From: a virus
Reading direction: 5' to 3' (one strand)
Virus record (IMG/VR): IMGVR_UViG_3300034072_000931
Span: 1-51,596 of that record
Length of the DNA stretch: 51,596 nucleotides
A model generated the notes under the pieces. The model made no database searches. It worked only from the letters and a program-made list of their open reading frames with translations, and had not been told where the DNA came from. Both the position numbers and the translations under genes were made by a program. How positions within the stretch are numbered: the first letter of the stretch is position 1; each line of letters starts with the position of its first letter. Shown here one piece after another: positions 1 to 51,596 of this stretch.

Positions 1-2
1 GG

Positions 3-80
3 GTTGGCGCAGCGGTGCAGATTGCGGCCGTCAACGCCATTGGCGAAGGACCGCTATCAAACGCCGTCACGGTGGCCTAA
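3..80 (+). CDS. C-terminal end of a fibronectin type III-containing protein (5' partial)
   Basis: The first reading frame that makes sense ends in a typical FN3 last strand: a V-Q-I-A-A-V-N-A-I-G-E-G-P-L-S-N-A-V-T-V-A pattern, then TAA at 78-80. FN3 domains decorate phage tail and fibre proteins and are thought to bind surface carbohydrates. The gene enters from the left edge, so size and other domains are unknown. Its presence argues against starting the next gene at the earlier ATG at position 4, which would overlap this frame. Confidence 0.7.
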   Translation, partial: VGAAVQIAAVNAIGEGPLSNAVTVA

Positions 81-111
81 GGCCGGACATCACCACTCTA
101 CGGACGCTCCC

Positions 112-2331
112 ATGCCGATGAATCCCCGCTTGTTGAGGCCGCTGGACACGGCGTTCAACCCTCGCAAGATCAGCGGCCTAGCCCTCTGGCTGGACGGTGC
201 GGATGCCTCGTCGCTCTACACCACCGATGCGGGGCCGGTGACGGCGGTGAGCAGCCCGCTGGATATCAGCGGATGCCAGTTATGGCTGGACGCCAGCGAT
301 GCGACAACCATTGACGCAACGTCTGGGGAAGTTACGGAGTGGCGGGATAAGTCAACGGCTGGGAGCGTGTGGACGAGAGTTTCAGGTGCCAATGGGCCTG
401 CAACAAACTCTGCGACGATGGGCGGCAAGAACGCCATTCTGTTCGACGGGGTCAACGACAGCCTGTCGGCATCGGCACCACTAAATACGTCGATGCCGCT
501 GACGATGTTTGTGGTGCAGCGGATCGTCGCCCAGACATCATTCGGCATGACCTACACTGCCGGAACCTCTACTGGACATTTTGATATTCGGCAGGAGTCT
601 AACTCCGGTGGGATTCAGGTAGTTGCAAACACTGCTAATGTTACTGCGACCGCCGCGACAGGCTCAAGAATCGGGCTCAACGATGTGCTGTCCATGACCT
701 TCCCGGCTACAGGATCAAACAGCATTTTCCTAAATGGAGCCGCTGTTCCGCTTGGGGCTGGAAACTTCACAAATCCGATCCTTACCGGCACGCACTACAT
801 AGGCCGCCGCTCCGATGGATTCTATGCAAACGTCCAAGTGGCAGAAATCATCGCCTACAGCACGCTCCTATCGTCTTCAGACCGCGCCAGCGTCGAAGCC
901 TACCTCGCCGCCAAGTGGGGCATCTCTGGCGTCCACGCCCCCGCCACCGCGACCAGCGATCCGGTGGGCTACTGGGGCGACAAGTCAGGGAACAACCGAC
1001 ACGCCACGCAGGCGATGGCGGGGAGTCGGCCGACGCTGGGGACGCAGAACGGCCGGAAAGCGTTGGTCGCCAACGGCACCAGCCATGACATGGCTCTGTC
1101 GAACGCTGGCGACGTTGTGCGAAACAAGCCGGGAGTGACGATGATTGCGGTATTGGTGCCAAATACCGTAGCGAGCATCCGTACCGCTGTGTTCTGGTCT
1201 GTCGGCACAAGCGCAGGGGCTCGTTCGCTGCTTCAGTTCAACGGAGCGGAGTTGCGAGCCGGTGGCCGCAGGCTGGATGCCGACTCGTTCGACTCAGCGA
1301 CGGGCGGCACCATCGTCGCCAGCCAGCCGATAGTCGCTGTGGCCCGTCTGGATTACGCCAACGCTACGGCGATTGCCTATTCCAACTCTGTGCCGTTTGC
1401 GACCGATACTTCATTCCTGACCGCTGGCCTAGTGTCTGACACTGCATCGCAAGCCGCTGCCATTATGAACTCTACCGGCGGCTCGCTGTTCTACTCTGGC
1501 ACGTTCGCGGAACTACTGACATACGACCGCGCCTTGACAGACAGCGAGCGGCGCAAGATCGAACTACACCTCGCCCGAAAGTGGGGCATCACCTTGCCTC
1601 CGACTGCCACCAACCCAGAGGCCGTAGACTGGATCAATGCGGTCTATGCCGCCGGATCGTCGGTCAACACCGCGACGGCCAAGGCGGTGGACGATTTCGT
1701 TTCAGGATGCAAGGCTGACGGTATCTGGTCGGCTATCAAGGCGTGCTGCGTCCTGTGCGGGCCGAACACGCTCGCGGGGGCGTTGGTGCCGTTGGTTGGC
1801 ACGGCTCCGACGAATAACAACTTCGTCAGCGGCGACTATAACAGGCTGACGGGGTTGGTGGGCAATGCAAGCACTAAGTTCTTAGACACAAACCGGGCCG
1901 GAAACGCTGATCCGCAGGACGATGTCCACGTTGCTGTATACGCCACCACTGCTAATAGCGGAACGCAATACTACGCAGGCTCCGGGGCCGCTGACGGCAA
2001 GACGCACTTCTTTTCCCTGTCGTCTAGCATTTACTCAAACGCGAGAGACAACACCAGCGGCATAACGTCTGGCGCAAATGTTGCTGGTTTGATCGGTTTG
2101 TCTCGCGCGGCTTCTACTGGATACACCCTCCGGGCCAATAAAACAAACAACACCATCACCGTAGCAAGCACTACGACCCTATCTAGCAACTTTCATGTAT
2201 TCGCGACTTCTGACGCTGCAAGCGCGAGAGCCAACGGCCGCATCGCCTTCTACTCCATTGGCGAATCTCTTGACCTTGCCCTGCTGGACACCCGCGCCTC
2301 GGCCCTCATCACGGCTATCGGAGCGTCTTGA
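112..2331 (+). CDS. LamG/concanavalin-like tail fibre or receptor-binding protein
   Basis: 739 residues. Two copies of a lectin-like jelly-roll signature are visible: an L-W-L-D-G/A-(S)DA strand, a W-x-D-K-S segment, and a closing helix of the form (S/T)-D-x-x-R-x-x-(V/I)-E-x-(Y/H)-L-A-x-K-W-G-I, near residues 252-272 and 474-494. A third, less regular beta-rich domain follows from about residue 500. LamG-like domains in phages usually bind surface glycans, so host recognition is likely (inference). The start is the ATG after the upstream stop codon; an earlier in-frame ATG overlaps the preceding gene. The stop overlaps the next start (TGATG). Confidence 0.8.
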   Translation: MPMNPRLLRPLDTAFNPRKISGLALWLDGADASSLYTTDAGPVTAVSSPLDISGCQLWLDASDATTIDATSGEVTEWRDKSTAGSVWTRVSGANGPATNSATMGGKNAILFDGVNDSLSASAPLNTSMPLTMFVVQRIVAQTSFGMTYTAGTSTGHFDIRQESNSGGIQVVANTANVTATAATGSRIGLNDVLSMTFPATGSNSIFLNGAAVPLGAGNFTNPILTGTHYIGRRSDGFYANVQVAEIIAYSTLLSSSDRASVEAYLAAKWGISGVHAPATATSDPVGYWGDKSGNNRHATQAMAGSRPTLGTQNGRKALVANGTSHDMALSNAGDVVRNKPGVTMIAVLVPNTVASIRTAVFWSVGTSAGARSLLQFNGAELRAGGRRLDADSFDSATGGTIVASQPIVAVARLDYANATAIAYSNSVPFATDTSFLTAGLVSDTASQAAAIMNSTGGSLFYSGTFAELLTYDRALTDSERRKIELHLARKWGITLPPTATNPEAVDWINAVYAAGSSVNTATAKAVDDFVSGCKADGIWSAIKACCVLCGPNTLAGALVPLVGTAPTNNNFVSGDYNRLTGLVGNASTKFLDTNRAGNADPQDDVHVAVYATTANSGTQYYAGSGAADGKTHFFSLSSSIYSNARDNTSGITSGANVAGLIGLSRAASTGYTLRANKTNNTITVASTTTLSSNFHVFATSDAASARANGRIAFYSIGESLDLALLDTRASALITAIGAS

Positions 2332-2678
2332 TGCCTGACGAAGTAACACTGCCCGAAGCCCCGCAGACGGTCGCGGAACTCCTGCCGCACCTCCCGCTGC
2401 CATACGCCTACGCGGTTCAGTGGGGGCTGGTCTTCGGCTCCGATCTGGCCGACCGCCTCGCGGGGGTGCAGGCCGAGAACCCGTCGCAGCACTACGCCCG
2501 GCCGACGCTGCTCACCAACGGGTCGTATCTGCTCTGCGGCGATCTGTTGTCGGAGGTCGGCCCTGGCGGGTTGTACGCCGCAGGCTTCGCCCAGTTGGAC
2601 GCAGCCCGTTTCGATGAGATTCTGGTAGTGCCTTGGCAGGATGCCGTCGATCTGATCCCGGCCCCGCCAGAGGAATGA
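2331..2678 (+). CDS. hypothetical protein in fibre operon
   Basis: 115 residues, acidic, starting in a TGATG overlap with the fibre gene and so probably translationally coupled to it. The first 60 residues look helical; the C terminus is rich in Pro, Ala and acidic residues. No motif was recognised. Position suggests a fibre accessory protein or assembly chaperone, but nothing in the sequence proves this. Confidence 0.65.
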   Translation: MPDEVTLPEAPQTVAELLPHLPLPYAYAVQWGLVFGSDLADRLAGVQAENPSQHYARPTLLTNGSYLLCGDLLSEVGPGGLYAAGFAQLDAARFDEILVVPWQDAVDLIPAPPEE

Positions 2679-2755
2679 CCGGCGCGTCTCTAGACGCACT
2701 AATCTTGCGTCGGAACAGGCGTAGACTCGCTGGACGAGATCGGTAGAGTGCGGGC

Positions 2756-2935
2756 ATGGGATTAGACAAGGCAATCCGACACGGCAAGGAAAAACGCCAG
2801 CCATACAGAGGGTCTGCGGCCGTAAGTGGCTCCTGCCGTCACGGCGGCAGTTGCCCCTATTGCATCAGGGGGCGACAGCACCGCAACCGCAAGCGACTGT
2901 TGGCGGCGAAGCAGCGAGAGGCTGAATGTCGCTAG
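2756..2935 (+). CDS. small basic zinc-finger-like phage protein
   Basis: 59 residues, strongly basic. It carries a C-R-H-G-G-S-C-P-Y-C motif (residues about 27-36) after a G-K-E-x-R-x-P-Y-R-G-S segment and ends in an R/K-rich helix. This combination is familiar to me from many phage genomes as a tiny protein of unknown role. The Cys/His spacing suggests zinc binding, and the charge suggests nucleic-acid contact. It stands alone, with 77 nt before it and a long non-coding stretch after. Confidence 0.7.
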   Translation: MGLDKAIRHGKEKRQPYRGSAAVSGSCRHGGSCPYCIRGRQHRNRKRLLAAKQREAECR

Positions 2936-2985
2936 AGGCGGAACCTGACGCCCCAAACCATACGCAAAACACACCGAAAAGCGTG

Positions 2986-3000
2986 TCTTATACGATAAGA
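2986..3000. promoter_or_regulatory. operator-like palindrome TCTTAT-ACG-ATAAGA
   Basis: Perfect inverted repeat with 6-bp arms and a 3-bp centre in an intergenic stretch that is AT-rich for this genome. Size and symmetry fit a dimeric repressor site. No binding protein can be assigned from the sequence. Confidence 0.45.
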
Positions 3001-3012
3001 TTGGGGCGGCCG

Positions 3013-3054
3013 AAACTAGGTAATGTCACCGGAAACTAGGTAGTAAACTAGGTA
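3013..3054 (+). repeat. three direct repeats of AAACTAGGTA
   Basis: Identical 10-mers begin at 3013, 3033 and 3045, the last two separated by only GT. Clustered short direct repeats behave as iterons or cooperative regulator sites in other systems. They follow the palindrome by 12 bp. Confidence 0.7.
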
Positions 3055-3288
3055 GTACCGATCACTTTGCTCGCCGTCATACCGGCTGGACGCCATATCC
3101 AGCCAACTGGACGCTGCCCTCATAGTCAGCGGGTGACGGCGGGCGAGGGCGAGACGTACCGCGCCGGGATACAAACCGGAAGGCGACGAGTGGGCCGCCC
3201 CAGTGGCAACAGCGATCCCGGCGGGCATCGGCCGCACTGATAAAGCGGTGACGAGAACCCGCCGGGGTCGCGTTCTGGAAAGTGGAAA

Positions 3289-3645
3289 ATGAGCGAATCT
3301 GATAGCCCGCAGCCTATCGACATCGTCACCCGACTGAACCAGACACGGGCCGATATGCTCGGCACCGACGCGGAAGACCACTACTGGTATTGCCATGAGG
3401 CGGCTGGCGAGATCGAACGGTTGCGAGAGGCCATCCGCCGTCTCGCGGAGCAGGACGCCACGCTGTCGGTGTGCGACGGCAACGTAACGGTGACGATCGA
3501 TGGCAGCCTCACCGACGCGGAGCGGGAGGCGATTGAGGGAGCCATGTGGGACTACGGTCAGTACGCCGACGAAATGGGACTTAGTGCGACTGAAGCGATG
3601 GCGAAGCAAGCCACGCTGCGGGGGCTGCTGGAGAGGACGAAATGA
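3289..3645 (+). CDS. hypothetical protein
   Basis: 118 residues, acidic, mostly helical (E-I-E-R-L-R-E-A-I-R-R-L coiled-coil-like stretch near residues 42-53), with a short beta segment (N-V-T-V-T-I-D-G) in the middle. An A/G-rich run (GGAAAGTGGAAA) precedes the ATG. It overlaps the next gene by ATGA. The early P-I-D-I-V-T-R-L stretch recurs as A-D-I-V-T-R-L in the next gene, suggesting the two are related. Confidence 0.7.
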   Translation: MSESDSPQPIDIVTRLNQTRADMLGTDAEDHYWYCHEAAGEIERLREAIRRLAEQDATLSVCDGNVTVTIDGSLTDAEREAIEGAMWDYGQYADEMGLSATEAMAKQATLRGLLERTK

Positions 3646-3866
3646 AGGCCGACATCGTCACACGCCTGAGAGCCGAGATCGCTTGGGAGCCAGAGGTTGG
3701 CGAACTGTTGAGCCAGGCTGCCGACCACATCCAATCGCTACGCAGAGAGGTAAGGACTCAACGCCTAGAGATCGCCGCACTGCGGCAGGAGCAGCGGGCT
3801 ATCCTTGGAGCCGACGAGCCGCCGCGGCCGCTCAATGAACACCCAGGCGGCGGGTGGATCGCCTGA
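3642..3866 (+). CDS. hypothetical coiled-coil protein
   Basis: 74 residues starting in an ATGA overlap. The centre (about residues 20-55) is a charged helix with heptad spacing (S-L-R-R-E-V-R-T-Q-R-L-E-I-A-A-L-R-Q-E). The N-terminal D-I-V-T-R-L-R-A-E resembles the upstream protein, so the pair may be a duplication. Confidence 0.65.
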   Translation: MKADIVTRLRAEIAWEPEVGELLSQAADHIQSLRREVRTQRLEIAALRQEQRAILGADEPPRPLNEHPGGGWIA

Positions 3867-3961
3867 CCTTAGATAAAGAGGCTGCGGAATCCTGACCGCC
3901 TGTCCCAGAAAAGCAGGAACGTGTCGCCGGCAATCCGTTTGCACAACACATCAGAAACGAC

Positions 3962-4171
3962 ATGCCTCCCATAGCGACATTCCGATTCGACCTGCCAGAT
4001 GAGCAAGCCGAGTTCGACGCGGCACGGCTCGGCCGCGCCGCCCTGTCCGCACTGTGGCAGATTGACCAACACTGCCGGGCGCTCATTAAGCACGGGACGC
4101 CCAGCGATGAAACGAGGCGGCTGGCAGAGGAAATCAGAGCCATGATCCCAGGCGAGCTACTAGAGACATGA
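3962..4171 (+). CDS. hypothetical protein
   Basis: 69 residues, helical, no recognised motif. A 95-nt gap without features precedes it. Its stop overlaps the next ATG (ATGA), placing it at the head of a three-gene coupled cluster that ends at 4412. Confidence 0.6.
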   Translation: MPPIATFRFDLPDEQAEFDAARLGRAALSALWQIDQHCRALIKHGTPSDETRRLAEEIRAMIPGELLET

Positions 4172-4323
4172 GCGACGAGAAGCCAGTGGCGTGGGCGTTT
4201 TACCGGCCTGACGGGACCGTTCGCTTCATAGTCGATGACGAACGGCGGATGCTGGCCTGGAAGTCCGCCCATGAGGGGCCGATTGTCCCCCTGTACCCGC
4301 GGCCGGAGGAAAAGCAGGCGTGA
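4168..4323 (+). CDS. small hypothetical protein
   Basis: 51 residues beginning with the ATGA overlap. The pattern V-A-W-A-F-Y-R-P-D-G-T-V-R-F-I-V-D-D suggests a small beta-sheet protein. No family was recognised. Confidence 0.55.
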   Translation: MSDEKPVAWAFYRPDGTVRFIVDDERRMLAWKSAHEGPIVPLYPRPEEKQA

Positions 4324-4412
4324 GTCTCCGTGCCTATCTGGTGTTTATGGCCCTGATGGCGGCGGTTTTCGCTGCCACGGCGGCGGGGTTTTTGCTGTTT
4401 CTCCGGGCCTAG
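4320..4412 (+). CDS. 30-residue membrane micropeptide (GTG start)
   Basis: Starts at GTG in a GTGA overlap with the previous stop. Almost the whole peptide is one hydrophobic segment (Y-L-V-F-M-A-L-M-A-A-V-F-A-A, then G-F-L-L-F-L) flanked by Arg. It could be a single-pass phage membrane peptide. Support is translational coupling and composition only. Confidence 0.45.
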   Translation: MSLRAYLVFMALMAAVFAATAAGFLLFLRA

Positions 4413-4431
4413 TCCCGGGGCAATAGTCAGC

Positions 4432-5559
4432 ATGGCCTACTTGACCTACTTCGACCTAGTAGAGTCGCTGATCGTCTCCTCATACGGCGGCCCCCAGGAC
4501 GCCGAGCAGCGGGACATCCGGACGGCGATTCACCGGGCCTACGACGAGCTGACGACGATCCGGGACTGGTCCTACTACCACGTTCACGGGCGTGTGATTA
4601 CGGACGCCCCGTACTCCACGGGCACTATTACCACCAGCGGGGCGACCGTCACGCTCTCTGGCGGTACGTGGCCGACCTGGGCTGCCACTGGTGGTTACCT
4701 GAAGGTTGGGGAGCAGATTGGGCGGGTAGCGACCAGGACGAGCAGCACCGTCATCGTCCTAGATTCCTCGCTCTCCCTAAAGGCCGACATCACCGTCGCC
4801 TCTCCCTACAGCCTGTACCGCACGGTCTACCCGTTGCCGGCGGACTTCCGGAACATGGACGAGCCGAGCGACGAATACAACTGGTGGTCTGGCTTGTATG
4901 TGACGCCAGATCGGGCCATGAAGCTGGAGCGTGTCTCCAACACCTCCGGCAGTCCGCTCCACTGGACGGTCATCAAGGACCCGGACTCCACGGGGTGGGC
5001 GATCAAGCTCATCGGCTACCCAACGGAACGTGAGACGCTGGACTTCACGTACCGGCGGACGGCCCGGCCGATCCGATGGAGCGGCCATGAGCCATCCGCC
5101 AGGGCCGGGACCGTGCTGCGGGTTAGCACCATTGTGGAGGGATCTGGCTCCGCATTTTCTTCCAGCATGGTCGGCAGCATTTTGCGGCTCGGGACCACCA
5201 CCGACTCCCCCGGCCCCATTGAATCGCTAACCCCATACGTTGCGGAAGAGAAAATCCTCACTGTCGCCAACGATGAGAACCTAACGACGAATGCGTCGGG
5301 GGCAATCGCTGCAACGACCAAATACCTCATCACTGACCCCATCGACATCGCCCCTCACATGCACGCGGCGATGGATAGCGCGTGCGATTACTGGCTGGCC
5401 CGGATTCGGGGAACGGGCGAGGACAAGGCCTTCCAGCTTTACCAGCGTGACCTGCGTCTCGCCATGGAGCAGGATCAACTCGCGCCGCTCTCTGGTCGCT
5501 CCCGAGAGGTGTGGCATGACGGTGGGTGGCGGAGTCCGCTGGAGGCTGACAGGGGATGA
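4432..5559 (+). CDS. tail tubular protein A-like / head-tail adaptor candidate
   Basis: 375 residues. The N-terminal ~50 residues are helical with a pattern typical of podovirus adaptors (R-D-I-R-T-A-I-H-R-A-Y-D-E-L, then W-S-Y-Y). A beta-rich middle follows with Y-P-L-P-A-D-F-R near residues 136-143, a motif that recurs in gp11-like gatekeeper proteins. The closing helix carries Q-L-Y-Q-R-D-L-R-L-A-M-E-Q-D. The next genes encode a nozzle-like protein, which matches the order gp11-gp12 in T7-like phages. Assignment is by pattern and gene order. Confidence 0.6.
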   Translation: MAYLTYFDLVESLIVSSYGGPQDAEQRDIRTAIHRAYDELTTIRDWSYYHVHGRVITDAPYSTGTITTSGATVTLSGGTWPTWAATGGYLKVGEQIGRVATRTSSTVIVLDSSLSLKADITVASPYSLYRTVYPLPADFRNMDEPSDEYNWWSGLYVTPDRAMKLERVSNTSGSPLHWTVIKDPDSTGWAIKLIGYPTERETLDFTYRRTARPIRWSGHEPSARAGTVLRVSTIVEGSGSAFSSSMVGSILRLGTTTDSPGPIESLTPYVAEEKILTVANDENLTTNASGAIAATTKYLITDPIDIAPHMHAAMDSACDYWLARIRGTGEDKAFQLYQRDLRLAMEQDQLAPLSGRSREVWHDGGWRSPLEADRG

Positions 5560-5819
5560 TCGTCATCGACAAATGGGCTGGGCTGGTCACTAACGCCTCG
5601 CCCTACGTGATTCCCCCCGGTGCGGCAGTGACGCAAGTCAATCTTCAGGCGCTCATGCCTGGGCAACTGACGGTACGGCTGGGCCACAACACTGTTTCCT
5701 TCACCTCCAACACGGCCGGCACGCTGCCGATTCGCTCGGCCGCCAGGTATCCGGAGGAGGGTGCCGTGATTTATCAGGACTCTGGTGGCGTGATCCGCGT
5801 CGGCAGGGGGCCGTCCTGA
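5556..5819 (+). CDS. N-terminal piece of a nozzle (tail tubular protein B-like) protein
   Basis: 87 residues starting in an ATGA overlap with the adaptor. The sequence A-S-P-Y-V-I-P-P-G-A-A-V-T-Q-V-N-L-Q, then G-Q-L-T-V-R-L-G, looks like the first strands of gp12-like beta-propeller tail proteins, and it ends in a blade-like V-I-Y-Q-D-S-G-G-V. It is far too short for a complete nozzle protein. The remainder appears to be the next gene, whose ATG overlaps this stop (TGATG). Confidence 0.6.
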   Translation: MIVIDKWAGLVTNASPYVIPPGAAVTQVNLQALMPGQLTVRLGHNTVSFTSNTAGTLPIRSAARYPEEGAVIYQDSGGVIRVGRGPS

Positions 5820-8422
5820 TGATTGTGGGCGGACGCACGGCCGGAGGTTTGGTTGAAATCCGCGTCCTAAGCGGCGGAACGGGGTACGTGTCGGCCCCCA
5901 CGGTTTCTATCGCCGGAGGTGGCGGAACAGGCGCGTCAGCGGTTGCGGTCATGGCCGGCACCCGCGTAGAATCCATCATTGTCACCAGCCAAGGCACTGG
6001 GTACACCGGCTCCCCCACAGTGGCGCTGACAGCCGCCACGGGCAGCGGCGCTTCTGCGGTCGCCTATGCCTACACGGGCGGCGTGCGGCCAATGTCGTTT
6101 TTCCAGGGGCGTTTTGGCACCGTGTACGGTGTCGATGGCATGGGTCGCGGGGTGCGGTGGACGGGAGGAACGAACTCCGTTGGGCCGATTGGGCTGCACA
6201 AGCCGGCCGTGGGGCCGAGCGTGACCGGAGGCACCGCCTCCCTTGGCAAGCGTGTGTCGGCTATTCAGATGGTGGATTCCGGCCGCGGCTATGCGTCTGC
6301 GCCGACGGTTGCGTTTACCGGCGGCTCCCCGACTCGCCCGGCGCAAGCCCAAGCCGTCATCATTAATGGCCGCGTGGCCGGCGTCCGTGTGTCAGACCCC
6401 GGGGCCGGATACTCATCGGCGCCGCAGATTAGCTTCAGCGATGGCATTGGCACGGGCGCTACGTTCAGCGTCGGCGTCGGCGTGGAAATCCAGTCAGTGC
6501 GGGTTACCGCACGGGGGAGCGGGTACACGTCTAGTGGTCCGGACGCGCCGACAATTGCCGTCAGCACCAGCAACGGCCTGACCGATTTTTCCGCAGCGGT
6601 GGTAGTGGGGGCGGATGGCTCGGTTTTAGGCGTCGATGTGATCAACGCGGGAACTGGAGCTACCACAACGCCCACCTTTGCGGTCACCGCCGGGACCGGC
6701 AGCGGCGCGGCGGTGACCGCCGACGTTATCTACACCCTGTCTGCCGTAACGGTTGGCAACAGTGGATCTGGCTACCAGACGCCGCCGTTTATCACCGTTC
6801 GCCCAGACCCGCGCGATCCTCTCGGAACTGGCGCAGAAGTGGAGGCGCAGGTCAACTCCTCCGGGAACGTCACTGGGGTCACGGTGTTGGGTGGCGGGCA
6901 GTATACGCTTCCGCCCACGGCGCTCATTGTCAACACGGCCGCCCGCGCGCAGGCCAGCTTGGCCGCTGCAATGCGAGGCAAGTACGTGTGTGCGATTCGG
7001 TATATCGATGACACCGACCCCGAGCAGGGAGGCCCGCTTGCATCCTCTATCTCCCATCTGGTGGAAGTGGACGGAGGCACCGGAACTGGCTCCTTGGTGT
7101 GGTCCTTTTCGCACCCGTATGTAGATACCCGCGTCACGGCCATGGAGTTGTGGCGCTCCAGTGGCGACCAGGCCGTGCTGCTGTTCCGCGTAGCGACGAT
7201 CAAGAAGACCGATCCAGAGTGGTCCGGTACGTACACCGACACGCTCTCGGACCCCGATCTCACCGATGCAACCCGCGACGGCTACGGCCTGATGCCCGTC
7301 ACGCTGCCCAGCGGGCAGATCAACGCCAGGCGGTTTGAGGTTCCGCCCGGCCGGTTTGCTGTTGGCGTGATGTTCCAAGACCGCGCCTGGTATGCCGTGG
7401 ACACCAGCGGCCAGGGCCGCAACAGCCTGTACTACTCTGAGGTGGACGAGCCGGAAAGCGTGCCCGCCGCCAACGAGCTAATCGTCCAAGAAAACACGGA
7501 CATGCCGGACGGCGTGGTTGCGTTGGTGCCGCTTGGCTCCATGCTCCTGGTGGCTCAGTCCTCCCACCTGTATCGCTTGATGTATGTCGCCCAGCCTGTT
7601 CTGGATGCGAGCATCACGCTGGTGGCGCGCCGCGGCGTGCTGAACAATCGCTGCTGGGCCGTCATGGCTGGAGTGGGGTTCTTTGCCGACTCCGTTGGCA
7701 TTTACGCCTTTGACGGCAATCAGGAGCAAAGCATCTCCGTCAGCATTGACAACTACTGGCGCGACCAGATCGTTGACTTGTCGAAGGCGGACAAGTTCCA
7801 CGTAGACGCCGACCACCTCACACGGACGGTGCGGTTCTATTACTGCCGTGCCGGGGACGCCGAGCCTGTGCGCTCGCTCTGCTACTGCACGGCTACGCAG
7901 GCGTGGTGGGAGGAGCAATACCCCACCGCCGTCACGGCCACGGCGTCCTCGTTTCTTGCTGGCCAACTCCGCCAACTGCGGGGCGGCTCGGACGGGCTGT
8001 GGCGCAAGGAGTCCGGGACTCAGGACTCCGGCTCTGGCGTGCCTTATTCGCTCCGCACTGGCAACCTGGAGCTGGACCCGGGGCCGGATCGCACCATCAC
8101 GGTGCTGTACAAGCCCACGCCCAGTGACAGCAATCTGGATGTGTCGCTGTTTTTTAACAACTCCGACACCGCCAGGCCGAATGCGATTCAGTCAGACCGG
8201 GGGTCTGGGTTTACTTCGACCGCTGGCGGCCCGGCGACCATCAACATGAAGAAGACCCGCTCTGCTCTTGGCGATGCGACCGGGTCGGCGTCGGCGCACT
8301 ATGCCGGCCGAAAGAGCGAGCGGTCTGCGGGCGGCGACCAGCATCTCGCCGTGCAGGTGGGTGGCACGCAAGCGGCCGACCAAGTGTCTTTGTTCAGCGT
8401 CCGCATTGCGGGGGTGACCTGA
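5819..8422 (+). CDS. nozzle / tail tubular protein B-like beta-propeller with GSGY repeats
   Basis: 867 residues. Residues 1-385 hold about eight repeats built on (G/S)-(G/S)-G-Y-x-(S/T)-x-P-x-(V/I) plus G-(T/S)-G-A, a beta-structural repeat frequent in phage tail proteins. Residues ~390-860 look like a gp12-type propeller (R-A-W-Y-A-V-D, L-Y-Y-S-E-V-D-E-P-E-S-V, then Y-R-L-M-Y-V, G-I-Y-A-F-D-G). Such proteins form the distal tail tube of podoviruses. A strong AGGGGG ribosome site sits just before the overlapping ATG. The missing N-terminal strands seem to be the preceding 87-residue gene. Confidence 0.65.
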   Translation: MIVGGRTAGGLVEIRVLSGGTGYVSAPTVSIAGGGGTGASAVAVMAGTRVESIIVTSQGTGYTGSPTVALTAATGSGASAVAYAYTGGVRPMSFFQGRFGTVYGVDGMGRGVRWTGGTNSVGPIGLHKPAVGPSVTGGTASLGKRVSAIQMVDSGRGYASAPTVAFTGGSPTRPAQAQAVIINGRVAGVRVSDPGAGYSSAPQISFSDGIGTGATFSVGVGVEIQSVRVTARGSGYTSSGPDAPTIAVSTSNGLTDFSAAVVVGADGSVLGVDVINAGTGATTTPTFAVTAGTGSGAAVTADVIYTLSAVTVGNSGSGYQTPPFITVRPDPRDPLGTGAEVEAQVNSSGNVTGVTVLGGGQYTLPPTALIVNTAARAQASLAAAMRGKYVCAIRYIDDTDPEQGGPLASSISHLVEVDGGTGTGSLVWSFSHPYVDTRVTAMELWRSSGDQAVLLFRVATIKKTDPEWSGTYTDTLSDPDLTDATRDGYGLMPVTLPSGQINARRFEVPPGRFAVGVMFQDRAWYAVDTSGQGRNSLYYSEVDEPESVPAANELIVQENTDMPDGVVALVPLGSMLLVAQSSHLYRLMYVAQPVLDASITLVARRGVLNNRCWAVMAGVGFFADSVGIYAFDGNQEQSISVSIDNYWRDQIVDLSKADKFHVDADHLTRTVRFYYCRAGDAEPVRSLCYCTATQAWWEEQYPTAVTATASSFLAGQLRQLRGGSDGLWRKESGTQDSGSGVPYSLRTGNLELDPGPDRTITVLYKPTPSDSNLDVSLFFNNSDTARPNAIQSDRGSGFTSTAGGPATINMKKTRSALGDATGSASAHYAGRKSERSAGGDQHLAVQVGGTQAADQVSLFSVRIAGVT

Positions 8423-9540
8423 TGTTTACGCAGTCCATGCCAACGCTGGCGTCGGCCATGCAGGGCATCATGCCGCAGGCCGCCGTACGGCAGCTCATGC
8501 AGGTGTTCGGGAACTGCTATCAGCCGCTCCAGCACCGCGGTCCGTTGAGCGTTACGCCGTCCGTCCCCCGGCAGCAGGTTTCTCCCGGCGTGTACGGTGG
8601 CTCGGAGGCTTGGCCGCCTGAGCTGACGAACTTGTTCACCAACGTCAATAACGTATTCAACAACCAGGGATTTGTTGATACCCCTCGCACCAGCGTGCTG
8701 CCTCCGTCTGTTGCCAATCACTTCGGAGGAGATCAGTTTATGTTCTCTTCCACAGCGGAGTTCATCTCCAACAACTTCCCGGTCACTGTGGTTATTGGTC
8801 AGCCTGGAGCCCCGGGCTTCAACGGCATGGCCGGCGCTGCCGGGGCCGCGGGAGCCGCCGGGGTAAACGGCGCCGCGGGCATCAGTGGGTTTGACGGCCA
8901 GCCCGGTGTCGCTGGTCCGGCTGGGGCATCGGGCGCGGCGGGATCCTCCGGCTCCGCTGGCGCCGCTGGCATGAACGGATTTGACGGGCTCCCGGGCGTG
9001 AATGGCGTGGACGGTGCCCCGGGCGCTGTCGGCGCGGCCGGCGCCGCTGGGATGGCTGGAGCCGCTGGGATCGCGGGCGCTGCTGGAATGGCCGGCGCGG
9101 CGGGCGCAGCCGGCGCGGCGGGGGCCGCAGGAGTAGCCGGTGCGGCTGGCGGAGCGGGTGCTGCGGGGGTGGCCGGAATGGCGGGGGCCGATGGTGCCGG
9201 CGGGCCTCCCGGTCAGCCGGGCCAGAACGGGCAAGTGGTTGTCCTTGGAGGCTTCGGCCCTCCCGGGCGTCCGGGACGCGATGCCAGGATTGGGAACCTG
9301 CGGGTTATACCGCTACAGCGTCGCGTCAATGTGGACCCCGGCGCCTTCCTGACCAAAGTGACCGTGTCCTTCAAGGACGGGGCCACCCTAAGCGTGCCCA
9401 AGTACACGTTCAACGCTGACACTTGCGCTCTTGAAGCCGATGGATACGACGACGTTGCTGTGGACCTGGAGCTAGATGTCAAGGAAACCAAGGCGGTTGG
9501 CTCTGTCCAGCTCCCTGACTACCAGCTTGTTGGCAACTAG
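8422..9540 (+). CDS. collagen-like fibre protein
   Basis: 372 residues. An N-terminal globular region (~1-125) is followed by an uninterrupted G-x-x run (about residues 126-275; codons 8800-9240) dominated by G-A-A with some G-P-P-G-Q-P-G, and by a ~95-residue beta-rich C-terminal domain. Collagen-like repeats form trimeric rods in phage fibres and spikes. It overlaps the nozzle gene (TGATG), so it is probably a tail-attached fibre or whisker. The very high Ala content is unusual for a stable triple helix. Confidence 0.8.
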   Translation: MFTQSMPTLASAMQGIMPQAAVRQLMQVFGNCYQPLQHRGPLSVTPSVPRQQVSPGVYGGSEAWPPELTNLFTNVNNVFNNQGFVDTPRTSVLPPSVANHFGGDQFMFSSTAEFISNNFPVTVVIGQPGAPGFNGMAGAAGAAGAAGVNGAAGISGFDGQPGVAGPAGASGAAGSSGSAGAAGMNGFDGLPGVNGVDGAPGAVGAAGAAGMAGAAGIAGAAGMAGAAGAAGAAGAAGVAGAAGGAGAAGVAGMAGADGAGGPPGQPGQNGQVVVLGGFGPPGRPGRDARIGNLRVIPLQRRVNVDPGAFLTKVTVSFKDGATLSVPKYTFNADTCALEADGYDDVAVDLELDVKETKAVGSVQLPDYQLVGN

Positions 9541-9573
9541 CTGCCAGGGACATTAGTTCATTAGGAGACTTCG

Positions 9574-11991
9574 ATGGCACTAGTGTTTCATCCAGACGGC
9601 GGCGGAAAAACCAGGCAGCTACCGGGCGGCTCCACCGTCAGCCACCGATGGGGCACAGCCGGTGGGTCTGGCGGCGGCTCAAACGCCCAAGATGTTAACA
9701 CGGCCATCGTCCAGCAGCCCGGCGTGTTCGCCGGTTCGCTTGCCGATATTTACGGCAGCATGTCTGGCGGGATCGGAAACGTCCTCGCTGGGCTTGGCAC
9801 CGGCTACGGCGCCATGGGCCAAGGCCTCGGCTCTGGAATCTCTGGGCTCGCCCAAGGCTACGGCAACGTCGGCTCCAGCGTGGCGAACGCATACGGGAGC
9901 GGCACGCAAGGCCTGGCTGCCGCCTTGGGGACCGGGATGTCTGGCATCTCCCAAGGAATCGGCCAAGGCACTGCGGGCATTGCCAACGCTCTGGGCGCGG
10001 GCACATCGAACATTGCTGGGAGCTGGGCGAGCGGCGCGTCTGGGCTTGCCGACGCTCTTTCACGCGGGACCTCTGGGCTCGGGCAGGCGCTCGGGTCTGG
10101 GCTTGGCTCTCTCGGTGCCGGCATTGGTTCTGGTATTGGCGCCATTGGACAGTCGGCCGCCTCCGGCCAGGCCAACCTTGGCGGTGCGCTGGCATCTGGC
10201 ATCGGCAATCTCGGAACCGGGATGGGCGGCGCCATCTCTGGAATCTCCAATGCGTACGGCAATCTCGGCTCTTCGATTGCCAACGCTACGGGCATGAACT
10301 CTGGCGCCCTCGCCAATCTCGGCAACGCCATGTCGTCCAACTACGGCGCGTATGCTACGGGGCTGTCGTCCGTGGCCAGCGCCTTAGCCGCGGAGCGGGC
10401 AGCCGCCTCCAACGCCATGGCGCAGTCCGAGGCCGCCCGGCAGCTTGCGGCGGGCAACATCGCCAATCAGGCACTGGCCTCCTATGGCGCGTTGGGCAAC
10501 GCTGCCATGAATGCCTGGGGGCAGAACCAAGCGTCGTACAACCAATCGCTCGCCGGCATGTCGTCTGGCAATCAGGCTGCGATTTCTGCGCTGGGCCAGT
10601 CTCGTAATAACGCCCTGGGTGGCCTGGGCAACGCTGCGGCCAGCCTTGGTGGTCGTCTGGCGGCGGCCAACATTGTTGCCAGCATGGACTTGGGGGGCGG
10701 CGGCTTAGGGGGCAGCTCTGGGTTTTCTGCCTCTGGTCCTGGCGGCCCCATTGCAAGCGGTTCATACGGAGCAGGGCTCGGCGATGGCGACATGAGCGGC
10801 TCCTCTTACCGCGGTCCTGGGCCGGGGCTGGATGATGTCACCGACCGGAGTTTTGCAGAGCTTGCCGGACTTCGATCCGGCATTGAAGACAACACATACC
10901 TTGGGGCCTTGAGTTCGGGCTACGCGGGCGATGCGGATCGGTTGGACGCCCAACACTACTCCTCTAGGGCAATGCCCCTAGATGCGTTCAACGACTCCTT
11001 CGGCAACTTCCGCGACTTGGCGAGTGACGGGTACGGCCAGCTCTCCTCTGGCATGGGCCAGTTCTATGGCAACCTCCAGGGCTCCAGCGCCGACTTTAGC
11101 CCCGTGCTCAGCGCCTTGGGTGGTGGGTATGGCTCCAGTGCCGCGGACCTGCGGGGCGTTGGTGACCGGATCAGCAGTGACTTTGGCAGCGGCATAGGGG
11201 CGGCCTCTGCTGGCTACGGCGGGATCGGCGGTATGGCGAGCGGCGTGTTTCCGGCGTATGCCGGACTCGCCGGCACGCTGTCGTCTGGGATTGGCGACCT
11301 GTCTGACCGGATCGACACCAACGCCGGCCAAATGGCTGGCAGCATCCTTGGCGGGATTGGCGGCCTTGCTAGCGGCATCTCCGGCGGCATTGGCGGGCTT
11401 GGCGGCGCCTTGGCGGGCGGTGTTAGCAGCCTTCAGGAGCAGATGGGTGCCGGCCTGAACAGCTCTCTCGCCGGCTTGCTGGGAGGTACGGAAGGGTTGC
11501 GTGGCGACTTGTATTCTTCTCAGGCCAACCTGGCCAACCAGCTCAACTCTGGACTTAGCGCTGCCGGGGACCGGATGGACTCCGGATTGGCCGGCACGCT
11601 CGGGCTGGCGACCCTTGGCTTCGACTCGCTTGGCAACCGGCTCAATGACGGCATGAGCGAGTTGGGCGGCCGGCTGGGCAGTGCTGGTCGGTCTGCCCTT
11701 GGCTCGCTCGTCACCGGCGCCAACGCCACCCAAGAGCAAGTCCGGGATTTGTACGACAACTCCATCGGCAACTTTCCGATGATGCAAAGCCCGGCCGAGC
11801 AGTATCGTCGCAACATGGAGGCTCGCCAGATTGCCGAAGCTGACCAGGCACAGCGGCGCGAAGCCAGCCGTATTGCCGCTGCCGCCAGGGCGGAAGCCCA
11901 GGCCGCTGCCAGGCGGCAGACGGCCATCTCAATCCCCGGCATGCCTGGCCGCTGGGTTCGCACGCCCGATGGATCTTACTCACCGGCTTAA
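9574..11991 (+). CDS. Gly/Ser/Ala-rich low-complexity virion protein
   Basis: 805 residues with a GGAG ribosome site. Residues ~45-300 and ~470-710 consist of irregular repeats such as G-(L/I)-G-x-G-(Y/I)-G-A-(M/I)-G and G-(I/L)-S-G-(I/L)-A, mostly Gly, Ser, Ala and small hydrophobics. An Ala-rich helical block (A-L-A-A-E-R-A-A-A-S-N-A-M-A) lies near 270-300, and an R/Q/A-rich helical tail ends the protein. No enzymatic motif is seen. Its place between the fibre and the internal protein candidates suggests a virion component, perhaps ejected or membrane-active. Confidence 0.65.
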   Translation: MALVFHPDGGGKTRQLPGGSTVSHRWGTAGGSGGGSNAQDVNTAIVQQPGVFAGSLADIYGSMSGGIGNVLAGLGTGYGAMGQGLGSGISGLAQGYGNVGSSVANAYGSGTQGLAAALGTGMSGISQGIGQGTAGIANALGAGTSNIAGSWASGASGLADALSRGTSGLGQALGSGLGSLGAGIGSGIGAIGQSAASGQANLGGALASGIGNLGTGMGGAISGISNAYGNLGSSIANATGMNSGALANLGNAMSSNYGAYATGLSSVASALAAERAAASNAMAQSEAARQLAAGNIANQALASYGALGNAAMNAWGQNQASYNQSLAGMSSGNQAAISALGQSRNNALGGLGNAAASLGGRLAAANIVASMDLGGGGLGGSSGFSASGPGGPIASGSYGAGLGDGDMSGSSYRGPGPGLDDVTDRSFAELAGLRSGIEDNTYLGALSSGYAGDADRLDAQHYSSRAMPLDAFNDSFGNFRDLASDGYGQLSSGMGQFYGNLQGSSADFSPVLSALGGGYGSSAADLRGVGDRISSDFGSGIGAASAGYGGIGGMASGVFPAYAGLAGTLSSGIGDLSDRIDTNAGQMAGSILGGIGGLASGISGGIGGLGGALAGGVSSLQEQMGAGLNSSLAGLLGGTEGLRGDLYSSQANLANQLNSGLSAAGDRMDSGLAGTLGLATLGFDSLGNRLNDGMSELGGRLGSAGRSALGSLVTGANATQEQVRDLYDNSIGNFPMMQSPAEQYRRNMEARQIAEADQAQRREASRIAAAARAEAQAAARRQTAISIPGMPGRWVRTPDGSYSPA

Positions 11992-11997
11992 CCGCTC

Positions 11998-12306
11998 ATG
12001 ATTACGTATCGATCCAACGCCCAGTTCCCCGCGCCGGACACGCAGCAGGCCGTGGCTGGCATGCAGGCTGCGCAGACTCCGTACGCCGGCCAGAACCACG
12101 CCGACGTTTTCAACGCCCTGCGGCAACGCCAGGCCGTTGATATGACTCGCTACGCCCAGCAGCAGCAAGACGCTTTCCAGCAGGCCGCTGGCAGGGCGGA
12201 GCGAGAGTCTGCATTGCAGGGACTGTCGTTCATGGGCCAGGCGCAGCAGAACAACCAGAACCTCCAGAACAGCCGCTTGCAAATGCTGCTGAGTGGGTTG
12301 CTATGA
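11998..12306 (+). CDS. Gln-rich small virion-associated protein
   Basis: 102 residues, Gln/Ala/Asn-rich and mostly helical (Y-A-Q-Q-Q-Q-D-A-F-Q-Q-A-A-G-R-A-E-R-E). Starts 6 nt after the previous stop and overlaps the next gene by ATGA. Composition resembles internal or scaffold-like virion proteins; no family recognised. Confidence 0.65.
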   Translation: MITYRSNAQFPAPDTQQAVAGMQAAQTPYAGQNHADVFNALRQRQAVDMTRYAQQQQDAFQQAAGRAERESALQGLSFMGQAQQNNQNLQNSRLQMLLSGLL

Positions 12307-12707
12307 ACCAAGTCGCCATCGACCAATCACGGCTGCCGCGGGGCTTCACGCCCAACCAGCAGTCCAGCGCCTTCAACAACAACATGGCTCAGGCCATGGC
12401 GGCTGGCGATCCCCGCCATCAGATGAAGCGGTACGACAGGGCTGGCTTCAGCCGCGGCGCCGCTCAAGCAAATCAGGCTGGGATCAATGCCGCCCAAGAA
12501 ATGACTGACGGCATCGCACAGGCGTACCGCCAGCAGATCGATGACTCGCAGTACAACGCCATGGCGGGCCTGGAAAGTCAGGTTTCGCAGGAGGACTTCG
12601 CTCGCCAGCTCGGGGCCCTCCAGCAACAAAACGCCTACGCCCAGCAAATGGCAAACCTTCAGCGTCAGCAGGCAGTGTTCGGAGCACTTAGGGGTCTATT
12701 GGACTGA
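12303..12707 (+). CDS. Gln-rich small virion-associated protein
   Basis: 134 residues, helical, with a long Gln-rich stretch from about residue 70. Composition closely parallels the upstream protein and the 362-residue protein at 49506, suggesting they act in the same particle. Overlaps both neighbours (ATGA before, TGATG after). Confidence 0.65.
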   Translation: MNQVAIDQSRLPRGFTPNQQSSAFNNNMAQAMAAGDPRHQMKRYDRAGFSRGAAQANQAGINAAQEMTDGIAQAYRQQIDDSQYNAMAGLESQVSQEDFARQLGALQQQNAYAQQMANLQRQQAVFGALRGLLD

Positions 12708-12979
12708 TGGCACGCAACATTCAACTTTCCCTGGACGAGATGCTGGACGACTTCACCAGAGATGGCATGAAGCGTTTTGTGAAGCGGCTGCTTTCCGCCA
12801 GCGAGGAGGAGGAAAAGAAGCTCCTCTCCAAGCTCAACGGCAAGTCGCAGAAGAACGATCTCGCTGACTTGGATGAGGAGATGCACGGCAAGCATCCGGC
12901 TCCCGAAGTCACGGACGATGACATGCCGTACGACGGCGATGATGAGCTGCCGGATGTGCCCAAGAAGGGGAAGAAGTAA
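12707..12979 (+). CDS. small highly charged hypothetical protein
   Basis: 90 residues. Lys/Glu-rich helices (S-A-S-E-E-E-E-K-K-L-L-S-K-L) precede a very acidic stretch (D-D-D-M-P-Y-D-G-D-D-E-L) and a terminal K-K-G-K-K. The acidic segment could bind DNA-mimic partners or basic virion proteins; this is inference from charge. Confidence 0.65.
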   Translation: MARNIQLSLDEMLDDFTRDGMKRFVKRLLSASEEEEKKLLSKLNGKSQKNDLADLDEEMHGKHPAPEVTDDDMPYDGDDELPDVPKKGKK

Positions 12980-14115
12980 TGGCTGGACCCGCGTTTTTCG
13001 ATGCCGCTGGCGATGGGGTGCGGGCGTTCAGTGAGACGGCGCTGGCTCGGAAGCTGTCTACGGACCCTCGCGTCCTGGCTGAAATTTCTGAAAATCTCCC
13101 GGCCATTTCACGGATGAACCCCCAGCTCGCGGCCCGCATTCAGGCTCGCGAGCCGCAGGCCATTTTTGAGGCATACCAACTGCTGGGCGACTACGACGGC
13201 GTATTGCCCTCTGGGCAGATGGAACTTCCGTTTGCCGATGATGTGGGAACGGCGATGGTGGCTTATGGAAACCGGGGCCGCGGGGCTCCGGTCGGCGGAC
13301 CCACTGGGTCGGGCGTCACCGTTCCCGGCCCAGCCGGACTATCCACGCGAGTCACACCTCGGGTCCGCATGCCTGGTCCTCCACAGCGCCGCGTGGGCAC
13401 TACGGCCGGAGTTCCCGTTGGAAAGGTTACCCCAACCAGTTCTCCTCGCTCCGCTCCCGTCCCGCCGCGGCTTGAGTCTCCGGACGTTGTCACCGAGCGT
13501 CGGGCCATGGAGCGGCTTGAGGATGCCGTAGCGGCGGATGAGGTGGCGGAACGTGCTGCGCGGACAGAAGCCAATCGTCCTGGCGCTCGCATGGAGCGTG
13601 CCCGCAAGGTGGCGGAGGACGTTGTCCGTGGCACTGCCATTCCGGTGGCTGCCGGTGTGGCCGGTGTCGCTGCCTACAACGCCATGACCGGACTAGACGG
13701 AGTGGCGCCCTCGGAAGCCGAGGAGCTGGAGGCCGAGCCGCTGGTTCCGAATATCATGCGCCCGCCGCAGGCATACAGCGCGCCGCGGCCCATGGTGCCG
13801 GACATCACCCGCCGGCCCGCGCCCATGTCCACTGCTGACCTCGCCGCCGAGACATCTCCTCCGCCGGTTGTGGAGACTCCGGCCCAAATCGACTACGCCC
13901 AGATGGCCCGGGACAAGATTCGTCAGGCAAACGAGATTCAGTTGCGGGAAGGCCGGATTACTCCTGAGTCTGCCGCCCTGAGCCGTGAGGCGGATGCGCT
14001 GTACCAGCGTGCTGCGGAAGAACGCCGCAGGGGCAATCACGCACCGATCATGCCCGTCGAAATGCAGAACGAACAGACCAGTGCCATTCGGGCCCGACAG
14101 AGGAGAGCAGGATGA
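12979..14115 (+). CDS. internal virion protein candidate
   Basis: 378 residues. Helical N terminus (~1-85), Pro/Gly/Arg-rich linker (~95-165), a charged helix (~170-210), then an apolar Ala/Val stretch (G-T-A-I-P-V-A-A-G-V-A-G-V-A-A-Y) around residue 220 that could cross or disturb a membrane, and a helical C terminus. Placed between small charged proteins and two larger helical proteins, it may belong to an ejection apparatus. No family recognised. Confidence 0.6.
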   Translation: MAGPAFFDAAGDGVRAFSETALARKLSTDPRVLAEISENLPAISRMNPQLAARIQAREPQAIFEAYQLLGDYDGVLPSGQMELPFADDVGTAMVAYGNRGRGAPVGGPTGSGVTVPGPAGLSTRVTPRVRMPGPPQRRVGTTAGVPVGKVTPTSSPRSAPVPPRLESPDVVTERRAMERLEDAVAADEVAERAARTEANRPGARMERARKVAEDVVRGTAIPVAAGVAGVAAYNAMTGLDGVAPSEAEELEAEPLVPNIMRPPQAYSAPRPMVPDITRRPAPMSTADLAAETSPPPVVETPAQIDYAQMARDKIRQANEIQLREGRITPESAALSREADALYQRAAEERRRGNHAPIMPVEMQNEQTSAIRARQRRAG

Positions 14116-15338
14116 GGCCTCTTACGCCCGCCCAGGTAGACATGGGCCGCCGGCAGCTTGAGATCGAAGAGCAGCTAATTGCGCAGGGAATGCCTCCGCG
14201 CGAGGCCGCCATGACCGCCGCCAGAACGGTGATGCAAGAAGACGCCCCAAGCGTGTCCGCTGGCAACGGCGCCGAGGTGGACAACTTGGAGGCAGCGGCT
14301 ACCCCTATCGAAATGGAGGCTAGCCTCGGACGCATTGCTCCTCCCCAGTCGGAGCGCGTCTACCAGGACGATCCGACCATGGGCATGGCCGGCATGGTGG
14401 CGGCCCGTGAAGACGCGGCTGCCCAGAACTGGGCCGCCCGGGGTGAATATTACGACGCTAAGGAGCAGGAGCAGGCGGCGCTGTACGGCCCTTATGGCGT
14501 CAGCCGTGATGAACTGACCAATGCGCAGAAGATCGCCCGCGGCGAGCGCGCCCAGCTTGAGGCCGATGTGCGTCACAATCCACGGGAGGAAGAGGCCCGG
14601 ATCCGACGCTTGGCTGACCGTGCTGGCATCCCTTACGCCCAAGCCGAGGCCATGGTCCAGGCTGGGTATAACCGTGAGGCGGAGCGGATGCAGATGCCAT
14701 CCGACTCTCGCTGGCAAGTGGCCACTCCTGGAAATCCCACGGAAACGCCAGAGTTCTCCACGTTCTCTGCGGCCCACAAAGACCTTCGCCAGATGGGGTC
14801 GGATCGCCGGGCAGCAGAGAAGGCTGCTCGCCAGCAGGCTGTTCAACGCATGCGAATGGCGCAGACCAACCCGCTGGAGTACATGAATCGCGGCGACATC
14901 AGCGACTGGAATCGCATGGTCACCGCAGACCAGTTGCTCCGCCGTGGTTACCGCGGGGCTACTCCACTGGATGTTGATCAAGCCACGCAGCAGGCGCTGG
15001 CCTTGCAGGAGAGCCGGCGGGCGATCACGGAGGGCTTGCGTCCACAGACAGAGGGCCAAGAGCGACTTGTGAATGCCAAGGCCGACCAAGCCGAGCGCGA
15101 GGCAAACCCAGAAGCTGCCGGAATTGCCGACATCCAGCAGGGTGTTTACGAGTCCGGCCCTGCGCGAACTCTGCTGGAAACCTTGGGCAGGCAATACGAC
15201 GACGTGTGGCTGGGAGGAGCCAACCGGACCCGGAAGCCCGAGCTGGTGGATCGCCTAACCAAGCCGCCCTACAACCTGCCGCCCGAGCAGGCCTCGCAAG
15301 CTGCGGACTTTGCGTTGCGGCAGACCGACTGGTGGTAG
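14112..15338 (+). CDS. helical internal virion protein candidate
   Basis: 408 residues, starting in an ATGA overlap. Nearly all charged helix with many Ala, Glu, Arg and Gln residues (for example R-R-L-A-D-R-A-G-I-P-Y-A-Q-A-E-A-M). Such long helical proteins upstream of the largest gene of a podovirus structural block are often ejected with the DNA. No catalytic motif was seen. Confidence 0.6.
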   Translation: MRPLTPAQVDMGRRQLEIEEQLIAQGMPPREAAMTAARTVMQEDAPSVSAGNGAEVDNLEAAATPIEMEASLGRIAPPQSERVYQDDPTMGMAGMVAAREDAAAQNWAARGEYYDAKEQEQAALYGPYGVSRDELTNAQKIARGERAQLEADVRHNPREEEARIRRLADRAGIPYAQAEAMVQAGYNREAERMQMPSDSRWQVATPGNPTETPEFSTFSAAHKDLRQMGSDRRAAEKAARQQAVQRMRMAQTNPLEYMNRGDISDWNRMVTADQLLRRGYRGATPLDVDQATQQALALQESRRAITEGLRPQTEGQERLVNAKADQAEREANPEAAGIADIQQGVYESGPARTLLETLGRQYDDVWLGGANRTRKPELVDRLTKPPYNLPPEQASQAADFALRQTDWW

Positions 15339-15341
15339 CCC

Positions 15342-18300
15342 ATGGCGCGATCCCCGCTCTTCGACATCTTCGATCCCTACGGGGAGCTTGAGGAGCGTGC
15401 CCGCCTCGGCATGCTGGACGACGAGGACTATATCCTCGCCGGCCCGATTGAGCAGCGTAAGCCCACCCTCTCCGACCTCATGCCCGAGGAGGAGAAGAGC
15501 GGCTGGCTGAACACGCTGGCCGAGATGGGGTCTTCGGGCTTGGCCGCGGCGGGCTGGCTCTTAGATACACCGGGGGCCTTGGTTCGCGGCGTGCTTGCCG
15601 GCGATCCGCTTTCGTTCCTTGGCTCCAGCGAAGAGCGTGTCACTGGCCGCGAGTTGCTTCGGCAGTACGGCATGGCTGGCGAGGAGGATAATTGGGGCAA
15701 TTTCTCGGGCGGGTTGGCAGCGGAAATCTTTTTAGACCCCCTCACATACGCCACGGGTGGGCTGTCTTTGCTGGGCAAGGGCGCTGCCAGCCAGGCTGGA
15801 AAGGCTGCTCGCGCCGCTGGATTGCTGCGGGACGATGCCTTGCAGTCCGTCACCCGCGTGAACCCGCTGCGGCAAGCCCAAGGCCTGGCCCCCTATGCCG
15901 ATGACATTCCCACACCCCGAGTCCGAGAGTACCTCCGCCGCGAGACGCCACAGGGATTGATCAACCAACTCCCTGCCGGCGAGCAAGCCGAAGCCCTCCA
16001 GCGCCTCCAGCGTCAGATGGATCGCTTTGGCGTAACGGACATGGACGCTCCGCTTGGCGTGCTGGATAACGTCCGCATCCCGGGGACGAACATCGGGTTT
16101 GAGATTGGCGGCGGGGCTCTCGGGGATGCTCTTGCCCAAGGCTTCGACCGGCTGGGCGACTTCACCAAGCGGGCTCCTGTCATCGGCACAGCGACCCGAA
16201 CGGCCGCGGCGTTGTTCGACCCGGCCGTGGGCGATTTGGCCACCGTCCGCTCCGATTTGGACTTGACCAACGAGCTGCAACTGGAAAAGCGGTTTGCGTC
16301 TGCCGCTGCCAGAGACAGGGCGGAAGAGATTCGCCGCGCGTACGCCGCACTGGAGTACGACGCCCGCAACGCACAAGTCCCTGAAGTTATTCCTTCCGGA
16401 CCACTCGCCGGACAGGCCATCCCAGAAGAGCTGCGGTCGTTCGACGGCGGTCGGCTGATGACTGCGCTACAAGACTACGTCGAAGCTCCGCGGATTCCCA
16501 CACCGCTCCTAAACGCCGGCCGCTCTACTGGCGACGAGGTGGCCGACTGGGTGTTGGATAACATCCCCGAGTTCCGTGCGATTCGGGACCGCTTCACCGC
16601 CTTGGGGCCGGATGCTCGCCAAGCCGCCATTGACGCCGGCCTAAACGCCCCCATGGCCCAGAGCCGAGGCGTTAATGGGTTCTTTCCCAGGCAGATGCGA
16701 TTCTTCGCAGAGCCTTCGCCGCCTGACATCCCCGGCCGGGCCGGCCGCCAGGAGCGGGGCTGGAGCAGGGATCGGCGCGCATTCAGCGTGCAGGATAACT
16801 TCGGTCGCTCCCGCGATCCGGCCTACGACATTGCTGGTGGCGTCCGTGCGTTTCGCTATCTGACTGGCAATGCCGATCCGTCGCTCATCGACTCCCGGGC
16901 TCTTCAGCAATCGCTGATCGGTGCCGACGCAGCCACGGCGAGGTCGCTGATCGACAATGCTTTGGATACGCTGGGTGCCGCCGATCCGGTGGCGTTCACT
17001 CGGGACGGCACTGCTAGGCCGTTTGATTACCTAATCCCCGACCTGTACCGCTCTCGGCAATTTCAGCAAGCCGGGCGACCGATGCGAGGCGGCCAGCTCG
17101 GCCCCGCGCCACTGAGCCGCCGGCAGCGGCGCATGATTGACGACACTCAGCGGGAGATTCAGTCCCGGTACGACAAGCTGGCGAATTTGATCCGCACGGC
17201 CGACACGCAGTTTGCTGATGAGGGGATCGGCTTGTTCGACAGCCCAAGTTGGAACAACGCCCTGCGATACGAAATGGGGCGGGCCACCAATCTGTCTAAC
17301 GCCGAGCGGCTGACAGAGATGCTTGCCCGGCATGCTCAGGATGTCCCCGCTGGCAATGTGCAGGGCGGTGTCAACATCCCGTTGGAAGAGGCCGCCCGCC
17401 GCCTGGGGTATGACCGGCGGAACTTCCGGCAGTTGTGGCAGCAGCTCCCGGCCAGTGGCGGCCAGGATGCGACCAACTTCTCAATTAATGAGGACTTGGT
17501 CAAGGCGATGCAGACCCTGAGCCCCGAAACCAAACTCGCCCCCGCCGAGGGATCTCTTCTCCGTGGCATTGACCAGTTCACCAACGCATTCAAGGTCGGT
17601 GCCTTGGCAAGCCCGGCCTTCCATGTTCGCAATGCCTACAGTGGAGCGTACAACGCGGCCACTCAGGGCGCGTTCAATCCCTTGGATTACTGGGCGGCAT
17701 TCCGCGCCGGGCAAGGAAACACCGACGCTCTGGCTCGCCGCCTAGAGTCAGTCCCCGCATATGCAGGAATGGGGCCAGAGGAGCGGCTGCGGCAGTTTAT
17801 GATCGACCGCGAGGCCCAGCGTGTCGGTGGCGGGAACGTGCTGGCTGACCTGGCGGTGCCAACGGATGGCACGGTAGAACTGCCGACCATCGGCACGGCA
17901 GCTCGCGAACTGCTGACCGGCCGTCAGGGCAGAGGCTGGCGGGAGTTCCTCAATGACTTCTTCTCACTCCGCGGCGTGGGGATTACAAGGGCCCCGCGGC
18001 GGCAGAACACCAACCCGCTCCTTGTTCTCAACGATGCCGTTGGACAGGGTACTGAGGACATGCTGCGGACTGGCACGTTCCTCAACCAGCTTCGCAAGGG
18101 CGTGGATCCGCGAGTCGCTGGCGACCTGACGCGGCTGACGCAGTTGGACTATGCGCCCCAAGCCTTTACCAGCTTTGAGCGGAACTTCATGAAGCGGGTT
18201 CTGCCCTTCTACAGTTTCCAGCGCCAGATTCTGCCGAGTATCGCTGACAACATCATGAACCGCCCTGGCGGGTTGCAGGGCCAGACGATCCGCACCGTGA

Positions 18301-19058
18301 CCCGCGGCACGGAGCCAAGCGAAGACAACTTCATTCCCGAGTATCTGCGGCAGTCCGCTGCCATTCCGCTCCCCGAGGGCTGGCCGTCCCTGCTTGGCGG
18401 CGAGCCGGCGGAAGGGTTGCAGCGGTACATCACCAACATCGACCTGCCGTTTGAGTCTACGCTGAACCTGTTCACGCCGGGCGTTGGAACCACTGCTGCG
18501 GCGCGGCTGGCAGATACGATCCAAAAGACCGGCAGCAACATCCTGGGCCAGACCAGCCCGCTGCTCAAGGCCCCGATTGAGTACATCACCAACCGCCAGC
18601 TCTATACCGGGCGGGACCTGTCGGACCTGTACTCCGTGCTTGAGCAGGACCTCGGCCCCATCGGCCGACCATTGGAGCAGGCGATCATCAACTTCGTCCC
18701 GTTCGGGGCTCGCGGCATCAGCATGTACCGCCAGTTGAACGACGACCGGCTGGACCCCGTCGATGCCCGGATGAAGGCGGCGTTCAACGTCCTGGCTGGC
18801 GTGAAGCTGACCGACGTTGACGAGGAACGGACCAAGCGGCTGGCCGCACGGAACATGCTGAACCAGATTCTGGAGACGACCCCCGGGGTTCGCACGTACG
18901 AAAACCTCACCGTCCCCAACGACGCCCTGGCAGAGATGCCCGAGGACCAGCGCCGCCTGTACTTGCTGTACAGGATTCTTCAGTCCGATGCTGCCAAGCG
19001 GGCCCGCGAGCGGAAGAACGCTGCGTTGGACCCGCTGGAAGTGCTAGGCGCGATCTGA
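15342..19058 (+). CDS. large internal virion / polyvalent-type protein
   Basis: 1238 residues, the longest gene in the window. Mostly helical. The region near residues 745-765 reads F-K-V-G-A-L-A-S-P-A-F-H-V-R-N-A-Y-S-G, a motif I associate with internal or polyvalent proteins of phages (P-x-F/Y-H-V-R-N). A further conserved-looking stretch around residues 945-960 has F-E-R-N-F-M-K-R-V-L-P-F-Y-S-F. No protease, transglycosylase or polymerase motif was found. Likely an ejected core protein like T7 gp16 in position and size. Its last 15 nt overlap the oppositely oriented integrase. Confidence 0.65.
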   Translation: MARSPLFDIFDPYGELEERARLGMLDDEDYILAGPIEQRKPTLSDLMPEEEKSGWLNTLAEMGSSGLAAAGWLLDTPGALVRGVLAGDPLSFLGSSEERVTGRELLRQYGMAGEEDNWGNFSGGLAAEIFLDPLTYATGGLSLLGKGAASQAGKAARAAGLLRDDALQSVTRVNPLRQAQGLAPYADDIPTPRVREYLRRETPQGLINQLPAGEQAEALQRLQRQMDRFGVTDMDAPLGVLDNVRIPGTNIGFEIGGGALGDALAQGFDRLGDFTKRAPVIGTATRTAAALFDPAVGDLATVRSDLDLTNELQLEKRFASAAARDRAEEIRRAYAALEYDARNAQVPEVIPSGPLAGQAIPEELRSFDGGRLMTALQDYVEAPRIPTPLLNAGRSTGDEVADWVLDNIPEFRAIRDRFTALGPDARQAAIDAGLNAPMAQSRGVNGFFPRQMRFFAEPSPPDIPGRAGRQERGWSRDRRAFSVQDNFGRSRDPAYDIAGGVRAFRYLTGNADPSLIDSRALQQSLIGADAATARSLIDNALDTLGAADPVAFTRDGTARPFDYLIPDLYRSRQFQQAGRPMRGGQLGPAPLSRRQRRMIDDTQREIQSRYDKLANLIRTADTQFADEGIGLFDSPSWNNALRYEMGRATNLSNAERLTEMLARHAQDVPAGNVQGGVNIPLEEAARRLGYDRRNFRQLWQQLPASGGQDATNFSINEDLVKAMQTLSPETKLAPAEGSLLRGIDQFTNAFKVGALASPAFHVRNAYSGAYNAATQGAFNPLDYWAAFRAGQGNTDALARRLESVPAYAGMGPEERLRQFMIDREAQRVGGGNVLADLAVPTDGTVELPTIGTAARELLTGRQGRGWREFLNDFFSLRGVGITRAPRRQNTNPLLVLNDAVGQGTEDMLRTGTFLNQLRKGVDPRVAGDLTRLTQLDYAPQAFTSFERNFMKRVLPFYSFQRQILPSIADNIMNRPGGLQGQTIRTVTRGTEPSEDNFIPEYLRQSAAIPLPEGWPSLLGGEPAEGLQRYITNIDLPFESTLNLFTPGVGTTAAARLADTIQKTGSNILGQTSPLLKAPIEYITNRQLYTGRDLSDLYSVLEQDLGPIGRPLEQAIINFVPFGARGISMYRQLNDDRLDPVDARMKAAFNVLAGVKLTDVDEERTKRLAARNMLNQILETTPGVRTYENLTVPNDALAEMPEDQRRLYLLYRILQSDAAKRARERKNAALDPLEVLGAI

Positions 19059-19871
19059 GAGATCGACCGGCGGGGCCGTCGGCTCGTCCCGCTTTTCCTC
19101 GGCCACCAGCATGCGGTCGATGTAGTAGATTTTCATGCCCGGCGTCTTGTGACCCAAGTGTCCACTGGCATCTTTCCCGGCAATTTCCGCGTAAGTTGCC
19201 CCAGAGCGCCGCAGAAACTTAGTGCTGCCCTGCATCCCGGCGGCCTTGCAGAGACGCCGCATTTGGGCCAATAATTTGTCCCGGCAAATGAGGTCCCCGA
19301 ATACTCTGGGGCCTCGCCGGGGCAGCTTTGCAATGGCTTGCAGGGCGTTCTGGTCCAAGTAGCAAACATGCGGTTCGCCGGTCTTATGCTGGCGAATCAG
19401 GAGTCTCTGGCCACGGATCTGGTCATGGCGAATCTCCAACAAATTGGACAGGCGCAGCCCGGTGGAGTAGGCCACCAGCAGCCACGCCTGCATCAGCAGC
19501 GAATGCGGGCACTTTCTGCCCCCACTCAGCTTCGCAGCTACCGCCACCAGCCTGCGAATCTCCGTGTGCGACCACGCAATTGGGCTGGGCGGGAGGCGTT
19601 TGACACGGCGGAGGGGCCTGACTATACTCGCGTCCACCAACCGTTCGGCGGCTGCGAAGGCGAGCAGCCGGCCCAGCATGCGGCGGTGGTTGTAGACCGT
19701 GGAGGGAGCCAGGTGTTTGAGGGCATCGGTCAAATAGGCGTCCATCAGGTCGGGAGTCAAGTCCTGAACCTGCCAGGGCAGACGCCGGCAGAGGACTTCC
19801 AGTTGCTCAAGGTAGCCCGCACTACCGCCGACGCGGTTGCAGTACCGCCGGGCGAGGTCCAAGATCGTCAT
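19044..19871 (-). CDS. int: tyrosine recombinase (integrase)
   Basis: 275 residues. A SAM-like core-binding domain (~1-90) precedes the catalytic domain. Visible active-site residues are Arg140 (Y-S-T-G-L-R-L-S-N-L), Lys163 (H-K-T-G-E-P), Arg221 (F-L-R-R-S-G-A-T), His241 (G-H-L-G-H-K-T) and the nucleophile Tyr249 or Tyr250 (K-I-Y-Y-I-D). The usual His of the H-x-x-R box is Lys218 here. The start was placed at 19871 because GGAGGA lies 6 nt upstream; an in-frame ATG at 19919 lacks such a site. The adjacent tRNA fragment is its probable attachment site. Confidence 0.9.
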   Translation of the reverse strand: MTILDLARRYCNRVGGSAGYLEQLEVLCRRLPWQVQDLTPDLMDAYLTDALKHLAPSTVYNHRRMLGRLLAFAAAERLVDASIVRPLRRVKRLPPSPIAWSHTEIRRLVAVAAKLSGGRKCPHSLLMQAWLLVAYSTGLRLSNLLEIRHDQIRGQRLLIRQHKTGEPHVCYLDQNALQAIAKLPRRGPRVFGDLICRDKLLAQMRRLCKAAGMQGSTKFLRRSGATYAEIAGKDASGHLGHKTPGMKIYYIDRMLVAEEKRDEPTAPPVDLSDRA

Positions 19872-19921
19872 GGCTGTCCTCCGCGTAAGGGTAGAACACC
19901 CTCTTTCTGGGTGCTGCACCG

Positions 19922-19949
19922 TTGGTCGCGGCAGAAAAATCGCTACAAT
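19922..19949 (+). promoter_or_regulatory. sigma-70-like promoter in front of the tRNA fragment
   Basis: TTGGTC, a 16-bp spacer and TACAAT, ending 9 nt before the tRNA-like sequence and on the same strand. A transcript would begin at or just before the tRNA 5' end. After integration this could drive a reconstituted host tRNA (inference). Confidence 0.45.
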
Positions 19950-19958
19950 CAGAACTTT

Positions 19959-19981
19959 GGGCAGCTAGCTCAGTTGGTTAG
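19959..19981 (+). other. tRNA 5' half, candidate attP core
   Basis: The 23 nt match a tRNA from position 1 to about 22: acceptor strand GGGCAGC, then TA, D-stem GCTC and D-loop AGTTGGTTA, plus one G. The sequence then departs from tRNA: the returning D-stem GAGC is absent and no matching GCTGCCC acceptor or T-arm follows. A truncated tRNA beside an integrase gene is the usual mark of an attachment site, although most phages keep the 3' rather than the 5' part. Confidence 0.65.
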
Positions 19982-20166
19982 GCTGCTCGGGGTTTGGCTT
20001 GCTCTTCGCCGCTGGCCCATTCTCTCCGCCCTCTCGCGGGTAGGCCTCGCAGCCCTGTTGTGGCTCGGCCAGATCAGCACTTTCTTTCTGCTGGTGTGCC
20101 TCGGACACCTAGGCATTTCGCTCAAGGATTCTCGTCGCCCACGGAAGGGCTAGATGGATCGCCGGC

Positions 20167-20187
20167 GCCCCATGGACGGGGCTTTTT
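20167..20187 (+). terminator. intrinsic terminator GCCCC-N6-GGGGC-T5
   Basis: A 5-bp GC stem with a 6-nt loop is followed directly by TTTTT. It lies between the attachment region and the recombination operon, and would stop transcripts from the promoter before the tRNA fragment. The next gene starts 16 nt later. Confidence 0.75.
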
Positions 20188-20203
20188 CCTCGGAGGTGAA
20201 CGC

Positions 20204-21064
20204 ATGGACAGCCTGTTGAAACTGGACGATTTGCCCGTGGCCGTGGTGGGGATGGCCAACGAAACCTACCACTCGCTCAAGGGGTTTGACGGCCGCTCAT
20301 TCCTGTCGGCGGTCGGCAAGTACGGCGGCGAGGCCCAGCTCTGGATGGACATGGGGTTTTCCCTGTTCTCCGGGAACTCTGCCACCAGCACGGGATCGGA
20401 GTTTGACGCCCTGATCACCGGCATCTTGGAGGGCAAGCCCTTCGACACGCTGGTGGTGGTCGCACCGGAAGAGGTGCTGGGTGCCAACGGCTCCCGCAGC
20501 ACCAAGGCCTACAAGGAGTGGGCCGCCCAGCAGACAGCCTTGTGCGTGACGGCGGACATCAAGTGGAAGTACCAGAAGATGTACGACTCGCTGATGGGGT
20601 GCGAGTCGGCGTACTTGCTGATGCAGCAGACGGTGCGGACGCAGCGGTCGGTCTTCTTTGAGGCGTACGGTCACAAGCTGAAGGTCAGGCCGGACGCGGA
20701 GACGGAACATCTGTGGTGGGATTTGAAGACCACCAGCAGCCAGTGGGATCGTCTGTTCCGCTCGGTGATGGACTACGGCTACGCGGAACAGGCGTGGCTG
20801 TACACCGAGGGGGCGATGGCGCTGGGGTATGGGCGGTTCCGCATGCCGTTCGTCTTCGTCCAGACGATGCCGCCCTACGCATGCCGGGTGTTTACCCTGC
20901 CGGATTCACTGGTTGAGTCGGCTGGCCAGCGGTTGGTCAGCATCATGGAGGAAGTGCGGTTGCGCCGCAGCACGGGGGTCTACAAGCCGGCCGATGCAAA
21001 CGATGTGCAGGAGCTGGAGATTCCCGCCTGGGCGATGCGAACGGAGGAGGTTGTCGAACTATGA
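20204..21064 (+). CDS. PD-(D/E)XK exonuclease, RecE/YqaJ-like
   Basis: 286 residues. The nuclease core is visible as Glu153 (F-F-E-A-Y-G), Asp164 (K-V-R-P-D) and D173-L-K175 (W-D-L-K-T-T), followed by a Y-x-E-Q-A-x-x-Y motif at 193-200 typical of this exonuclease group. Such enzymes chew one strand of a double-strand break for single-strand annealing. The start was placed at 20204 for its GGAGG site; the frame is open further upstream but through a terminator. It overlaps the Erf-like gene by ATGA, forming an exonuclease/annealase/SSB unit. Confidence 0.85.
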   Translation: MDSLLKLDDLPVAVVGMANETYHSLKGFDGRSFLSAVGKYGGEAQLWMDMGFSLFSGNSATSTGSEFDALITGILEGKPFDTLVVVAPEEVLGANGSRSTKAYKEWAAQQTALCVTADIKWKYQKMYDSLMGCESAYLLMQQTVRTQRSVFFEAYGHKLKVRPDAETEHLWWDLKTTSSQWDRLFRSVMDYGYAEQAWLYTEGAMALGYGRFRMPFVFVQTMPPYACRVFTLPDSLVESAGQRLVSIMEEVRLRRSTGVYKPADANDVQELEIPAWAMRTEEVVEL

Positions 21065-21684
21065 ACGATCACACGGACATCCTGGGGCCATCGTCTTCAC
21101 CGACGACTGGCAAGTTGACAGAGGCTCTCGCCAAGGCGCAGAGCGAGTACCAAGCGGTGAAGCTGGACTCCAGCAACCCGCACTTTAAGTCCCGGTTTGC
21201 CAGCTACCAGCAGTGCTGCGAGTCCCTCCGGGGCCCGCTCAATGCGAATGGTTTGTGTCTGCCTGACTTTCGGCCCGGCCTGATCGGTGGACAGTGGGTC
21301 TTGGTTGGGACGCTCCGGCATACGACCGGCGAGTACATCCAGGGCTGCGCCCCGCTGATCAATCCCAAGGGGGACATGCAGGGTTTCGGGGCGGCGATGA
21401 CCTATGCCAAGCGGACCTTGCTCATGGCCCTGACGGGTGGGTTTGCCGGCGAGCCTGATGACGACGGCAATGCGGTGCAGGCCCCTGCTGGGAAGCCGGT
21501 CTACCAGAGCATGGCGTATGAGCAGGGCGCCAAGAAAGCGATTGCCGAGGCCGAGACGAAGGCCGAAGCGCAGAAACACTTGGACACCGTCAGGCTGCGG
21601 GCAAAGGAAAAGTCCGTGTCCCCGGATGTGTTCAAGAGGTGTGAGGAGGAGTTCAACCGAGTCTGGAATAAGGAGACGAAGTGA
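21061..21684 (+). CDS. Erf-family single-strand annealing protein
   Basis: 207 residues. The N-terminal ~140 residues match the ERF pattern: A-L-A-K-A-Q-S-E-Y-Q-A-V, then N-P-H-F-K-S-R-F-A-S-Y, a beta segment with G-G-Q-W-V-L-V-G-T-L-R-H, and G-A-A-M-T-Y-A-K-R-T-L-L-M-A-L. A charged helical tail follows. Erf proteins anneal complementary strands with a partner exonuclease, here the adjacent upstream gene. Overlaps both neighbours. Confidence 0.9.
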   Translation: MNDHTDILGPSSSPTTGKLTEALAKAQSEYQAVKLDSSNPHFKSRFASYQQCCESLRGPLNANGLCLPDFRPGLIGGQWVLVGTLRHTTGEYIQGCAPLINPKGDMQGFGAAMTYAKRTLLMALTGGFAGEPDDDGNAVQAPAGKPVYQSMAYEQGAKKAIAEAETKAEAQKHLDTVRLRAKEKSVSPDVFKRCEEEFNRVWNKETK

Positions 21685-22022
21685 TGGGTTACCAGTGCGT
21701 GATGATTTTGGGCAACGTGACCAAGGACCCCGAGAGCCGGCAGGTCGGTGAGAACGAGGTCTGCAAGTTCTCGGTGGCTGTCAATGGCTACAAGGACTCC
21801 GTGGAGTTCTTCGACTGCGAATGGTGGAACCCGAACGGGGCACTTGCCTATGTGGCGAAGGGCACCCCGGTGTTCTGCCAGGGTGAGATTCAGACCCAGA
21901 GCTGGGAGAAGGACGGCCAGACCCGAAGCAGGAAGGTGCTCAAGGTCCGGACGCTGCAACTGACCGGGGCCAAGCAGAAGAAGGCCGATCCGATTGAGGA
22001 GGAGTTTGCCGACTTCAGGTGA
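21684..22022 (+). CDS. ssb: single-stranded DNA-binding protein
   Basis: 112 residues with an OB-fold SSB pattern: M-I-L-G-N-V-T-K-D-P-E, K-F-S-V-A-V-N, a W-W-N-P segment, V-A-K-G-T-P-V-F-C-Q-G and W-E-K-D-G-Q-T-R-S. It is shorter than cellular SSBs, with almost no linker. Its acidic tail ends E-E-F-A-D-F-R rather than the usual D-D-I-P-F. Starts in a TGATG overlap with the annealase; the in-frame GTG one codon earlier is an alternative. Confidence 0.88.
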   Translation: MGYQCVMILGNVTKDPESRQVGENEVCKFSVAVNGYKDSVEFFDCEWWNPNGALAYVAKGTPVFCQGEIQTQSWEKDGQTRSRKVLKVRTLQLTGAKQKKADPIEEEFADFR

Positions 22023-22044
22023 TTTGCAGGTGCTGTGCGCGCCG

Positions 22045-22090
22045 CCCGGGGCGGGGGCTCTCCCTCCACCCCCGCCCCGGGTTTCTCTTT
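22045..22090 (+). terminator. strong intrinsic terminator after ssb
   Basis: A perfect 13-bp GC stem (22045-22057 with 22069-22081), an 11-nt loop and a TTTCTCTTT tract. It lies in the 78-nt gap between ssb and the next gene and would separate the recombination unit from the helicase unit, or attenuate read-through. Confidence 0.85.
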
Positions 22091-22100
22091 CGGAGGGGAC

Positions 22101-22376
22101 ATGGAGGTTGGCATGGAGGTTTGGAGGTATTCGCTGTCGGACAGGATCGACAGCCGTGGGGTGCATCTCTGGTTCGACCGCGGCGAGCAGGTGGAGGTTG
22201 ACGGTCGGCCCTATGTTCGCATGCGTGGCGGGATGCTGACGCCGATGGGCGAGGGCTGGCATCCGAGCGAGCAGCACGCCAAGGACGCTGCGGCCGATGC
22301 GCTTGAGGCTATGACCCGGGCGCTGCGCCATCAGATTCGCGGCCTTCGGCAGGAGATTGTCGATGCAGTTGCGTGA
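22101..22376 (+). CDS. hypothetical protein upstream of helicase
   Basis: 91 residues. GGAGGGG precedes the ATG. The first half is beta-rich (V-W-R-Y-S-L-S-D-R-I), the second helical (A-A-A-D-A-L-E-A-M-T-R-A-L-R-H-Q-I). Overlaps the helicase gene by 14 nt, so a linked role in replication is possible. No motif recognised. Confidence 0.7.
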   Translation: MEVGMEVWRYSLSDRIDSRGVHLWFDRGEQVEVDGRPYVRMRGGMLTPMGEGWHPSEQHAKDAAADALEAMTRALRHQIRGLRQEIVDAVA

Positions 22377-23868
22377 CTATCAGCGTGCGAACGTGGACGC
22401 CCAACTGACTGCGCTGTCAGAGGGGGTCCGCTCCACGCTGACTGGACTCTTCACCGGGGCGGGGAAGACGGTGGTTTTTTGCGAGCTGGCCGGAAGAGTC
22501 GCCGGCCGGACGCTCATCGTCGCCCCGCTCCGGGAAGTTGTCTGGCAAACAGTGAACAAGGTCCGCGAGGTTGTGGGTCTGGACCCGGGCCTGGAGATGG
22601 GAGACTTCCGCTGCGAGCAGGACGAGTGGTGGTCGCCCAAGATCGTCGTCGCTTCAAAGCAGACGCTCCTGCGGGGGCGGTACAAGAAGTTAACCGACAT
22701 CGAACAGGTGGTGGTGGACGAGGCTCACATGTCCTTTTCTGAACCATGTCTGGATATGTTCCGGTGGTTCAACGACCGCGGTGCGATGGTGGCTGGGTAC
22801 ACCGCCACGCCATTCCGAATGGATGGCACGGCGATGACGGACTATTACCAGCGAGTCCTGTGTTCGTACGACATTCAGTGGGCCATCGATAACGGCTGGG
22901 CCGTGCCCCCTGAGTGCAAACTGGCTCGCGTGGAGGGTCTGGATCTTTCCCGCATCAAACTGGTCGGGGGGGATTTCCACCAGCAGGAACTACAAAAGGC
23001 GATTGAGCTGGACGCCAACCTGCATCGCATCGCCTTGATTACCAAGGAGGAGATGGTCGGCCCGACGATTGTCTGCACGCCATCGGTCGCCAGCAGCAAG
23101 GGTGTCTGCCATTACCTCAACAAGAACTACGGCATTCCGGCAGTTCATGTGGACGGCAAGCAGGATCAGGCCGAGCGGGACGAGGCGTTGGCTGCGTTCA
23201 AGTCCGGCCGAGCGAAGGTGCTGACCAACTGTGCGGTGGTGAGCGTCGGGTTTGATTACCCCCCGGCTCAGACCGTGATCCTCGGTCGGCCGACACGCTC
23301 CAGGTCGTTCTGGTTGCAGGTTGTCGGGCGGGCCTGCCGGCCGCTGCCCGGTGTCGTTGACGGGCCAGAAACGGCGGAGGAGCGGATCGCCGCCATCGCC
23401 GGCAGCCCCAAGCCGACGTTCAGGATTGTGGACTGCACTGACGCCTCACTGGATCACCGGCTCGTCACGGCCGTGGACATGTTCTGCACCGGCGACAAGG
23501 AGGTGAAGGAGTCGGTCAAGCGGGCGGCCGAGAAGAAGCCGCTGACCCAGGAGGAGATGGACGCCTTGGCCCGAGAGGCCGAGGAGCGCCGGGAGTTGGC
23601 CAAGCGGATCGAAGCCCAGCGTCAGGCCCTGGAGGGTCAGGCGTATGGCCGCGTGGCTGGCCGGACGTTCGACCTGACCTCGGGCGGCAAGCGGTCCATT
23701 GGGACCTACATGAACCCGCTCAAGGGCAAGTATGCCGGCTTGCTGATGAGCCAGTTGCCCCAGCACTACATCGACTGGGCCTGCAACAACCCCGGCATCA
23801 AGGGGTGGATCAAGAACAACTTTCTCAAGGAGAGGAGGCGGAGAAGTGAACTCGCCAAAGCGATCTGA
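22363..23868 (+). CDS. superfamily 2 DEAH-type helicase
   Basis: 501 residues. Motif Q-like L-R-D-Y-Q at 3-7, Walker A T-G-A-G-K-T at 31-36, V-V-D-E-A-H at 117-122, motif III G-Y-T-A-T-P-F near 145-151, and motif VI Q-V-V-G-R-A-C-R-P near 319-327. The layout resembles Rad25/UvsW-like or type III restriction-type helicases of phages, which unwind branched or recombining DNA. A charged helical C-terminal region (~390-425) precedes a basic tail. The ATG at 22363 has a good AGGAG site. Confidence 0.9.
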   Translation: MQLRDYQRANVDAQLTALSEGVRSTLTGLFTGAGKTVVFCELAGRVAGRTLIVAPLREVVWQTVNKVREVVGLDPGLEMGDFRCEQDEWWSPKIVVASKQTLLRGRYKKLTDIEQVVVDEAHMSFSEPCLDMFRWFNDRGAMVAGYTATPFRMDGTAMTDYYQRVLCSYDIQWAIDNGWAVPPECKLARVEGLDLSRIKLVGGDFHQQELQKAIELDANLHRIALITKEEMVGPTIVCTPSVASSKGVCHYLNKNYGIPAVHVDGKQDQAERDEALAAFKSGRAKVLTNCAVVSVGFDYPPAQTVILGRPTRSRSFWLQVVGRACRPLPGVVDGPETAEERIAAIAGSPKPTFRIVDCTDASLDHRLVTAVDMFCTGDKEVKESVKRAAEKKPLTQEEMDALAREAEERRELAKRIEAQRQALEGQAYGRVAGRTFDLTSGGKRSIGTYMNPLKGKYAGLLMSQLPQHYIDWACNNPGIKGWIKNNFLKERRRRSELAKAI

Positions 23869-24130
23869 CTTACTGCTGGAGGACACAGTCCAGCAGATCA
23901 CGGAGGTGTTTGAGGTTCCCCACGTTTTTCCCACGGAGTGGGTCAAGGAGGAGAAGAAGGATGGATTCTGGAAACGACTGTGGAATCGTCTTGCGGCATG
24001 CTTTGGCCTACGCCGACGAGCTGTGGCGAAGCGCGGTGGTCAACAAGGAGCGGACACGGGACATCGCAAGCCGGCTGGACCTGCCGCTGCCGCAGGTGGC
24101 CGGCGCAGTCCGCCTGCTGCGAAGCCTTAA
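23846..24130 (+). CDS. possible small protein in alternate frame (GTG start)
   Basis: 94 residues. A GGAGGCGGAGAA run precedes the GTG. The first ~55 residues look protein-like (L-L-L-E-D-T-V-Q-Q-I-T-E-V-F-E-V-P, then F-W-K-R-L-W-N-R-L-A) and fill the gap between the helicase and the next gene. The last ~55 are read out of frame within the next gene and are low-complexity R/G/A/P. It may be real with a non-essential tail. Confidence 0.35.
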   Translation: MNSPKRSDLLLEDTVQQITEVFEVPHVFPTEWVKEEKKDGFWKRLWNRLAACFGLRRRAVAKRGGQQGADTGHRKPAGPAAAAGGRRSPPAAKP

Positions 24131-24512
24131 ATATGTCCCGAGCCCGGAGCGTCTGGCGTTGATCGCCATGAACGACTTTGGCTTGGAAGACGCGGACATC
24201 GGAGAGATGTGGAGCCGGCCCGCTTCATGGGCCGCGGAGGTGCGCCGCAACGCTGATGAGCTGCGGGAGGCCGAACCCATCAACCGCTACTTGGAGTACC
24301 TGGACGAGGGGCTTCGACCCCAAGATCCGTGCCCAGAAGAGTTGTATCGACGGGCCGCAGAAATCCGCAGCAAGCGCCCCAAGACATGGCGTCATGCGGA
24401 ACGCGGCCGTGTTGCTCAGGCCCCGGCGCAGGGCGGGATGCGTCACTACCGCTGGAACCATAGACATGCGGCGTACGTTTCAATCCGCGCTGAAAGCTGG
24501 GCAGGACGCTGA
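23961..24512 (+). CDS. winged-helix-like DNA-binding protein candidate
   Basis: 183 residues; start chosen for its AGGAGGAGAAGAAGG site. Residues ~20-55 read T-R-D-I-A-S-R-L-D-L-P-L-P-Q-V-A-G-A-V-R-L-L-R-S, split here as a helix, turn and recognition helix, followed by K-Y-V-P-S-P. The rest is helical and acidic. A regulator or replication accessory role is inferred from the helix-turn-helix-like stretch only. Confidence 0.6.
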   Translation: MDSGNDCGIVLRHALAYADELWRSAVVNKERTRDIASRLDLPLPQVAGAVRLLRSLKYVPSPERLALIAMNDFGLEDADIGEMWSRPASWAAEVRRNADELREAEPINRYLEYLDEGLRPQDPCPEELYRRAAEIRSKRPKTWRHAERGRVAQAPAQGGMRHYRWNHRHAAYVSIRAESWAGR

Positions 24513-25086
24513 ACGGCGTTGGGTTGAGTCCCTGCGACACCTAGGCCGCAGCGTAGCCCACGGCAAGAAGCTCCGAATCCGCAAGCACAACAAGGTCAAG
24601 GATCATGCCGAAACCCCTGATGCGTGCCTCCTGCTTTCGGTTGAGATCAAGGAACGCGGCCTCACGTTTACCTGCCCGGAGGACTATCCCTATGACACGG
24701 TCTTTGTGGATGACTGTCGGGGATTGTCGCGTGAGGGTTACGGTCACTTCGCCTATGTCTACCTGTCAAAACCAACTGGCAAGTGGGTCTGGCTCTCCAC
24801 TCTGGACCGTGACGAAACATGGTCAGAGACGACTACGTTTGACCGCGGGCGGGGGCATGAGGTGCCGGTCCTGGTGGCGCCCAAGAGCCACCTTCGCCCG
24901 GCCGAGCAACTGATCGATCTGATTTACCCACACCTGTACTTGGATTTGGTTGATGGAAACACCGAGGCCTTCTGCTCCGGAGGCGGAGAGACTGAAGAAC
25001 GAGAACGCTATGTTGCGCAAACGCATCCGGATGCTGGAGGCCGAGCTGGCAAGGTTAAAGATGAAAGTCATAAACACTTGGGGTGA
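24466..25086 (+). CDS. PD-(D/E)XK-fold protein, putative nuclease
   Basis: 206 residues. An early helix with Glu16 (D-A-E-R-R-W), then T-P-D52-A-C and E60-I-K62 (L-S-V-E-I-K-E-R-G) match the active-site spacing of small PD-(D/E)XK endonucleases. The following F-V-D-D-C segment suits the fold's next strand. The start, M-R-R-T-F, overlaps the upstream gene by 47 nt. The role could be a repair or host-DNA nuclease; specificity cannot be read. Confidence 0.65.
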   Translation: MRRTFQSALKAGQDAERRWVESLRHLGRSVAHGKKLRIRKHNKVKDHAETPDACLLLSVEIKERGLTFTCPEDYPYDTVFVDDCRGLSREGYGHFAYVYLSKPTGKWVWLSTLDRDETWSETTTFDRGRGHEVPVLVAPKSHLRPAEQLIDLIYPHLYLDLVDGNTEAFCSGGGETEERERYVAQTHPDAGGRAGKVKDESHKHLG

Positions 25087-25093
25087 AGCATGA
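24953..25093 (+). CDS. 46-residue leucine-zipper-like peptide inside the previous gene's 3' end
   Basis: Runs in a different frame from the nuclease-like gene, overlapping it by 134 nt. Residues ~11-38 form a clear coiled coil: E-R-L-K-N-E-N-A-M-L-R-K-R-I-R-M-L-E-A-E, with L/I/M every three to four positions. Its stop makes an ATGA overlap with the next small gene, which supports translation. An internal ATG at 25010 is an alternative start. Confidence 0.5.
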   Translation: METPRPSAPEAERLKNENAMLRKRIRMLEAELARLKMKVINTWGEA

Positions 25094-25170
25094 GAGAACT
25101 ATGGGAAGAGCTTGAGGCCCTGCGCCGCCTGGTCATGGCCCTCTGGGCGCACATCGGGATCAAGGCATGA
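25090..25170 (+). CDS. 26-residue micropeptide
   Basis: Lies between two ATGA overlaps. M-R-E-L-W-E-E-L-E-A-L-R-R-L-V-M-A-L-W-A is an amphipathic helix. Support is the chain of overlaps and composition; a coupling element rather than a functional product is possible. Confidence 0.45.
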   Translation: MRELWEELEALRRLVMALWAHIGIKA

Positions 25171-25310
25171 GCAAGCCGCTGATCCTGGTGACGATGTGCT
25201 GTTACTTCTGGGTTGCCCTTGAGCAGGCCAGCAAAGGGAACCTCGCCGGCATGATCCTTTGGGGGTCATACGGGATAGCGAATATAGGTTTGTGGATGAT
25301 GACCGAATGA
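25167..25310 (+). CDS. 47-residue membrane peptide
   Basis: ATGA overlaps on both sides. Two apolar stretches (L-I-L-V-T-M-C-C-Y-F-W-V-A-L and M-I-L-W-G-S-Y-G-I-A-N-I-G-L-W) suggest a two-helix membrane hairpin, a layout shared with small holins. No holin family was recognised. Confidence 0.55.
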   Translation: MSKPLILVTMCCYFWVALEQASKGNLAGMILWGSYGIANIGLWMMTE

Positions 25311-25555
25311 TCGTCCAACTGAACCCGCCGATCCATGTTTTGACCCCCCTCGGGGAAGGCGACTGCCTGCTGATCATCGATTACGGCTGCCACCTGAACA
25401 GCGTCTGGGTGGTCTGGCTCTTCGATGACGGGCGGGTCAACCATTTTGACTCCTCGGATATCCGGATCATGGGGAACCTCATGTACGGAATCCCACACCC
25501 CAGGCCCCCAGGATGCCCCACAAAGGCCGATCCCGAGGCGGACCACCCAGTTTAG
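25307..25555 (+). CDS. small beta-rich hypothetical protein
   Basis: 82 residues, fourth in the overlap chain. Pattern L-L-I-I-D-Y-G-C-H, W-V-V-W-L-F-D-D-G-R-V-N-H-F suggests a compact beta-barrel; the C-terminal 20 residues are Pro-rich. Family unknown to me. Confidence 0.65.
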   Translation: MIVQLNPPIHVLTPLGEGDCLLIIDYGCHLNSVWVVWLFDDGRVNHFDSSDIRIMGNLMYGIPHPRPPGCPTKADPEADHPV

Positions 25556-25611
25556 GCCCGGAGCAGATCGGCCCGCAGAACGCAAATGCGGGGCTCTGGA
25601 CACTAGTCCAT

Positions 25612-26220
25612 GTGAGAACCTTGGTGCTAGCCATCTGTGCATCTGCCGCCGTGGGGGAGGAACTCCCGGTCTTGTGGGCTCCCCCGCAGGGGTTTCCCCC
25701 GACGCTGAGAGACATCGCCTCCAGGCTGCCCGAGGACACGGATGCCAGGGAGCCGTGCCTCATTACCTACACGCATGAGGGCTCCCACTTCCTCTGCGTC
25801 GGGAAGCCCGGATACCACTGCATTTACATCGGGGGCGGCCGGCGGTGGGAGATTCCCACTCCCCCACTGGCCACGGAGGAAGTGTTCGCAGCCATTCCGC
25901 AGGACATGCGCGGGACGTTTCTGTACCGGACATATCTCCGCCAAGGGCAGAGCGAGTACTGGGCCTCGCAGCCGCTGATGATCATAGACGAGTGGCGCGC
26001 CTACACCGCGGGATCGAAAACCAGGCAGGAAACAGGCATAGACTCGCGTGCCGAAACCGTTAGACATATGGAGTCCTTCACCACCTACGCCAAGGTTTTG
26101 TACGACCTGGCCAAGGAGATCGAAGGCTACGACATGACCGAGCTTCGGGAGTTCTGCCGGTGGAACCTGGGCGAGTGCCGGGCGATCCGGGGATTCAGAA
26201 GCGAGGTTGAGTTCGACTAG
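25612..26220 (+). CDS. exported protein with signal peptide (GTG start)
   Basis: 202 residues if started at GTG 25612. The first ~16 residues, (V/M)-R-T-L-V-L-A-I-C-A-S-A-A-V-G, form a classic short signal peptide with an A-S-A-like cleavage site. The frame is open back to ATG 25513, but that start would bury the signal peptide. The mature part has M-I-I-D-E-W-R-A-Y-T-A-G and many aromatic residues. It has no lipobox. An envelope-acting role is inferred; the family is not recognised. Confidence 0.65.
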   Translation: MRTLVLAICASAAVGEELPVLWAPPQGFPPTLRDIASRLPEDTDAREPCLITYTHEGSHFLCVGKPGYHCIYIGGGRRWEIPTPPLATEEVFAAIPQDMRGTFLYRTYLRQGQSEYWASQPLMIIDEWRAYTAGSKTRQETGIDSRAETVRHMESFTTYAKVLYDLAKEIEGYDMTELREFCRWNLGECRAIRGFRSEVEFD

Positions 26221-26557
26221 GCCCTGTTTGCCAGACGGTGTACTTGCCCCCCGCCGACAGCCCGAGGCTACCGCACAGGCGCCAAGGGGGGGCCGATTGC
26301 AGAAAGCAGGGTGTGCTGGCGACTCCGACCCTGGATGTGAATGGCTGGGCCACGCTGCACGGGGCGAAGGATGCAAGGAAGCGGACCCCGAAAACAAATA
26401 CACACTTCCCGGTCCATGCAGCTCGGCTCCGCCGTTTGATGGACATGCCGGCTCCGATTTTCTCGGAGTCGGTATGCGCTCTCTCCACCGTTTGATTCGC
26501 TACGTGGATAGGCGTACACTTACCGGCGACCACCGGAGGGTAGAACGGTGATCATGG
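26221..26557. other. 337-nt gap with promoter; possible weak ORF
   Basis: The end of this stretch holds a good promoter (26492-26520) and a CTCCGA-N5-TCGGAG hairpin near 26453-26469. An 85-codon frame from GTG 26238 to 26495 has high third-position GC but no ribosome site and a low-complexity start, so I do not call it a gene. The gap divides the overlap chain from the nuclease genes. Confidence 0.5.
26492..26520 (+). promoter_or_regulatory. sigma-70-like promoter for the nuclease cluster
   Basis: TTGATT, exactly 17 bp, TACACT. It lies 37 nt before the endonuclease VII-like gene and just before its GGAGGG ribosome site. It fits a start point for the long plus-strand unit reaching to the sigma gene. 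Confidence 0.6.
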
Positions 26558-26992
26558 ATGATCGTTGTTGCGACAAAGCGGTGCAGTACCTGCCGCCAGT
26601 GCCTGCCGCTATCTGAGTTCCACAGTAACGCCAGCAAGCCAGATGGCCTTGGTTCGGCGTGCAAGGGCTGCCAATGCGAGGCCATGCGGAGCCACTGGCG
26701 CCGCAATGCCGACCGCTACCGTGCCAAGAGGTACGGCGTATCGGTTGAGCTGGTCGGCGCCCTGCTCTCCATACCGTGCTGCCAGGCATGCGGAGAAATC
26801 TTCTCAGACTTTGGCAAGGAGCGGATCGATCACTGCCATGACCACTCGCATGTCCGCGGGGTGTTGTGCCAGGCCTGCAATCTCGCCATCCAGGGATCGG
26901 CTTCGGAGGCTCTGTCCCGCCTTCGCGGTTGCATCGCCTACCTAGAGCGCGACCTTGGGTGGCAAAGCCTGGAGGTGTCATGCCCAGGCTGA
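26558..26992 (+). CDS. endonuclease VII-like HNH nuclease
   Basis: 144 residues. An N-terminal zinc ribbon (C9, C12, C35, C38) precedes a T4 endonuclease VII-like core: C75-Q-A-C78-G, then R-I-D91-H92-C-H, and R-G-V-L-C104-Q-A-C107-N-L-A-I. The four core Cys bind zinc and D-H/N are catalytic in the family, which resolves branched DNA or cuts mismatches. A similar double layout is common in phages. It overlaps the next HNH gene by 13 nt. Confidence 0.85.
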   Translation: MIVVATKRCSTCRQCLPLSEFHSNASKPDGLGSACKGCQCEAMRSHWRRNADRYRAKRYGVSVELVGALLSIPCCQACGEIFSDFGKERIDHCHDHSHVRGVLCQACNLAIQGSASEALSRLRGCIAYLERDLGWQSLEVSCPG

Positions 26993-27381
26993 CCGCGGAA
27001 GACCGCCTGCTCTTCCAGTCATTCGCAGCGGAGTTCCGCTCCTGTGCCATCTGCTGGTGGCCGGAGTCTGACATGCGGCGCCGGATGGAAATCCACCACA
27101 TCTGCGGCGGCTCGGCCCGCAAGCATGACAGGAGGAATCTGCTCTCCACCTGCTCGCGCTGCCATGGGGTGTACCACAACGGAAAGATCGACGGCAACTT
27201 TCCGGACATCACCAAGGGCATGATCCTCACAGCCAAGCAGGAAGCCGATCCAGATCACTACGACCCGGAGTACCTCGCATGGTTGCGCCATCGCAAACAT
27301 CTTGGCTACGACCCGCAGCCAATCGATCCCTACTACCTAGCAGAACGCGAGACGAACGTAGGCAAATGTCGGAAGCCATGA
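26980..27381 (+). CDS. HNH endonuclease-like protein
   Basis: 133 residues, start with GGAGG. C-A-I-C (residues 20-23), M-E-I-H-H-I-C-G-G near 31-39, R-R-N-L-L-S-T-C-S-R-C-H near 46-57 and Y-H-N-G give the order C-x-x-C...H-H...N...C-x-x-C-H of zinc-containing HNH enzymes. It could be a homing-type, packaging-linked or recombination nuclease. It is adjacent to another HNH enzyme but is not a copy of it. Confidence 0.8.
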   Translation: MPRLTAEDRLLFQSFAAEFRSCAICWWPESDMRRRMEIHHICGGSARKHDRRNLLSTCSRCHGVYHNGKIDGNFPDITKGMILTAKQEADPDHYDPEYLAWLRHRKHLGYDPQPIDPYYLAERETNVGKCRKP

Positions 27382-27740
27382 CCTGTCAGGTGATACGCGT
27401 CACGCGGCCGGACACCATCCTGATCCGCACCTACTCCCCGCCGATGCAGGCGAATGTCCATGTCCACCTCGTCCTTGAGGGCGTGCGATGCAAGCCGGCC
27501 GCAAGGCAGGAGATCATCGACTGGGTGGAAATCCATGCCGATGCGGATCGTCTGCGGCTGATCACTTGGGAATGGTTCCGCGATTCGTACGGCCGGGTGC
27601 TTGGCGACCTCGGTGACATCCAGACTGGAGAAACCCTGACCCAGTGGCTGATGGACCGCAAGGTGGCCAAGCCGCGGCCGGATCACTACCTGGAAATCCT
27701 GCGACAGATGGTCGCCAGCGAGGAGCCTGAAGCATGCTAG
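27366..27740 (+). CDS. SNase-like (thermonuclease-fold) protein
   Basis: 124 residues. The strand order V-I-R-V-T-R-P-D-T-I-L-I, V-H-V-H-L-V-L-E-G-V-R, A-A-R-Q-E, then S-Y-G-R-V-L-G-D-L and L-T-Q-W-L-M-D-R-K-V-A matches the OB-fold of staphylococcal nuclease. The usual catalytic D-G-D and R-L-x-G-I-D-x-P-E boxes are changed (P-D-T, L-E-G-V-R-C-K), so activity is uncertain. ATG 27378 is an alternative start. Confidence 0.65.
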   Translation: MSEAMTCQVIRVTRPDTILIRTYSPPMQANVHVHLVLEGVRCKPAARQEIIDWVEIHADADRLRLITWEWFRDSYGRVLGDLGDIQTGETLTQWLMDRKVAKPRPDHYLEILRQMVASEEPEAC

Positions 27741-27976
27741 CCGGCAGTGCAGGGAAGACGAGCAACTACAAGATCAGCTTTTTCTGGCCGACGGTGGGAG
27801 ACAAGGCGGACTTTGTCATGGCCTCCCAGGTCGGGCAGTGGATCGGCAAGAACGCCAAGGTGCTGGACAAGAAGCTCCCGTGCGAAGTCTTGAAGTTGGT
27901 GTTGGAGCAGTTCCCCACCCTCCAAGAGATAGACGCGATTCATTTCAACGGACCCCTGGCGAGGTACCGAGCATGA
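27734..27976 (+). CDS. hypothetical protein
   Basis: 80 residues. Mixed beta-alpha: Y-K-I-S-F-F-W-P-T-V-G-D-K-A-D-F near the start, helices after. Overlaps both neighbours by a few bases, so co-translated with the nuclease genes. No family recognised. Confidence 0.65.
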   Translation: MLAGSAGKTSNYKISFFWPTVGDKADFVMASQVGQWIGKNAKVLDKKLPCEVLKLVLEQFPTLQEIDAIHFNGPLARYRA

Positions 27977-28389
27977 ACAGCCGAGCCAAGGGGGCCCGCG
28001 GCGAACGGGAAGCCAGCCGTGCCTGGACGAAAGTGTTCGGCATAGCCGCAAGACGCGGCCAGCAATTCGCTGGGGGGACCGAATCCCCGGACATCGTCAC
28101 CGGCATGGCGGGTGTCCATGTTGAGGTGAAGCGCTGCGAGATCGGCAACCCGTATGTCTGGATGGATCAGGCAGTCAGGGACGCCAAGGACAAGGCTCCG
28201 CTGGTTCTGCACAGAAGGAACAACAGGCCGTGGCTTTTGATTGTGAGGTTGGACGATGCCCCAAGACTGGCGCAGGCGATTGCTAAGGCAACTCAAGGAC
28301 TGGGCCCAGGAGCGTTTCCCGATCCCGTTCCCGGTGAGGTGTTACCTCCGGACGAACGAGTACATGGAGGACAACCTGGGGAGCTTTGA
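27973..28389 (+). CDS. Holliday-junction-resolvase-like PD-(D/E)XK nuclease
   Basis: 138 residues, starting in an ATGA overlap. K-G-A-R-G-E11-R-E, R-R-G-Q-Q-F-A-G-G, S-P-D40-I-V and V-E51-V-K53 reproduce the active site of the archaeal Hjc/phage resolvase-type fold, with a later Q-A and K-A-P-L-V-L-H-R-R-N-N-R-P-W strand. Expected to cut branched DNA, supporting the Erf-based recombination module. The last ~45 residues overlap the next gene in another frame. Confidence 0.8.
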   Translation: MNSRAKGARGEREASRAWTKVFGIAARRGQQFAGGTESPDIVTGMAGVHVEVKRCEIGNPYVWMDQAVRDAKDKAPLVLHRRNNRPWLLIVRLDDAPRLAQAIAKATQGLGPGAFPDPVPGEVLPPDERVHGGQPGEL

Positions 28390-28597
28390 GTTTGATGACG
28401 ACGAGGAGCGCGGCGTCATCAGCGTATTAAACACACAAGACAGAGTCGGGATTATCGATACATTTGTGGAGGAGTGGGCACACGCCCGGACGGTATATCT
28501 CATTGACACGGAGGAAACAGATGACCCATACCACCACCCCAGCTTCTGGTCCGAATATGGACGAATACAGCAGGCTGCCCGGCAGCGATCATGGTGA
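28256..28597 (+). CDS. metallopeptidase-like protein with modified zinc motif
   Basis: 113 residues. The centre reads D-T-F-V-E-E-W-A-H-A-R (about residues 68-78), followed by H-H-P-S-F-W-S-E-Y-G-R-I near 92-103. This layout resembles small phage proteins with an H-E-W-A-H zinc motif and a downstream H-G-x-x-W ligand; here the first His is Glu. It starts 134 nt before the end of the resolvase-like gene. It may be catalytically inactive. Confidence 0.6.
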   Translation: MPQDWRRRLLRQLKDWAQERFPIPFPVRCYLRTNEYMEDNLGSFEFDDDEERGVISVLNTQDRVGIIDTFVEEWAHARTVYLIDTEETDDPYHHPSFWSEYGRIQQAARQRSW

Positions 28598-28907
28598 CCC
28601 CTACGCCAAGGTCTGCGAGGCGCTCCACGCCCTGCTCACCCGGAAGCGGAATTACTACGGGTGTCCTGACGAGGGCCCGCTGGATAACGCGCTGGGTGTG
28701 GCGGAACAGGGGATTGAGCCGTGGGTTTACCAGCTCGCCAGGATCGGGGAAAAGGTCCGACGCTGCGGCGGGCTTCAGCGGGCAATAGTCAATGGCAGCC
28801 GAGACATCCAGATCAAGAAGACGTTAATGGACATCGCCGGCCACGCGGTTGTGGCGCTGGCGATCCTGGAACATGAGGAGAAGGCGAATGAATATGAAGG
28901 TGATTAG
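28521..28907 (+). CDS. conserved-looking hypothetical protein
   Basis: 128 residues; the start has an excellent GGAGGAAACAG site. V-C-E-A-L-H-A-L-L-T-R-K-R-N-Y-Y-G, N-A-L-G-V-A-E-Q-G-I-E-P-W and K-K-T-L-M-D-I-A-G-H-A-V-V-A-L are features of a widespread phage family related to nucleotide-modification-associated proteins. The exact reaction is unknown. Overlaps the previous gene by 77 nt. Confidence 0.65.
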   Translation: MTHTTTPASGPNMDEYSRLPGSDHGDPYAKVCEALHALLTRKRNYYGCPDEGPLDNALGVAEQGIEPWVYQLARIGEKVRRCGGLQRAIVNGSRDIQIKKTLMDIAGHAVVALAILEHEEKANEYEGD

Positions 28908-29217
28908 TTGGCTGTTGAGGCACCGCGACCTGCTGCTGGCCGTGATTGCCGTGGCCAAGAAGTTCGACCGGGACGGGACCTACATCTCCCAGTGGGAGGT
29001 GGTGGACGAGATCGCCCGCTTGGTGATCCCGGTGTTTGAGAAAGAGGGCGAGGATGTCTCCGCCCTCTTGGCCCAAGACACATGGGATTCGGATGAGAGC
29101 ACCGCCTTCGCCTTGGGTGCCGAGGTGCATGCGATGGGCGTGGACTGGCAGTCCCTGATCCAGGTGGTCATCCCGATCTTGATCGCCATTCTGAGGGCGC
29201 TGTCTCCCGATGAGTGA
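28888..29217 (+). CDS. hypothetical protein with apolar ends
   Basis: 109 residues. W-L-L-R-H-R-D-L-L-L-A-V-I-A-V-A near the N terminus and L-I-Q-V-V-I-P-I-L-I-A-I-L-R-A-L near the C terminus flank a charged middle. The ends could be membrane-associated helices. It directly precedes the subtilisin gene with an 8-nt overlap. Confidence 0.6.
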   Translation: MNMKVISWLLRHRDLLLAVIAVAKKFDRDGTYISQWEVVDEIARLVIPVFEKEGEDVSALLAQDTWDSDESTAFALGAEVHAMGVDWQSLIQVVIPILIAILRALSPDE

Positions 29218-30148
29218 CTTCGTTCATCTCCCCCCCTACCGCGTTGACCTCCAGCATGTACCACATTCGGTACAGGATGGGGTGGACTGGGCTGTCGCCA
29301 GCTATGGCATCCCCGGTCTGTGGTCGCAGACCAAAGGCGAGGGGGTGACGGTGGCGGTGATTGATTCCGGCATCGCCCCGCACTCTGCGCTGGTGGTGGC
29401 GGACTATCGCAACTTCTCCACGGACTCCGAGGTCTACGATTCTCTGGGCCATGGAACGCACGTAGCAGGTGTCATCGCCGCCAAGAGCGGGCTGGCCAAG
29501 GGCATCGCACCGGGCGTGAAGCTGGTGAGCTACAAGGTGCTGGGTCACAGCGGCATGGGCAGCAACGAGGCCGTGGCCCATGCCGTCCAGCATGCGGCGG
29601 ACGCCAGGGTGGACATCGTCTGCATGTCTCTTGGTTGTGCTAGACCAAACGCCCAGGTCCATGCGGCGATCCGCAACGCCACTGCGGGAGGGACGATTGT
29701 CGTCTGCGCCGCCGGCAACGACGGAGGTGCGGTCAACTACCCGGCGGCATTCACAGAAACCATAGCCGTGGGTGCGGTGGATCGGGACGGGAACATCTGC
29801 CAGTTCTCCTCCAGGGGCAAGGAGATCGTTGTCGCTGCGCCGGGCCAGGACATCACTTCCACCTGGCTGGCAGATGGGTATGCCACCCTCTCGGGGACGA
29901 GCATGGCGGCGCCGTTCGTCACGGGCGTGCTTGCGTTGTGGGTGGCCGACGCCAAGGCAACAGGCCAAAAGGTCTGTCACGCCACCGCTGTGAAGGCACT
30001 GGGTCAGACATGCCGTGACGTTGGGGAGAAGGGCAAGGACCCTGAGTACGGCTGGGGTCTGATGGACCCGCACAAGCTGCTGAACTACACCGCCACGGCC
30101 AGCGTGGAGGGTGTCACCATCTTTATTCCGGGGGCAAAGATCCTATGA
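29210..30148 (+). CDS. subtilisin-like serine protease (family S8)
   Basis: 312 residues. The full catalytic triad is visible: Asp52 (A-V-I-D-S-G), His81 (G-H-G-T-H-V-A-G) and Ser231 (G-T-S-M-A-A-P), with oxyanion Asn170 (A-A-G-N-D-G). No signal peptide, and only ~35 residues before the catalytic domain, so it resembles intracellular subtilisins without a large propeptide. Complete and apparently active. It heads a run of membrane/exported small proteins and a second, papain-like protease. Targets could be virion proteins, host proteins or the host envelope. Confidence 0.93.
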   Translation: MSDFVHLPPYRVDLQHVPHSVQDGVDWAVASYGIPGLWSQTKGEGVTVAVIDSGIAPHSALVVADYRNFSTDSEVYDSLGHGTHVAGVIAAKSGLAKGIAPGVKLVSYKVLGHSGMGSNEAVAHAVQHAADARVDIVCMSLGCARPNAQVHAAIRNATAGGTIVVCAAGNDGGAVNYPAAFTETIAVGAVDRDGNICQFSSRGKEIVVAAPGQDITSTWLADGYATLSGTSMAAPFVTGVLALWVADAKATGQKVCHATAVKALGQTCRDVGEKGKDPEYGWGLMDPHKLLNYTATASVEGVTIFIPGAKIL

Positions 30149-30342
30149 ACGCCATGCAGATTTTGAGTCTCGTCGTTGTCGCCGCCACGGTGGCCTACCT
30201 GTATCTCCCGGCAATCAAATGGCCCGTCGCAAAACAAAACAGCATGGCGGACATCGAAGACGTTCTCCGCATCCGAGACAGCAACCAAAGCCCCGAGGTA
30301 CGCAAGGCATGCACGCAGCTCTTGCAAGCACTTCTCCAGTGA
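30145..30342 (+). CDS. single-pass membrane protein
   Basis: 65 residues, ATGA overlap with the protease gene. One N-terminal membrane helix (I-L-S-L-V-V-V-A-A-T-V-A-Y-L-Y-L) and a ~40-residue charged cytoplasmic or periplasmic helix. Placement between two proteases suggests an anchor, regulator or holin-like partner (inference). Confidence 0.65.
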   Translation: MNAMQILSLVVVAATVAYLYLPAIKWPVAKQNSMADIEDVLRIRDSNQSPEVRKACTQLLQALLQ

Positions 30343-30740
30343 AGCACTTGGTGTTAGCAGCAGCGGTGGCGTTCGCCGCTCTGCAATTCATTCCAGGCCC
30401 CCAGCGGTCAGTCGTAACCGGCCCCGTCGCACAGGCCCTCGCATCCGCCTCCTCCACGGATCGGGCTGTCGTCGCCAGTGTCTATGCTGCACTGGCGGAC
30501 TTGATCGAACGGGACGGTGGACGCTTGATCCCCACCACTGCCGTGTGGCGCGCTATCTACGCCGACGCGCTCCGGCTGGCCGCTGGGGGGACCGACCTGC
30601 CGGGCAAGTACCCGGGCCTGGACAAGGCAGTCGAAGAAGTCCTGGCCCAGCACTACCCGCTGGACAACCTGCCAATCGACAAGGTGATGGCCGGCAAGAT
30701 CGCCGCCGGTTGCCGGGCCGTGGAGAAGCAGTGTGAGTGA
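30339..30740 (+). CDS. exported or membrane-anchored small protein (GTG start)
   Basis: 133 residues from GTG in a GTGA overlap. K-H-L-V-L-A-A-A-V-A-F-A-A-L-Q-F is a signal peptide or anchor, followed by a helical soluble domain with T-D-L-P-G-K-Y-P-G-L near residue 86. An earlier start in the same frame would be internal to the membrane protein gene. Family not recognised. Confidence 0.65.
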   Translation: MKHLVLAAAVAFAALQFIPGPQRSVVTGPVAQALASASSTDRAVVASVYAALADLIERDGGRLIPTTAVWRAIYADALRLAAGGTDLPGKYPGLDKAVEEVLAQHYPLDNLPIDKVMAGKIAAGCRAVEKQCE

Positions 30741-31683
30741 CGATTTCTCCAACCCGATCCAGTTGCTGTCCGCCTATGAGGACGGCCTCACTGGTTACAT
30801 CGACAGCCCCCGTGACCGCGGGCTGTTTTCCGAATCACAGAAGCAACCTGTCTACTCCGAGCCCAACATCATGGGAAGCGGGCAGGGGCAGCGTGCATTG
30901 CTGTGGCAGTACACGCAAGCACTGGATCCGCTTTCGTTCACTGAGCGCCAGACCACGGGAGATTGCACAAGCCACTGTTCACGCAACGCCCGAGACACAA
31001 CGCGAGCGACACAGATTCTTGTTGAGCGCCGGCCCGAAGACTTCATTGTGCGCGGAGCCACGGAGCCAACGTACGGCGCCCGAGGGCACTCCGGACAGGG
31101 CATGTCGCCGGCCAGGGCTGCGATGTTTGAGAATGAGGTCGGGTTCCTGATTCGCAAGAAGTACGACCCGGTCGATCTCTCTGTCTACAAGTCCAGCATC
31201 GGCACCAACTGGGGTGGGCGCGGGGTGCCCGAGGATGTGAAGGCGTTGTGTCGGCAGAACAAGGTCGGCATTATCCGCCAGCTCACCCGCGTGCAGGATG
31301 CAGTCGATGCGTTGTTCAATGGCTACTGCGTAGCGTCCGGTCAGTTCGCGGCGTGGTCGCCCACGCCCAACAAGGATCACATTCATCCGCGCGCTGCCGG
31401 CGGATGGAGCCACGCGATGGCTACGGTTGGGATGGACTTCACGCGAAAGTTCTGGCCATTCGATGTGTTCTTCATCGCAAATAGCTGGGGCGCGTGGTGT
31501 CAGGCGCCCAAGGAGTGGCCAGCCGACTACCCCAAGTACCTGCCTGGAATGATTGTGACCAAGGCCGAGGACTGGGAGGTGTGCGTCCGAGGCGGGGACT
31601 GCTACGCCTATGGATCGGTGGACGGCTACCCTCCCCAGAAACTCCCCGACTACGGCACCGTAGGACTACTTCGCCATGACTGA
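30733..31683 (+). CDS. papain-like (C1-type) cysteine protease
   Basis: 316 residues from GTG. Oxyanion Gln73 and probable nucleophile Cys78 (R-Q-T-T-G-D-C-T-S), His227 (G-G-W-S-H-A-M) and Asn250 (F-I-A-N-S-W-G-A-W) give the C1 order Q-C-H-N. No prodomain inhibitor is evident and no signal peptide is seen. It follows a signal-peptide protein and ends in an 8-nt overlap with a Cys-rich gene. A bacterial-virus C1 peptidase beside a subtilisin is unusual. Confidence 0.8.
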   Translation: MSDDFSNPIQLLSAYEDGLTGYIDSPRDRGLFSESQKQPVYSEPNIMGSGQGQRALLWQYTQALDPLSFTERQTTGDCTSHCSRNARDTTRATQILVERRPEDFIVRGATEPTYGARGHSGQGMSPARAAMFENEVGFLIRKKYDPVDLSVYKSSIGTNWGGRGVPEDVKALCRQNKVGIIRQLTRVQDAVDALFNGYCVASGQFAAWSPTPNKDHIHPRAAGGWSHAMATVGMDFTRKFWPFDVFFIANSWGAWCQAPKEWPADYPKYLPGMIVTKAEDWEVCVRGGDCYAYGSVDGYPPQKLPDYGTVGLLRHD

Positions 31684-31933
31684 CATCCTTGCGTGGATTG
31701 CGCTGCTGTTTCCGCAGCCCGTGATGGTCGGGCCTGTCGCCGTGCATGCGGCCTATGTCATACACACCCAGCAGGCCGACACGCCGGCCAAGGAATGCTG
31801 CGGCGAATGCCAGGGCGGGTTCATCACCCACGGCGACGGACACAAGACCCCCTGCCCTTGCCCACCGGACTGCAAATGCAAGGCGACCAAGTCGGTGCTG
31901 TGCCCAGACGGGAAATGCGAGCAGAAGAAATAG
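31676..31933 (+). CDS. cysteine-rich small membrane-associated protein
   Basis: 85 residues. An apolar N terminus (I-L-A-W-I-A-L-L-F) is followed by E-C-C-G-E-C, G-D-G-H-K-T-P-C-P-C-P-P-D-C-K-C-K and C-P-D-G-K-C, about ten Cys in 45 residues. The CxxC-like pairs suggest a zinc or disulfide knot of the DnaJ zinc-finger style. Role unknown; it sits directly after the cysteine protease. Confidence 0.65.
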   Translation: MTDILAWIALLFPQPVMVGPVAVHAAYVIHTQQADTPAKECCGECQGGFITHGDGHKTPCPCPPDCKCKATKSVLCPDGKCEQKK

Positions 31934-32289
31934 TCACCCAGTGCCTGCGGGACACTGGGGCCCGCGGGATCAGCAAGCACTCTGAAGAGATCGCCCTCCT
32001 CGGGTTGATCTACTCGTCCCTGGCCTGCCGGCAACGCCGCGGCCTGATGCGGAAGGCGTTCCGCCAAGGGCACCCCGAGGTCGGATCAGTCTTTATCGTC
32101 CTGGTCCTCCCCATCCTCATCTCGGTCATCAGCGCATGGATTACCCGATGGATTTTGAATCGGACGGATTTGAAGACGATACAGAGTTCGGCGTACGACG
32201 CATTAACCGAGCTATCGCCGTCTACGACGGCCACACTCACATCTATCAGTACCCCCCAGAGCAAGCCTCCCGAGCCCAGCGAATGGTGA
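31915..32289 (+). CDS. membrane protein
   Basis: 124 residues. N-terminal helical region (E-I-V-T-Q-C-L-R-D-T-G), then a long membrane helix near residues 58-82 (F-I-V-L-V-L-P-I-L-I-S-V-I-S-A-W-I) and a Ser/Thr-rich C terminus that overlaps the next gene in another frame. ATG 31915 overlaps the previous gene by 19 nt. Confidence 0.6.
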   Translation: MRAEEIVTQCLRDTGARGISKHSEEIALLGLIYSSLACRQRRGLMRKAFRQGHPEVGSVFIVLVLPILISVISAWITRWILNRTDLKTIQSSAYDALTELSPSTTATLTSISTPQSKPPEPSEW

Positions 32290-32372
32290 AACTCCATGTG
32301 GAAGAGGGCACCCTGCATCCCTACGCAGGGCTCATGTTGGTGAACATGATTCGGAGGAGCGATGGAAGTTGA
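32136..32372 (+). CDS. hypothetical acidic protein in overlapping frame
   Basis: 78 residues, overlapping the membrane protein by 154 nt. Residues look protein-like throughout: D-F-E-S-D-G-F-E-D-D-T-E-F-G-V-R-R, then Y-D-G-H-T-H-I-Y-Q-Y and a helical end. Its 3' end overlaps the next start by 11 nt, continuing the operon pattern. Confidence 0.5.
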   Translation: MDYPMDFESDGFEDDTEFGVRRINRAIAVYDGHTHIYQYPPEQASRAQRMVKLHVEEGTLHPYAGLMLVNMIRRSDGS

Positions 32373-32583
32373 AGTCTGGATGATCTGCATCACTGCGGCC
32401 TGCGCCGTGATCCCGTGGGCATTCTCCATCCATGCCAAGGTGGCCGTGATAGCCAGTTCGGTGCAGGATTTGCCCGATGTAGTCGATGAGCTGCGCGAGG
32501 TTCTCCGCGAGCATGAGCATCGACTGGACGAACATGCGAGTCAGATCGAAGCTCTCAAAGAAACGACAAAACTACGTCGTTGA
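32362..32583 (+). CDS. membrane protein with coiled-coil tail (spanin/holin-like layout)
   Basis: 73 residues. M-E-V-E-V-W-M-I-C-I-T-A-A-C-A-V-I-P-W-A is an N-terminal membrane helix; residues ~37-70 are a charged coiled coil (V-D-E-L-R-E-V-L-R-E-H-E-H-R-L-D-E-H). This is the shape of some i-spanins and tail-associated membrane proteins, but no family match can be stated. Confidence 0.65.
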   Translation: MEVEVWMICITAACAVIPWAFSIHAKVAVIASSVQDLPDVVDELREVLREHEHRLDEHASQIEALKETTKLRR

Positions 32584-33151
32584 GTACATGCCCTTGGCCT
32601 CAATGCTGGCCAAGTTCTTCGTCCAGACCAGACCATCTTGGCAGCGTGGCGTGCTGTTCCCGGACCTCCAGTCCGAGGGATTCTTGGCACTGACCAAGGC
32701 CGCCCGCACGTACGATGAGAAGCGGCTGCCCTACCCCAAGGCCTACTTCGCCCGCGCGTGCATGAACGCCATGTACAAGTGGATCAAGAAGTCCACGCGC
32801 ACGCCATGCGAATGGAAGGTATCGCTGGCCGAGGCCGAGGAGTTCCTGCCGGTGCTTGAGCATCCGGACTATCTCCGGCTGGCGATTGACGACCTGCCGC
32901 CAGAGGACAAACGACTGGCCGAAGACCGGTTTGAATCGTCGCTCACCCTGCGTCGAATAGCAGAGGGGCATCAGATTTCAGTTCGGCTAGCCTCTGTTCG
33001 GAGCCGCGACCTAGCCAGAAGGATTGCCGCAGCTTTGGATATCCGGCTTCCGCCGCCCGCACCAGGGACCGAACGTCCGCGACATGATAGTAGGGTGAAC
33101 CGTAGCTCCTCACCGAGGGCTTCCGGCACTCCACGCAAGCGCAAGCGATAG
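32534..33151 (+). CDS. sigma-70-like RNA polymerase sigma factor
   Basis: 205 residues. N-terminal R-Q-N-Y-V-V-E-Y-M-P-L-A-S-M-L-A and F-P-D-L-Q-S-E-G-F-L-A-L-T-K-A (residues ~12-55) match sigma region 2, followed by A-Y-F-A-R-A-C-M-N-A-M-Y-K-W. A region 4-like helix-turn-helix lies at ~131-160 (S-L-T-L-R-R-I-A-E-G-H-Q-I-S-V). The ~35-residue tail is basic and disordered. It probably redirects host polymerase to phage promoters. The last 209 nt are also coding on the other strand. Confidence 0.65.
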   Translation: MRVRSKLSKKRQNYVVEYMPLASMLAKFFVQTRPSWQRGVLFPDLQSEGFLALTKAARTYDEKRLPYPKAYFARACMNAMYKWIKKSTRTPCEWKVSLAEAEEFLPVLEHPDYLRLAIDDLPPEDKRLAEDRFESSLTLRRIAEGHQISVRLASVRSRDLARRIAAALDIRLPPPAPGTERPRHDSRVNRSSSPRASGTPRKRKR

Positions 33152-33713
33152 CGTTCCAGCTCATCCCAGACCGCCGCATGGAGAGCATGCGGTCGCCGGT
33201 CTTCCGCTCCTTGGCACTGGGTTCCCACTTGCCATCTCGCCGGACCCAGCCCCACGGCCTGGTCGCAGCGTAGGGCAGGCCGTGCTTCTGCCGATGGGCA
33301 ATGCCTCTCCGGATCCGCCGGCCGATCATCTTCCGTTCGTACTGGGAGAACACCGCACCCTGGAGGAACACCATCTCGCCCTCGTCCGTGGACAGATCCA
33401 CAGGGAAGTCGATGATGTGCAACCGGATGCCTTGTTCCCGCCAGACCATGAGCGTGGAGGCGGCATCGACCAGGGAGCGGAAGCCTCTGTCCCTGGCCGT
33501 GACCACCACGGTATCCCCACGGGCGAGCCTGTCCCACATCCGCTTGCCAGCCGGTCGATCACGCAGGGCGACCGATCCGCTGACATCCTCGTCCACAAAC
33601 ACCTCGGCCAGCGTCTGGTTGGTACGCTTGGCGTACTCCTCCAGCGCCGCCCGCTGTGCCTCGGACGAGGACTCCTGCATGTCGGTGCTGACCCGGCAGT
33701 ATCCGTACAACAT
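32943..33713 (-). CDS. serine recombinase / resolvase-type protein
   Basis: 256 residues. Catalytic Ser9 in Y-C-R-V-S-T-D, then E-A-Q-R-A-A-L, D-E-D-V-S-G-S, and G-D-T-V-V-V-T-A-R-D-R-G-F-R replacing the usual L-D-R-L-x-R box, and Y-E-R-K-M-I-G-R-R-I-R-R-G at the helix linking to DNA binding. A C-terminal DNA-binding part of ~100 residues follows; there is no large recombinase domain. Could be a resolvase, an invertase for fibre genes or a second integrase. It reads out tail to tail through the sigma gene. Confidence 0.88.
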   Translation of the reverse strand: MLYGYCRVSTDMQESSSEAQRAALEEYAKRTNQTLAEVFVDEDVSGSVALRDRPAGKRMWDRLARGDTVVVTARDRGFRSLVDAASTLMVWREQGIRLHIIDFPVDLSTDEGEMVFLQGAVFSQYERKMIGRRIRRGIAHRQKHGLPYAATRPWGWVRRDGKWEPSAKERKTGDRMLSMRRSGMSWNAIACACVECRKPSVRSYGSPYYHVADVRSLVRAAEAGYPKLRQSFWLGRGSEQRLAELKSDAPLLFDAG

Positions 33714-33716
33714 GGC

Positions 33717-33791
33717 TCACCTCAGAGAGGACCAGAACAACATGCCACCAATGACCACGCAGGCCATGAGAAACTCAGCAACTTCGCTCAT
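33717..33791 (-). CDS. 24-residue membrane micropeptide
   Basis: ATGA overlap with the upstream micropeptide; its stop is 3 nt before the recombinase ATG. F-L-M-A-C-V-V-I-G-G-M-L-F-W is a membrane helix. The recombinase ribosome site GAGGTGA lies inside its end, so coupling is possible. Confidence 0.5.
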   Translation of the reverse strand: MSEVAEFLMACVVIGGMLFWSSLR

Positions 33792-33862
33792 CGAATGATC
33801 TCCAGTAGGACACGCAACACAACGATCACCAACTCCACAACCATCTGGGCATCCGTGCCCAT
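33788..33862 (-). CDS. 24-residue hydrophobic micropeptide
   Basis: Preceded by a perfect AGGAGGT ribosome site. M-V-V-E-L-V-I-V-V-L-R-V-L-L-E-I-I is a strongly apolar helix. The ideal ribosome site and overlap with the next micropeptide make chance unlikely despite its size. Confidence 0.5.
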   Translation of the reverse strand: MGTDAQMVVELVIVVLRVLLEIIR

Positions 33863-33872
33863 GATGTACCTC

Positions 33873-34235
33873 CTATTCAACGCTGAACTTGGACGGGATA
33901 CCGTAGGTCAACACAACCTCGGCCAACACCCGCTTGCCATTGGGATCAACATACAAAGTCACCTTGCCATCGGCCGGCGGCGTGGGCTTGCCGGAATGAT
34001 TGACCTCGGGGAATGCATCGTCGCTTTGCAACAGCGATGACATCACCGTTGGTCCCACCGCACCAGCGAGCTTCTTGTACGCATCCATCACCTCGTCGGC
34101 CGGGGCCTTTGAGGCGATGACTGCATCCAGCCCGCGCTTGCCGGCCACTAAAGCAGGCACAGCCACCGGCCAGTTGAAACAAGAGCCGACACGGTCCAGG
34201 TCAAAGAACCACTGCACTACATCTAGGTCAGTCAT
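33873..34235 (-). CDS. hypothetical protein of minus-strand array
   Basis: 120 residues; ATG 34235 with AGGAGG. Helical first half (V-I-A-S-K-A-P-A-D-E-V-M-D-A-Y-K-K-L), beta hairpin at the end (K-V-T-L-Y-V-D-P-N-G-K-R-V). No known family. Confidence 0.7.
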   Translation of the reverse strand: MTDLDVVQWFFDLDRVGSCFNWPVAVPALVAGKRGLDAVIASKAPADEVMDAYKKLAGAVGPTVMSSLLQSDDAFPEVNHSGKPTPPADGKVTLYVDPNGKRVLAEVVLTYGIPSKFSVE

Positions 34236-34238
34236 CAA

Positions 34239-34622
34239 CTAGGCCTCCTGGGTACTCGCAACCTCTTCCGCCTTGGGCAGGCGCCGCTCAATGTCCTTCT
34301 CCAGCAAGGCCATGGTCTGCAACAACCACTCCTTGCGCTTTGGCTTGTGGCTCGCATTGGTGATCATGCCCCGCCACCGCCGCAGCGCCTTCCGCAACTC
34401 CCGGGCCTTGGCCCCGAAGGTATCCTCCGCAAACATGATGGTGCTGTGGCCAATCTCTTGGAGCAGCATCACCCGAAACATCCACTCGTCCTCGTTCTCC
34501 TCCGATATCCGGCCCAGGCACACGGCCATGGACTCAAACACCAGCGCCTTGCGAATGCCGGCCTCCGCATCGGTGGCGGCAATCGGCTCCTCGCAATCCT
34601 CGCAATCCCAGTCCAAGCTCAT
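34239..34622 (-). CDS. hypothetical protein of minus-strand array
   Basis: 127 residues, GGAGGAGG ribosome site, start overlapping the upstream stop (TGATG). Mostly helical with an early C-E-D-C-E-E pair and a basic stretch K-A-L-R-R-W-R-G-M. Function unknown. Confidence 0.7.
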   Translation of the reverse strand: MSLDWDCEDCEEPIAATDAEAGIRKALVFESMAVCLGRISEENEDEWMFRVMLLQEIGHSTIMFAEDTFGAKARELRKALRRWRGMITNASHKPKRKEWLLQTMALLEKDIERRLPKAEEVASTQEA

Positions 34623-34876
34623 CAGTCCTCCTCCACGGGGGTAATCAGATCACCAACCGGCAGGCTGTGACGCACAGCCTGCGCCTTCAGGTCGTTGACA
34701 ACGAACGCTTCGATGGTTTCCACAATCTTGGTCAGGTCGTAGCCCTCCCTGCATGTCACGCCGGCCGCCCGCAGCCACTCGGCCACAACCTGCCTGGCCA
34801 GGCGGCGGTACTCCACGGCCCGCAACGGCGGGCACTCAGCATCCAAAGTCCAGTCGCACTCCTCGGTCCTAGCCAT
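34622..34876 (-). CDS. small hypothetical protein of minus-strand array
   Basis: 84 residues; GGAGGTGAGTG before ATG. Contains A-V-E-Y-R-R-L-A-R-Q-V-V-A-E-W-L and E-G-Y-D-L-T-K-I-V-E-T-I. Probably an all-helical protein. Function unknown. Confidence 0.65.
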   Translation of the reverse strand: MARTEECDWTLDAECPPLRAVEYRRLARQVVAEWLRAAGVTCREGYDLTKIVETIEAFVVNDLKAQAVRHSLPVGDLITPVEED

Positions 34877-34887
34877 CACTCACCTCC

Positions 34888-35175
34888 TCATGTATCCAAG
34901 AAAGGAAACTGCTCCCTCGCAAACTCCGCGTCCGCCTCGCTGCCAAGCAGGCCCTGCATCAGACGGAACGCAGCAAGGCACCCGCTATTGAACCCGTGCC
35001 GCCAGTTGCTGTCATCCGACCGCAGCTCTTCCAGGTCGGCAGGCCATGCCGCCTCCACCCGCTTGCGACCAGGCTGGCTGGCCGGCTCGTCCGGGGTAGT
35101 GCGGGCATACCAGACGAGGTCGAAGTACTTCTTCTCCCATGTGTCGATCTCGGTTGCGATGTCGGACTTCTTCAT
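34888..35175 (-). CDS. hypothetical protein of minus-strand array
   Basis: 95 residues, ATGA overlap, GGAGG site. K-K-S-D-I-A-T-E-I-D-T-W-E-K-K-Y-F-D-L-V is an opening helix; W-R-H-G-F-N-S-G-C-L-A-A-F-R is characteristic of small phage proteins but not assignable to a role. Confidence 0.65.
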   Translation of the reverse strand: MKKSDIATEIDTWEKKYFDLVWYARTTPDEPASQPGRKRVEAAWPADLEELRSDDSNWRHGFNSGCLAAFRLMQGLLGSEADAEFAREQFPFLDT

Positions 35176-35435
35176 CCATCACCTCCGGGGTAATCGCTGG
35201 GGTACGGATCAGCCGGCGCAGCGGGCTTGTCCTGCCCTTCAAACGGCTGCCACCACGGCGCATCCATTCTGTCAACCACACCGGGGGATTCCCCGCAGTG
35301 CAGCAGGTGGTGGGACACCGGATCGTCTGGGGCGTACGAATAGGTGCCACGCCACACGCCAATGTCAGGGCCGTAGTAGTAGACCGCCTGACCATCCTCC
35401 GGCATCCGGTCGAAGAAGCTGACCCATGCACTCAT
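35172..35435 (-). CDS. small protein resembling DUF551-type phage proteins
   Basis: 87 residues. W-V-S-F-F-D-R-M-P-E-D-G-Q-A-V-Y-Y-Y, then V-W-R-G-T-Y and a W-W-Q-P near the end match the W-I-x-x-x-x-x-x-P-x-x-G pattern of DUF551-like proteins found in phages. No function is established for that family. Confidence 0.65.
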   Translation of the reverse strand: MSAWVSFFDRMPEDGQAVYYYGPDIGVWRGTYSYAPDDPVSHHLLHCGESPGVVDRMDAPWWQPFEGQDKPAAPADPYPSDYPGGDG

Positions 35436-35701
35436 GACTTACCTCCCTCCGGGTACACCTTGTCAATCACCTGAATGATCTTCATGGAGTCTGCCATGAA
35501 GTCCCGGGCGATCACCCAATCCTCCAGCATCTCCTCAGGTGTCTGCCCAGGCAGGCCAGTGCCGGAGTTCATCAGGTGCTGCTGATCCTCTATGTGATCG
35601 GACAGTACCCACCGCAGATGTCGCAGGTCCTGCTCGTTCAACGTCAGGGTATGGAACACCATGCCTGACTCCATTTTCTTCTTGGCTTTCTTCTTAACCA
35701 T
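35432..35701 (-). CDS. micro-domain family member 1, basic N terminus
   Basis: 89 residues; the start overlaps the stop of the preceding gene by one base. After a Lys-rich leader (K-K-K-A-K-K-K) comes F-H-T-L-T-L-N-E-Q-D-L-R-H-L-R-W-V-L, the shared strand-helix motif of at least six genes in this array, then a second acidic helix. The basic leader suggests nucleic-acid or membrane contact. Confidence 0.65.
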   Translation of the reverse strand: MVKKKAKKKMESGMVFHTLTLNEQDLRHLRWVLSDHIEDQQHLMNSGTGLPGQTPEEMLEDWVIARDFMADSMKIIQVIDKVYPEGGKS

Positions 35702-36102
35702 CACTCACCCCCATTCAGGGACGCAGTCCACACGCAAAAAGAATGCATCGGCCTTGGGATCTGCCGAAGAAACGCCCACAGCCGTGGCATGTCGCTCTCA
35801 TACTGCTCGCGGACACACTCGTTCTCGGGGGTGTACATGTCGGTGAACATGATGACCCGGTCGGCGTGGATGCGGGCGCCATACAAAGAGTACACGCCGG
35901 ATGGGCACACACGCCCGTCCAGGTCGAACCCGATGCCAATGCAGTCCTCTTCGGCATCGCACCAATGCTCCGTGATCACATCATCGAACGGCAGCAAGGA
36001 AGCAGCCTGCTCTAGCAGGTGTGGAACCTTCTTGCGCACATCATCCAGGAAACGATATTCAGCAGCCTTAATCTTCTTAGCCGCAGTCTTCTTATTAGCC
36101 AT
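35701..36102 (-). CDS. hypothetical protein of minus-strand array
   Basis: 133 residues from ATG 36102, chosen for its GGAGGGAGAG site. Lys-rich start (A-N-K-K-T-A-A-K-K-I-K), then D-C-I-G-I-G-F-D-L-D-G-R-V-C-P and I-H-A-D-R-V-I-M-F-T-D-M-Y-T-P-E. Mixed alpha/beta; family unknown. Confidence 0.65.
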   Translation of the reverse strand: MANKKTAAKKIKAAEYRFLDDVRKKVPHLLEQAASLLPFDDVITEHWCDAEEDCIGIGFDLDGRVCPSGVYSLYGARIHADRVIMFTDMYTPENECVREQYESDMPRLWAFLRQIPRPMHSFCVWTASLNGGE

Positions 36103-36112
36103 CTCTCCCTCC

Positions 36113-36295
36113 TCAAAACGGTATAGCCTCTGCCTCAGTCGGCAGTTTCCTGAGTATATCCAACGCCGAGGCATACGCAGCCTCGGCAAACTCATCATCC
36201 CCGAAGGCAATGATGTCCCGGGCATCGTCCATGTCCCGCTCCACCGCAGCCCGCAGGTAGGCCAGCTCGGTGAGAGTCAACGTCACTGTGATCAT
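36113..36295 (-). CDS. micro-domain family member 2
   Basis: 60 residues with a GGAGGAGG site. I-T-V-T-L-T-L-T-E-L-A-Y-L-R-A-A-V is the shared motif at its clearest, followed by an acidic helical half (M-D-D-A-R-D-I-I-A-F-G-D-D-E-F-A-E). The whole protein is little more than the micro-domain. Confidence 0.65.
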   Translation of the reverse strand: MITVTLTLTELAYLRAAVERDMDDARDIIAFGDDEFAEAAYASALDILRKLPTEAEAIPF

Positions 36296-36429
36296 GCCTC
36301 CTCCAAAAGAAAACGCCGGATCTCTTGGTAAAGATCCGGCGCCACATGCTTCAGCTCCGCTTCCGCCAGCACAAGCAGGCGGATGGCCTGATCGACTAAC
36401 GCATCAGTCCAGTGATCGCTCCTTGCCAT
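36292..36429 (-). CDS. 45-residue hypothetical protein
   Basis: ATGA overlap with member 2; CGGAGGGAACC before the start. Helical: D-A-L-V-D-Q-A-I-R-L-L-V-L-A-E-A-E-L. The upstream extension of this frame is shadow sequence. Confidence 0.6.
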   Translation of the reverse strand: MARSDHWTDALVDQAIRLLVLAEAELKHVAPDLYQEIRRFLLEEA

Positions 36430-36613
36430 TGGTTCCCTCCGTGGCCGTCTTGTCCCGCTCAACCGCACGCCGCATGCCCTCCCGGGCCTCGGCGCGTGTG
36501 CTGTACTCGCCAATGAGCTGGGCCTCGCCGTCCGGGATGTGGCGGCAGTACAAGAAGAAAGTCCGGCCAATCCTGGCGTCGATTTCTTCTTGGATGTGAT
36601 ATGTGTAGGGCAT
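36404..36613 (-). CDS. small hypothetical protein
   Basis: 69 residues. I-G-R-T-F-F-L-Y-C-R-H-I-P-D-G-E-A-Q-L-I-G-E-Y and a helix E-A-R-E-G-M-R-R-A-V suggest a beta-beta-alpha unit. It overlaps its neighbours by 26 nt and by one base (TGATG). Confidence 0.6.
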   Translation of the reverse strand: MPYTYHIQEEIDARIGRTFFLYCRHIPDGEAQLIGEYSTRAEAREGMRRAVERDKTATEGTNGKERSLD

Positions 36614-36789
36614 CACTCCCTCCCTTCTGCCTTGTTAAGTTTCTCCACCACATCCTCGCACAGTTCTGCCTGTGCCGCGTAGTCCTCATGCGGATACATG
36701 CCGTATGCCTGGCCCATCCGGTTGGCGTAGTGTGCCAGGGCAGATCGCACGGCATCGGCCTCGTCGTCGGTCAGGTCAAGCGTCGGCAC
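36613..36789 (-). CDS. micro-domain family member 3 (GTG start)
   Basis: 58 residues with GGGAGGA before GTG. Starts P-T-L-D-L-T-D-D-E-A-D-A-V-R-S-A-L, the shared motif, then Y-A-N-R-M-G-Q-A-Y-G and an acidic helix. Easily missed because of the GTG start. Confidence 0.6.
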   Translation of the reverse strand: MPTLDLTDDEADAVRSALAHYANRMGQAYGMYPHEDYAAQAELCEDVVEKLNKAEGRE

Positions 36790-36997
36790 TGGTCCTCCCT
36801 TCTGCCTTGGCGATTACGGCCTTGGCCCTGTCTGCCATCGCAACGTACTGGGGAACCCAATCAACAGCTTCTTCAAACTTCTCCACCAAATACTTCAGTT
36901 CCTTCAGCATCTCCGGTGCCGCCGCCATCAACCTCTGGCTCTCTCTCTTGTCTCTCCCCCGCAGGATGCTGGGGTACTCACTGTCTGGGTATGGCAT
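36776..36997 (-). CDS. small hypothetical protein
   Basis: 73 residues; GGAGGACGACTG before ATG. R-E-S-Q-R-L-M-A-A-A-P-E-M-L-K-E-L-K-Y-L matches a short phage motif (N-A-x-L-I-A-A-A-P-x-L-L-x-x-L) that is common in small proteins of unknown role. Overlaps member 3 by 14 nt. Confidence 0.65.
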   Translation of the reverse strand: MPYPDSEYPSILRGRDKRESQRLMAAAPEMLKELKYLVEKFEEAVDWVPQYVAMADRAKAVIAKAEGRTSADA

Positions 36998-37191
36998 CAG
37001 TCGTCCTCCTCTTGTTCCTCGGCCTCCTCTTCGGCGGCAGTCTTCTGTCCGAAATACTTCAGGGCCACGGCAGAGTTGTGGGCAGCGGCCTCCAGCGCAT
37101 CCCAATCGCCATGGTGGAAGGCGTAGTCGGTTTGGGCCAGGGCGGCCACAACGATCCGCCGCTGCTCGTCGGTCAGTTCAATCGTTGGCAT
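36997..37191 (-). CDS. micro-domain family member 4
   Basis: 64 residues; GGAGG site. P-T-I-E-L-T-D-E-Q-R-R-I-V-V-A-A-L is the shared motif; the C terminus is very acidic (E-E-E-A-E-E-Q-E-E-D-D). Confidence 0.65.
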   Translation of the reverse strand: MPTIELTDEQRRIVVAALAQTDYAFHHGDWDALEAAAHNSAVALKYFGQKTAAEEEAEEQEEDD

Positions 37192-37375
37192 ATGCAGCCT
37201 CCAGTTTGGCGAGGATACCCCCCAGTTCATGGATAAAGTAGGTGTACTGGCTGACGGTCTGCGTGTCATCCAAGGCTGCCGCCTCCTGCGACCGCTCAGC
37301 CATGCGGTCCAGCCGGTCCAGCATCAGTTGCCGCACCTCCTCGGCCTCTGCGGCAGTCCAGTCAATCAGCGGCAT
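37178..37375 (-). CDS. micro-domain family member 5
   Basis: 65 residues; GGAGGTGGTGA before ATG. P-L-I-D-W-T-A-A-E-A-E-E-V-R-Q-L-M-L is a diverged copy of the shared motif, followed by a second helix (Y-F-I-H-E-L-G-G-I-L-A-K-L). Confidence 0.62.
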   Translation of the reverse strand: MPLIDWTAAEAEEVRQLMLDRLDRMAERSQEAAALDDTQTVSQYTYFIHELGGILAKLEAAYAND

Positions 37376-37664
37376 TCACCACCTCCTTCTCATACACAGC
37401 AGAATACCACCCGGTACAATCCTCCACCCAGAACCCCGCAGCCGACAACGCATCGGCCAACTGTTCGATCTTGTCATACTGCTGGCCGTCGTAGTTCACA
37501 TAAGGCCACAGCGGATCACCCCGGTAGTGTTGCAAGATGAGCAAGGCACCCTTGCCATACTCACCATCGAACTCTGGCCGGGTATAGCAGACAAAGTCCC
37601 GGCCCAGTACAGACCCAATGACGGCTGCGGCACGGGCCATCTTGGCGAGGTCACCTGATGTCAT
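37362..37664 (-). CDS. hypothetical protein
   Basis: 100 residues, start with GAGGAG. D-L-A-K-M-A-R-A-A-A-V-I-G helix, then a beta-rich part (D-F-V-C-Y-T-R-P-E-F-D-G) and W-V-E-D-C-T-G-W-Y-S-A-V-Y. No family known. Confidence 0.62.
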   Translation of the reverse strand: MTSGDLAKMARAAAVIGSVLGRDFVCYTRPEFDGEYGKGALLILQHYRGDPLWPYVNYDGQQYDKIEQLADALSAAGFWVEDCTGWYSAVYEKEVVNAAD

Positions 37665-37782
37665 CGACCATCTCCTCAGAGTCGATAGTATACACCCATC
37701 CACATGCCCTGCAGCAGGCATGCCACAGAGAACCAAGCGGGGCAGCCCAGGCCACCTCGCAGCAGTCACATTGAGGGCACAT
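37651..37782 (-). CDS. 43-residue zinc-ribbon protein
   Basis: GAAGGAGG site. C-P-Q-C-D-C-C near the start and C-C-R-A-C-G-W at residues 23-29 form a four-Cys zinc knuckle, followed by V-Y-T-I-D. Overlaps neighbours by 14 and 17 nt. Too short for most gene finders. Confidence 0.6.
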   Translation of the reverse strand: MCPQCDCCEVAWAAPLGSLWHACCRACGWVYTIDSEEMVDDIR

Positions 37783-38014
37783 TGGCAGCCTCCTTCAACA
37801 AGGGGTCAGTGGCCTTGTCTACCCGCCGCGTCAACTCCCATGCCGCAAGTTCCAGCGGGCTGGGATGCAGGTCGGAGTGGAAGGGCGGGCTGACTGTTGC
37901 AAGCCGCTCCATCCTGGCGGCATGCCTCCCATCCGCGTAGTCGTACACGGCCTGTCGCAGCACCCGAATCTGGGTGTCATTCAGCTCCAGCGTGATCTCA
38001 TGTCTCTCAGGCAT
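37766..38014 (-). CDS. micro-domain family member 6
   Basis: 82 residues; GGAGGAGG site. E-I-T-L-E-L-N-D-T-Q-I-R-V-L-R-Q-A-V carries the shared motif, then Y-A-D-G-R-H and a second helix with L-E-L-A-A-W-E-L-T-R. Confidence 0.65.
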   Translation of the reverse strand: MPERHEITLELNDTQIRVLRQAVYDYADGRHAARMERLATVSPPFHSDLHPSPLELAAWELTRRVDKATDPLLKEAANVPSM

Positions 38015-38324
38015 TTGCCACCTCCTCCACGTTGCCGCACGCAGCGATCTGCTGCCGGACGGCGAGGTTATCACGCACCAGCAGGCCCTCTGCCTGCCAG
38101 GCCGCATCAGCGAGGCCCTTCTCAGAGAACCTCTTGGCTGGGGCGAGCAACATCTTCCCCCCCTGCCCCAGCGTCATGAAGGCAAAGTCACCTTCGATCC
38201 GGCACGGGTAGATGTGCAGCCAGTAGCCGCGAGCATCTCCGATACCCTTGGAATACTGGACAGTCACCCGAACCCGCTGGCCCGGAGTGTCTGTCGGATA
38301 GTCACGCAGCATCCGCACGCGCAT
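38007..38324 (-). CDS. hypothetical protein
   Basis: 105 residues, AAGGAGG site. Beta-rich N-terminal half (V-R-V-T-V-Q-Y-S-K-G, Y-W-L-H-I-Y-P-C-R-I) resembling an SH3-like barrel, helical C-terminal half. Role unknown. Confidence 0.65.
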   Translation of the reverse strand: MRVRMLRDYPTDTPGQRVRVTVQYSKGIGDARGYWLHIYPCRIEGDFAFMTLGQGGKMLLAPAKRFSEKGLADAAWQAEGLLVRDNLAVRQQIAACGNVEEVANA

Positions 38325-38517
38325 GCACCACCTCCTTCAGCCCACCGTCCCAGGCATAGTTGACCTCATCGTCGGACTCATCCACCCGGATATCGTCCAC
38401 CAGAAACCACCGGGCCATGAGGTTGCGGGCAGAAGCCTCCGCCTCCTCCGGGGTAGCAAACCGCACCCCATTCCCAGCCCATTCACCCTGCACATAGACC
38501 ATCGGTCGGTAACTCAT
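38302..38517 (-). CDS. hypothetical protein
   Basis: 71 residues; GGAGG before the start. Y-R-P-M-V-Y-V-Q-G-E-W-A-G-N-G-V-R-F-A-T, then E-E-A-E-A-S-A-R-N-L-M. The pattern strand-turn-strand-helix with F-A-T-x-x-E-A is typical of small phage proteins of unknown role. Confidence 0.65.
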   Translation of the reverse strand: MSYRPMVYVQGEWAGNGVRFATPEEAEASARNLMARWFLVDDIRVDESDDEVNYAWDGGLKEVVHARADAA

Positions 38518-38753
38518 TCGTCATCCTCCAGGTTGTGCCAAACCGCCGTGCAGGCGTTGGCCTCGTCTTCAAAGTCATCCAGGTACACCAACTTCACTCG
38601 CAGCAGAACCTCGCCATCCACAACATCGAAGCCGCACAACTGCACGGCTGGCTCATGGTCGCGCGGCACGCAGCCGGTAGCCCACTCGGGCCGCACGTTG
38701 GCATCGTCCGGCAGATACTGGCAGGCCGCCAAGAAATCACGCAGGGTTGGCAT
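38514..38753 (-). CDS. hypothetical protein
   Basis: 79 residues; GGAGGTGAGTG site; ATGA overlap with its downstream neighbour. P-T-L-R-D-F-L-A-A-C-Q-Y-L-P-D-D-A-N-V, then beta strands (V-L-L-R-V-K-L-V-Y-L). Acidic C terminus. Confidence 0.65.
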   Translation of the reverse strand: MPTLRDFLAACQYLPDDANVRPEWATGCVPRDHEPAVQLCGFDVVDGEVLLRVKLVYLDDFEDEANACTAVWHNLEDDE

Positions 38754-39066
38754 CACTCACCTCCAATCCCAGCTCGGCACGGGCATCCGCATCCCACAGT
38801 TCCGGCTGATCGTTCTCACACTTCAGGGCATACGCAGCCCCGGCCTCATCTGAAAACACCGCATCGACCGACAGGTACGACCCGAAGTCATGCGGGTTTG
38901 ACCGGATCACCAGCGAACACCCATCCGGGGGATCGCCAAACATCCGCTTCAACTGCCCGATGTAGGCCCGGCACTCAGCCCGAGCCCGTCGCATGTAGCC
39001 TTCCTGGCCAACCGACGCACAGTCCTCCCCGTATGGGGCAGACCCCAGGTACATAACGTCACGCAT
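38737..39066 (-). CDS. hypothetical protein
   Basis: 109 residues; of two nearby ATGs, 39066 has better spacing from GGAGGAGG. M-Y-L-G-S-A-P-Y-G-E-D-C-A is an unusual start shared in style with phage proteins of unknown function; Y-L-S-V-D-A-V-F and a helical tail follow. Confidence 0.65.
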   Translation of the reverse strand: MRDVMYLGSAPYGEDCASVGQEGYMRRARAECRAYIGQLKRMFGDPPDGCSLVIRSNPHDFGSYLSVDAVFSDEAGAAYALKCENDQPELWDADARAELGLEVSDANPA

Positions 39067-39367
39067 TGGCATCCTCCTCCTGGTATTCCTCCACCAGATT
39101 CCTGGCAATCTCATGCCAGTTCACTTCGGACAACGCCGCCCGAAGCAGATCAGCCAACGGCCCACTGGCAGGCTTCTGCTCCTCATATAGGTCATCGAAG
39201 GCCGCCTCCAGTTCGTTTGACAGGGCAGCGAGAGCGTCCCCGTCGCTGTCCGTATTGGCGATGCACTCCTCCGCGCGCTCTCGCCAGAAATCCTGGTCGC
39301 CCTGGTCGTTGTCGATCCAGAGGTTGATGTTCCACGTTTCGTAGTTCGTCCAGCCGTTGTAGGCCAT
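39059..39367 (-). CDS. NGWTNYETW-motif phage protein
   Basis: 102 residues, acidic. Y-N-G-W-T-N-Y-E-T-W-N-I-N-L-W-I-D-N near residues 3-20 is the signature of a common small phage family; two long acidic helices follow. No function is known for the family. Confidence 0.75.
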   Translation of the reverse strand: MAYNGWTNYETWNINLWIDNDQGDQDFWRERAEECIANTDSDGDALAALSNELEAAFDDLYEEQKPASGPLADLLRAALSEVNWHEIARNLVEEYQEEDANA

Positions 39368-39370
39368 GTC

Positions 39371-39574
39371 TCACCCCTTAGTTGCAAGGTAATGCCGAAC
39401 CAGTTCTTCGATGGAGATATCCCGGTATCCGTCGATCCGGTCGCCCCACTCCCGATCTTCCTCTTGGGCCTCCGTGGAGAACCGCACCACGCATCCCTGC
39501 GCGTCGTCCCATGTCTCACAGTCACTGAGCAGGACAAAGCACCGGCCCTGCTCCAGGTCAGTCAGTTCCGGCAT
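39371..39574 (-). CDS. small hypothetical protein
   Basis: 67 residues; CGGAGGTGCCC site. P-E-L-T-D-L-E-Q-G-R-C-F-V-L-L-S-D-C-E-T-W. The order strand-helix-strand loosely echoes the micro-domain family but is too diverged to include it. Confidence 0.6.
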   Translation of the reverse strand: MPELTDLEQGRCFVLLSDCETWDDAQGCVVRFSTEAQEEDREWGDRIDGYRDISIEELVRHYLATKG

Positions 39575-39791
39575 TGGGCACCTCCGAAAAGTAGGTTTCA
39601 CGCCTGCGAATCTCGTCCCTGATCGCAGCGATCAGGACATCGTTGTAGGCCGCCACCCCGCCGCCAGGATCGGCAGGCAGAGGCCCGCCGCACTGCTTGA
39701 GCGCGTCAAGCATGTGTCTCTGCTGCACGGCCGGCCCATACATGGCATGGATAGGCCGCATAGCAGACTTCAGTTCTGCAATCGTCAGCAC
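39558..39791 (-). CDS. hypothetical protein (GTG start)
   Basis: 77 residues. GTG 39791 is 5 nt after GAGGTG; the ATG at 39803 in frame lacks a site and overlaps the upstream gene. L-T-I-A-E-L-K-S-A-M-R-P-I and a helical C terminus with D-E-I-R-R-R-E. Confidence 0.58.
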   Translation of the reverse strand: MLTIAELKSAMRPIHAMYGPAVQQRHMLDALKQCGGPLPADPGGGVAAYNDVLIAAIRDEIRRRETYFSEVPNAGTD

Positions 39792-39792
39792 A

Positions 39793-39942
39793 TCACACCT
39801 CATCGGGTTCAAAAGGGACCAGTTCAAAGTCTTTGGTCACACGGCAATCGGTGTACACCACCAGTTGCCCGTCGTTGTCACTGCCGGCCGTAGCGTTGGG
39901 GAACACGGCCAGCAGCGCACGCATGGCATCATCTACCGTCAT
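39793..39942 (-). CDS. 49-residue hypothetical protein
   Basis: TGAGGTGTGAC before ATG. M-T-V-D-D-A-M-R-A-L-L-A-V-F-P helix then G-Q-L-V-V-Y-T-D-C strands; this short alpha-beta order recurs in small phage proteins. Confidence 0.6.
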   Translation of the reverse strand: MTVDDAMRALLAVFPNATAGSDNDGQLVVYTDCRVTKDFELVPFEPDEV

Positions 39943-39950
39943 GTCACACC

Positions 39951-40763
39951 TCACGCTTGCAGAATGGGCAGGTTGGCAACGGCCGACATAATGGCCTTGC
40001 CCCCATGGCCCGGGATGTAGATGTCCACCAACTCCAGACCGGCTTTCCGCCGTCCGGCACCGTCGCACAGGTTGCAAGTCAGGCAGGACAGACGATGCCC
40101 CGCTTCCTTGCTGGCCGGACAGAGCCGCTCAGTCGGCAGCGGCTCGCCACCACGCATGGTGCGGAACGTACGCCAGCCCAACGACTTGGCGTGTTCGTAT
40201 GACCACGGCCCGGTAGCCCCATGGACTGACGCCATGAGGTACTGCCGGTACTCGGCATACTGTACCTTTGACCACTGGTGAGTATACCCCGTCCAACCGG
40301 CCGAAATGCTGGCCAGATGGCGGAGCAGCTCCAGCGGGATCAGCACCGGCTCGCCGTAGGTGCCAAAGCGCACCTTGCGGCCCCGGATGTACTGATCATG
40401 CAAGGCAGGGACATAGTCCACGTAACGGCCACGCCTGAACGCACCGTACACCATGGCGGGCCCCTGCCCGACGTTGACATAGCAGGCCCGGAAGTTCTTC
40501 TTCTTCTTGGCCCTACGTTTCCGCGTGGCAACCAGCCCACGCATGGGGCAATCATTGCAGATGCCAATGTCACCCCCAGACTGCACCGCGGCGACCGGAT
40601 GCACATGTGACCTAATGATGTAGGTCTGGAGCATCTTGCCCGTCTTGCTGTTAGAAGACTTGCCCAGTGGCATGATGACCACATAGGGCGAGCCGTCGAA
40701 CTCAGACTTGCCTCGGTGCAGAATGACACCGAGCGGCCGGGCGGTGCGTGATCTTGCGACCAT
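39951..40763 (-). CDS. conserved phage protein with Cys-rich centre
   Basis: 270 residues, the largest of the array; ATG 40763 with GGAGG. T-G-K-M-L-Q-T-Y-I-I-R-S-H-V-H-P, then G-I-C-N-D-C-P, a basic K-K-K-K segment and A-C-Y-V-N-V-G-Q-G-P (about residues 45-105), with a later C-P-A-S-K-E-A and C-L-T-C-N-L-C. I recognise this arrangement from many phage genomes, where it has no assigned function. The five or more Cys suggest a metal site. Confidence 0.72.
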   Translation of the reverse strand: MVARSRTARPLGVILHRGKSEFDGSPYVVIMPLGKSSNSKTGKMLQTYIIRSHVHPVAAVQSGGDIGICNDCPMRGLVATRKRRAKKKKNFRACYVNVGQGPAMVYGAFRRGRYVDYVPALHDQYIRGRKVRFGTYGEPVLIPLELLRHLASISAGWTGYTHQWSKVQYAEYRQYLMASVHGATGPWSYEHAKSLGWRTFRTMRGGEPLPTERLCPASKEAGHRLSCLTCNLCDGAGRRKAGLELVDIYIPGHGGKAIMSAVANLPILQA

Positions 40764-40900
40764 ACGCACCTCCGTGAAGAGAAACCGACTACCGAACGGC
40801 AGCCGAACCCAGGCAGTGAAGTACGGCTGGCGGCATGCTCTTATTCATGCCAACCGCACGGGCACAGCGGCCCTGTCGCACTGCCCGGGATCGGATCCCG
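40764..40900. other. 137-nt gap inside the array with two hairpins
   Basis: The only long gap in the minus-strand array. It contains GGCATG-N8-CATGCC (40832-40851) and the 15-nt palindrome at 40886-40900. No gene is seen. Together they could process or pause the early transcript. Confidence 0.55.
40886..40900. promoter_or_regulatory. CGGGATC-G-GATCCCG palindrome after a stop codon
   Basis: Perfect 7-bp arms around one base, directly abutting the stop codon of the zinc-ribbon gene at 40901. No T-tract follows on either strand, so it is not a standard terminator; it may be a protein-binding site or an RNA processing hairpin. Confidence 0.45.
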
Positions 40901-41080
40901 TCACACACCCTCGTCCCTGTCCGCACAGGCATCACACTGGTAGCCCCTGCGAACATCCGCCGGGGTCAGTTTGTTGGGCTCCTGGCACGTTGGGCACGGG
41001 TGAATCCGAGGATTCCCCTTGGTGGCCCGACGCAACGCAGACCCCGGCCTGGCAAACTGCGAACGATCCTCATCGTCCAT
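40901..41080 (-). CDS. 59-residue zinc-ribbon protein, first gene of the array
   Basis: GGGAGGTAACACT precedes ATG 41080. H-P-C-P-T-C near residues 33-38 and C-D-A-C near 50-53 make a zinc ribbon; both flanks are charged. As the first gene after the divergent control region it is likely expressed earliest, and could be a regulator. Confidence 0.65.
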   Translation of the reverse strand: MDDEDRSQFARPGSALRRATKGNPRIHPCPTCQEPNKLTPADVRRGYQCDACADRDEGV

Positions 41081-41114
41081 AGTGTTACCTCCCATCGCTG
41101 CCCGCATGCGGATA

Positions 41115-41130
41115 GAGTAATACGTTACTC
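41115..41130. promoter_or_regulatory. operator-like palindrome GAGTAA-TACG-TTACTC
   Basis: Perfect 6-bp arms and 4-bp centre, 35 nt upstream of the first minus-strand gene. An obvious candidate for a repressor of the early array; the repressor is not identified. Confidence 0.5.
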
Positions 41131-41138
41131 CCCACATT

Positions 41139-41211
41139 GCGAGCGTGATTCGCTCGCCATAGTATATAGGCCGCTCGCCGGAAAAAATCTTTTCGCTTGA
41201 AGCGATTTTTT
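41139..41211. repeat. control-region repeat, copy A
   Basis: Unit: inverted repeat GCGAGCG-N5-CGCTCGC (41139-41157), a 38-bp core (41151-41188) containing TATATAGGCCGCTC and an A6 tract, then AATCTTTTCG and a TCGCT-TGA-AGCGA hairpin followed by T6 (41193-41211). The core matches copy B in 33 of 38 positions. On the minus strand, TATACT within it could be a -10 box for the early array. The final hairpin with A- and T-tracts may terminate transcripts from either side. Confidence 0.7.
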
Positions 41212-41340
41212 CCCGCACCCAAAAGCCCACGGAATCGGGGCCAGTGTAAGGCGGCGAAAGCCCCGGAATCAGACCCGGGGCCAATGGCATTGGACGCAGG
41301 AAACAAGCGGCGAACGAATCGCCACAAGCACCCCGCAAGC

Positions 41341-41416
41341 GGCGAGCGTTACACTCGCTCGCTCGCCGTTATATATAGGCCGCTCACCCGAAAAAATATT
41401 CCGAAAATCTTTTCGG
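41341..41416. repeat. control-region repeat, copy B
   Basis: Same orientation as copy A, core shifted by 209 bp (41360-41397), preceded by inverted repeat GGCGAGCG-N11-CGCTCGCC (41341-41367) and followed by the palindrome CCGAAAA-TC-TTTTCGG (41401-41416). The 12-mer AAAATCTTTTCG is shared with copy A. It lies just upstream of the rightward promoter. Confidence 0.7.
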
Positions 41417-41432
41417 CCGAGTTTTAAGGGGC

Positions 41433-41462
41433 TTGAACTATCCCGCCGATATGATCTAATAC
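41433..41462 (+). promoter_or_regulatory. rightward promoter for the 41512 gene
   Basis: TTGAAC, 18-bp spacer, TAATAC, in a locally AT-rich stretch. The predicted start lies at about 41469, at the base of a leader hairpin. Best promoter match in this region. Confidence 0.6.
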
Positions 41463-41468
41463 TTGTGA

Positions 41469-41488
41469 CGCGGGGCAGATACCCCGCG
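41469..41488 (+). promoter_or_regulatory. leader hairpin before the 41512 gene
   Basis: CGCGGGG-CAGATA-CCCCGCG, a 7-bp GC stem with 6-nt loop that would form at the very 5' end of the transcript, 9 nt before the GGAGGG ribosome site. A 5' stem of this kind can stabilise mRNA. Confidence 0.55.
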
Positions 41489-41511
41489 AGCCTATACCGG
41501 AGGGTATGACA

Positions 41512-42048
41512 ATGTTTCCCATGGCAATGATCGGAGCCTACTGCAACTATCCACGCGAAGCCTACGATCCGGCGGACCTCGCCCCGGAATACCATGAGGG
41601 GGTGCTGCGCTACTTCGAAGCGGCGGCCTACCGGGATATGATTCCGGAGGCCCGCACTAAACTGGAACGGGCTGGAATCCGTGAGCGAGCGCAGGAAGCG
41701 GCGAGCGCGGCCTACCTATTCTGGCGAACGAATAGGACGAATCGGATTCCCCGAGGGGCACACTTTTCGGCTCTTGCCGGGGTGCGCCGCTTTATGGAGC
41801 GCAGCCGATGGCAGGGGCGAACCGGCCAGCGGCGAGCGGCGAACCGGGCGACAACGGAGGGAATGATCCGCCGCCGGGAAACCGCCCGGGAGCGAGCGCA
41901 GTTCACCCCGGCGAGCGTGGCAGAAGCGGCCGAGCGGATCGCCCACAGTCCCGCATTAGGCCGGAAAGCCTATCGGCTCGCCAAGCGGCTGGGGCTTCCC
42001 GGGGTGCGGGAGTTGGTCCGGGAGGCTTGCGGGTTCGCTGCGGAGTGA
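41512..42048 (+). CDS. Arg/Ala-rich regulatory protein candidate
   Basis: 178 residues. ATG 41512 is well spaced from GGAGGG; ATG 41506 is too close. Acidic, aromatic N-terminal third; residues ~60-135 very Arg-rich (Q-R-R-A-A-N-R-A-T-T-E-G-M-I-R-R-R-E-T); C-terminal helices with L-A-K-R-L-G-L-P-G-V-R-E-L-V. Charge suggests DNA or RNA binding. It is a single-gene unit between its own promoter and a strong terminator. No family recognised. Confidence 0.7.
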   Translation: MFPMAMIGAYCNYPREAYDPADLAPEYHEGVLRYFEAAAYRDMIPEARTKLERAGIRERAQEAASAAYLFWRTNRTNRIPRGAHFSALAGVRRFMERSRWQGRTGQRRAANRATTEGMIRRRETARERAQFTPASVAEAAERIAHSPALGRKAYRLAKRLGLPGVRELVREACGFAAE

Positions 42049-42072
42049 GCGAAGCCCACAGCGTCTAGCATC

Positions 42073-42108
42073 GCCCCGGGAGGCTTGAGGGCTTCCCGGG
42101 GCTTTTTT
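42073..42108 (+). terminator. strong intrinsic terminator
   Basis: 12-bp stem GCCCCGGGAGGC / GCTTCCCGGGGC with one G-T pair and a 6-nt loop, followed by TTTTTT. Ends the unit of the Arg-rich gene. Confidence 0.9.
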
Positions 42109-42172
42109 ATGCGCAGGGGGAGGGGCGATGCATGCCAACCTATCGGCCGCGGTTTCCCCGGGCATTTTCTAC

Positions 42173-42189
42173 TTGCAACTGAGTTGCAA
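42173..42189. promoter_or_regulatory. operator-like palindrome TTGCAAC-TGA-GTTGCAA
   Basis: Perfect 7-bp arms with a 3-bp centre in the non-coding stretch upstream of the late genes. Different sequence from the palindromes at 2986 and 41115, so a different binding protein is expected. Confidence 0.5.
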
Positions 42190-42446
42190 AGTGCGGACTG
42201 CTAGTTCCCCGCAACCGTAAACCCTTACCGCTCCTAGACTTGCGACGAATGCCCGAGGCAAGAGACACACCCCCAGAGGCCCCCAGTTGCGTCGCGCTTA
42301 TCAGGTCATATCCACCCCTGGATTTTTTCACCCCTCTAGCCCCCACGTGGTTTTTCCCCCATTTCCCGCGTGTCGCCGCTCCGCATGGCGCGTGGGGGTG
42401 TTTCACTTTTTGCGTGAAATGCGTTGGTTGTCCGCGTTGTGTCGCA

Positions 42447-42512
42447 ATGGTCGGTATGTGGGATTTGACCGACGACATCTGGTGGCTGGACATCGACTAC
42501 GGCGAGGAGTAG
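42447..42512 (+). CDS. possible 21-residue acidic peptide
   Basis: M-V-G-M-W-D-L-T-D-D-I-W-W-L-D-I-D-Y-G-E ends 4 nt before the next gene's ATG, whose AGGAG site is within its last codons. There is no good ribosome site of its own. Composition (W, D, Y) is not random for this GC content, but a coding role is unproven. Confidence 0.3.
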   Translation: MVGMWDLTDDIWWLDIDYGEE

Positions 42513-42516
42513 CCCT

Positions 42517-43350
42517 ATGGCCTGCCAGTGCAACTGCTGTAAGGGTGCCTGCTGCTACGAATTCGCCGGCACGCCCACATGCAGCTTTGAAACCTGCGAG
42601 GACTGCGAGGACCTGAATGGGGACTGGCAGGGTCCTGGCACGGAATGCACGGGCGTCAGTCTGGACGAGTGCCCCTGCGACCCGCCTGCGGATCACACGC
42701 AGTGCGAGAAGTGTGTTGACGGGACTCCCACGGAACGCTGTGCCGAGGGCGAGAACTGCTGCGATGGGGTCTGTCAGGAGGAGGCGTGTCCGAACTACGT
42801 TTGTGTCGATGCTCTTGGGGACTGCGGCGGGGAGTATGAATGCGTAGTGGAAACCAACCCGCCCCAGGCAGGCTCTTTCCCATGTGACAGGACCTTGCCT
42901 GAAAATCCGCTCACTGGGAACACGGTATGCGCTGGAGGAACTCCGACGCAGGTGACGGTCACGGTGTCTGGGGTGACCTGCAACTCCGGTGACGCTGGAA
43001 CGGACGCCGAGGTTGAGGGCCTGATCAACTCGTCGTACGTGGTGGACTTGGACTGCGTTGCTGGGGACTCGGCTACGTTTACCTTCACCGGATTCACCAT
43101 CACAGCTAGCGTAGAGTTTGACTACAACACGGCGCCCGGCGGGCAGACGGCCAGCATTCAGATTTCTGGCACGTCCCAGAACGGGTTCTCCGTGACGGGG
43201 TCCGCATCCTACGACGAGGACGGGCCAGCCAGAATCCCACACCAGTGCAGCCTCCTCTTGGATTGCAGTGATTTCAGTGGAACCGCAACGGTGGCTTCAA
43301 ACTTCGGGGTATTGGGTGGAACAGCAACCATCTCCGTCACGGGAGTGTGA
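42517..43350 (+). CDS. cysteine-rich protein with beta-rich C-terminal domain
   Basis: 277 residues. The first ~115 hold about 25 Cys in pairs such as C-N-C-C-K-G-A-C-C-Y and C-E-D-C-E-D, with E-N-C-C-D-G-V-C; this suggests a disulfide- or metal-rich extracellular module. The C-terminal ~160 residues are Thr/Ser/Gly-rich strands (T-V-T-V-S-G-V-T-C), as in adhesive beta-sandwiches. No signal peptide. A virion surface decoration is possible. Confidence 0.65.
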   Translation: MACQCNCCKGACCYEFAGTPTCSFETCEDCEDLNGDWQGPGTECTGVSLDECPCDPPADHTQCEKCVDGTPTERCAEGENCCDGVCQEEACPNYVCVDALGDCGGEYECVVETNPPQAGSFPCDRTLPENPLTGNTVCAGGTPTQVTVTVSGVTCNSGDAGTDAEVEGLINSSYVVDLDCVAGDSATFTFTGFTITASVEFDYNTAPGGQTASIQISGTSQNGFSVTGSASYDEDGPARIPHQCSLLLDCSDFSGTATVASNFGVLGGTATISVTGV

Positions 43351-43717
43351 CTTCACATATTCCGACGGCCTCGCTACCTGCCGGGTCTGCGGGCGGGTCT
43401 GCCGCGCCCCCGCAGGCAGGGTGCATGCCAAGTGTGGGTCATACGTGCCGCCCAAGGTTGCATCCGGCCCCGGAACCGAACTCAAGGCCCTCCTGAAGAC
43501 CGTTGGGATAGTCGCAAAACCCAACTGCTCCTGCAACAAGCGGGCCAGGATCATGGATCAAAAGGGCTGCGACTGGTGCGAGGAGAACATCGACACCCTT
43601 GACGGCTGGCTGGCGGAAGAAAGCCGCAAGCGAAAGTTGCCCTACATCTCCTTGGCCGGAAAGACGTTGATCCGCCTGGCGATACGCCGAGCCCGCAAGA
43701 AGGGCATTGGTCGGTAG
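43316..43717 (+). CDS. zinc-finger protein with helical C-terminal domain (GTG start)
   Basis: 133 residues from GTG 43316; GTG 43268 is an alternative, longer start. C-R-V-C-G-R-V-C near residues 20-27, a further C-G, then N-C-S-C-N-K-R-A-R-I-M, C-D-W-C-E-E-N-I-D-T and I-S-L-A-G-K-T-L-I-R-L-A-I-R-R-A-R. The second half, C-x-C-x(2)-R-A...N-I-D-T-L...R-R-A, is a pattern I know from phage and planctomycete proteins; its function is not known to me. Confidence 0.6.
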   Translation: MEQQPSPSRECDFTYSDGLATCRVCGRVCRAPAGRVHAKCGSYVPPKVASGPGTELKALLKTVGIVAKPNCSCNKRARIMDQKGCDWCEENIDTLDGWLAEESRKRKLPYISLAGKTLIRLAIRRARKKGIGR

Positions 43718-43726
43718 GAGTTCCTC

Positions 43727-44023
43727 ATGCCATTCGATGTAGCGTCTGCGATGCGTGTCGCCGGGAACAGCCCGGACATGTATGAGAACCAGCGACAGGC
43801 CATGCAGGACTTGCGGGCCAGGGCTGCGGCTGATCCGGAGTTTCGTCGTCGCATGGTCACGGAACGCGCCAGGAATTGGCACCGGGGCTACATGGGCAAG
43901 GAACCTCCGCCGATGCCTGCCATGATGCAGCCTGCGGCAAACCAGATCAGTCCCGCCGGGGACGATGGGCAAGCGATCCGCGGATTGCTTGCCCAGCTCC
44001 GGCAGGCTGGCGTTATTGCTTAG
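43727..44023 (+). CDS. hypothetical protein
   Basis: 98 residues. Helical and charged (R-Q-A-M-Q-D-L-R-A-R-A-A-A-D-P-E-F-R-R-R-M), Pro/Met-rich middle, helical end with I-R-G-L-L-A-Q-L-R-Q. The end resembles the following gene's I-R-Q-L-L-D-Q-L-K. Confidence 0.6.
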   Translation: MPFDVASAMRVAGNSPDMYENQRQAMQDLRARAAADPEFRRRMVTERARNWHRGYMGKEPPPMPAMMQPAANQISPAGDDGQAIRGLLAQLRQAGVIA

Positions 44024-44032
44024 GAGAAGCTG

Positions 44033-44335
44033 ATGGATCGTCCCAGTGATCGGTTGAATAACTTTCTGGCTCGTTCCGGAGCCGGCGTCGATGCGGCTGG
44101 CCGGACGGTGTATTCCGGGCCGGGCATGCTGTATGCGGGCCCGGGGGAGTTCGCTCGCACGCAGCAGGTCCACAGCCAGCTCGCGGCCGATGAAGCCCGG
44201 GACGATCCCGAAGCCGCGCTCATTCGCCAGTTGCTGGATCAGTTGAAGATGCGGAACCTGCCGGGCCGGGCAAGCATTCCTGTGTATCCAGTGGCGACTG
44301 GCAACGTCAGTTACAGCCACCAAGAGGGTCGCTGA
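44033..44335 (+). CDS. hypothetical protein
   Basis: 100 residues, start after a GGAG site. D-R-L-N-N-F-L-A-R-S-G helix, Gly-rich turn, then A-L-I-R-Q-L-L-D-Q-L-K-M. Ends in TGATG overlap with the next gene. Confidence 0.6.
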   Translation: MDRPSDRLNNFLARSGAGVDAAGRTVYSGPGMLYAGPGEFARTQQVHSQLAADEARDDPEAALIRQLLDQLKMRNLPGRASIPVYPVATGNVSYSHQEGR

Positions 44336-44493
44336 TGGATCGGGACGGTGACAAGGTCCGCCAGTTGAAGCGAGGCCTGTGGGACAACATCCGGGCGAAA
44401 CGTGAACGTGGTGAGAAACCAGCCAAGCCCGGCGACAAGGACTACCCCGATGCCAAGCAGTGGAGGAAGCTGAGTGGACAGGGACGGGGATAA
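44335..44493 (+). CDS. 52-residue basic protein, paralogue of the next gene's N terminus
   Basis: Begins M-D-R-D-G-D-K-V-R-Q-L-K-R-G-L-W, nearly the same as the next protein (M-D-R-D-G-D-K-I-R-R-L-R-S-E-V-W). The rest is Lys/Arg-rich and continues with K-P-A-K-P-G-D-K-D-Y-P-D-A-K-Q-W-R-K. It looks like a shortened tandem duplicate. Confidence 0.6.
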   Translation: MDRDGDKVRQLKRGLWDNIRAKRERGEKPAKPGDKDYPDAKQWRKLSGQGRG

Positions 44494-44749
44494 GATTCGC
44501 AGGCTGCGGTCTGAGGTCTGGGCGCGCAAGGAAGGCCAAGACCCGGACGGCGGGCTCAACGCCCGTGGGCGAGCTGCATACAACCGTGAGCACGGGGCCA
44601 ATCTCAAGCCCCCCCAGCCGCAAGGCGGCCCTCGCCGGGACTCCTTCTGTGCCCGGATGAAGGGCATGAAGGAAAAGCTGACCAGCAAGGAAACGGCAAA
44701 CGATCCCAATAGCCGGATCAATAAGAGCCTCCGCGCTTGGAACTGCTGA
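44474..44749 (+). CDS. DUF6321-like phage protein (GTG start)
   Basis: 91 residues starting at GTG, overlapping its paralogue by 20 nt. The C-terminal half, S-F-C-A-R-M-K-G-M-K-E-K-L-T-S-K, then N-D-P-N-S-R-I-N-K-S-L-R-A-W-N-C, matches a short signature I associate with DUF6321 in phages. It lies near capsid genes. Function unknown. Confidence 0.7.
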   Translation: MDRDGDKIRRLRSEVWARKEGQDPDGGLNARGRAAYNREHGANLKPPQPQGGPRRDSFCARMKGMKEKLTSKETANDPNSRINKSLRAWNC

Positions 44750-45762
44750 TGGCTGACCCACGCCAAGCGATAGCTGACGCCGACTCCCTGGAACGCAAGG
44801 ACCTGGAGTCCATGGATACCCGCGAGCTTGTGCGGGAGATGCAGGGCCGGCTGACCAATCCCTTCCGTCGGCCCAAGATGGACAACGCTCGGCATGCGAG
44901 CCGGCAGCAGGCCCATCTCATGGAGCAGATGCTGGCTGAACACGGCCAGCCGGTGAATGGCATGTGGCCGTCCTCTTGGCGGCAACTCCCGGAAGAGCTG
45001 GCGATGGACATGTACGCCTACGCCACCAACAAGGACGGGTATCGGGACAGCCTCAATAGCGCCACGGAATCCACTGGCGTTCTGGGTGAGGGCTCCCCGG
45101 TCAATACCGCGCTTACTTGGGGCCAGTCCCTCCCGGCGATGCTCTATGCCGCTGGGGAAAACGTCGGCAATGCGGCGGATTATGTGACCAGCAGCATCTT
45201 GGGATCAGAGCCCGCCCGGCAGTTCCCAGACGCAGGCAAGAACTTCTCTTACGCACTCAACACCTTCACGGCCCCAGGACAAGCATTAGCCGAGGCGGCC
45301 GGCTACGCCCTGCCAGTTGAGCAGGGCCACTCTGCCTGGTCGGACATGAAGGACGCCCGGAAGGAACTGGACGACCAGACCAACTGGGGCATGATGGGCT
45401 ATGCCAAAACCCCTTACGGAGTGACCCCATACGACGCCGCCCAGTACGGGAATCTCTCCCGAGAAGCCCAGGCAGTCGATCTCCAAGAAGGCAAGGACTA
45501 CTTCATGGGCCAGGGGGTCCCCGAGACTCCCGCCTACTTCCTTGGAATGGCGACCGACGATCTGTTCAACCCAGTCTTCGATGCGCCGGGGATCGCAGCA
45601 GCCAGTAAGACCGGCCGCCTGCTCCCCATTGCCAAGCAGCTCGGCATTGAGTTCGCCCCCGGCCAGGTGATGACGGGTATCGGCATGGCGGCACAACTCC
45701 GTGCGAAACAGTTGGCCGAGGAGCAGGCCCGGCAGGACACCCTGATCGGGAGGCTGCGGTAA
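44749..45762 (+). CDS. hypothetical virion-block protein
   Basis: 337 residues, TGATG overlap on its 5' side. N-terminal helices, then Ala/Gly-rich segments reminiscent of the 1238-residue protein (S-L-P-A-M-L-Y-A-A-G-E-N-V-G). The order and its one-base overlap with the ADP-ribosyltransferase-like gene suggest the two act together. Its C terminus is the sort that precedes toxin-like domains in polyvalent proteins. Confidence 0.6.
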   Translation: MADPRQAIADADSLERKDLESMDTRELVREMQGRLTNPFRRPKMDNARHASRQQAHLMEQMLAEHGQPVNGMWPSSWRQLPEELAMDMYAYATNKDGYRDSLNSATESTGVLGEGSPVNTALTWGQSLPAMLYAAGENVGNAADYVTSSILGSEPARQFPDAGKNFSYALNTFTAPGQALAEAAGYALPVEQGHSAWSDMKDARKELDDQTNWGMMGYAKTPYGVTPYDAAQYGNLSREAQAVDLQEGKDYFMGQGVPETPAYFLGMATDDLFNPVFDAPGIAAASKTGRLLPIAKQLGIEFAPGQVMTGIGMAAQLRAKQLAEEQARQDTLIGRLR

Positions 45763-46511
45763 TGGCTGGGCCCGGGTCCCTAGACAACATCATCCGTGCC
45801 ATCGCCCCCCAAGCCGAGACGCCCAAGTACATCCGGGCGTATCATGGGAGCCCGTATGACTGGGACAAGGTGGACATGTCCATGGTCGGCAAGGGCGAGG
45901 GGCCATTGCTGGAGGGGTTTGGGCTGTACACAACCAGGTCTGAGCCAAACGCGCAGTGGTATCGCGCGAATAACACCGTTGTTCGCCGGAGGGGGTTGGC
46001 GAATGTAGTGCGAAGCGCGAGATATCTCGCACGCAAGGGTGACGCCGAAGGGGCCCGGCGCATGATGGACGCGGCAGAGGCCGTCTCCAGCAGACTGCAA
46101 AGAGAGTTCCCGCGCGGCCGAACATACGAACTAGAGCTTCCATTCTCGCGGGATCAGCTTTTGCGATGGAGCGCGCCGCTGCAAGAGCAGCCAGAAAATG
46201 TTTTAGCTGCGGCTGACTCCCTGCTTGGCAAAGACCTGCGCCGCCTGATGGAGCGCAGCGACTGGAGGAACAGCGGCGAGGAGTTGTACTGGACCCTGGC
46301 TGGACGCACCGGCACCAACATGCCGCACGCGGATCAAATGCGAGTGGCGTCGGAAACGCTACAAAAGGCAGGAGTGCCTGGGCACGTCTACATAGACGAA
46401 GGCGCCACTAACTTTGTGGCGTATCCCGGCACCGAAGACTCCATCCGCATCTTGCGGAAGTACGGAATCATGGCACCTGTGGCTGCGGGTGCGGCGATGG
46501 AGCAACGCTAG
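45762..46511 (+). CDS. stand-alone ADP-ribosyltransferase-like protein
   Basis: 249 residues. A-Y-H28-G-S-P-Y-D-W-D-K-V-D near residues 26-37, then G-K-G-E-G and G-F-G-L-Y56-T-T, reproduce the H-G-S...G-x-G-L-Y order of ART domains found in phage polyvalent proteins; the third box may be A-T-N-F-V-A-Y at 215-221. A ~60-residue helical insertion separates the lobes. Such enzymes transfer ADP-ribose from NAD to host proteins or nucleic acids. Located among capsid genes, it could be packaged and injected (inference). Confidence 0.7.
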   Translation: MAGPGSLDNIIRAIAPQAETPKYIRAYHGSPYDWDKVDMSMVGKGEGPLLEGFGLYTTRSEPNAQWYRANNTVVRRRGLANVVRSARYLARKGDAEGARRMMDAAEAVSSRLQREFPRGRTYELELPFSRDQLLRWSAPLQEQPENVLAAADSLLGKDLRRLMERSDWRNSGEELYWTLAGRTGTNMPHADQMRVASETLQKAGVPGHVYIDEGATNFVAYPGTEDSIRILRKYGIMAPVAAGAAMEQR

Positions 46512-46556
46512 CAAGGGCTAGGTGTAACATTTCGGCCCCATCCATCCCATTAGTCC

Positions 46557-46586
46557 CATAGAAACCTCTCCCCCCAAGGTTCTATG
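46557..46586 (+). promoter_or_regulatory. RNA hairpin with 9-nt C-rich loop before the scaffold gene
   Basis: Stem of 7 + 3 bp with one bulged A; loop CTCCCCCCA. The 3' arm contains AAGG, the only ribosome-site-like sequence before ATG 46592. A matching hairpin stands before the glycosyltransferase gene. Probably controls translation. Confidence 0.55.
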
Positions 46587-46591
46587 AGACT

Positions 46592-47605
46592 ATGGCAGAC
46601 GAAGAAGTTCTTAACGAAGCGCCGGTTTCCGAGGCTCCCGTAGCGGAAGCGCCCGTTTCTGAGGCGCCGCAGGCGTCCGGTTCGGAGTACGGCGGGTTCA
46701 CCACCCCGTATGAGGCCTTCAAGTCGCTCCCTGACTTCGCCAATCAGGATGACCTGACCATCGCCCGCAACCTGTACCAGGCGTACAGCGGGTACGGCGA
46801 GGCCCAGCGTCAGCTCCAGCAGTACCAGAGCATCATCCCCCATGCCACTGAGTACTTGCAGAACAAGCAGGCCTATGAGCAGTGGAAAGCCGCCCAGGCT
46901 GCCGCTCAAGCTCCGAAGCCTGCCGAGAAGCCGAAGTGGTGGAACCCGCCCTCCGTCGATGAGTCCTACAAGTCATGGATCATCCGCGACCCGTCCACGG
47001 GCAAGGAGGTCATCGCCCCCGACGCCCCGTATGAGGCGAAGGTCGCCCTCCAGAAGTACCAGGCCTACACGGCCGACTTCGCCCGCAAGTTCGTCACGGA
47101 TCCCGAGAACACCCTCAAGCCCTTCATTGAGGATGTCGCCCGGCAGAAGGCCGAGGAACTCGTTCAGGCCCAGCTCGGGCAGTACACGGCCAAGAACTAC
47201 GTGCAGTCGCTGGAGCAGCAGAACGCCGACTGGTTGTACGACCAGACCGGCCAGGTGAGCCAAGAGGGTCGCGCCATCCAGGCGTATATCCAGCAGGCTT
47301 CCGAGATCGGGATTTCCAACCCCGAGGCCCGCTGGAAGTACGCCACTTCGATGCTCCAGCGTGACCTGCTGAATCTCCGCTACCAGCAGCTCTCCGCCGC
47401 ACCGGCGCAGGGTTACGCCGAGCCGGCTGCGCCACCGGCACCCCCGGCTGACCCAGTGGCACAACAGAACATGCAGTTCCTTCGGGAGCGTGCAACCCGG
47501 ACCCCGAATCGGAGTGCAGGAACCAGTGAGCCTCGGGCACCGCGCCAGAGGATGAGTTTTGAAGAACGGCTGAAAAGCCAGCTCGTAACTGATGGAGTCA
47601 TCTGA
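46592..47605 (+). CDS. capsid scaffold-like protein
   Basis: 337 residues. Acidic Ala/Pro/Glu-rich start with repeated S/V-E-A-P-V, long helical and Gln-rich middle (Q-R-Q-L-Q-Q-Y-Q), basic helical end with R-M-S-F-E-E-R-L-K. This composition and its location immediately before the capsid gene are typical of scaffolds, which fill the procapsid and leave before packaging. TGATG overlap with the capsid gene. Confidence 0.75.
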   Translation: MADEEVLNEAPVSEAPVAEAPVSEAPQASGSEYGGFTTPYEAFKSLPDFANQDDLTIARNLYQAYSGYGEAQRQLQQYQSIIPHATEYLQNKQAYEQWKAAQAAAQAPKPAEKPKWWNPPSVDESYKSWIIRDPSTGKEVIAPDAPYEAKVALQKYQAYTADFARKFVTDPENTLKPFIEDVARQKAEELVQAQLGQYTAKNYVQSLEQQNADWLYDQTGQVSQEGRAIQAYIQQASEIGISNPEARWKYATSMLQRDLLNLRYQQLSAAPAQGYAEPAAPPAPPADPVAQQNMQFLRERATRTPNRSAGTSEPRAPRQRMSFEERLKSQLVTDGVI

Positions 47606-48717
47606 TGAGCAGCAGTGTTGATTGGGCTCGTTCAATTGCGACGACGATTGTAAATCACCTCCGGGAAGAGGAGATTGCGTCGCTTCGTAAGTACAAGTTC
47701 TTTGCCGCTTTGGAAGGTGCCGGGCAGATCCGGACCAACATGAGTGGCCGCGGTTTCGACTGGGAAATCCAGTACCGGAACCACAATCCGTCCGGTAACA
47801 ACGGTGAGACTCCTCGCAACTTCGCCCGCGAGAATCTCTGGAAGAAGCTGGAACTGGAGTACCGGGGCGCACAGGTGACCGACGCGATCTACAAGCGAGA
47901 GATGCTTGAGAACCGCTCGGCCCAGGCGCTTGTCAATGTCGCTGGTAAGATGGCGAGCCGGCTCCTGACTTCGATGGAGCAGTACCTCGCCAAGGAGTGG
48001 GTGCAGGACGGCTATGCCGCCGGCAACGAACTCCGGTTCCACGGCATCGAATCGTTCATGGGTGCCACCCAGACGATTGACGCCACGCAGACTGGGGCCA
48101 CGGCTCGGTCGGCCAATGCGGCTGACCCGTTCTACTACCCCAACGACACCTACGCCGGTCTTTCGACCGTCCTGGGTGCGTACGGTGGCAGTGCGACGAC
48201 GCAGGGTTTCTGGCCGAACGGGAACAGCGATCCGGAGTTCGACTTCTTCTCTCCGGTGATTGTGAACGCGGACTCGTCCTACTTCGGTGCCAGCACCTGG
48301 AAGGACAACTGTGTGAAGGCCGTCCGCGAGGCGCTTCACCAGACCCGGCGCAACGACACCAAGGAAGATCAGGTGGACATGGTCCTCTTGGACCGCCGGC
48401 TGTTCATCGACTTCCTCAACACGCTGGACGCCAAGGAGCGGGTGATCGTCAGCCGGCAGAACGGGCTGCGGAGCTACGGCTTCACGGATGTGTTTGAGCT
48501 GGACGGCGTTGAGGTGTCGGCGGAGAACTCGGTCCCGGCCAACACGGGCTACGGCCTGGCGGTGGGCAACATCGAACTCCTCTGCATGGAGAACCAGCTC
48601 ATGGTGAGCGAGGGCCCATTCTACGATGAACTCACGCAGCAATTTCGTTATGTGGTGTCCACGCTCGGGAATCTCAAGTTCAAGAGCCCGCGCAACTTCT
48701 TCAAGCTGATCGTCTGA
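47605..48717 (+). CDS. major capsid protein candidate (HK97 fold)
   Basis: 370 residues. N-arm-like helical start (R-E-E-E-I-A-S-L-R-K-Y-K-F-F), a beta-rich segment with F-D-W-E-I-Q-Y-R, long helix with M-A-S-R-L-L-T-S-M-E-Q-Y, and a C-terminal part with V-D-M-V-L-L-D-R-R-L-F and K-S-P-R-N-F-F-K-L-I. Order scaffold-capsid-cement and size fit a major capsid protein. The residue-level family could not be named. Confidence 0.8.
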   Translation: MSSSVDWARSIATTIVNHLREEEIASLRKYKFFAALEGAGQIRTNMSGRGFDWEIQYRNHNPSGNNGETPRNFARENLWKKLELEYRGAQVTDAIYKREMLENRSAQALVNVAGKMASRLLTSMEQYLAKEWVQDGYAAGNELRFHGIESFMGATQTIDATQTGATARSANAADPFYYPNDTYAGLSTVLGAYGGSATTQGFWPNGNSDPEFDFFSPVIVNADSSYFGASTWKDNCVKAVREALHQTRRNDTKEDQVDMVLLDRRLFIDFLNTLDAKERVIVSRQNGLRSYGFTDVFELDGVEVSAENSVPANTGYGLAVGNIELLCMENQLMVSEGPFYDELTQQFRYVVSTLGNLKFKSPRNFFKLIV

Positions 48718-48735
48718 CCAAGGAGAACATCGAAG

Positions 48736-49290
48736 ATGAGTCTGTACGTTGATCCGCCGTTCGCTCTGGGTCAGACGCTTGGCGTCTCGTCCGCTACGGA
48801 CGGCACTGGCTGGGTTGGTGCGGTCAAGGTATTCCCGGACGTTGACCCCAAGACGGGCAAGGTCCGGAGCAATCGCCTGAAGACCTGCGTGGCTGTCCGC
48901 AACAGCTCGGGCCAGTCGCTCGCTCCCAAGCGGGCGGTTGCATTCGCGGCCGGCAGCTACTCTGAGGTCAGCGGCTACACCCGCCTGACCAACGATGTGG
49001 TGGCCGGTGTGGTCGATGAGTTCCTGCCCACCGCCGGTGTGGCCGCGAACGATGTGTTCTGGGTGACGGTTGATGGTCCGACTGAGCTGCTGGTGAGCCA
49101 GACGGTGGCGGTGGGTGACGTTGTGGCTGCGGTCACGGCTCACACCACCAACGCCACGGATTCGGCTGGCACGGGCGGCTACGGCGCGACGGTCAATGTG
49201 ACTGTGGCCCCGCAGGTCGGTCGCATCGGCCGCGTGGTGTCGGGGACGACCAACAACGTGAGCATCCTCGCCAGCGTTGTCCAGATTTGA
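48736..49290 (+). CDS. capsid cement / head decoration protein candidate
   Basis: 184 residues, small, beta-rich and almost free of Cys. A typical decoration-protein passage is seen: V-R-N-S-S-G-Q-S-L-A-P-K-R-A-V-A, then G-Y-T-R-L-T-N-D-V-V-A-G-V-V-D-E and I-G-R-V-V-S-G-T. It follows the capsid gene with a GGAG site and precedes a terminator, as expected for an abundant head protein. Confidence 0.7.
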   Translation: MSLYVDPPFALGQTLGVSSATDGTGWVGAVKVFPDVDPKTGKVRSNRLKTCVAVRNSSGQSLAPKRAVAFAAGSYSEVSGYTRLTNDVVAGVVDEFLPTAGVAANDVFWVTVDGPTELLVSQTVAVGDVVAAVTAHTTNATDSAGTGGYGATVNVTVAPQVGRIGRVVSGTTNNVSILASVVQI

Positions 49291-49316
49291 GTCTTCCCCT
49301 TCGGGGGTTCGGGGGG

Positions 49317-49350
49317 CAGCCGGCCGGGGGGGAACCTCCGCCGGCTGTTT
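49317..49350 (+). terminator. terminator after the head genes
   Basis: CAGCCGGC / GCCGGCTG 8-bp stem, 15-nt loop with further GC pairing possible, then TTT. A CCCC-TTC-GGGG hairpin lies just before it (49297-49307). The T-tract is short, so partial read-through to the next gene is likely. Confidence 0.6.
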
Positions 49351-49356
49351 CCATAT

Positions 49357-49506
49357 ATGAACGAACAAGCAGCCATTCAGAACCTGGATTTTCTCCGGCT
49401 ACTCATTGCCGAGGCTCGCGCTGCCGAGCCCTATGAGGACATGGAGCGTCTTCGGATGCTCCAGTACCTCGTCCCCATGACTACGGAACCGCAGGAGGAT
49501 CGCTGA
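49357..49506 (+). CDS. 49-residue helical protein
   Basis: Helical throughout (N-L-D-F-L-R-L-L-I-A-E-A-R-A-A-E). No ribosome site is visible because the terminator lies directly upstream; its stop overlaps the next start (TGATG), which supports translation. Confidence 0.55.
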   Translation: MNEQAAIQNLDFLRLLIAEARAAEPYEDMERLRMLQYLVPMTTEPQEDR

Positions 49507-50594
49507 TGGCCAATACATTTGCCACGCCCGGCCAGGCCCAGCCGCAGCAGAGCCCGTATGCCTCCTCGCAGCAGTATGGGCAGGCTGCCATCCCAATGCC
49601 GACGTTTCAGTTCCGTGGAACCGACTGGACTGGCCGGCAGTACTCCGACCCTTCCGCCATGGCCGCCCAGCAGGGGGCGATGGCACAAGCGCTAAACCAG
49701 CAGCGGGCTCAGGGAATGGAGCGGCAGCAGTTCGGACGCCTGAACCCGCTTGCGGCGTACGAAAGCGCCCAGCAGATGGTGCAGGATGGCTGGAGGAATC
49801 CGTTTGCGAGTCAGCCGCAAGCCCTGCCGGCGCTTCAGCAGCAATCCTTCCCCCAGCAGTACCAGCCAAATCCACAGGCCGGAATGGCCCAGCAAGCACC
49901 TGGACTGGGGCGGCGGCCGGTAACTCCCGATGAGTTCTCGGCTATCAAGAACAGGCTCAGCCGGGACCGCCGGCCCGATGTTGACGATTTCCGCACCTAC
50001 GAAGATTACCTGGCGAACTTCCGGCCCCAGCAATCGCCGGCCCAGCAGCAGCAAGAACTATTGACTGGGCAGCAGGCTTCTGCGGCATGGGCATCACTTC
50101 CTCCGGAACTCCAGCAGCAAATAAATTACAACCAACAGTTTGCCCGGCAGCCGCAGCGGCTAACGCGATCCATGGATGACTACTCCCCGCCGCCAGATCC
50201 GCGAGGCAGGGATTTGCGGAACGATGTGATGTGGGGCGTAGTGCCTCGCCAGGCGGCGCAGGAGCGACGAGAGACGCTGCGTCCTAACGAGCAGCGGCGC
50301 GGCGGGCCGGGTATCTACACGGGCGGCTACCGGGAGCAGGAGGCCGCCCACCGCGAGCGTGCTGCCGCAGAACGGGCGATGTATACCGGTTCCGTGTCTG
50401 GGCCGCCAGCAACGCAAAGGCCCTCCAACATTAATCCTCGGACTCCGCAGCGGGTCTTTGAGCAGCGGGAAGCCCAGCAGATGCAGCGATACGCATCCGA
50501 GGCCCGGCGCCGCACCGCTACGCAAAACCGGGCAAGGACGAACATGAACCGCGCTCGCCAGCAGACGTTGGCCGCCACCCAGCGACGGCGGTAG
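49506..50594 (+). CDS. Gln/Arg/Pro-rich low-complexity virion protein
   Basis: 362 residues, about one in six Gln. Repeated Q-Q-x and A-Q-Q segments, ending in a highly basic R/T/A tail (R-T-A-T-Q-N-R-A-R-T-N-M-N-R-A-R). The basic end could bind packaged DNA. Composition parallels the Gln-rich pair at 11998-12707. No enzymatic motif. Confidence 0.6.
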   Translation: MANTFATPGQAQPQQSPYASSQQYGQAAIPMPTFQFRGTDWTGRQYSDPSAMAAQQGAMAQALNQQRAQGMERQQFGRLNPLAAYESAQQMVQDGWRNPFASQPQALPALQQQSFPQQYQPNPQAGMAQQAPGLGRRPVTPDEFSAIKNRLSRDRRPDVDDFRTYEDYLANFRPQQSPAQQQQELLTGQQASAAWASLPPELQQQINYNQQFARQPQRLTRSMDDYSPPPDPRGRDLRNDVMWGVVPRQAAQERRETLRPNEQRRGGPGIYTGGYREQEAAHRERAAAERAMYTGSVSGPPATQRPSNINPRTPQRVFEQREAQQMQRYASEARRRTATQNRARTNMNRARQQTLAATQRRR

Positions 50595-50610
50595 CGATAC
50601 CTGTCGCATT

Positions 50611-50616
50611 GATGTA
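50611..50616 (+). promoter_or_regulatory. possible -10 box TATACT
   Basis: Lies 31 nt before the last gene. A consensus-like -35 box is not evident at the right distance. If used, transcription would start within or next to the hairpin that follows. Confidence 0.3.
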
Positions 50617-50620
50617 TACT

Positions 50621-50646
50621 TGTCCACCTACCCCCCCAAGGTGACA
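50621..50646 (+). promoter_or_regulatory. second hairpin with 9-nt C-rich loop before the glycosyltransferase gene
   Basis: TGT-(C)-CACCT / AGGTG-ACA with one bulged C and loop ACCCCCCCA. The AAGG ribosome site is in the 3' arm, 6 nt from ATG 50648. Loop length, loop sequence, bulge and CCT/AGG closing pairs match the hairpin at 46557. Confidence 0.55.
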
Positions 50647-50647
50647 C

Positions 50648-51596
50648 ATGCAACAGAAGTTCAACGTCGGCATTGTTACGTTTAGCTACGGCGGCAACGG
50701 CGGGATCTCCTCGGAAGTCCCCGACATCAGGGAGTGGATGACCCCGCTCGTCGTTGATCTCTCCAAGGACTCGCGAGTAGGCGAAATCCGCATCTGGAAT
50801 CTTGCGGATACGCCGATCACCATGACCCGCAACCGGGCTGTCCTCCAAGCCCGGGAGTACGGCGTCGATGTCCTGGTCATGGTGGACAGCGACATGAAGC
50901 CGGACAAGTACGCCGGCCAGCCCGACGCCAAGCCGTTCTTCCAGACATCATTCGATTTTCTGGTGGAGCACTACCACAAGGGGCCGTGCATCATCGGGGC
51001 GCCGTACTGCGGTCCTCCCCCGGTGGAATGTGTGTACGTATTCCGCTGGCAGAACCAACAGAACGGCAACCCCAATCCCGACTTTCAGTTGGAGATGTAC
51101 GACCGGCACACGGCTGTGAAGATGGCGGGCATTCAGGAATGCGCTGCGCTTCCGACCGGGCTAATCATGTACGACATGCGGGTCTTTGAGCTGACCGAGC
51201 CGAAGAAACCAGAAGACAAGCCATGGTTTTACTATGAGTGGTCGGACATCTATGCGTCGAACAAGGCATCGACCGAAGATGTGACCATGACCCGTGATGT
51301 CTCCTTGGTCGGGATTCAGAAACTGGGCTACAACCCGGTCTACTGCAACTGGGATGCATGGGCCGGTCACTGGAAGCCCAAGTGCGTCGGCAAGCCGCAA
51401 GTGATCTCGGCCGATGGCGTGTCCCAGAAGCTCAAGGACTGCTGGCAGTCTGGCGTGCAGTCCGGCGTCAAACTGGTTGACTTCAAATCGTCTAAGAAGT
51501 TTATGCCGCAGGAGTTCGATGACATGGGCATGGGACTTCCGGGCCAGGATGCCAACGCCTTGGCGGCCATGATTGAGAAGTTCTGGCAGGACAACC
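50648..51596 (+). CDS. glycosyltransferase-like protein (3' partial)
   Basis: 316 residues visible and open at the right edge. F-N-V-G-I-V-T-F near the start, T-M-T-R-N-R-A at about 58-64, then D-V-L-V-M-V-D80-S-D82-M (residues 74-83) is the D-x-D metal/nucleotide-sugar site of GT-A enzymes; later W-Y-Y-E-W-like aromatics and N-P-V-Y-C-N-W. It may glycosylate virion proteins or alter the host surface. I recall similar genes next to portal/terminase genes in related phages, which would then follow. Confidence 0.65.
   Translation, partial: MQQKFNVGIVTFSYGGNGGISSEVPDIREWMTPLVVDLSKDSRVGEIRIWNLADTPITMTRNRAVLQAREYGVDVLVMVDSDMKPDKYAGQPDAKPFFQTSFDFLVEHYHKGPCIIGAPYCGPPPVECVYVFRWQNQQNGNPNPDFQLEMYDRHTAVKMAGIQECAALPTGLIMYDMRVFELTEPKKPEDKPWFYYEWSDIYASNKASTEDVTMTRDVSLVGIQKLGYNPVYCNWDAWAGHWKPKCVGKPQVISADGVSQKLKDCWQSGVQSGVKLVDFKSSKKFMPQEFDDMGMGLPGQDANALAAMIEKFWQDN

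Follow-up and report, generated by a model that had tools for sequence, protein, structure and literature searches.

The locus described here raises the question of why a phage would keep 2 different proteases in one chain of overlapping genes with membrane proteins, and whether such a gene set could serve for lysis. The window, that is, the whole stretch of DNA analyzed, is a linear IMG/VR virus record of 51,596 nt (IMGVR_UViG_3300034072_000931) whose genome carries an integrase and recombination genes (exonuclease VIII-like, Erf, SSB, and helicase). The cassette (28888-32583) runs in one direction with its genes chained by short overlaps, and includes a subtilisin-like protease (SUB) and a papain-like protease (PAP) in the same chain as 6 predicted membrane or exported proteins. 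The ORFs named in an earlier, sequence-only reading are all present in this chain and their positions hold, with one correction: the gene starting at 31915 runs without a stop to 32289 and overlaps the gene at 32136-32372 by 154 nt. The features are the following:

28888 to 29217, plus strand: TM1, 109 aa, with a C-terminal membrane helix; shares its last 8 nt with SUB and is conserved in loci with SUB and PAP.
29210 to 30148, plus strand: SUB, a subtilisin (S8), intracellular-subtilisin-like, with D52/H81/S231 and an N-terminal LPPY.
30145 to 30342, plus strand: TM2, 65 aa, with an N-terminal membrane helix.
30339 to 30740, plus strand: SP, 133 aa, an N-terminal anchor or signal followed by an all-helical domain; a family-wide neighbour of PAP.
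30733 to 31683, plus strand: PAP, a papain-like (C1A-like) cysteine protease with Q73/C78/H227/N250.
31676 to 31933, plus strand: CYS, an anchored or exported Cys-rich protein (C..C.G..I.HGDGH.T.CPC).
31915 to 32289, plus strand: TM, 124 aa, with a strong internal membrane helix; its last 154 nt are shared with the next gene in another frame.
32136 to 32372, plus strand: g35, a small soluble protein, conserved.
32362 to 32583, plus strand: HOL, holin/XhlA-like, with one N-terminal membrane helix and a probable coiled coil.
32588 to 33151, plus strand: SIG, sigma-70-region-2-like, directly after HOL, with conserved linkage.

Membrane segments were predicted by hydropathy in the 6 genes starting at 28888, 30145, 30339, 31676, 31915, and 32362, in agreement with the membrane and exported proteins previously noted around both proteases. 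The dN/dS ratio was well below 1 in all ten cassette genes, indicating purifying selection; because of this, and because the 2 proteases are linked in 63 of 63 loci (see below), the cassette genes are not chance ORFs. Substitutions in the segment shared by TM and g35 (32136-32289, 154 nt, different frames) showed no third-position bias, and both frames look constrained, which suggests dual coding.

Both protease assignments of the sequence-only reading held. SUB, for which a complete Asp-His-Ser triad had been proposed, matches Pfam Peptidase_S8 (PF00082, E 1e-49, 169.8 bits versus a cut-off of 21.8), and its Asp52, His81, Ser231, and Asn170 are invariant in 7 sequences. In the PDB, the sequences closest to it belong to intracellular serine proteases from the subtilisin family (7e-44), and hydropathy revealed no signal peptide, as there is no hydrophobic N-terminus. 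The N-terminal sequence VHLPPYRV is invariant in 7 sequences, and LPPY or LPPF occurs in 66 of the 80 loci that were collected with SUB as the start, distant loci included. In intracellular subtilisins (ISPs), a LIPY/F pro-peptide blocks the active site, and the motif follows the pattern [LVI]-[IFLV]-P-[YFH] (PMC6220982). The LPPY of SUB departs from this published pattern by the Pro at position 2, and SUB is therefore called ISP-like here and not filed as an ISP. A SUB-like protease was also observed in a distant AT-rich virus (34% GC; L151, 5983-8717), where genes for a small membrane/coiled-coil protein and for a sigma-70-like protein come after it and PAP is absent.

In PAP, the proposed papain-like Gln-Cys-His-Asn residues (Gln73, Cys78, His227, and Asn250) are invariant in 27 sequences, as are D77 and the NSWG motif, at identities down to 26%. 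The window protein gave no Pfam match, PF00112 included, and the PAP of a relative (G017) scored 16.7 bits (E 2e-4) against PF00112 (Peptidase_C1), under the cut-off of 20.7; since this cut-off was not reached, PAP is called C1-like. A PAP profile gave no meaningful match among PDB sequences, no match to PAP was found in cultured phage records, and no signal peptide was seen by hydropathy. Structure prediction, which the earlier reading had recommended, produced an AlphaFold model (AF2, pLDDT 82) that Foldseek matched to C1A enzymes (probability 1.00, TM-score 0.4-0.6), the closest PDB structure being xylellain (3ois). By motif order and predicted fold, PAP is a papain-like (C1A-like) protease, for which thiol protease activity is predicted. 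The model search also led to some phage proteins that have a matching fold and bear the names peptidoglycan-binding, muramidase, or lysin A. Within the cassette, dN/dS is lowest in PAP (0.03-0.04 versus the 2 closest relatives). In 2 relatives (L025, 8558-10720, and L023, 2-2161), an intein-like insert with LAGLIDADG-type motifs sits exactly between D77 and C78, with the catalytic Cys78 as the +1 residue. It is at the invariant sites of important enzymes that inteins tend to persist, and an insert directly before Cys78 fits an essential PAP activity.

A search of related viruses for the same neighbourhood, also suggested earlier, found SUB and PAP linked in 63 of the 63 IMG/VR loci with a SUB of at least 50% identity and a contig reaching the PAP site, a set that includes near-identical contigs and does not represent 63 independent lineages. 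The cassette was nearly always whole in these loci, with g29, TM1, TM2, SP, CYS, TM, g35, HOL, and SIG in the same order. Searches with PAP as the start led to viruses further removed, with identities of 35-41% and contigs of up to 116 kb. In these, SUB and HOL were not detectable, CYS and SP were mostly kept close by, a SIG homologue (c7) lay near PAP, and PAP-CYS-SP stood beside ribonucleotide reductase genes. A profile built from the window clade alone recovered many SP and CYS proteins of these viruses. Homology was also considered between TM1, TM2, TM, and HOL and the small membrane proteins that distant viruses encode next to PAP; hhalign found none, so that only their position is common. 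In these comparisons, the widely conserved core consists of PAP, CYS, and SP, to which SUB is added in a clade-specific way.

Several further observations were made in the collection. An HNH/zinc-finger-like gene lies between SP and PAP in L002 (11531-12188) and in the same place in L011, L013, L014, and L015, and is absent in the window and in L006; it was considered as a hidden endolysin and rejected, as by eye it looks like an HNH/zinc-finger nuclease. Viral-looking contigs with PAP occur in MAGs labelled SAR202, Lokiarchaeota, and Flavobacteriales (G021 C7/C13, G023 C398/C400, and G022 C3), labels that were set aside as host indications given probable viral contamination of the bins. A record of 117.8 kb (G002), considered as a prophage with host flanks, instead appears to be 2 related phage genomes joined in one contig. 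In the window itself, positions 42517-43350 encode a very Cys-rich protein that had no match among plasmids and whose GACC...C pattern resembles planctomycete secreted proteins.

SP and CYS are anchored or exported in most relatives. The AF2 model of SP (pLDDT 93) had no fold match in the PDB, and the SP alignment was too weakly conserved for a scan of the collection. A pattern search found no lipobox in SP or CYS of the window; the SP of L031 and the CYS proteins of L029, L037, and L046 do have one. No spanin pair (outer-membrane lipoprotein and inner-membrane partner) was recognisable in the window. SP-like and CYS domains appear to be fused in one anchored protein in L016 (7560-8318) and L017 (7558-8346), the SP part matching weakly, and CYS homologues of L019 (10940-11626), L033 (10936-11508), and L034 contain a thioredoxin-like WCGPC motif. 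HOL matched the holin family phrog_1296 weakly (4.2e-5) and XhlA at 0.006, below the cut-off, and SIG matched Pfam sigma-70 region 2 just under the cut-off (E 3.6e-5).

The sequence-only reading had found no recognisable endolysin, and had named an endolysin elsewhere in the genome, or relatives with the proteases as virion maturation or prohead enzymes, as evidence that would count against it; both were looked for, and neither was found. Comparison with relatives shows that the window lacks approximately 7 kb between its last and first genes; read in the relative G001, this part contains genes for a large terminase and for a P22-like portal, as well as genes resembling fibre genes. Pfam searches found no endolysin in the 85 proteins from the window outside the cassette and from this missing part. 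In 20 to 22 related records, Phage_lysozyme, Amidase_2, SLT, CHAP, Amidase_3, NLPC_P60, and Peptidase_M15_3 gave no match while positive controls did, a negative result that covers these 7 families, so that other or unknown families could escape it. The virion proteins g10, g14, g15, and g16, which match nothing, could conceal a peptidoglycan hydrolase from some undescribed family. A prohead protease gene usually adjoins the portal and major head protein genes, and neither SUB nor PAP adjoins the portal in the missing part or the MCP-like gene of the window (g72, at 47605); the cassette adjoins replication genes, not the terminase. Most predicted membrane-helix proteins, called by a simple hydropathy threshold, lie in the cassette in the window and in 4 near-complete relatives (Fisher p 7.5e-4, 6.4e-5, 2.0e-3, and 1.6e-4 in the 4 relatives), and the few outside it are either large and virion-like or products of small ORFs that are not shared.

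Genes in relatives of cassette parts bear on the host. A virus with PAP-CYS-SP (G016; L076, 11265-13768) encodes 2 neighbouring DUF1501 proteins (among the 25 of 53 Pfam families that were listed, which for endolysins in this virus is an incomplete negative), one of which has its best plasmid match in the planctomycete Singulisphaera acidiphila (35%, 4e-61), and a PSCyt1 planctomycete cytochrome domain was found in L152, which carries a SUB-like protease with LPPF and a sigma-like gene. These genes make a planctomycete host plausible. Older work, quoted in PMC3035269, describes a planctomycete envelope of protein that is rich in Cys and Pro and linked through disulfides, and later work shows lysozyme-sensitive peptidoglycan in planctomycetes as well (PMC4432640). 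The planctomycete-type genes fit an inferred opening of a protein-rich host wall by proteolysis, but this peptidoglycan speaks against it.

Altogether, a lysis cassette is the best-supported role of the gene set. We tentatively propose, at slightly short of even chances, that it is the host-exit (lysis) module of a large group of tailed phages with genomes of approximately 60 kb, which have an integrase and, in a relative, a portal like that of P22, with PAP, and SUB as an accessory, in the endolysin's place. This proposal is based on the concentration of membrane proteins in the cassette, the holin-family match, the absence of any endolysin family searched for, and the constant linkage of the proteases; on PAP being the most constrained gene, with active-site inteins in 2 relatives and a papain-like model closest to xylellain; and on the lysin-named phage fold matches and the SP-CYS and thioredoxin-CYS fusions. 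The lysis role suggested earlier is thereby strengthened, while its second part, that the proteases themselves open the envelope, is something we infer: if no hydrolase is hidden in these genomes, the proteases would stand in place of the endolysin. Against this proposal are the weak holin match, the position beside replication genes, the possible hidden hydrolase in virion proteins, the distant viruses in which PAP-CYS-SP adjoins ribonucleotide reductase genes and neither SUB nor HOL homologues are detectable, and the lysozyme-sensitive peptidoglycan of planctomycetes (PMC4432640).

In the proposed lysis pathway, SIG may turn the operon on late, and PAP and SUB, in which no signal peptide is seen, would build up in the cytoplasm in a restrained state. 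SUB would be restrained by an LPPY pro-peptide, in the manner of LIPY/F in intracellular subtilisins, and PAP perhaps by the conserved extension at its N-terminus. Breaching the inner membrane would fall to HOL and the remaining small membrane proteins, after which PAP, aided by SUB, would cut envelope protein or peptidoglycan stem peptides in the usual position of an endolysin, the substrate being either a protein layer or a stem peptide. SP and CYS, anchored on the outer face of the inner membrane, would receive, reduce, or activate PAP. The boldest form of this proposal is lysis with no hydrolase at all, in which a zymogen SUB and a redox-assisted PAP, both released by holin-like proteins, dismantle a disulfide-linked planctomycete protein layer. 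PAP-CYS-SP would in that case be an undescribed module, widespread in aquatic viruses, for exit or for breaching the envelope; we consider this form unlikely.

Other explanations fit part of the data. PAP could be an endolysin of a new family that, like NlpC/P60 or CHAP enzymes, cuts stem peptides; lysis would then proceed by peptidoglycan hydrolysis with SUB as an accessory. Its position in a holin-like cassette, its fold matches to phage proteins with peptidoglycan-binding, muramidase, or lysin A names, and the reality of planctomycete peptidoglycan (PMC4432640) agree with this, but the NSWG motif and the nearest solved folds are those of C1A proteinases, and neither a CHAP or NlpC match nor a cell-wall-binding domain was recognised, and we judge it unlikely. 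It is distinctly unlikely that the proteases serve an intracellular take-over, degrading or processing host or antiphage proteins in the cytoplasm while the membrane proteins form a separate, co-transcribed lysis set: the proteases are tightly linked to the membrane proteins, and SP and CYS, which regularly accompany PAP, have an anchor or are exported in most relatives, even though SUB is intracellular-subtilisin-like, similar proteases occur in many Bacillus phages, and a signal peptide was seen in neither enzyme.

Virion-borne entry proteases or enzymes processing structural proteins would agree with the module of L031, which by eye lies near baseplate/tail-looking genes; in the window clade, however, the cassette is not beside head genes, and membrane-anchored neighbours are poor virion components, which leaves this very unlikely. 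To surface remodelling or superinfection exclusion in lysogeny, carried out by the proteases and anchored partners, we give the lowest probability of all: the partners are exported and anchored and an integrase is present, but the lysis proteins would then need another place, and hardly any other membrane protein is encoded.

We found no description of such a two-protease cassette in the literature. It is real and strongly conserved in more than 60 related uncultivated phage contigs, and apparently undescribed. If our reading is true, these phages exit by proteolysis or by a new family of peptide-cutting lysins, breaking the rule that a recognisable peptidoglycan hydrolase is encoded by phages with double-stranded DNA, and showing how viruses breach an unusual, probably planctomycete, envelope. 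PAP-CYS-SP would then serve as a marker module for uncultivated viruses, and new enzymes against envelopes that resist ordinary lysins would become available.

Among known systems, SUB shares with ISPs (S8A) the catalytic domain, the absence of an export signal, a short N-terminal extension, and the spacing from L-x-P-Y to Asp (LPPY 7-10/D52 in SUB; LIPY 6-9/Asp49 in PMC6220982), and differs in the invariant C-terminal GVTIFIPGA tail of its near relatives and in its location within an operon of phage membrane proteins. An S8 domain like that of SUB (27-43% identity) is also present in the subtilisins that phages of Bacillus, Moorella, and Brevibacillus encode, whereas PAP was found nowhere in that phage collection. 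PAP shares the Gln-Cys-His-Asn order, NSWG, and the predicted fold with papain-like C1A proteases such as xylellain (3ois), and differs from them in having no sequence match to PDB chains or Pfam C1 match above the cut-off, in its own conserved N-terminal part, and in the regular company of the SP and CYS genes. Compared with holin-endolysin-spanin cassettes, proteases are present here and a recognisable peptidoglycan hydrolase is not, the window has no recognisable spanin pair, and the likeness lies in a compact operon that joins holin-like with anchored or exported proteins.
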